Assembly (NCBI RefSeq): GCF_000003605.2
Contig: NW_003143798.1
Span: 74,077 to 112,176, forward strand
Source: Saccoglossus kowalevskii
Taxonomy: Eukaryota > Hemichordata > Enteropneusta > Harrimaniidae
Direction of reading: 5' to 3'
DNA: 38,100 nucleotides
In this document: one piece after another, positions 1-38,100 of the stretch
Layout: each line of letters begins with the position of its first letter
How positions within the stretch are numbered: the first letter of the stretch is position 1
Position numbers and translations under genes: made by a program
The notes under the pieces: model-generated
What the model was told of the DNA's origin: nothing
The model's database searches: none
The model's input: the letters and a program-made list of their open reading frames with translations, nothing else

Positions 1-188
1 AATTCCTCACAGTGTGCGCTGGACGAAAGCAACTTGCTTAAGCAAACTGCCATGAATGATTTTTTGCTGAGCAAGATGCTGTAGTGTGCGCCGGGCTTTA
101 TTTCTCTTTGTAAACATTCGACTGCTCATTCTGACGCCGGGAACCAGAGAAACCAGCAAACAAATACGTGTGAGCTGCTATGATATCA

Positions 189-203
189 CCCCCCCCCCCC
201 CCC
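189..203. repeat. C15 homopolymer
   Basis: A run of fifteen C. Similar runs occur at 1970-1980 (C11), 23791-23799 (C9) and 35968-35977 (G10), a recurrent feature of this window. Confidence 0.95.
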
Positions 204-272
204 GTATTCTAGCACGGAGACCGACTGACAGCGCTACAACTGGAAACTCGTCTATTGTACAGTCAGTTGGAA

Positions 273-306
273 CATGGAACTATAAACTGGGGGTTATAGT
301 TCCATG
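273..306. repeat. perfect 13-bp-arm inverted repeat
   Basis: CATGGAACTATAA at 273-285 and its exact reverse complement at 294-306 flank the 8-nt loop ACTGGGGG. Would form a stable hairpin. No adjacent gene. Confidence 0.85.
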
Positions 307-3300
307 GTTGGAACAATTCGATTTTCAAGTATAGTATTAAATAGTTTCGTAAACAGGATTACCATCTGCTTAGGGCTTTATTTCAAATATTTGTATACAG
401 GCACTTTTATAAGCTCTTCACTTTATGTGTTCGCCTTCTGGATTTACCGACATGCATTTGGGTAAGCTTCTTTAAATTATTCATAAATAATTCAAATTAA
501 ATAATATGTTGCCTGAGCCTAAGTTGGTGCTTGTATTGGTTTAACTTATTTTCGAGATCGAACATTCGAAGATTTTCAAGTGCCTTGAAAACATCAGTCG
601 AAAACTTTCAAAAATGTACTTTGGTCTCGATGTTGATACTCTCCTGAACAGTGTAACAAGATTACCCGTACATGTCACATAAAAAGCTCTCTGCTGTGAT
701 GTACATTTTCCTTTTCCGTTTAGGCGCATTGCCACAAAAATTGTGTTTATACTTTACCCATAATCCTTTGCTGAAGAACCAAGATGGTGGACTACATAAT
801 ACTGGTGAAAAGTTGAATATCTAGAGAATGAAAAGTGATATAAATAAACTGTAAATTGCATGTCCTTACATTTACAGAGCTCTTTTATCTGGGAGCATTA
901 TGTTGTTAGTCTTGACTTTTCCTTTAAAGAAAAAATATTGTTCGAATTTACTGAAGCCACATATCTGGACTACTAAGTTTTTGACAGAAATTCAAATTCT
1001 GTTCTGCCTCCAAGCTTCTCCGAAAAAAGGCAGTTGTGTATTGTCTTATCGACATTTGGTCAGTTTCACATGTCACCGTACTTTCAAATGAACTTACTTT
1101 AACACATGAACCTAGGGATTGAAGTTAGTCCTCACAGGGCTCATACCACTAATTGAATTTCCATAGACGACAATGTTATCATATGACGAGATTGCTATAT
1201 GAAAATGGTGAAGAAAGTTGAAAACATGGCTCAAAAATGGGAAATCAACATGCCGGTAATCAAGCACTTGAAAAAAACTAACATGTTGGCCAGCTCAAGC
1301 TATTGCAAATCTCAGGTAAAACAAGACACACCTACTGTATTTGGATTGCATCTAGAGAAATCACTGGAACTTGAAACACCAAAATTAAAACATTCAAATA
1401 CACACAGAATAAACTCACAGGTACACAGTCGCTAAGGAGTAAACAAAAGACCACATGTTGGTCTCACCTTTGACCCAGGTGACCACGCCCTCAAACAGGG
1501 GGCACCTGAGAAAAAAAAATATTTAAAAATTTCATTGGTTCTTGCAAGGCATATAAATTGGCTACGAGCAGCCATTGGTTGATTAGTAGAACGTATGTTA
1601 GAAAGACACCATTATGAAGTACATTTAAAATGAGACAGTAAGCACGTTCGTTTCCGAACTGTGAGGGCATTGTGATAGTTAACGCTCCAGTACACGCTGA
1701 AAAAATATATATATTCAGTTATATTCAGATCGCAAAGTAACGCTCATTCATTGATGATGTCTTCGGATACACTTACCTATATTTCTATATTTCTACCGTT
1801 TCTAAAGTTAGACAGCTTGCAGCCAAAAACAGTAAAAAAAACAATCTTCCTAATAAAATTAAGGGAAAGTCAACATTATAACAATAATTTAAAAAAACTA
1901 ACGCGTTGCTTGAAAGCAGGAGAGGTGAAAAGCTGATTTTAACATGGGGCTCTATGAAAAAAATGTGAGCCCCCCCCCCCACCAAATCCAATATGGAATT
2001 AACACATTTCTTTCCTGTATAAAAAACAAGGTTTTCCTTTTGCTCTCAAAAATTGCGTGTATATAAAACTGTTTTTTGTTTTTTTGTTACACAACTTGCG
2101 AGATATACCGGAGCCATCTCAAAGCAGGTACACTGGGTGGGCCACTCTCACTTGGAGAGTCTTCGAGCTTATGACCTGACCTAGGGAGCCACAGTGAGCC
2201 GCAACAAGTGGGGCGTTCCCTGGCGAATACCTAACTTAGCGATAAAAGACCCATAGTCGCTGCAAAGGAGAATGTGGATGAGCATGAAGTTATAGCAGTA
2301 ATACTTGTTTACGGAAAACGAAAATTAGAATGTTTTTAAATTATGTCACATTTGTCACGCACATGCCTTTGAGCCGGGTTCCCGGCCCAGTGGAACATTA
2401 TGGCGATTACTTTTGGCCTGCGTCCGACGTGCCATTCGTAAGGGACACCGGGAACCAGCGAAACGATATAATACTAGTACACATTTCCAAAAATTCTGCC
2501 CTCTATTGACGGGCGATTCTTTGACGTTCTATGACGTATATGGATGAAAGCCACGTGGTTCAAATGGACACCTCTGATTGGTGGTGTAGTTGTTCTTCAT
2601 CTAGAATATAGCAACATTTCTGAAAAACATAATTGTCACTGGTTTGTACTTATAAACTGCCAAAAACCAATTTAAAATTGTACCTAAACTAAAAAAAAAA
2701 TACCTAAACATAAATGCACATGTTTTACAGATAGAAGCTGGCAGAAAATGTCAATCCAATGAGAAGGTGAAATCGAAGATGAAGACAATTGTTTGCTAAA
2801 CTGTAAACTAAACATGAGTAAACGTTATAAGCGAAACAGGACAATTTACAAATATAATATCAAATATAGAACAATGATAGCCATCATGACAGTTAAAGTG
2901 ATAGAATACTAGCACCTCCATCAAAATATAACTAAGGAAGGAAAATTTAAATTAAATAATTTGTCAGATGCTTTATAACAGCTTTTCCATATAGTTTTTT
3001 TAATGTTTTATAGGATTTATTTGTTATCAATTCTCTGTGCGTTTTTCCCGTTATTTTCATTACTGTAAAACGAAAGGCCTTCATTTCGCCATTTACATCA
3101 TAGAGGGCGCGATTCTCAATGTTTCAGAGTTAAAATTTTCGATAAAGTGTATAATAAGTTAGATGTTGTTATTTTCTTCAAATAAATATGGCGGATGCGA
3201 CTCAAGTTTCGCCTCAGTTTCACTTTTCCGAAAAGTGGCAATAAATTAACATTTCATTAAATATTTAAAACTTGATTTTTGTGTTTAATGTTAATTTGTG

Positions 3301-3607
3301 TAATATAATGTAGGTAACTGGAGCTCTTTATACATGGAAAAAATTGTGAATTATTAATGCCATGAGCTTAAAACAGATTGTATAGAAAATGGGGGTCGGT
3401 TAATTTATTAATAACCCAGACATGTGATGCACTGCAATGTAGCCGTATATTCAGTTGATACACAGTGGATTAGAAACGCTCATTTCAAGAACAATTTTGC
3501 GACAAAAGTTCAAACAAAAGAATATTAGATTAAATTTGTTTTAAACAATTAAGAATAAGATTGTATGTGTCGTATGGATTGCGTTTATATCGTTTAACAA
3601 TGTTACT

Positions 3608-3608
3608 A

Positions 3609-3695
<87 letters not shown>

Positions 3696-3700
3696 ATTAA

Positions 3701-3761
<61 letters not shown>

Positions 3762-3763
3762 TA
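3608..3763. repeat. (ATT)n microsatellite
   Basis: About 50 ATT units with one interruption (TTAATATTAATATTA) near 3690. The poly-Ile reading frame across it is meaningless. Confidence 0.98.
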
Positions 3764-6019
3764 TAAAATTGTTTAAAATAACTCATTTTGTTAGTCGTGT
3801 GTGTTTGTGTATGGTCGCAACCAAAAGAAACTGGTACATCACTTAGACAGTCTGGATACCAGACATCTTTGAAATTATTACCTTAGTTTATAAATATCAT
3901 AATTGATAATAATATAATTATGTTAAATGCTTTAGAGCCAAATTACAGTATCCTCGGGGGGCGGAGCTACGTCACAAGACGTTCCTCTTTGCTAAGACGC
4001 GCACCATTGTACCATGCATTTCTATGCAGTGCGCGCTTCTGTGGAACGCCGGTGGAGCCGGTGAAAATTCGAGAAAACAACACAAACATAACTTTGAAGT
4101 AATCCTGAACAACCAAATTTATACAAGGCTAATTTGTTACACATGTCAGGGGAGTCTCAACAACCATCCCAAAGTACCGTTTTCTGCGAGCTTTTATTTA
4201 ACCCTTGTTTTCACCGCGATGATTGCCAGGCGGTGAAAATGCCCGGATGTCCGCCCCCAAAGATGTGTAGTTTCGACTGTTACCCGGATATTTAAATGGT
4301 CGCTATACATCTCAGACCTCGGTACACATGTAGGATTTGTAATGGAGTACTGTAAAACATGTTGAGAAAACGAAATGCAATTTTAGCGAATTGTGGTAAA
4401 ATGACGTAATAGACCGCGAAATGTTGATTTAACGAATCTCTCTTGCCATTGTTGATTTCCTGTTTCACAATACTTGTCTGTCGCGCGCCAAAACAAATGC
4501 AGAGTTATCACCTCCATAAAAACAAAGAAAAACTGTCAAATGTAATTAGGAAGCGCTCCAGATTTTTATGTTCCGGATTACTGTATACAAATCCCCAAGC
4601 CTTGGTCATTTTGAATTTATAAAATAGTGATTAGCGACATCTTGAATTAGCGAACCAGTTCTCTCGCTAAATTCCCTAAAAAGACATGCTCGTGAAAAAG
4701 ACATGTTTTAAGCGAGGACACTTAAAATGTGTTGACGGTGGTTCACTGCAAAGCACAATAAGGTATAGTCTAAGGTATGACGTGAACCCTAAGCAAACTT
4801 TGTCAAAGCATAAATCGAAGATGGACAAACTGCAAGAGCGCCGCGTACGGTGATGTGACAACGCGCTCGCGATGGTAAGGCAGTATTCACGTGGGCAGTA
4901 TTAAAGTGTGTCACTGTGTGTGTGTGTGTGTGGGGGGGGGGGGTAATGCTTATTCCCATTGACGCTGCAGGTCGGCGTCTTCTACACCGATCTGACGCAT
5001 ATCGCGCAAGGTGTGTCGGGAGTTTGTTCGAAATATCGAACGTTTCGAAGTCAGTCGTCAGTTGGCACGTATTGTACAGAAATATTAAATCGTTTCATGG
5101 GTCTGTTTACCAAGAAAACTTGTAAGAACAAACTGGGCCCAAATTGCGCAAATTTGCAATAAGTTTACGCTGCTAGTGTCTGTTTCGGAAGGCGTTGTAC
5201 GCGTGATTTTATTGCGTTCATTGACGTTCTATTTTCGAACTCGTTGAAACCGGAAATTACGCAATTACTTTCGAACTTCAAACACAAATTTGATTAACAT
5301 TATTATGTGTTTTTTTCTTTTGTTTCAAAGATTAAATTATTTATGACATTAATATTTCACCACTAGACAATATTTCACTATAATACGCGATTAAAAAGCA
5401 ACTTAAATTGGAAAAACGATTATCAAGTTCCGTGTATAAACACTAGTGTAAAAAGGCAGCGGAGCGCTATTTTAGCCAAAATCGGCTAGTAAGGCGTCAT
5501 ATGACACAGGTTTGTGCTGGGACAGCGCTCCCGGTGACGACACAACGTGCTTATTCCGTGTCAGAAAAAAAAACACAGAGAAGACCAAGTTGGCGCTGAG
5601 TGGTATTTGAGACGGCTCGATAGACGGACGTTTTACTCAATGTTGTCCTTGAGTTATTATCCTAAATTGATTTGGATTTTACAGAAAAAAGAGAATGGTC
5701 ACTTTTAACTACAACTATATATTTATGAATCGATGCGATAAACAGAGAAATCGATAACAGACATGATACTTTATCGTATCACATGTCAGTAAGCCAAGGG
5801 CCACCAATAAAACATAAATTAATTTCCTGGCAAACAACTGTAGTATATTGCTTGCGGTCATTTCGATATCGCTATCTGTGCGTGCACCGGGGTTTGAAGA
5901 CTCGATGATACCAGACGTCATTCTCGGGGTTCACAATGCGCTTGTCTTATCTCTTGATTATTACCCATATAGACCCGTTGTTGCTAATTCATATTACATT
6001 CCGTGTTATCGGTAAAGTC
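3764..6019. other. no recognised gene; decayed repeat traces
   Basis: Between about 4380 and 4715 short phrases TTAGCGA, TAACGAA and AAGCGAG recur in both orientations, resembling an old dispersed repeat. No ORF here looks coding. Confidence 0.4.
4913..4943. repeat. (TG)n followed by G12 tract
   Basis: A short TG microsatellite running directly into twelve G residues. Prone to sequencing error and to non-B DNA structure. Confidence 0.9.
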
Positions 6020-6095
6020 ATGCCGCGGAAACCCAATAAACAGCCGCCATCTTGCCGTTTTGTTGTTCCCGAAATTAAAGAGCAGGCCGGCGCAG
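6020..6095 (+). CDS. candidate orphan first coding exon (basic N-terminus)
   Basis: ATG at 6020 opens MPRKPNKQPPSCRFVVPEIK then EQAGA, and reaches a donor GCAG|GTATGG (GT at 6096) in phase 1. A Lys/Arg-rich start followed by a short linker is common in nuclear zinc-finger factors, but I cannot assign it. GCCGCCATCTTGCC inside it is a consensus YY1 site on the - strand, a motif frequent near transcription starts. Its phase would match PRDM14 coding exon 3, so a distal alternative start exon is conceivable. Confidence 0.25.
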
Positions 6096-6777
6096 GTATG
6101 GACTTCAATACAAAAGCATCTATGGGTGGATGGATGTGATATACAGAGAATAAAAGAAGATAAGATACCACACAATAAAGATGATGCGGCTCCGTATTTT
6201 CTTTTAGTATATTATGTGCAAGTTAGTGTAGACTACTAAGAGATTGAAACTACGTACTTTTTCTTAGTACTAGTATATACCTTTCAATCGGGCAATAACA
6301 AACAACAACCCAAAATATATTCAGGTTGGCTACACAATTTACGAAATTAAATTTAGTAGTCACATCACCCTTCTCCACAGCCATCATTTTAGAGACCTGA
6401 TTTGTTTTAGGTTACATAATCTTTTCGGTACGTACATTGAAGTGCATGCATATGGTCACTTGTTTGTATGTCATAAAAGACCGAGTGTGAAACATTGTAT
6501 AGACACTACGATGTCTTACATAAACGTATATATCCACTGAAAAATCTTTTTTAATAATGTTTTATTTTCGATCTGTTGCTTCTGACCACTGTACCCGTAG
6601 ATCCGCTATGTTTAGTATTGGGTCCCGAAGATGAAATAGAATACACGGGTTTAGTTTCTCTATATTAGAAAGGTTATATTATTACGCCATTCCTAAAAGT
6701 CTCCTTCTTTGCCGACGGGGAGATATTGTGACGTAAGAATGACGCAAATAAGTGAAAGCAGCATCGCTCAAAACGAC

Positions 6778-7355
6778 ATTACCGGCTTTGTAGGTCGTTC
6801 TTCGTTTATAAAATAAATACACTTTATTTTCTAATTGTGGACAAACCAATATCGAAGATGTCGGCCATCTTCTTTTCACCTTATTCACGCCACAAAAGAG
6901 ACCCGTCGCTAGATTGTGAAATGACCGATATTCTAAACAAGCAGACCGACCAATTTCGACGTTTGACATTAATCTATTCCATAGGGGTACCCAGTCTTGA
7001 TTCCAAACTAGAGTTTGAGGTACCCATACATACGTACCTACTGTGAACGTGCTGATGTAGCATTTTATTACCGGCTTTGTAGGTCGTTCTTCGTTTATAA
7101 AATAAATACACTTTATTTTCTAATTGTGGACAAACCAATATCGAAGATGTCGGCCATCTTCTTTTCACCTTATTCACGCCACAAAAGAGACCCGTCGCTA
7201 GATTGTGAAATGACCGATATTCTAAACAAGCAGACCGACCAATTTCGACGTTTGACATTAATCTATTCCATAGGGGTACCCAGTCTTGATTCCAAACTAG
7301 AGTTTGAGGTACCCATACATACGTACCTACTGTGAACGTGCTGATGTAGCATTTT
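6778..7355. repeat. perfect 289-bp tandem duplication
   Basis: 6778-7066 is repeated at 7067-7355 without any difference I can find, starting ATTACCGGCTTTGTAGGTCG and ending GCTGATGTAGCATTTT. Both copies contain matching ORFs on both strands that code for nothing recognisable. Identity implies a very recent duplication, gene conversion or an assembly artefact. Confidence 0.93.
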
Positions 7356-8804
7356 ATCTTTAAGTACAGGTCCTATTTTCCCTTAAGATATAAACGTATA
7401 AACTTCGGTCATAGTGTGACGGTGATATATGTAGTAGATAATATTTGCTAATCTTTGTCCTAAGTAACTATTAAAAATATCTAGACGTTTCGCGCAATGG
7501 CTCTTTATCGATAACACAGTAGAACATGTTAAAACGTATAGGTAGAACTTAAGAACGTAATGACACGCACAGCAACTATAAAATGGAATTTCTAAGTAGC
7601 CAGTTTGCCTCAACTTTCCTCGAGAACATCATGTGTTACATACATCACCGACACCATCCTAACACCTACTATATTAATAAAATTGTGTATACAAAGCTAT
7701 GTACCTATGTATTATACTATATTATCATACATCTGTCACCGTAACGCCATAAGTTACAGCATGCCGTAATTTTGCGGTATTTTACGGGGTATTTTCATCC
7801 TACCATATTAAGAAATGCGAATTCCAAATATGGAATGATTACGCGCGTAAGCGTTCTCTGATAATAAAAAAAAAAAACATTGCTGCCACAAAGCAAGGTT
7901 TGGCCGGACTCCACACAAAGAAATTCGCTGATTCTGTTCTAATTTTTTTGGATTTCGGCATTCCCATGATGTATCATTGGGAGGAAAAGATGTATAATAA
8001 TAAGGTTATTACGAGGATATCTGAAAATATGCACTCAGACAGTACGCCGTCGCATCGACCTACTGCGTCCAAGATTACTGCCAAACCAAGGTGTTTTTTT
8101 AAATATGCATTATTGCCTTTTACAGGGTGTAATATGGACAAAAACTGCTTAAACACAAGAATACCCATAATTATGCATATTTTCTTTTTAAATATTACCG
8201 ACCGAATACGACTTGGCATAAATGACCCAACACGTGACGAACTAAACATAATACTTACATAATACATACTACGCTAAGAATAATACACTTACATATAAAG
8301 ATGATATATAGACACAATGAGGGGGTAAATTTGAAGCGTGACGTAGTAGTAACTGAAATGACACATCGAATATACTGCACATCAAGAAACATAACAACAT
8401 GCCTATCATCTGGATTTTGACAAAATTAACCTCATCCAATTACAGACACGTTCACGCTAGCAAGGTTTGTGTGTATACGGACAGTATCTTGGGTATATCT
8501 ATAACTCTGAATCAATAGAAAAAGCGACACTTATTCTGTGGTGATTAATATTGTATATATGAATTAGCTTACATGTTTGTAATGACAAATGAACCATACC
8601 AACTTTGTACACCTGTATGCTATAATTGGATGTGATGCCATTTTAATCTAAAACGTTTCCTTTTGATGATTATTTTAAATTTTTGACCGGTAAATTTGCT
8701 GTACTGGATTTTCCATGACTGTAAGAAGTCGAAATGAGATGGGTACAGCAATTATAATCAAAATCGATTGGTAATTTTAAAGGCTAAGGTACACGTGTTT
8801 AAGT
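7356..8804. other. no recognised gene
   Basis: A 120-codon + strand ORF (7900-8262) has no recognisable domain, no clear start context and AT-driven composition. Otherwise AT-rich sequence without structure I can name. Confidence 0.5.
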
Positions 8805-9135
8805 ACATGTATTTTGGATTACTAGTACGTACTATTAATTTAAGATACATGTGTTTGAATTAGTGGTACGTACTATTAATTCAAAATACATGTGTTTTAA
8901 TTAGTGGTACGTACTATTAATTCAAGATACATGTGTTTGAATTAGTGGTAAGTACTATTAATTTAAGATACATGTGTTTGAATTAGTGGTACGTACTATT
9001 AATTCAAGATACATGTGTTTGAATTAGTGGTACGTACTATTAATTCAAAGTCCATGCGCATTGGATTACTAAAACGTACTATAAATTTAAAGTTTACCGC
9101 ACTGAGTATTAGTACGTACTACTAATTCAAATGCA
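8805..9135. repeat. 41-bp minisatellite rich in AGTACGTACT
   Basis: About eight copies of ACATGTGTTTGAATTAGTGG plus TACGTACTATTAATTCAAGAT. TACGTACT-like starts fall at 8826, 8867, 8908, 8949, 8990 and 9031, exactly 41 bp apart, with two diverged copies after. Many copies contain the perfect palindrome TACGTA. No coding signal. Confidence 0.92.
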
Positions 9136-10275
9136 TGCGCAAAACACGTTTTTAGTTTATGATAACTTGTGTATGTGTGTGCGTGTGTGCCAACATGTGA
9201 AATCAACCAACACATTCACCAAGCTGCCCGATATTGCATTTTTAAGGTTTGCGCTTCAAGGGATGGGAGTTTAAACGCATGCATTTCCACTCTATATGAA
9301 AATTTGTCCGAAAACTCGCGACACATGGCAAATAAGACGTTTACGGGGGCGCAGATTTTATCGAGATCGCCATTGGCACTTTTAGATGGTAATATTATAA
9401 AAGAAGAAGGTGAGACGCGGGATGTTAGGAGACTGTCGTTGGTTCAGCTGATCGGGATGGATGGGTCCTCATTACATGACTACCTTTCACTGCAGTAATA
9501 TCAATATTTACTAATATTCCCCTGAAATTGTGATGAAAATAATTATCCTGTTGAAATGTTTTTTTCCTAATTGTGTAGAATTGATACAACTTTTACAATA
9601 TAACTGTCGCAATCCGATGTCAGCGTTTTAATTTCAACAAAAATGCGTTTATTTTGAGGTAAAATATATTAATAGAACAAGGCATTTAAATGATTTTGCT
9701 GTTATTATTTATTTATTACTAGCCTGGGTATATACATCTATATCAAATATGGCGGATGAATATTCAAACAAAAAAGAAATGAAACACCATAACCGACGAT
9801 TTTGTGAAACGACTCCGCGCTCCACGCCTGGGATAGCCTAAGTTCAACTTTTTACTCGAGTTTTAAATTATAAATTGTTCAGAGAGCCTAAGTTGCCAGG
9901 GTTGTGACATTTGCAGTGCCATGCGCTGTCAAAAACCCGAGTAGAGGGTCACGATACGTTAAAAACAATGAATAGTCAATCAACACCTTGAGCGTTTCAC
10001 TCGTGTCGTTGTTAAAATAGATACGATGATTATTATATGCCTCTTAACCGTATCGGATTGCAGTGCAAGCTTTCAAAGATGGACAATAAAACACTTTCGG
10101 TCAAATGAAAGTTATTTTTAATACATTAAAACTCCTGTTCAGGATAATCACGGCTTTACTCACTATTAGTGTGCTGCCACAAATCCGGGTTCAAACTCAT
10201 TGCAGATACACAATACAATATTCATATTCACATTATTTTATATGTAAACACCCCCAACTCCATTCAATATGCTTT
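9136..10275. other. no recognised gene
   Basis: Contains a 109-codon ORF (9169-9498) without recognisable homology, and AAATATGGCGG at 9745 opening a 30-codon ORF. Nothing else supported. Confidence 0.5.
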
Positions 10276-11058
10276 CATACAATATATTCACAGAGTACAT
10301 ATCTACGCCATATGCCACGCTCACACCCATATATTTATACATATACACATACACCATTACACCGTATACTACACTTCCATACAATATATTCACAGAGTAC
10401 ATATCTACGCCATATGCCACGCTCACACCCATATATTTATACACATACACAAACACCTTTACGCCATATACTACACTTCCATACAATATATTCACAGAGT
10501 ACATATCTACGCCATATGCCACGCTCACACCCATATATTTATACATATACACATACACCTTTACACCTTACACTACACTTCCATACAATATATTCACAGA
10601 GTACATATCTACGCCATATGCCACGCTCACACCCATATATTTATACATATACACATACACCTTTACACCTTACACTACACTTCCATACAATATATTTACA
10701 GAGTACATATCTACGCCATATGCCACGCTCACACCATATATTTATACATATACACATACACCTTTACACCATACACTACACTTCCATACAATATATTCAC
10801 AGAGTACATATCTACGCCATATTCCACGCTCACACCATATATTTATACATATACACAAACACCTTTATGCCATATACACTTCCATACAGTATATTCACAG
10901 AATACATATCTACGCCATATGCCACGCTCACATCCATATATTTATACATATACACAAACACCTTTACACCATACACTACACTTCCATACAATATATTCAC
11001 ACAATACATATCTACGTCGCACGCTGCGCTCACATCCACATATTCAAACGCCCGCACC
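10276..11058. repeat. 102-bp minisatellite, about eight copies
   Basis: Units begin with CATACAATATATTCACAGAG at 10276, 10378, 10480, 10582, 10684, 10785, 10883 and 10985, so the period is 102 bp with single copies of 101 and 98. Each unit has ATCTACGCCATATGCCACGC and a CAYA/TATA-rich half. The + strand of the unit lacks all three stop codons, so all three forward frames stay open for 270-320 codons. The predicted Tyr/His/Thr-rich peptides look like no known protein. I read it as a satellite, not a gene. Confidence 0.95.
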
Positions 11059-13302
11059 TACAGGCCATATAATATATGAAAAACTATTAACGATTTTAAA
11101 CAAAGCAAAATATGACCAATGATATACCTGTAATACTAAAGTAACCAATGTAGGCGGCGTGTCCTGTAGTACACACTGTCCCTACAATGACATTCAGTAT
11201 ACACACGTCAGTAGTGTAACTTTAACCTTATCGACGTAAGTGCAGAATGGTGAAAATTCAAATCAAAATAAGCCGGCTATGTCTTTAATGACGTAAACTG
11301 ACATAGCCACACAGTGGTACTTTGAAAAATATCAACGGGCGGGGTACTACTACTAGCATACTTCCTAGTTTCTTACGTTGTGGGGTCGTACGGTTTATTG
11401 ACGGGTCCCAAATTTCAATAAAACGATCCTAACAGTGGAATGTTTGATTTGTTGTTCATCTGTGTGACTGCACTCATTAGTTACCACGACTCCGCCTCGC
11501 TACTTTCGCCGCTACTCTTAGAAAGCGGATGCAAAAGAGGGAACAAAATAAACCCGTTCATAAAAAATGATGAATGCTTCTAGTTTTTTCTTCTTCTTAA
11601 AACGCCCACTAACGTGTACTAATTGTAATTAGTATTACACAAAGACGAGTAAATGGAATCTAAACAAACAAGTGGCGGTAGGATGCTTTGATGTATTCAT
11701 AGTCTCCCTCCTCGTACAACGTATTCCGCGCTGACAATGATGTTGATCTACGCATGCTCAGTTCACTAATGCCCATGTGTTAATTTCTTTGGCTTTCAGA
11801 TCACACATTTGAAGCGGGGGATCACAGTGACAGCGCCTTGTGTGAAACATAGTAACAACGATCGGTGTTTCTACGTTATATATACGTGACCCAGCCTCTC
11901 ACCTGGCGTAAGACGATATGGACACCTGTATCCCAGGACTTTCTTACCGGTAAGCTTGCATCAATTTAAACTACGCACTGAAAGTGTAAGCGACTTAATA
12001 CTATTGTCGGCATCTAGTTTGTAACACATTGATCTCTGTCAGGGGGGAGGAGAAGTAAAATCGCTCAAAATACCGTAATTATCAAATTAGCAAATAATAG
12101 TGCATGACTCCCACTTCACAAGGTACGGGCTGGTGTGGATAAATGTCGATACTTTCTTCGGATAGATACTTGTCACGCCAAGTATAAATTTAATTGTGTA
12201 AGTGACTCACAATGATAGACCTTCATTGTAGTGACAGGAATTGGCAAACAATCCACTCGAATGTAATCAGATTACAACGAGCCACTTAAATTTGCACGGA
12301 CTTTCACAACTTTAGAGTGCATTGCGGAAACGCCTCCTCCTATGCATAAAGGCACAGGCACTATTTAACACCGACATTCAAAAATTGAGATGTTCAAATA
12401 TTTAAAGGGGGTAAAAAACAAGTCAGTAAGCGAGTTAAATGACAATACAACATAAACTTGACAGTCCTTACTACCTGTCTCAATGTTGACGGCACGTATC
12501 TCCAACTTGCGTGTCTATGCCATCCGATTCCCAAACTCAGTACGACGCTATTCGAGGTACTGTCCCTGTTTGTTGGAACTGCTTGTTTGGGTGCACTGAC
12601 AAAATCGTCATACATTACTACATTGGTCAGTGTGCTTCTAAATTAAAAGAGTTGAAGCCTCCGTAACTACAAGCGCGTCGAACCCGTCGTTTACAGAAAA
12701 TCGGACGTCGGCGTAAACGTACAAACCGATTCCATTATGTGGTCGCCGATCTCCACTCACCTTCACATGTAGTGAAGCCACAATTGTCACGAATCAACAC
12801 ATTTTGATGACGGTGAACGAAATCATACGCTGATAGCAGTAAATTTTCACAGTTGAATGACGAAAATAATAAAAAAAGAACGTTTTGGCATGCAGCTGAA
12901 GTAAAGATGTTAAAAAGCGGCACCTCATCTACTGTAAGAACGTTGTCCTATGTCTTTGTAATTCGAACCGACTTTACAACTTAGGCGAGCAACCCACTTA
13001 TTGAAACAAACTGTGTAAGTCAAGGATGCGGGATTCATTTTACCCCGTCTTATCAAGTTGGTTTTCGTGATTTTATTGACTGCACAACATGTTCGAAAAG
13101 TCTGAAAACACCGATATATTGCATACACAAATATCCATTTAAAATCCGTGAATTTAGAATTTCAAAATGAATTGAATAATCACTAATTTTGAATATTTCC
13201 TTTGTGCGGCGTTAACATGATATAATTGTGATACACTGCCCCCTGACAACAATGAATGAATGACGTAATCATATACAACACAGCAACACTCGAGTTTGCA
13301 AA
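11059..13302. other. no recognised gene
   Basis: No coding signal above chance on either strand. The short ORFs near 12.4-13.1 kb overlap on both strands and have no recognisable features. Confidence 0.5.
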
Positions 13303-13318
13303 TGACGTCATTTCCTGG
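13303..13318 (+). promoter_or_regulatory. CRE plus ETS-type site
   Basis: TGACGTCA directly followed by TTTCCTGG. This combination is typical of TATA-less animal promoters. It lies 57-72 bp upstream of the ATGGCG at 13375, consistent with a core promoter region. Activity is inferred only. Confidence 0.35.
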
Positions 13319-13374
13319 ATAGCAACCTGAACGCAAGTGTACGGGGATTCTGGGATAGTGTCTTTTATAATAAC

Positions 13375-13571
13375 ATGGCGTACTTTAGGAATGTAACAGA
13401 CCGTGTAATGACAATATTATCCCGTGGCCAACTACAATGTGTATTACAAATTTGGAATTCAACAATAATAGTACAGGCCTTCGTCTCAATGTCGAGTAAG
13501 GGAAATGATATTAGTAAGACGTTGGAGAATCTACCTCAGTTGTCTACTATTTGCCACCCACGTTGTGTAAA
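13375..13571 (+). CDS. candidate orphan first coding exon with promoter-like upstream
   Basis: ATGGCG in good context (AACATGGCG) opens an ORF starting MAYFRNVTDRVMTILSRGQL with a basic, amphipathic, leader-like N-terminus. It passes a strong internal donor (CGA|GTAAGG, GT at 13496) and reaches a second (AAA|GTAAGG, GT at 13572) just before an in-frame stop. Upstream at 13303-13318 lies TGACGTCATTTCCTGG, a CRE joined to an ETS-type site, about 70 bp from the ATG. I do not recognise the protein and see no downstream exon. It may be an unknown gene's first exon, an alternative PRDM14 5' exon, or chance. Confidence 0.3.
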
Positions 13572-13869
13572 GTAAGGTACCTATCATTATGTACAATATT
13601 CACATCTATCAGAAGAGTAGTTTATCATGCATCAATGTACCCCTCGGACCAGGTGGGCCATGGATTATCCCTATCCCTTTATACAGAACTTGAAATGTTC
13701 CTGCAAAAATGATAATAAGATTTTGTTATCAGCTCTAAACCATACTTATTTTAAGCGCTGACCTGACTTTGTGCCAAGAGTTCCTCGAGTGTTTTCACAA
13801 ATTGTTACTCGTCCACCTGCCTCAGATGGGCAGAGGCATGTCGGAGTTTGCATTAACTGCCACTATATT

Positions 13870-14060
13870 ATCAACCATGGTGCACTGATACATATCCATA
13901 AATCATATATCCCATGATGCATTGCCGAATGTCCCATGATATGCACATCACACGGTGCAGAATCGCATATCCCATGATGCATTGCCACATACAATGTATA
14001 CTATAATGCACTGTTCTATATCCCATGATGCACTGCTTCAGTCCAATGCTGTCCACGATG
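13870..14060. repeat. degenerate CCCATGATGCA repeat cluster
   Basis: ATATCCCATGATGCAyTGC recurs at about 13908, 13968 and 14018, with weaker versions (CCATGGTGCACTG, CCATGATATGCAC, TATAATGCACTG, CCACGATGCAACG) between them at 20-35 bp spacing. A decayed short tandem repeat. No gene in it. Confidence 0.6.
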
Positions 14061-14106
14061 CAACGTCTGGGGTTGACGACGAGATAGAATCTTTCTTCAA
14101 ATATTG

Positions 14107-14180
14107 TTGGCCAAGGATGGAGTTTGAACCCAAAACATCAACCACACCGAGTAGAGGCTCTAACGACTGAGCGATTATGG
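14107..14180 (-). mobile_element. tRNA-derived SINE or tRNA pseudogene
   Basis: On the - strand, AATCGCTCAGTCGTTAGAGC is a good box A and GGGTTCAAACTCC a good box B, with tRNA-like spacing. The acceptor ends do not pair well. It is most likely a tRNA-derived SINE head or tRNA pseudogene. It directly follows the CCCATGATGCA repeat cluster. Confidence 0.55.
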
Positions 14181-14182
14181 AT

Positions 14183-16431
14183 TGCGATGGACGATCTCTG
14201 GAATATAGCTACGGTCAATTCGATTGTCATATGGTTGTCGAATTGTCCATGTGCAAAAGACTAAGTGTACAATACACATATACACGAGCAGTTCAATTGA
14301 TTACTGAATCGTTAAATATTACCATTTGTCACTCACTAACTCAAAAGTGTTATTTTGTAAAAAGTCGTGTGAAATTAGTACACACGGGCTAGTACACCCG
14401 AGACGTGCATTTTACTCGACTTTGGCCTAAACTGTGGGATTATATCTGTAAACCCACACGTTCTTGTGGTGTTTCTAGCACATATTATTGGTGTACATTT
14501 GTTAACTAGCTATCCGTGCGGACACGTAACCAACGATATTATCATTTGTCAATGACGCGATACGTACACGTAATAATGTGTTGACATACATGCCCATAAA
14601 AGGCAAACATAGATATTGGTAAAACCAAAACCTGACCAAAATAAGTACAATTAAAATGTTAAAACAATTGAAGCGAATATTCGACCAAAAAATACAGAAG
14701 AACTGCTAATCGGTAAAGTCTGAGCTGATGGTTTCACACATATTTGGAGAGTGGGACTTCATAAATGATGTCTTGTCAATTTGTCAGCAATATCCCCACG
14801 CTATAAACCGTGATCATGTGTTCCTGTACATAACGTGGCCCGTCTGGGACTGTATGCCACTAGTCCGAGCGCGTACAAAGAGCGCGTCATCGAATTATAA
14901 CGGTCTGCTCAATGAATACGATTTTAAACAGCTAACATGTTGTTAGGCTTCCTTGGGGGTTTTACTGTAATTTAAAGAGTACCATAGAACGCCGAGCATG
15001 TTTAACAAAGCGTTAATAACTAGTATCAAAGGTCGGGGTAATTTATAATCGATGTCCTGCTAATATTTTTATGATTTGCACTCGATCCAATCTGGGTCGC
15101 TTTTTCATCACGGTAATGTGCTAAATTATGCAATATCTTGTAGAATCAATATACCTGGTCTCATTGTTAGTGTTTTACCTATTAATTTGGATCGCGTATC
15201 GTATAAAGACCTCGCCTTAAAACGATTCTACAGCTAACAATAGTTTCTTGCTTTACCCGCCGGCGAACGTCTTAATATAAAGTTATTACTACTATAAATG
15301 CCGACAAAAATAGCACTTTCCGTGCTTTTTTATTCGACTATAGTGCCGAGCACTCTGTCGCGTTGTCAATCTTTTATTCGGCTCAACTTGAGTTCCAGAT
15401 GGAAATCGTGCGTCTGTTTGGTTCAACCGTTTACACTCACCCACGTATTCGTAAATCATGATACTGTTATATTAGTACCATATTCTTACGCGTCGTGTTC
15501 ACCAAACCCGACGCATATACGAAGTCACGAGTGATTGTTTGCACGGAATTGAAACTCGTGCACTGCATGACGCCACCCCACCGACATATCACAGTACTAC
15601 CTGTCGCTATAACGGTACCTGTTCCTGCACCTAGAAACCATTTTATTTGAAAATTTCAAAACTGGCCAGAAATTGCCGAAAATGTAATTTCATCATCTGA
15701 AACATTGGCATAAGTTATGAGATCAATTATGCAAATTGCTTTTAAATTTTCGTCGCTTGCCATTGGCGAGGATATTGAGCCACAGGTGTTCATATGGGCA
15801 ATACGATATTATTTCCGAGCATCCGGGTATTTGGTATAGTATTATATCGCAGCAGATAAAGTGTACTCGCAGTTAAACGTGCTATGGCACAGTGTTTCAA
15901 TTCATGCAAGAAATCATTTATATCGCCGGCAATGAATAAAGAAATTAGTATGCGGGAGAATAATATGGTCTTCCAGTGGTTCGGTTTGTATGTGTGTTTA
16001 CCAGTCCATCGTCGCCGCGTTACACGATCTGTGAAGGGGTCTGCCTCATCCGACTCTACTTCCCAAATTTAATAGTGTGATTCCATATTTGGATGGACAT
16101 CATTATACTGAAGTCATTTCGGGCGTGCTATAATTACGATATGATAGTAATTTACACATGACGTAAAATGGAACTCGTAATGAAATACTAGTAGATTAGA
16201 TACCCCGGCAGTATGTATGAAGGTTTATGTTCAATTGTTTAATCTGTGAGATGGAATGGATAATTATGAGTTGTACTAGGACAATACCATGACACAATGA
16301 ATATAATGAGCTGAGCTTGTATCGTTATTGTTTCTGTCTTCTCCTCACGACATTGTGTCCGTATTAATCGTGCACATGCGCGGACGTTTAGCTTTGCGTT
16401 GACAGTGTTGCAATCGAGTGAGTGAGTGAGC
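14183..16431. other. PRDM14 upstream region, no other gene seen
   Basis: Upstream 2.2 kb of the PRDM14 start. No TATA box I trust near 16432. Several ORFs of 60-80 codons look like chance. It probably contains the PRDM14 promoter and 5' UTR. Confidence 0.45.
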
Positions 16432-16469
16432 ATGTATCTCGAAGTGTCCGGCCAAGATGTGCATGAGAG
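16432..16469 (+). CDS. PRDM14: PRDM14 coding exon 1 (candidate start exon)
   Basis: ATG at 16432 opens MYLEVSGQDVHE and ends in phase 2 at a donor GAG|GTGCGT (GT at 16470). An in-frame TGA at 16423 excludes an earlier start in this exon. Splicing over an 87-nt intron to the pyrimidine-rich acceptor ending at 16556 restores the frame as R-L-N-M-N-W. If this intron is not used, translation would start at ATG 16564 and give 594 aa. I prefer the spliced start because donor, acceptor and frame agree, but the peptide has no homologue I recognise. Confidence 0.45.
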
Positions 16470-19400
16470 GTGCGTGACTGTTTGAATTGTTTACGGAGAT
16501 TTTATTAACTTATTGCTTTTTTTTAACTGTTCTAATTCTCTATTTTACGCATGTAGGTTAAACATGAATTGGCAGTCGAGAGTGCAGACCTGTGAGATTG
16601 GTATGCTGAGTTTTCCGCCTCCTCCACACCTTCCGCCACCGTCATCAACCCTACATCTACCACTGGAACAAGTGTGTAGCCAGCCTCGTCATACAACACC
16701 AATGCACCCAAGACCACAGTTAGTCCAGCAGATAAACGACTCCACTTCCACTAGTCGGCAACGTATGAACCAGCAAACTTCAATAGTTTCTCCGCCAGCT
16801 TCGTCATCCCGCCAGCTACCAGTAACCGTTCCCTACCCATTGCCGTATTATTTTTCGCAAGCTGAAATCGACATGGTTTTATATGACTGCGCGCGAAATC
16901 CATTCAATGACCAATCTCCAAGGCACGCCTTGTCGGGCCTCGGACTCAAAGATAATGGTACGTACTAGTTATGACTGTTTCATTTTAGAGCCCAGAAATT
17001 TCATTAACCTAACCTGCCACTATATTTATCGCTTATTTTACGCATTTATTTCAATCTCTAACTCGAATCTAACCATCTGTGATCGTAAATATCTTTATCG
17101 GATGATCAACTAACCAACTTCTTTTAACCAGATCATTTTGTGTCAATTCTTTTCGAAACCGTTGAACGAGATAATGTACTTTGTCGTACAAGTTACGTTA
17201 TTCTGAGTGTATAAGTATATTTCTGAGGAACCCGGTGCGTTAACCGAAAGTAACTTTACCCATACGTCGGCGTGATGCAAATCAGTTAGTAACGGCGCTC
17301 TTTGTTGTCCATCTTCAAGTCATTGATCTATGATTAACACTTTATCACCGAGAGAATGGATTCCTATTAAGGGGGATTACGAAAATCATGGTGCTGTGTG
17401 TATATAGTACGCTATCGCACATGTAGACGACGCCCAGACCCCAATTACTATTATTCACTGGTCTGAGGATGAACCGAAACGGTAGTAATGTGAGCCACGC
17501 CCACGAGAGGGTCCGATCTTAGGTCGCAATCCGGTATCGTGGCTAGTAGTGATTAGATTTAACGTTTTAACGGGAGATGCTCCTCAAAATAACTACTCAA
17601 TCGATGTGCCAATGGGTTGCTGAATATCGGGGACTTTCGGGTACTAGACTGAACAGCGGCAGACCAACGTTTGTAAGTATGTTGGTGACAGCATATCTCC
17701 CATCAAGTTTTTTTTTCGACCGCTATAAGTTATCCACTAGTGTCACTCGTCATTGATAAGAATAGAACACAATTAAAAAAACCGCCCATCTCATCAACCT
17801 CATTATCCGCTATAGATAGTACACAGTGTACGCATTGTGGAGGAGATTATCCGACAGCTTGTTGGCAGATTGAGCGTTGTATGTATGTATGCATGCGCGT
17901 GTCAGCTTATCCCTCTATACTGAATCCTCCAAAGATGTACAAAGTCCGGAGAAGCACCTGTATTTTCAATAAAGCAGAGGATTACGCGAGACAATGCTTT
18001 CACTGTGTTAACTTAATTATGGCTTTTTAGTGTAGCACTCACAGTCAGATAAGTTGTTCTTTTAATCTCAGCACTGAAGTTCATAGTTGAGTAAACGTAA
18101 TCATCTATGCAATTATCGGCCACTAAACTTCCAGCTTCTTGTTGCTTTCCGACGTAGCATTCCAATCAATGAGATAAACGAGTTAAAGGCGATATGCTTC
18201 AAAGTAACCAGAAGCACATATCTACGAAAAATCACCTTAAATGGCAGAATTCGTGACATGTGTAACCATAACCGGAGGTGGAAACCGAAAACCTATTTTC
18301 TCATAAAATGCAATAAATGTCAGGATTACAGAAAAAGAAATAGCTGACTGACACATCGGCAATTGTATTATTAAACAAACCACCAGAAGCAGAATTCGCT
18401 GAATTAAGTTCCGATAAGGAGCTGATAGTTTGAACCACAGGGACGTTTAATTATCGTAGACCCTCACAGTGACAGCCCGTGTGGTTTGTCGGTTGATTCG
18501 AAGCATTTATACCTGGCTGAATTTGATGCGTCGGGAAATCTGTCAACATAAAAGCTGCTCTCTAATTGGTCTGACTGTTAGATTTTTTAGTTGTTTCGTA
18601 CTTTTTTTCTGTATGTATTTGTATCTATTTCTACCCCACCCCATGAGCATGTGTGAGTGTTATTTAATAAGTTTTAAACTGGATGGTGGAATTCAGACAT
18701 GTGCTTAGTTTAAACCAACTCGGGATATGGATAAAGATAAGTTATTATAATTTCATTCTATGATAGTTGGGGGAGGGTCGTGAAAGCAAAGACATATTCA
18801 AGATGAACGACATTCGAAAATATTGAAATTGCGAATTTATATTTACGTCCATCGAAAGAGCCATCGGGGAAAACAAAAAAACGTAATTGTTCGACCTGGC
18901 AGGTCGAGAGTTAGACAATGAGGTTGGCAGGAATGGCCAAGGATAGTACAGCAAACAACAATTTCGGAGATTGTTTAAGGAGAGAGAACTGTTATGATTT
19001 AATTTTTTGCTCATCTGGTGAACTGAAAAGAGGGACGTTGAAAGTGGATTGGACGCGATTTACTGCGAGAGGGACCTATGCGATATACTGACTATACAAA
19101 TTGAGAAGCGACGATGTTTCTGACATCATGGCGGTCAGGACATTCCGAATGTTTTGTTGTGGGCTATGCTACGATCCTGACATCTCCAGGACATTCAGTG
19201 TTATTGTTTGGGTTATGCGTCCTGTGGACAGGACTGTGAGCTATCATAAGACTCCGTGCGCGTTATGCTCCACAGAAACATAGTATATATATATATGTTT
19301 TCCAATCAGTCTGAGCAAAATATTTTCATTTCTCCAATTCATTGGCGTAAATAGCTGTGCCACCACAAATTGTGTAAAGTGATTACGGTTGAACTTTCTG

Positions 19401-22400
19401 AAAGTTGAAAAATATGAACAGAATTTTGAACAAAAGTTGCGGCCTATAAATACACTTTATAATCATTGATTCCCCTTGGAAGTAATTTCAGTGAGCAGAA
19501 CTTATAGAAATTGGCACATTATACAATAATTTGAATATGTACACAACTAAAATACGATAATTCGTGATATATCCGGTCGTAATCATGCCCGACACATGGG
19601 TATTTCATGAATACACACTCGGCCTCTTAGACGCAAACCTGTGGATCAATACCGACACACAATTCAACGCGTCTTTTCAAATTGGCCAACAAACGATTGC
19701 AACGAATGAAACATTGACGATTTCTTCCTTCGTCAAATGGTGTAATTGCTATATTTCCGAATAACAGCAATAGTCCTATTTAACCATGACCCCCAATCAA
19801 TTAACTACTGCAGGAGCTTCTCCGGTTATTTGACTTCGACACTTAGACGAACGCATAATGTATATTTGTTATAATTATATTAAAGCAACCCGACATGTTA
19901 CGTGTTTGCTCGATACATTGTAATTTCTTTTAGTTCGATTTACGCCAGTGTCCGGAGCTGTTTATTTTTGCAGATTTTTTTTATTCGCGATTTTTTTCGG
20001 CTTATTCCGTTTTCTTCGGTCCTTTGTTCGACTCTATCTAAATGCCTGTAACAATCTCTATTGAAAATCACCGAAGCGAAAAATTGGGAACACATAACAC
20101 CACTGGTTTGGTAACACTACGCTAAAGCCTGGAACATTGTGGACGCACACGCGCGTTGTTTTACAAATGGCGTAGTAGTACAAAGACTTTTTTCGGACCA
20201 GTTGAAAACAGCTGTTATTACTTCACTTCGTCATATCTCCCGCCCTTCAATCATTAAAAAAATAACATTCTGTTATTTTAAACATAAATATCGTTCAGTT
20301 TGTTTCTACTATGTTTACACCAATGCGTGACTTTTTCACGTGATTCACATTACGATTTGTTATCCTAGTGTATCATTCCGACCACGTGGTACTAAACAGA
20401 TGTCGAACTCCATACAGTTTGCAAGCTACATAAAGAGTACTAGCACTTTGATAATCCATCTAAATTCATGACAAATACTAGTATCACCCAACAGCCTATT
20501 CGACTTGTTGCACTTGTTTGTCTTTTATATCGGACGCCGCGGCGTTGGCTTTCGAATCACACGCCCATGTTTCATTAATTTGGTCACAATTTCGCAATAA
20601 ATTTCTGCGTGTCTCGAAGCCTTAGTCTGAGTTCTGGTAGAAGATCCCGGAGGAGCTTTGCCCAGACTGTCGACTCTGAGTCGCGCCATGTGTATGAATT
20701 GAGATTAGATTCATGCTAAATAACACAATGTAGACACCATTTGTACCGTCTTGTTGCCAAACAAAACTTAGCTTTCAGGTTGGCAAACCAACCGGCGTTT
20801 ACATGTATTCAGTCTGTCTCGCATTCAGTGGGATTACAGCATCTATAGTATCACTTTAATTGGAAGAAAACGCGACATCAGCGGCAGCCTTTAATGGGAC
20901 CGGTGTTTTTCTAATCTTCCGACTTCTCTTCTGACGTTTCATGTGCCCGTAGTTTCCCCCCAGGGATGCCCGAGGCGACGGTATACCGACAGAGCACGGC
21001 CCTATAGAACTGTAAAGAAATTACTTCTAATCTGTTATGCCTTGTATGTGAATAGTCCGCATAACGGTATCTATTATCGCACGGTAAGCGATAAGGTACC
21101 GCCACAAGCACCGTAACTTTCCCGAGAAAAACATAAATTTTAAACAAGCTATCTTGTTTTACAATTTTGTTTGCAAATGCGTGCTCGTTGTGGGTACTGG
21201 AATACGATACCCGAAAAGCCGCTGACAAAGATAACCTTTTGGGTCAGTGTCGAGTTTTCTTTTAATGTGGTTATTAAAATTACATACACTTTTTTAATGT
21301 CATATCTAGTCTTCCACTAGAAAAACTACAAATCTGTAGTTTGTGTGGACTCACAATAGTCATGTGATGTACAACTTATTCAACATTGAAATGTCACATT
21401 ATTGATAGAATGAAGTCAGAGTGTATTTTTTGATCGAGATTTATTGTATAAAAACACGCTGAACTCGGCTTAGATAATTCTGAATTTTAAGAGTGTTGAT
21501 TATCGAGTTTCATATTTCTGTTGGAAAGCACAGGATGCAAAGAATGACCTCCCTCCCCCATCCCCCGGGAGCACCTCTGACGGTTTTTGATCCTACGCTA
21601 GCTGGTATATACCCCTTCCTAATTTATGACTTTGAGTCAATTATGCTAAAAATTCCGAAATCAGTCCTGTTAAATTTGTCAATATAGCTTATTTTTGCCA
21701 TCAATTTTACCAAAAAAAAACCATAAGATTAAAACAACTTTTGAAAAAGAAAACGACAGCTGTTTTTAAATGTTATTCATATAAAACTGATATAGAAAAA
21801 TTTAACTAACAAACTATTTGATCAAAACGCACGAGAGATACCCTGGAACAAAATTACAATATATCTGGAAACCCATGAAATTTTAGTTCGCTATATACGT
21901 TATATAACGCGTTGGTTTGTGTGCGTCTAACAAACTAACCAATACCACCCGTCTAATGGTTTCCCCGCCCATGTCTTTTAGGCGACTCAGAATTCTTGAA
22001 ACACTGATAATTGAGATCTCTCCGGCGATTGTTTTCCAAATACATAAGACAATGACCGTCCTATTGCAATTAATTTGCCAAACACCAATTAAAACGCCAT
22101 GATTGCTAGTGAGATCATCTCTAATGATCGTATATGATGAAACAACGCTTGGATATTCTTGCATCTTTTTAAGTACTTCTTATTTCAACAGTTTTAGTGC
22201 TGTATATAATGTGCCACATTGTTCTCAATGGTTGACCAAATTGAATCCTTGAAAACGCATTATGATTTAATTCTTTAAATTTAAATAAATGGATTATAAA
22301 TAAACATTATTCTAACCCAGGAGATCGACTTAACACTGAACGGTGTTAGTATTGGCACGACTTCGGGTTGTCAATCGCCGTGAAGACCTCGCATGGACTA

Positions 22401-25400
22401 GTAAATCACTCAAGACAGTTATCTATAAAGACCGCAAATTGGAAAATAATTGTTTATTTGTTAAAGTGTTGTCAGTTTTAAGGATTTAAACTCCAAACAT
22501 GTCAGAACAGGCCAAACTAACCTGAAATCGCAACATCCGTCATTAGCCATGTTTTCGCCCAGTGATTATTTCAAAACATTACGCCACTCTTCTAGTTAAT
22601 TGCTTGACTGATTGTTAAATAAACGCTGAAATTACTAGTACCATGGCAATTTGGCAAGTCATATACCCATCTATTTACTACTATTTATAAGCATTTAAGC
22701 AGTTTAAATGAAACGAGTTTCTTTCTCTCCATTCCCCTCATTCGTCCCGTTCATAACCCATCGCACGGGATCAAAATACAAATAAACATGTTTTCTAAAG
22801 TGTCCGGTTCCGAGCCGCCACACTAGGATCTCATCCGTAATATAGTTGAACGGCAGATGTGCCGGTCTTTACAAACAATTCAAAGACTCGGGAAATACAT
22901 ATTCCCAAAAGGAAAATTCCGTGGACTTCTATTGCATTTATTGTATCTATCTATTTTTTTTAGCTCCATTCTTCGTTCCATGAGGCATTCTGCGAACGGA
23001 CCACGCGAAGGTTGAAAAAAAAACGTTTTTCTTTTCTTTTCAATTAAAAAAGTGTTCTTAACTCGGGTAATTTTATTTTTATAGATGATTTATAGATTTA
23101 TAGAAAATTTCGCTGTCGGGATTATAGACTCTGCTATTCGAATGGATCTGCCAGGCCTGTTGAGTTTGTCGACTAGAATGAGATTTAACAAAAATATCAT
23201 TCTCAGTTATTGTAATACAACCTACATTTCATGTATAGTATCTATCTACGTGACGTCATCTACAGTTGTGTACGTCAGAATGAAACCAATTTTACTAATT
23301 GAAAAAGTGCTACCAAATACGATAATGTTAACGTAATACCATCTCTTCCCTGGTTATTAGTGGTATGTCCCAAAGCTAATGTTTCAAGTTTAACGTTTGA
23401 CTTTATTGGTTGTCGCGCAGTGAAATTTAGCCCGGGAACTAGATCAGTCTTGATCGTATTTTCATATTATCGTAATATGTGGGATATATATATAGTACTC
23501 GTGCAACTGAAGTGTACATAGTGAGTTGGCACACCGGCTGACGCTCACTGCGGTTACAGAGCACGTACAGTTACCTACGCATGTACAGACGGTTCATATT
23601 GATCGTCTGTTGTTAATCATCAATATTGGAGTGTTCTCGAACCTTGTATCCCACCACTCACAAGCCCTGTCTGACAACAGTCGTTATGCATCAGTAGTTT
23701 CCCGCTCTATGAATGTTTAATTCCACGCTAGATTCCAATTAGTATAATTGTAGGACTTCTAGTTTCAGTTTACTGGTGTCGAGCAGCTTTCCCCCCCCCT
23801 CGGACATAAGCATTTCTGTGAACGATTGAGGGTGTTTAAATTTAGTTAATTATTTAATTAAATGAGGATTCGATAACAATTTTAACAATTAGTCAGTGCA
23901 ATTATATGGGACTGTCTTTAGTGTATATATTATTAAGATGTTTCATGATTAAAATAAAACAGTGTAAAAGCGTTTGTGAAGCTTTATCTCGTTAACCAGT
24001 ATCGTGGAAAACCACAAGAATTAAAGTAATAGTCGCCATGGCCGGCACACGTTCTAGTTTACTCTAAACAATCAACGTAGTTTACTCGCGTTGTCGCATA
24101 GGACTCGCGTACGTCGTAATGTAACGACTGCGATACTCCATGATAATTTATGGTTATTGAAACTGACTACATGTATGTTTTCGATATATTTGAACATTTT
24201 TGTGTGCGCTAATTATGCTGAATGTGGATATATTTGATTTGTTCATTTATTTCCACCATGATCAACCAAATTTGAAATTTTGTAGTTGTTGCGGTATTGT
24301 CAATGCCCACTAAAAAACGAACATCGTGACTAGAGCGTCCCAGCCTGAACGAGGTCCCCTCAGAGCAGAGTGGTCTACTGTATACGAGGTCTTCTACTAT
24401 ATACGTGCTCCTCACACAGTACTGTGGCTCAATCAAGAACTATCCCTCCCATTCACGGCGTATTTTTCATCCCGCACGTTGCCAGGCGTAGTTTTAGAGG
24501 CCCCTGAAATAATAACTTATCCTTTTAGTGAAACTGAGTATGGCTTCAAGGATTTTATCTTGGCCTCGAAGAAAAGAAATCTAAACACTATGACGTGAAA
24601 GCGATTTCCTTGCTTGCAATTGTTTCACTCCGCCGCGATTCAAACGCTTTTAAAGAACAAAGTTGTTTTTATCAACAATCTCGCATAGAGTGGGCCTCTA
24701 TGTTAATATTTATACGGCGTCCTCGAATACACGTTTGTGAGATAGATCACATTTAAACAGAGAAAGGAAATGTGCGTGAAGGAATCTAATACCGTCAAAG
24801 CGACATCAGAATAAATAGTTTTGGAAGCGGATCGGAAGAAAGAGAGTAGGCAACGAAAAGAGGTTTGCAAGAGATAACAACTTGCTCCCGGTTAAAGCAA
24901 CAGACAAAAACCATCATGACAGAACCGTGTTGCAATATAGTAACAATGTATTAAATTGATAACAGAATGATTAAAATTTTAAATTTATATAAAAATAATA
25001 CAATTATTATTATTCACTTTTATGGCCTATCCGCGTATGTCTATGGCCTACACTTGTTGAATTACTGGCATGGATTTGAAGACAGCAGCAAGATGTTCGT
25101 TATTATTTTTCAAGAACGGTCAGATGGCCCATAGTTTTATAAGATGTATTATAATTTCAAAGATTGTTAACTGCGGACTCGATAACGTGTCCGGATCCCG
25201 CCGAGAACTGCTATAGCCGTGACGGGTCATACAGAGCGTAGTCGCAAACGTTCAGCCGCCCCACAACCGATGATGTGTCGACTTGTCTACATCGCCTTGA
25301 CTGCGCAAACCTTCGAACCTTCGCAAGAAAAAAAACATATTTAGAATACATTTGCGAAAGTAGGCTATTTTACACTCCCTTGAATTTAAAACTTATACTG

Positions 25401-28400
25401 AGACAGGAATAAAGCAAATGACATTTACGCGGTTATTTGTCACGTCCGAGGACACCGCAAATTAAAACGTTTCCTATTTATTTCGAAGTAACTCTGAAGG
25501 GGTGCCCAGACGGTGAAGCACTCCATAGACACGGGCAAACTCACCTTGATCACTAACATTCCAATCTCGTATGTTTACGCCTTAATCGACAATATCAACA
25601 AACGATCTTTGTTTGCAAACTACCGTGAGCATGATCAAAAAAACGCCGCAGACATTGATTAGGAGAAAATTCCATAACTGGAATGTACCGCCCTCATGTG
25701 CCTTCAATTGCATTTATAGCTCACAAATTAGGCTCCTAACAAAACACAATTATTTTACACTCGAAACTATTTAGAAAACAAATATTACACTAATTTGTCG
25801 TTGGTATATGCGAAGGTATTTTCACTACGGTAGGTGGTGGCGTTGGACGCATGTCCCGTCTTGTTTCCGTCAACACCGGCATAGTTTAGCTTTATAAAAC
25901 ACCACATATTTTCATCAATTACCAGGCTTGGGTTCAAAAGATGTTATTTTCATTTTATTATTTTTCCATAGAACGTTCCTCATTCCGCGCACCGAACAAA
26001 CAGCCAGCTGCAAATGGAGTATATTCTAAGACGAGCCCATTTAACGGAGTGACATCCTCTTTGGGTCTGGACACCACGCCATTTGACATTCCAGAAGGTG
26101 AGCGGCTCACACAAAGTCTTATTCTACGTGATTTTCCGCTCTCTTTTAGAGCGACCTACAGTGAGTGGAATGTCACACGGGTAAAGCGCAACTGTCGTCG
26201 TGTTCGCTCATAGACCTTAGGCTGTATTCCAATATTGTTTTTTCGCGTTGAGGAATGCACTCTTTGAGCACACGTTTTTTTTTTTTTATTTCTTAAGCGA
26301 TTTATATGTATTGGACTAGTTTCTAATATACGACACCAATTTGTAATAAAAAAAATTAAAGTGCATTTTGTTTCTTGGGATACCAAATACTTATTATTGT
26401 GAAAGTATTTCACAAATATAGGAGTAAAAAATAATATATTCTGATTTGTAAATTTAAATGATAGAAATATAAGTTGAACATGGAAAATAAAAATAATGGA
26501 CGTTGATATTTTAGGAAAGCAATGACGTCACATATGGTAAATATGTGACGTCATTTCTTTCCTAAATGATGCTCGACAAATGATTTTACTATTATATTCT
26601 AATTTTATACTAGTATATGTTTTGCTTTTCAACAGGGATAGCAATTTATCAAACAACGTTTGCTGGTTGTATGCACTACGGTGTTTTCTGCAATAAAGAC
26701 GTCATCCCGAAAGGTACTCGGTTCGGTCCGTTCGTCGGCAGAACCGTTCACACTAGCGAAATTAAAACCAACGATGATAACACTCACATGTGGGAGGTAC
26801 GTACTTGTTGCCCTAGCGCTTCTTTCTCGTATATGCCGCCCTCTAGCGGGAGTTTTCGGAAACTATTTAATTCTGTTTCTTAATATACCGGTAATTTTAT
26901 TTTAATGTTTCAGATTTTCAAAGATGGGAAACTGAGTCATTTTATCGATGGTCGAGGAAGCTCTGGTAATTGGATGAGTTACGTTAACTGTGCTCGGTAC
27001 GCTCAGGAACAGAATCTTCTTGCAATCCAGTCTGATGGTGAAATCATGTATGAGACATGCAAAGACATACCAAGGGTAGGAACCAACATGTCATTATCGA
27101 AATATATTCGTAGTTAACTTATGTGACTGGTTAAGTCTATTAGATGTTGTTTGCTTTTGTATCTAGTTAAAATTTGTTAAATAAATTGTGATTCTTTAGT
27201 CAAATATCGACATTATTCAGGCACATGATCAGTTGTATTTGTTGTCTCTTCAAAGCTTGTCATCAATTTCCAATTTGATTTACTCATACGAATGCTAATG
27301 CCTAGTTCAAGCTAGTTAAATATTGTTACATCTGGTTCATTCTAGTAAAATATCCAATGTTTTATCGGGTTTAGTCTGTTTCATACTTGTTATTTCTAGT
27401 TCAGGCTAGTTGAATATTGTTACATCTAGTTCATTCTAGTAAAATATCCAATGTTTTATCGGGTTTAGTCTGTTTCATACTTGTTATTTCTAGTTCAGGC
27501 TAGTTGAATATTGTTACATCTGGCTTATTCTAGTGCAATATCAATTGTTTTATCAGGTTTAGTCTATTTCATTCGTGTTATATCTAGCTCAGGCTAGTTA
27601 AATATGGTTTGTTCTAGTACATTATCCATTGTTTTTTTCAGGTTTAGTCTATTTCATTCGTATTATACCTAGAGTCCAGGCTAGTTTAATGTTGTTACAT
27701 CTGGTTTATTCTAGTACAATATCATTCGTTTTATCAGTTTTAATCTGTTTCATTCGTGTTATATCTGGTTTAGTCGTAATGCTCTAGTTTAGTCCGGTTT
27801 ACGCTTGTTATATGTAAAAACATGACGCCGCACTGTATGTACATACTTATTCACACAAGCAGCCATGAATAGTCGTAGTCATGGTTACTGTCTTTTCACC
27901 CCAGGGTCAAGAGTTGTTGGTTTGGTACGGAGATTGTTACCTCCAGTTCATGGGGATACCAGTGGCTTTAAAAGAGATGGCGGATGGGAATACAGTTGAT
28001 GACAGCACAGCTGAGAGTAAGTAGTATTCTCATTAATTTAGAAAATGTAGTGATAAAAGGGAGAAACGTACATAGAAAATATATCGAAAAAATCTTTTTC
28101 CTATCACTTTTTCCTCTGAAAGACGTATTATTTTTAAACGACCTACAAGATTGCAAAGAATTGTGGGTAACCACTGATGCCAAACTGGGAATGATATTAC
28201 ATAACAATCGATTAATCATCAATCATCCAAATCAATCAATCTACCATCATTTTCTTTGCAGATAAAGAAGGCTACGCCTGCGAACGCTGTGGTAAAGTGT
28301 TTGCGTACAGATACTATCGTGACAAGCATTTAAAGTACACGCGATGTGTGGACCAAGGCGATCGTAAATTCCCATGCCATCTTTGTACTCGTTCGTTTGA

Positions 28401-29678
28401 GAAGAGGGATCGACTCAGGATACATATACTGCATGTACATGAGAAACACCGCCCTCACAAGTGCACAGTTTGTGGCAAATGCTTTTCACAGGTGAGTTTA
28501 AGCGCCCTCTACGATTCAAACAAAGTAGACTATTTTTTAGTTTCAAAACACATTGTGACAATATGAACATTTATTTAAAGCCGTCTTTACCTGTGTATAC
28601 GTCAGATGGCCATAGCGTGTCATTGTTTACAAACAAGCGTCTACCCATGAGCCTTTGAGTTTTTAGCGTGTGTTGTTATCGTCGCCTGGGACTCAATTCC
28701 CACGATAGCGCAGATGACGACCCTCCCGCTTGAAATGCTGCGAGTTTTCATCCATGTTAATAATCATATTTTTTTCATTATTCTTCAGTCGTCAAGTTTG
28801 AATAAACACATGCGAGTTCACAGTGGAGAGAGACCGTACAAATGCGTCTATTGTAGCAAGGCCTTCACTGCATCCAGCATTCTAAGAACTCACATCAGAC
28901 AACATAGTGGCGAGAAGCCGTTCAAGTGTAAACATTGTGGGAAGGCATTTGCATCGCACGCTGCGCATGACAGCCATGTAAGAAGGACGCACACTAAAGA
29001 GAAGCCATGCGTGTGTACGGTCTGTGGCAAAGCGTTTACACAGTCGTATGAACTGAAGTTTCACATGAATATGCACACGGGTTAGTAGGTACATAATGTC
29101 ATCTGAAAATATTCAAACAAGTTTTGTGTTCATGTTTTGTTTCGTCTTGTATTGTGTGTCATAGTTGTCAACAACGTTATCACTATATACATGTACTAAT
29201 ATCATCATAGTTATTTCATGCGATCGATAGAAACGTGACCCAGTTCATCCAATCAGCACGCATAATTTGGGACATGGTCTGAAATACAAGTTTAACCAGG
29301 GTGAAAACTTTATGTTACGATATCGTACTTCTTATTGATAGACTGACTTCAAATTTCAATTTTTTTTCAGGGGACAAACCATATCAATGTAAAAAGTGTG
29401 GTCGCGGATTTTCTAGCCCGTCTTCACGTGATCGCCACTGTATACATTTTGATTGCTCGGCGTCCCAGGTGATAAAGTGTGTACGAAGAGACAGCAACGC
29501 TGGCAGCTTGGAGTCGACTACATCGTCACCAAGAAGTGATATCAGCGGAATCAGTGATTATCTCAGTAGCACGCCACGCGGTGGATATGATCCTGTCAGC
29601 GATGACGAAATAGACGTAGAAAGCATCGATTTCACAGGGTCTTATGCATGTATTCGTAATTCAATTTCAACTATGTAA
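16432..29678 (+). CDS. PRDM14: PRDM14 orthologue, complete nine-coding-exon gene
   Basis: PR/SET-domain zinc-finger transcription regulator; in vertebrates PRDM14 controls germ-cell specification and pluripotency with CBFA2T-family corepressors. The model joins 16432-16469, 16557-16957, 25972-26097, 26636-26796, 26914-27075, 27905-28016, 28262-28491, 28789-29080 and 29371-29678. All introns are GT-AG and all phases match, giving 609 aa. Order: Pro/Ser-rich N-terminus, a conserved segment around YPLPYYFSQAEIDMVLY (106-122) and HALSGL (136-141), PR/SET domain (about 189-315; NWMSYVNCAR, GQELLVWYGDC), then seven zinc fingers (340-536) and an acidic Ser-rich tail. The SET catalytic NHSC motif is replaced by YVNCAR, as expected for the family, so methyltransferase activity is doubtful. 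Fingers 1-6 match human PRDM14 almost residue for residue (for example EKRDRLRIHILHVHEKHRPH). Finger 7 and the tail are extra. Identity is near certain; only the extreme 5' end is uncertain. Confidence 0.96.
16557..16957 (+). CDS. PRDM14: PRDM14 coding exon 2, proline-rich N-terminus
   Basis: Encodes residues 13-146. It starts after a strong polypyrimidine tract plus AG and ends at AATG|GTACGT in phase 1. The first half is low-complexity Pro/Ser/Gln. The second half, around YPLPYYFSQAEIDMVLY and HALSGL, aligns with the block that precedes the PR domain in vertebrate PRDM14 (FTEEDLHFVLYG...HAISGL as I remember it). ATG 16564 (residue 16) is the alternative start. Confidence 0.9.
16958..25971 (+). 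other. PRDM14 9-kb intron between coding exons 2 and 3
   Basis: By far the largest intron of the gene, phase 1. I find no further exon with recognisable homology. It holds a CRE palindrome (TGACGTCA, 23251-23258), a 17-nt palindrome (18891-18907), a small perfect hairpin (21323-21342), a degenerate two-copy repeat (about 19137-19245) and a C9 run at 23791. Large first introns of developmental regulators often carry enhancers, but nothing here proves one. Confidence 0.7.
25972..26097 (+). CDS. PRDM14: PRDM14 coding exon 3, linker before PR domain
   Basis: Residues 147-188, flanked by TTTTTCCATAG| and GAAG|GTGAGC. The exon is 126 nt and symmetric in phase (1-1), so it could be skipped or joined to an alternative upstream exon without breaking the frame. 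It ends IPE, completed to IPEG by the next exon, matching the LPEG that precedes the PR domain in vertebrates. The Ser/Thr/Gly-rich middle is not conserved. Confidence 0.9.
26511..26565. repeat. near-perfect inverted repeat with two CRE palindromes in PRDM14 intron
   Basis: Two 25-nt arms (26511-26535 and 26541-26565) are reverse complements with one mismatch around a 5-nt spacer GGTAA. Each arm contains TGACGTCA, the CREB/ATF site, and the ends are TTAGGAAAG and CTTTCCTAA. It lies about 70 bp before PRDM14 coding exon 4. It may be a paired CRE element or the core of a small foldback element. Confidence 0.85.
26636..26796 (+). CDS. PRDM14: PRDM14 coding exon 4, first part of PR/SET domain
   Basis: Residues 189-242, beginning GIAIYQTTF and containing MHYGVFCNKDVIPKGTRFGP, the first SET strands. 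It ends MWE|GTACGT in phase 0. The acceptor is a long T/C tract ending CAACAG. Reading on into the intron gives only a short non-conserved tail before a stop, so the exon end is clear. Confidence 0.95.
26914..27075 (+). CDS. PRDM14: PRDM14 coding exon 5, central PR/SET domain
   Basis: Residues 243-296: IFKDGKLSHFIDGRG, then NWMSYVNCARYAQEQN and ends YETCKDIPR. It is phase 0 at both ends, with acceptor TTAATGTTTCAG and donor AGG|GTAGGA. The 54-codon length and content match the vertebrate block MWEIFEDGHLSHFIDG...NWMSYVNCAR. Confidence 0.95.
27303..27770. repeat. 94-bp minisatellite in PRDM14 intron
   Basis: About five copies in the intron between coding exons 5 and 6. The phrase CTAGTTCAGGCTAG starts near 27396 and 27490, with a variant at 27584, at exactly 94-bp spacing; the last units are diverged and shortened to about 85 bp. 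The unit is rich in CTAG and TTTAGTCTGTTTCAT. No coding signal. Confidence 0.85.
27905..28016 (+). CDS. PRDM14: PRDM14 coding exon 6, end of PR/SET domain
   Basis: Residues 297-333, GQELLVWYGDCYLQFMGIPV followed by an acidic linker ending DDSTAE. It holds the SET motif IV equivalent (W303, Y304, G305). The acceptor is TTTTCACCCCAG and the donor A|GTAAGT, phase 1. The exon lies just after a 94-bp minisatellite in the preceding intron. Too short to stand out on its own; found by homology to the vertebrate ELLVWYGDCYEKF block. Confidence 0.93.
28262..28491 (+). CDS. PRDM14: PRDM14 coding exon 7, zinc fingers 1-2 and half of 3
   Basis: Residues 334-410. Finger 1 is C340-C343-H356-C362, a C2HC finger as in vertebrate PRDM14. 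Finger 2 is C372-C375-H388-H393. Finger 3 begins at C401-C404. The donor CACAG|GTGAGT splits finger 3 between Q410 and S411 in phase 0. Confidence 0.96.
28789..29080 (+). CDS. PRDM14: PRDM14 coding exon 8, zinc fingers 3-6
   Basis: Residues 411-507. Completes finger 3 (H417, H421) and encodes finger 4 (C429-C432-H445-H449), finger 5 (C457-C460-H473-H478) and finger 6 (C486-C489-H502-H506), joined by HSGERPY, HSGEKPF and related linkers. Fingers 3-5 are nearly identical to the vertebrate ones. It ends in phase 1 at CACACGG|GTTAGT. Confidence 0.96.
29371..29678 (+). CDS. PRDM14: PRDM14 coding exon 9, seventh finger and acidic tail
   Basis: Residues 508-609 after a T-tract acceptor. A TGDKPYQC linker leads into a seventh finger (C514, C517, H530, then either H533 or C536 as fourth ligand). 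The last 73 residues are Ser-rich with an acidic patch (SDDEIDVESID) and end at TAA 29676-29678. Human PRDM14 stops shortly after finger 6 as I remember it, so this exon's content is an addition relative to vertebrates or was lost there. Confidence 0.9.
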
Positions 29679-29684
29679 AATAAA
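29679..29684 (+). terminator. AATAAA polyadenylation signal abutting PRDM14 stop
   Basis: A canonical AATAAA begins one base after the stop codon, which would give an unusually short 3' UTR. A second AATAAA at 30708-30713 followed by a T/GT-rich stretch is a more typical distal site. Use of either is inferred, not shown. Confidence 0.35.
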
Positions 29685-32600
29685 CTCTATCACAAGAAGG
29701 TGATCATTATTTCTATGGGGAGGAGGTGTTCTGGCAAATCTGTAAAAGAAAACAGATATGCCAATCTGGGTAGATGAAGGATCGTGCAATGTATTGCAAA
29801 ATGAAAAATGAAGATACTTAAAGCGCGGTGTTCGTCGCGCAGCGCGTGTTCGAATTTCATGTAAATAACAATGTATTTTACACGCGTTTCATACGTCGCT
29901 ATGAGTCCATATCGAACAGGACGCGGCGTGACGACCACCGCCCTTTAAACTCCCTTAGTTATGCAATTCGCATACAGGGTGGATTGTTGTTGATGGACCC
30001 TCACAAAATATGTTATTTTGTACTTTTAAGTGTATTTCACCATCCTCTGGTGCACGATTCCAATTAGAAATAACTTAAATACTGAAATTGGAAATTGATT
30101 TAAAGTAAATTAATTTATTTGCAAAATTAATGACTATATTGTATATTCAAGAATTATGATAAAAATGTGTTAGTTTATTCATTTATATGTATTTTGTTCA
30201 TTCAGAATAAGATTACACTTTCTTCATATCAATATTTAATTCCTAAACAATAACTCGAGCAACATTCTTAAATTTGTATATTATTTGCTGTTTTGATAGG
30301 TCAGACTGATTTGCATATCACGTGATGTAGTAGTAGCCAATCAGAGACCACATCTTGAACATCGATTATAATATATACCTACTCCCTAACATGCTGTAAA
30401 TTGTCTACACTATGATATGCGCCCTCTAGCGACAGCTGCAAATTACAGAAACATATGCTGGTTAGCGGCGACTTTTTCCTTACACGCAAAACATATCATT
30501 GTCGCAATTGAGGGTGGCATGTCATAATTTTCTGTGGATTCTTTATGGTACGTAAAAACCCTCAATAATTAAAAAAAAATCAAGTAAAACATAAAAATAA
30601 TTCAATTCAGGGCACCATTTTTCAAGGTAGTACCGGTACACAATGACTTGTAGTTTTTGAACAAGGTATTTCCAACCTTTAGACAGCAGGATCGGCCAGC
30701 TTTTTGCAATAAACTCTGTTACATTTTTGTTTTGTTTTATTTATTAAATTTTTGTATATAAAATATGGAGACTCTGCAGCTCTATAGCTGTGAGAAGTTT
30801 TTTTTATAATTATTCAATCTTTTTGCACATCATGACATGTAAATACATTTGGTGACCATACAAACAGATTGGAGTGGGGGTGGGGGGGGTTCAATTTATT
30901 TCGTTCGTCCACATATACTGACACTGAAAAGCTAGTCTATAATTAAGTGTTCAAGTTACCCGTACAGTTGGAGAAATTGTAATGTTTTGCTTTTTTTTTG
31001 CCAATTTTACTAACTTTACTTCTCAATACTTTATGTGACGACCCCAATGTAGTTATCCAATGAAAATCACCTGTAATGTAACCTTTGACCTCAGCTGTTA
31101 CAGTTAACCAAAGTAGCTCCACCCACCAAACAATCAGGAAATAGGTTACAATTTGTGCCTAATAACCAATCAGGAAGCAATTTGCATATATCATTCAATA
31201 TAAACCAATTGGGAAGTAGCTTATCAGTGACTATATTTGTAATTTTCTCCAACTCGCTTATATTGCAATAAATAGAATGGAATGTTTTTAAAGTATTTCT
31301 TCTAAATAAAGGTTAATAAAGACATTATCTAGTGTTATTTTAATATGTCCAAATTTGGGCATTGCATGTCAATCAAGGTAACGAACATTACTTATATGTG
31401 CTTATCTTTGTCAATATACAATATATCAAACAATGAATGTCAAGTTCAAAGTCAAGTTTAGAAACTTGCCTTGACTTATTTGGTACATCACTATTAAAAC
31501 ATGGAACACTCACCATAAATTCGAAATTGTTCAGATAAATATCAAGTCATGGGAGCCACATGTATTCTACAACAGACATATCAACTGAATGCAACATGAA
31601 TGGACCCCTTCCCCCTTCTGTCGCTAACTTCACCAGTCTCGATTTACATTAGGTTCTCTTCGCTTTATTTGTCGGTCTCAATTTTCAGTGTAACAAACAC
31701 AGCAACAAGAGGGCATCTGTCGATATTTGGACATGATTAGAAAGCTGGATTGACCAATTATCGGATTTAATGGGTCACTGCCTTTGCAAGCACTCACCAG
31801 AACATATTTGACGAAGTAGTTTTGACTTTCCAGCAACTTTCATAAAGGAACATATATAATAATAGCAGAATAATATGACTTCGCCCTGATGTTAATGGGA
31901 TATGGACAATTTTTTTATTCATTTACATCGAACCGAGAGCGAAAATTACTTCCACTGGTTACAAAGATCTATGCAAGGCATATCATTCTGTCAAATTATT
32001 TTTCGTGTTTTAGCAGCGTGAAAACAATCACTGCGAGCCCATTTAATCTCCCTTACTCAAATATGAAGCATATTTTCAGGATTTCAGTTTCAATTAAAAT
32101 TAAAAAACAAATCGAAGGAGTGTGCAATAATGAATATAGAAATTAATTTCTACAATAGTGAATCACAAAGACACAAGTTGAAACCCAAATGATGTATTTT
32201 AGAAAACAGACATCCGAGTCAAAAGACTGCCTTCCATCAAACACCCCCCCTCCTACACACAATGTCAGTGAAGACACACACTATAAGTGTCAAAGTTCAT
32301 TCAATATATTCATTTAGAAATGCAGGACAGAACATTCCACATTGGAGACGACGGGAGTTGTCACCCTAAGACCATACACTGATACAGGCCTCTTGCAGCC
32401 GACAACATTGACCCGACAGCGTGTTTACTTTCGGTGAATGAAAAAGATTTGTATTCTTACCCTCCTCAAATTTTTTCTTCAGATTTAGATGTTTCAGAAA
32501 ATCGAGCCCTGGGGCTTAGAAATCCACGGAATTCCGCGGAAAATTCTCATCCCTGTATATGCGAACGTAACACACACTATTGGATGTCATAAGCGCCTTG

Positions 32601-33185
32601 AGAAATACACTATGTTTATCAGTCAATTTGAAATTTTCCATATCCATGCAAGCTCCATTGTTTACCATTCATTTTTTGTTCTAACTATGATCAATAGATA
32701 TTACTAGCATTATAGCTAGGCATTACTAGCATATAGCATGAGGAACTTCACATATATTTCACACTAGGACTGAAACAGATACAAACAATATATGCGATCT
32801 GTACAAATTTGACTGTCCCATGTAGAAATGTAATTATTGTGGGTTTTTTTAATTGAATTTAATAACACTATTTGAATATGCTGCACATCAAATCCCAATG
32901 TCTACATCAACATTGGTGATATGCACGGATAATATTTTGAAATCCTTCTAACATTTCAAAACTACCTGTACTACTATAATTCTAGATACAATGAGAATAT
33001 AAATTTACATCTCTGCTGTGTGAACACTATAAAATGAAGAAATACAAATTATTTCATACAATAGCATTAGATATTCTATATGAAACTTGAATATCATGAC
33101 ATAATTTAGATCTGAATAATAATACTTCATATTACAATGAAAAAAAAAATAACAATTTTACAAAATAATGTGAATATTTCAACTG
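29685..33185. other. intergenic region between convergent PRDM14 and VPS11
   Basis: AT-rich and without a recognised gene. Holds poly(A) signals on the + strand (30708), a - strand AATAAA candidate (31914-31919) that could end VPS11, a perfect DR1 nuclear-receptor site (31079-31091, - strand AGGTCAAAGGTTA) and several CCAAT-like AACCAATCAGGAAG phrases near 31130-31215. Confidence 0.5.
30708..30713 (+). terminator. candidate distal PRDM14 polyadenylation signal
   Basis: AATAAA followed within about 15 nt by a TTTTTGTTTTG-type GU/U-rich element, about 1 kb beyond the PRDM14 stop. It resembles a complete vertebrate-type poly(A) signal. Transcript evidence is lacking. Confidence 0.35.
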
Positions 33186-33490
33186 GTGGAGCTGGGTATA
33201 GTTGGGTAACTCAAGAAATGCCTACTGTGGAGCTGGGTATACTTGGGTAACTCAAGAAATGCCTACTGTGGAGCTGGGTATATCGGTACTTGGGTAACTC
33301 AAGAAATGCCTACTGTGGAAGCTGGGTATACTTGGGTAACTCAAGAAATGCCTACTTTGGAGCTGGGTACACTTGGGTAACTCCAGAAAAGACTACTGAT
33401 GAAGCTGGGTAAAATTGGGCACCTCAAGATATTTTTACTTCATTCTGAAATGTCTATTGTAGAGCTGGGTTAACATGGATAACTCCAGAT
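33186..33490. repeat. 41-bp minisatellite downstream of VPS11 stop
   Basis: About seven copies of GTGGAGCTGGGTATACTTGG and GTAACTCAAGAAATGCCTAC, starting near 33186, 33227, 33268, 33315, 33357 and 33398. One unit has a 6-bp insertion (ATCGGT), giving 47 bp. The last copies are diverged. It lies about 160 bp past the VPS11 stop, so probably inside its 3' UTR. Confidence 0.9.
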
Positions 33491-33510
33491 GTTTTCAGAT
33501 CCAGATTTTC

Positions 33511-33572
33511 TGTGGGTAGAATTCGAACCTCACAAATACGTGTGATCAGTTTTGCTTCTGACCTACTGACAT
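33511..33572 (-). mobile_element. tRNA-like SINE remnant
   Basis: On the - strand, TGTCAGTAGGTCAGAAGC resembles a pol III box A (D-arm) and GGTTCGAATTC a box B (T-arm), about 40 nt apart, followed by ACCCAC. The anticodon arm does not fold convincingly, so a functional tRNA is unlikely. A degraded tRNA-derived SINE is the better reading. Confidence 0.4.
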
Positions 33573-33652
33573 AAAAATCTATATTCGTTTAAAAAAAAAC
33601 AATCAAATGAGCTAGAATATAATATAATCAATAATCTGGATGGAAGTGTATC

Positions 33653-34360
33653 TCAGGGACTATAAAAGGGATTACTTGGATCTAGCTGTTTCTCATCTTC
33701 CTCAAATGGATTATTACTTTCTTGTTCAAATGGGTTTTTGCTTTCCTCAAATGGATTAGTTGGTTCTCCAGTTAAGAATGGATTAAGGTGATCAGGAGTT
33801 CGTTGCGGTGTTGGCTTAGGAGCAACTCTATTACTGACTGTCGCTTGACGATTTTCAAATAGTTTCGGTTTCTCGCTAGGTTGGACAAGAGCTTTACCCC
33901 TATTTGTAGGTGGTGTGCGGCTGACAGGCGGTGTGCGGGCAGCAGGAGCTATGCGGCTGCTAGGTGGTGTGTGATGTGGCACAGGTTGCGGCTTGGCAGC
34001 TCGCTTGCTACTATCAAATGCAGCAACATGCTCTGTAGGTTTTGCTGTGTGTCTACTGCTCTCAAACGATGATGCCACGTGGTCGGATGATTTAGTTGAG
34101 CGCTTGCTGGTTTCAATTGACATGACAGGATCTTTGGATTTAGAATGCCTAATCCCATCAAGAGATGTTAGAGGTTCTGTCTGATTGCGACTACTCTCAA
34201 ACGGAGAAACGTTATCAGTTCTTCTGACGGCTGGGAATGGATTGATTGGTTGGCTTTGTTTATGTCCCATCAGCTGATCACGTTGAAGGGTGGGGTCGAT
34301 TACAACTCTCGTTGGAGCAGGTTTCTTCTTCACTGGCATTGAGTCAGTCAAAAGAGTCAC
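33653..34360 (-). CDS. VPS11: VPS11 terminal exon with NPF-rich extension
   Basis: 235 codons then TGA. Codons 1-34 are the conserved VPS11 end (VTLLTD...LQRDQLMGHK). Codons 35-235 are a low-complexity Ser/Pro/Lys/Arg-rich tail. It has four loose repeats around [SA]xF/IESSR/K (near codons 51, 81, 98 and 114), a TPP/RTPP-rich segment (131-152), and six NPF motifs at codons 40, 193, 202, 209, 217 and 230. Five of these sit in the last 43 residues, and three are followed by acidic residues (NPFEE twice, NPFEQ). NPF followed by acid is the known ligand form for EHD-type EH domains. The frame is intact from splice acceptor to stop, which argues for translation. Confidence 0.92.
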   Translation of the reverse strand: MTLLTDSMPVKKKPAPTRVVIDPTLQRDQLMGHKQSQPINPFPAVRRTDNVSPFESSRNQTEPLTSLDGIRHSKSKDPVMSIETSKRSTKSSDHVASSFESSRHTAKPTEHVAAFDSSKRAAKPQPVPHHTPPSSRIAPAARTPPVSRTPPTNRGKALVQPSEKPKLFENRQATVSNRVAPKPTPQRTPDHLNPFLTGEPTNPFEESKNPFEQESNNPFEEDEKQLDPSNPFYSP

Positions 34361-37300
34361 CTACAAGAAAACAAAGACACATACAGTAAATAAAGAGAAT
34401 ATCTGTGTGAGAACATCTATGGGTAAACAGAGACCACATACAGTAAAATACAGAGAACACTTATGGGAGAACTAACTAACAGAGATCCCACATGCACATA
34501 CAATAACTACAAATAAGGTAGAGAAAAACCATAATCTAGAATTGATGTTATGACATCCAATTTGCATAAATCTGAATGGTAATGCGATACATGGATGCAT
34601 GGAATGTCACATAGATTCTAGGCGTTAGTGGATAGTTAGGTATTTATATTTACGTTCTCCACCATTACTACGTATAAAAAATTGTGAACATTGAACACCT
34701 GGTATACTGACAATTCATCCAATCACAGTTAGACATTTATATTTACATTCTCCACCATTACCACGTATAAAAAATTGTGAATATTGAACACCTGGTATAC
34801 TGACAATTCATCCAATCACAGTTAGACATTTATATTTACATTCTCCACCATTACCACGTATAAAAAATTGTGAACATTGAACACCTGGTATACTGACAAT
34901 TCATCCAATCACAGTTAGACATTTATATTTACATTCTCCACCATTACCACGTATAAAAAATTGTGAATATTGAACACCTGGTATACTGACATTTTATCTA
35001 ATCACAGTTAAACATTTATACTTGCATCGCCATATATGGAAGTCAAATTTTAAATGTACCGTAACCTTATCACAATTCTACTTCAATCCTGAACAATTAA
35101 AACCAAAACAAAATTCCTCTAAAATGACTACCGGTAACTGACACCAGGTGGTAAGTTTTCTGCGTTACATCATAAAACGTCTTGCCTTAATTCTTCAGAA
35201 ATTTTAAAACCACTTTGTTATAAATTCTGGTTTCTTAAGAAGGAAAAACAAAAGTTATATTTCCAAACCAAATCAAGCCATCAAAACAATATTTAATTTG
35301 GCATTTATGAATAAAAGTCTGCAATCAATTACTGAGTAAAGAAAAGAGCTTTCTGATAAAATGTTTTTGTGCCAGACAACAGAATTATGACAAAGAGTGT
35401 AACTGTTGGTGCAATTTAAACTGTACATATATGTACATACACAGACATTAATAGACCCTCAGAACCAATGTCGCATTAGTGAATGAGAAATGTCTTTCCT
35501 GTATGGCACACTCACCCAGGGAACAGACCAATTCTTTTAGTGTTTTGTCCCAAGTTGGACAAAGCACTAACTTCTGATTAGAAATATTAAGACTGGATAA
35601 TTGCTACTTATGTAAATTGAGCGCCTATTATGTCCAATGTATGTACCAAGTTTGAACAAAATCCATCTGTAAACAGCAGAGATCCATTTCCATAATAACA
35701 GAAACGCTTGATTATTTTTAGCACCCTCAGCCATTTTGAACCAGATCATAAAACGAGTAGACGTGGATATGTATCCCAAGATGTATGATGTAATTGTGAA
35801 GTTTGAATGTGATTGGACCAGGCATGTCAGCGATACAGGTGGTCGCACATACACACATCACAGAGATCAAAACATAAGTCCCTATTTTTGGACAGTTTTC
35901 GAACTGAAACTAATAATAATTATAAAATATTAAATTTATGGGTAAAGGAGAAAAAAATGTTGGAAGAGGGGGGGGGGCAAGATTAATGGTTCTCTGTTCA
36001 TGATGAAATTCATCTACACAACGATTGTCCTAATGTAGTAACATTTGTATCACTACATTGAATCACAGCTAAAACAGTAAAAGCATTTATGTTAAATGGG
36101 ATTTAATTTAACTTTTTGTTATAATATTCACTGCAGCAGTTCACAAATTCACACATTCTTGAGTTATTTATATTTTTCATGTTAAAGCCTGGTAGTCTCA
36201 TATAAACAAATATGGCGACTTTGACTGTTGCGCAGATCAAAGAGTACGAACTGAGACGTTTCCAAGCTTTAATTAGGTAATTTTCATGTGATTGGAAGGT
36301 ATCGAAAGAGTCACCGGCGGTAATCAGTGCAAGTCGCGCCCAGGTCAAACCTCATACTTGTGATTTCCATTTGAAGAGCGCATTGTATTGTGGAAAAATC
36401 AATATTTATCAACACAAATGTCGCACATACACAGCGCGACGACTACCGCGCTTTAATTTAATTTATGGAATTTGAAGCAAAGTGAGTAATTAATGCAAGC
36501 ACTTTGGATTTCAACTACACAAATAATATTGGTGTTGCACAGGTCGTGTGGGACCCATATTGGACAGTACATAGAATGTGACACTTAAGTCCCAGTCATT
36601 GTACATAATCAAATGACTGATGGAAGAGCTGCATAGTAGGCTCCAAACAAGCCTACTGAAATTAGAAAGTAGGCATGTAAGAAAGACTTATTACCTTGTT
36701 GAAAACACCTCTTCCAAAATAGTCGGCTACAACAGAGAAGCCATCAGTTGCTCTATCCAGCTATAAGAAAAAGTTACAAAAAATGATTTAAAAAAATCAG
36801 GGATTAAAATTCGAGATGTGGTGTATTCGGCTTCGCTCGGGAAAGTACGGCCGCAGGATACATCGCATCACTCGTGAAAATGACTTCCATACGCAACGAA
36901 AGCCACGGGGAGGGTGTGGGGTTCTGTCATATTACAATACATCATTGCCCATAAACTACTGTAGAATACTTTATTGAAGGGATGCTTCGGTGAAAATAAA
37001 ATCCAGCGAATATACCTTTTCTCCCATATTTCACATTCAACATATAAAAAATCAGTGAAAATAAATCCCATACAAAACACATTTCAGTGAAAACTAATTC
37101 CAGCTAAAATGAAGTACGGTATTTTACAGTAATAACAATATACCAATGTTCAAAACTATAACTCTACACCACAATTACATAATTTTTTGTTTTCAATTAA
37201 AAAATTTTGTATTAATTTGTTTAAAAAAAAAACATTTGTAGAATGTTTCACCACAACTTTTGAAAACCAAGATGTTTACCTGGTGATGAAACTGTTCATG

Positions 37301-37406
37301 TAAGTCCTTGCTGTGTTCCTGTGCGCGGATGATATCCAAGACCTTCCTATTTTCAGACATGCAAGCCGGACACTCTGATTCACTCTCAGCGTAACCTTCA
37401 AAACAA
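33653..37406 (-). CDS. VPS11: VPS11, last three coding exons (5' part outside window)
   Basis: C-terminal part of VPS11, a core subunit of the HOPS and CORVET endolysosomal tethering complexes. Exons 37280-37406, 36695-36760 and 33653-34360 splice in phase into CFEGYAESESECPACMSENR, HSKDLHEQFHHQLDRATDGF, SVVADYFGRGVFNK and VTLLTDSM...LQRDQLM. This matches the human C-terminus (ECPTC..ENRKV..RDLHDQFQHQL..FSVIADYFGRGVFNKLTLLTD..LQRDLLM) as I remember it. Human VPS11 ends about seven residues later. Here the exon continues for about 200 more codons of Pro/Ser-rich sequence with six NPF motifs. The N-terminal beta-propeller and alpha-solenoid exons lie beyond 38100. The gene converges with PRDM14. 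Confidence 0.94.
34635..35025. repeat. 93-bp minisatellite in last VPS11 intron
   Basis: Four copies with GTTAGaCATTTATATTTACA beginning near 34635, 34728, 34821 and 34914, plus a partial fifth at 35007, exactly 93 bp apart. The units are highly similar, including CCACCATTACCACGTATAAA, so expansion is recent. It lies in the intron between the terminal and penultimate VPS11 exons. Confidence 0.9.
36212..36276 (+). CDS. candidate orphan first coding exon inside VPS11 intron
   Basis: ATGGCG with a favourable context (AAATATGGCG) opens MATLTVAQIKEYELRRFQAL followed by I and a split codon. It ends in phase 2 at a donor ATTAG|GTAATT. The peptide is charged and helix-like, unlike the Ile/Asn-rich noise of most chance ORFs here. 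I do not recognise it and cannot find the exon it would join within the window. It would be transcribed opposite to VPS11. Chance is a serious alternative. Confidence 0.3.
36695..36760 (-). CDS. VPS11: VPS11 22-codon exon
   Basis: 66-nt exon encoding LDRATDGFSVVADYFGRGVF then NK, in phase 0 on both sides. The acceptor is TTTTTCTTATAG and the donor AAG|GTAATA. The peptide is the invariant ADYFGRGVFNK block just after the VPS11 RING. Too short for an ORF scan, found by splice sites and homology. Confidence 0.92.
36761..37279 (-). other. VPS11 intron with dispersed repeat fragment
   Basis: Intron between the last RING exon and the 22-codon exon. Near 36988, 37052 and 37084 the phrase CxGTGAAAAyTAAwTCC recurs, ending in TACGGTATTTTACAGTAA near 37117. 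This resembles a decayed dispersed repeat of short CAGTGAAAATAAATCC modules. No coding signal seen. Confidence 0.4.
37280..37406 (-). CDS. VPS11: VPS11 exon, end of C-terminal RING domain
   Basis: 127 nt, entered in phase 1 or 2 after an ATAG acceptor (37407-37408), left at CACCAG|GTAAA in phase 0. It encodes CFEGYAESESECPACMSENR and continues through HSKDLHEQFHHQ. The final Cys pair (CPAC) is the last metal-ligand pair of the RING-H2 finger; the earlier ligands are on an exon outside the window. A split His codon before CFE would complete the usual HxHCFE motif. Confidence 0.92.
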
Positions 37407-37460
37407 CTATTTGATAAGGAAATAACATTTTTTTCATTTTAATATTAAAGTATGGCTTTA

Positions 37461-37480
37461 GTGCATCATGGGAAATGTAA
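37461..37480 (-). promoter_or_regulatory. ZNF143/Staf-like motif
   Basis: On the - strand TTACATTTCCCATGATGCAC closely resembles the ZNF143 site (ACTACAATTCCCAGCATGC type). It lies in a VPS11 intron between the Penelope-like fragment and the RING exon. The core CCCATGATGCA is the same as in the 13.9-kb repeat cluster, so it may be a repeat-borne sequence. Confidence 0.3.
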
Positions 37481-37516
37481 TATGAATGGCTCACCCATCA
37501 TTATTATTATTTTCAG

Positions 37517-38100
37517 CCTAAGATTCACAAGGTAAACAATCCTGGTAGACCCATTGTCTCAGCATGTAATTGTCAGACTGAGCACATAGCTCGATATTTG
37601 GATTCAATGTTGAGACCAATTGTTGCGTCACAGCCTACGTATGTTCAGGATACTAATGATGCACTTAGGAAACTAGAGTTATTTCGTTTCACACCGGATA
37701 AACCCAGATTTTTATTTTCTATGGATGTAAAATCACTTTATACATCTATCCCGCACACTGATGGACTGTTGGCTTTACAGCATTTTCTGAATAAAAGGGC
37801 AGTTAAGGATCCTCCTACGTTTGTGTTGATGCGCCTAGCGGAATTAGTTTTGAACGGGAATTGTTTTTCTTTTAATGGAAAACATTATATACAGAAACGA
37901 GGTGTGGCTATGGGCAGTTGTTTTGGTCCGAGCTATGCATGTTTATAAATGTCATATCAAGAGTTAATTTTTTCGTCCTTTCAAGGCACTAAACCTGAAT
38001 TTTATGTCAGGTACATTGATGATGGCTTTGGTGCCGTGTCAAGCAGTCGGGATGAGTTATTACAGTTCATTGACTATGTTAACACTTTATCCCGCCATAC
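37517..38100 (+). mobile_element. Penelope-like element reverse transcriptase, 5'-incomplete, with in-frame stop
   Basis: Reads PKIHKVNNPGRPIVSACNCQ, then MDVKSLYTSIPH (RT motif A), KRGVAMGSCFGPSYACL (motif B), then a TAA stop at 37946-37948 where the family has an aromatic residue. It continues in the same frame to RYIDDGF (the catalytic YxDD motif) and beyond the window end. The PGRPIVS, SLYTSIPH and GVAMGS combination is typical of Penelope-like elements rather than LINE or LTR enzymes. It starts abruptly at PKIHK without the RT N-terminus. It lies in a VPS11 intron, antisense to the host gene. The stop makes this copy inactive unless it is an assembly error. Confidence 0.88.

Follow-up and report, generated by a model that had tools for sequence, protein, structure and literature searches.

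An NPF-rich C-terminal extension of VPS11 in Saccoglossus kowalevskii suggests a direct link between the endosome-fusion machinery and membrane recycling

Does the VPS11 gene of the hemichordate Saccoglossus kowalevskii encode, beyond the conserved end of the protein, a tail that could attach a tethering complex to the recycling machinery? The question was raised by an earlier note on a stretch of 38,100 nucleotides (contig NW_003143798.1, positions 74,077 to 112,176 of the forward strand; hereafter the window, in which positions are counted from the first base), which reported an in-frame run of about 200 codons past the motif LQRDQLM with six NPF motifs, five of them crowded into the last 43 residues and three of the six with a Glu after the motif, and read them as candidate ligands of EHD-family or Eps15-type EH domains.

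The minus strand of the window carries the last three exons of VPS11, delimited by eye at canonical splice signals (Table 1); of the RING, only the end (CPAC) lies within the window. The joined three-exon translation matched the Pfam family VPS11_C (PF12451) over the complete model (positions 1-45 of 45, at 72.1 bits with a cut-off of 25 bits and E 4.1e-20), and in the genome (572,110,611 bases in 4,830 contigs) this family was found above its cut-off at one place, the penultimate exon of the same gene (model positions 21-45). Because the match stops one residue short of the last exon, that exon is assigned to VPS11 on the strength of the in-frame splice and of its likeness to the human end. 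The donor AAG/GTAATA at 36695/36694 and the acceptor TTGTAG/GTG at 34361/34360 are canonical by eye and join the two exons in frame. The last exon opens with VTLLTD and reaches LQRDQLM, both of which we take to be counterparts of the human VPS11 end, and then runs on for 204 residues to a TGA; scanned alone, it matched no Pfam family up to E 10. Among PDB sequences nothing matched the joined C-terminus up to E 10, and the conserved part had two hits, both on a pre-protein VI and at chance level (E 1.2, E 1.8). Viral and prokaryote contigs gave 2 and 22 pattern matches, respectively, with no relative among them, as expected.

Table 1. Features of the VPS11 3' end in the window (splice junctions marked by a slash).
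Feature	Position	Strand	Basis
VPS11 exon, end of RING (CFEGYAESESECPAC...EQFHHQ)	37280..37406	minus	acceptor ATAG/T, donor CAG/GTAAAC, boundaries by eye; VPS11_C match starts here
VPS11 penultimate exon, 22 codons (LDRATDGFSVVADYFGRGVFNK)	36695..36760	minus	boundaries by eye; VPS11_C on joined exons
Last VPS11 exon (235 codons, TGA at 33653-33655)	33653..34360	minus	open reading frame
Extension beyond LQRDQLM (204 residues) with TGA	33653..34267	minus	translation
NPF 1 (NPFP)	34235..34243	minus	motif count
Degenerate 18-base coding repeat, stretch of TPPxxR units	33908..33971	minus	repeat scan
NPF 2 (NPFL)	33776..33784	minus	motif count; Eps15-type context
Degenerate tandem repeat with NPF 3-5 (NPFEE, NPFEQ, NPFEE)	33698..33758	minus	motif count and repeat scan
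NPF 6 (NPFY, also NPxY), then YSP and stop	33665..33673	minus	motif count

The surroundings of these exons are rich in repeats. The last VPS11 intron contains a non-coding tandem repeat (34634-35027, 93 bases x 4.2), and another (33186-33429, 41 bases x 5.8) begins about 220 bases past the VPS11 stop codon. A reverse-transcriptase fragment (RVT_1, 37481-37948, plus strand, E 0.00025, below the curated cut-off), on the strand opposite to VPS11, is found upstream of the exon with the RING end and probably lies within an intron. On the plus strand, an exon for a PR domain (26614-26883; Pfam PRDM2_PR, E 7.9e-10) is followed by a C2H2 zinc-finger exon (28651-29085), with further zinc-finger-like frames seen by eye at 28216-28566 and 29283-29678; this is a PRDM-type gene adjoining VPS11. 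Farther away, a perfect tandem duplication at 6778-7357 (289 bases, 2.0 copies, 100%) is either recent or an assembly artefact, and a 102-base tandem repeat at 10272-11044 (7.6 copies) keeps three forward frames open over 274 to 329 codons, which look like products of the repeat and not genes. Elsewhere in the assembly, mitochondrial COX1 (contig C4830) has seven in-frame TGA codons and one AAA codon, the latter at a conserved Lys site; with ATA read as Met by the chosen code, these codons fit an invertebrate-type code and weakly speak against the echinoderm code.

The long in-frame run reported earlier was borne out, as the last exon stays open over 235 codons up to its TGA; the extension itself begins not at 34258, as had been stated, but three codons earlier, at 34267. 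The motif count likewise holds: six NPF motifs lie at residues 40, 193, 202, 209, 217 and 230 of the tail exon, five within the final 43 residues, and three read NPFE (NPF[DE] in three of the six, NPF[DE][DE] in two). All six frames of the window together hold ten NPF, six of which fall in this open reading frame. When the 204 residues were shuffled 200,000 times at constant composition, none, one, two and three NPF occurred in 182,745, 16,645, 602 and 8 shuffles, respectively, and at least four in none; when the last 43 residues alone were permuted, 100,000 times, the maximum was three, reached in four shuffles. The open frame is itself an unlikely product of chance (with stops as frequent as they are locally, 204 codons would stay open with a probability of about 1e-6 to 5e-6), and the GC content of the last exon (0.46) is close to the values of the adjacent coding exons, 0.43 and 0.47, and unlike that of the intron (0.34).

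What the earlier count had missed is the tandem repeat behind the NPFE units (period 24, 2.8 copies, 69% match). Since they stand in one repeat, the three NPFE motifs probably share one origin, and the six NPF are better counted as about four independent origins; the shuffle test therefore overstates the rarity of the NPFE units, which are not independent of each other, and is a weak null for a sequence grown by repeats. Among the three tandem units, the NPFE cores differ by 2, 0 and 2 codons without any residue change, whereas the three codons after the cores show 3, 2 and 3 residue changes. This pattern, in a tiny sample, leans towards selection on the motif.

The composition of the tail is of the disordered type. 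Order-promoting residues make up 0.149 of its first 161 residues and 0.186 of its last 43, compared to 0.294 in the conserved exons, and by a charge-hydropathy rule both parts count as disordered (-0.174 and -0.436), although the folded conserved exons also fall below zero (-0.008), so the rule is weak here. The net charge changes from +13 in the first 161 residues to -8 in the last 43. In the middle of the tail, the motif F[E/D]SS[R/K] and the unit TPPxxR each occur three times. A search of the genome with the whole tail returned its own locus and, at E 4.19, a single further match (three candidates scored), and a search with the 37-residue NPF tip returned itself only (one candidate scored; short unrelated NPF clusters would be missed by it). 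An origin of the tail as a transposon or as a copy of another gene was rejected, since these searches gave no second copy.

Human VPS11 (941 residues) ends soon after LQRDLLM, and we know of no NPF-rich extension in it; after the RING it has about 80 residues, against about 280 in the Saccoglossus protein. The Saccoglossus protein has in common with VPS11 a complete VPS11_C, the preceding end of the RING and an in-frame last exon; the 204-residue NPF-rich extension sets it apart and is probably a lineage-specific addition. For human VPS11, residues 821-860 have been used as the RING (PMC4847778), and a group that sought VPS11-knockout HeLa cells did not succeed in making them (PMC10618185).

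Among 11 candidates scored, the EH-domain family occurs at three places in the genome. At one of them lies the C-terminal exon of an EHD protein, with EHD4 as the best match (E 2.6e-80); its EH domain, matched alone, is much closer to that of EHD1 (E 2.2e-47) than to Eps15 (E 9.1e-23), and has 63 of 95 residues in common with EHD4. The stretches compared contain equal charged totals in the Saccoglossus exon and in EHD4 (12 K+R and 15 D+E), a net count that is not positive and does not by itself indicate a basic surface. The two further EH pieces lie 4.5 kb apart on one contig and are presumably Eps15-like. Suitable partners for the tail therefore exist, and both kinds of NPF receptor, EHD and Eps15-like, seem to be present in this animal. 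At E 0.001 the Rbsn Pfam domain matched nothing in the genome, an uninformative negative, with two candidates scored and no working control.

The chemistry of the motifs, as the earlier note had proposed, fits the preference of EHD-type EH domains for NPF flanked by acidic residues, described in a 2026 review for MICAL-L1, rabenosyn-5, Rab11-FIP2 and rabankyrin-5 (PMC13282721). SNAP29, a SNARE of HOPS-dependent fusion, also binds EHD1 through an acidic NPF (PMC6551745, available part). The Saccoglossus tail shares NPF followed by acidic residues with all five ligands and would differ from them in that the candidate ligand sits on a core subunit of the tether. The accessible portion of the EHD interaction table in PMC13282721 does not contain VPS11, which counts against the reading.

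Three alternatives compete with EHD binding. The tail may be a fast-evolving extension of low complexity that arose through short tandem duplications, in which the NPF motifs are by-products with little or no function. Two coding tandem repeats within it (Table 1), the lack of a second copy in the genome search and the repeat-rich neighbourhood with its reverse-transcriptase fragment agree with this; on the other hand, NPFP and NPFL precede the NPFE tandem and NPFY lies beyond it, and the silent-only differences among the NPFE cores, next to replaced neighbours, would be unexpected, small as the numbers are. Because the tail is partly repeat-grown and known from one genome, we regard this explanation, rather unlikely as it is, as the chief rival. 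That the genome carries the tail and the protein mostly lacks it, another last exon or an early termination being used, seems very improbable to us: the splice sites are canonical, the frame is open, the conserved end LQRDQLM lies within the same exon as the tail, and the GC content of that exon is of the coding kind. It draws some support from the polyadenylation side, where the first canonical AATAAA downstream was found at 31919 and nearer positions held variant hexamers only (33655 to 31501 scanned).

A translated tail may instead serve another partner. NPFL and NPFP are preferred by EH domains of the Eps15/intersectin type, NPxY by PTB/FERM domains and TPPxxR by SH3 domains, and the tail offers NPFL, NPFP, an NPFY that is also its one NPxY, and three TPPxxR units, in a genome with two EH exon pieces that resemble Eps15. 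This explanation is nevertheless distinctly unlikely, given that the two general SH3-type patterns P..P.[RK] and [RK]..P..P found no match in the last exon, and that three of the six NPF stand in the acidic context described for EHD (PMC13282721, sections available).

Whether binding of EHD by VPS11 would be new is a narrower matter than had been claimed. The link between tethering and recycling, called undescribed in the earlier note, is not wholly so, as EHD and tethers are already connected via other subunits and clients. FERARI, composed of rabenosyn-5, VPS45, VIPAS39, Rab11FIP5 and an ankyrin together with EHD1, combines tethering with EHD1 (PMC9359993, available passages); the text of that paper contains zero occurrences each of VPS11, HOPS, CORVET and NPF. 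The CORVET subunits Vps3 and Vps8 act in recycling (PMC5824891), and SNAP29 has been mentioned above. The interpretation thus keeps its motif chemistry and gains an EHD gene in the genome, while the breadth of its novelty has to be given up: new would be that the core subunit VPS11 itself carries the putative EHD ligand. Among the papers listed in searches of the open PubMed Central library, none was seen to describe an NPF-bearing tail of VPS11, though a report, for instance in a subscription paper, could be missed in this way; PMC4775215, which contains both VPS11 and NPF, was rejected since NPF stands there for an actin nucleation promoting factor. The recycling role of Vps3 and Vps8 also links CORVET to recycling but was reported without the core, Vps11 included: in HeLa cells recycling vesicles lacked the core subunits, and the overlap of GFP-Vps11 was notable with Rab5 only (both in the accessible part of PMC5824891). 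The reported absence of Vps11 from these vesicles counts against an EHD-binding arm on VPS11, at least for mammals.

We nevertheless put at about even chances the reading that VPS11 of S. kowalevskii ends in an unstructured docking arm whose acidic NPF tip binds EHD and brings it to HOPS/CORVET on endosomes. Within the yeast complexes CORVET and HOPS, Vps11 uses its RING and C-terminal helix to hold Vps3 or Vps39 by the C-terminus (PMC11187117), and a tail that follows the RING would therefore project near that joint. The arm would leave VPS11 just after the end of RING/VPS11_C; it would be flexible, with the acidic NPF cluster at its tip, and this cluster could dock with avidity onto the EH domain of the Saccoglossus EHD (RME-1/Past1 type). 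In this way EHD, a membrane-remodelling ATPase, might be brought to HOPS/CORVET on endosomes and affect recycling, and Eps15 perhaps be collected beside the tether through NPFL.

FERARI, in which a tether is joined to EHD, exemplifies the arrangement that the NPF tail would allow. In the boldest form, which we consider doubtful and offer as speculation, the HOPS/CORVET core would recruit EHD via the multivalent NPF arm of VPS11, and one complex would both tether or fuse and pinch endosomal membranes, a FERARI-like class C device. More generally, the NPF tail suggests a direct link from the endosome-fusion machinery to membrane recycling. VPS11 is common to HOPS and CORVET, and the EHD wiring, if true, would mean that a conserved tether has gained a fission partner by means of a tail of short motifs.
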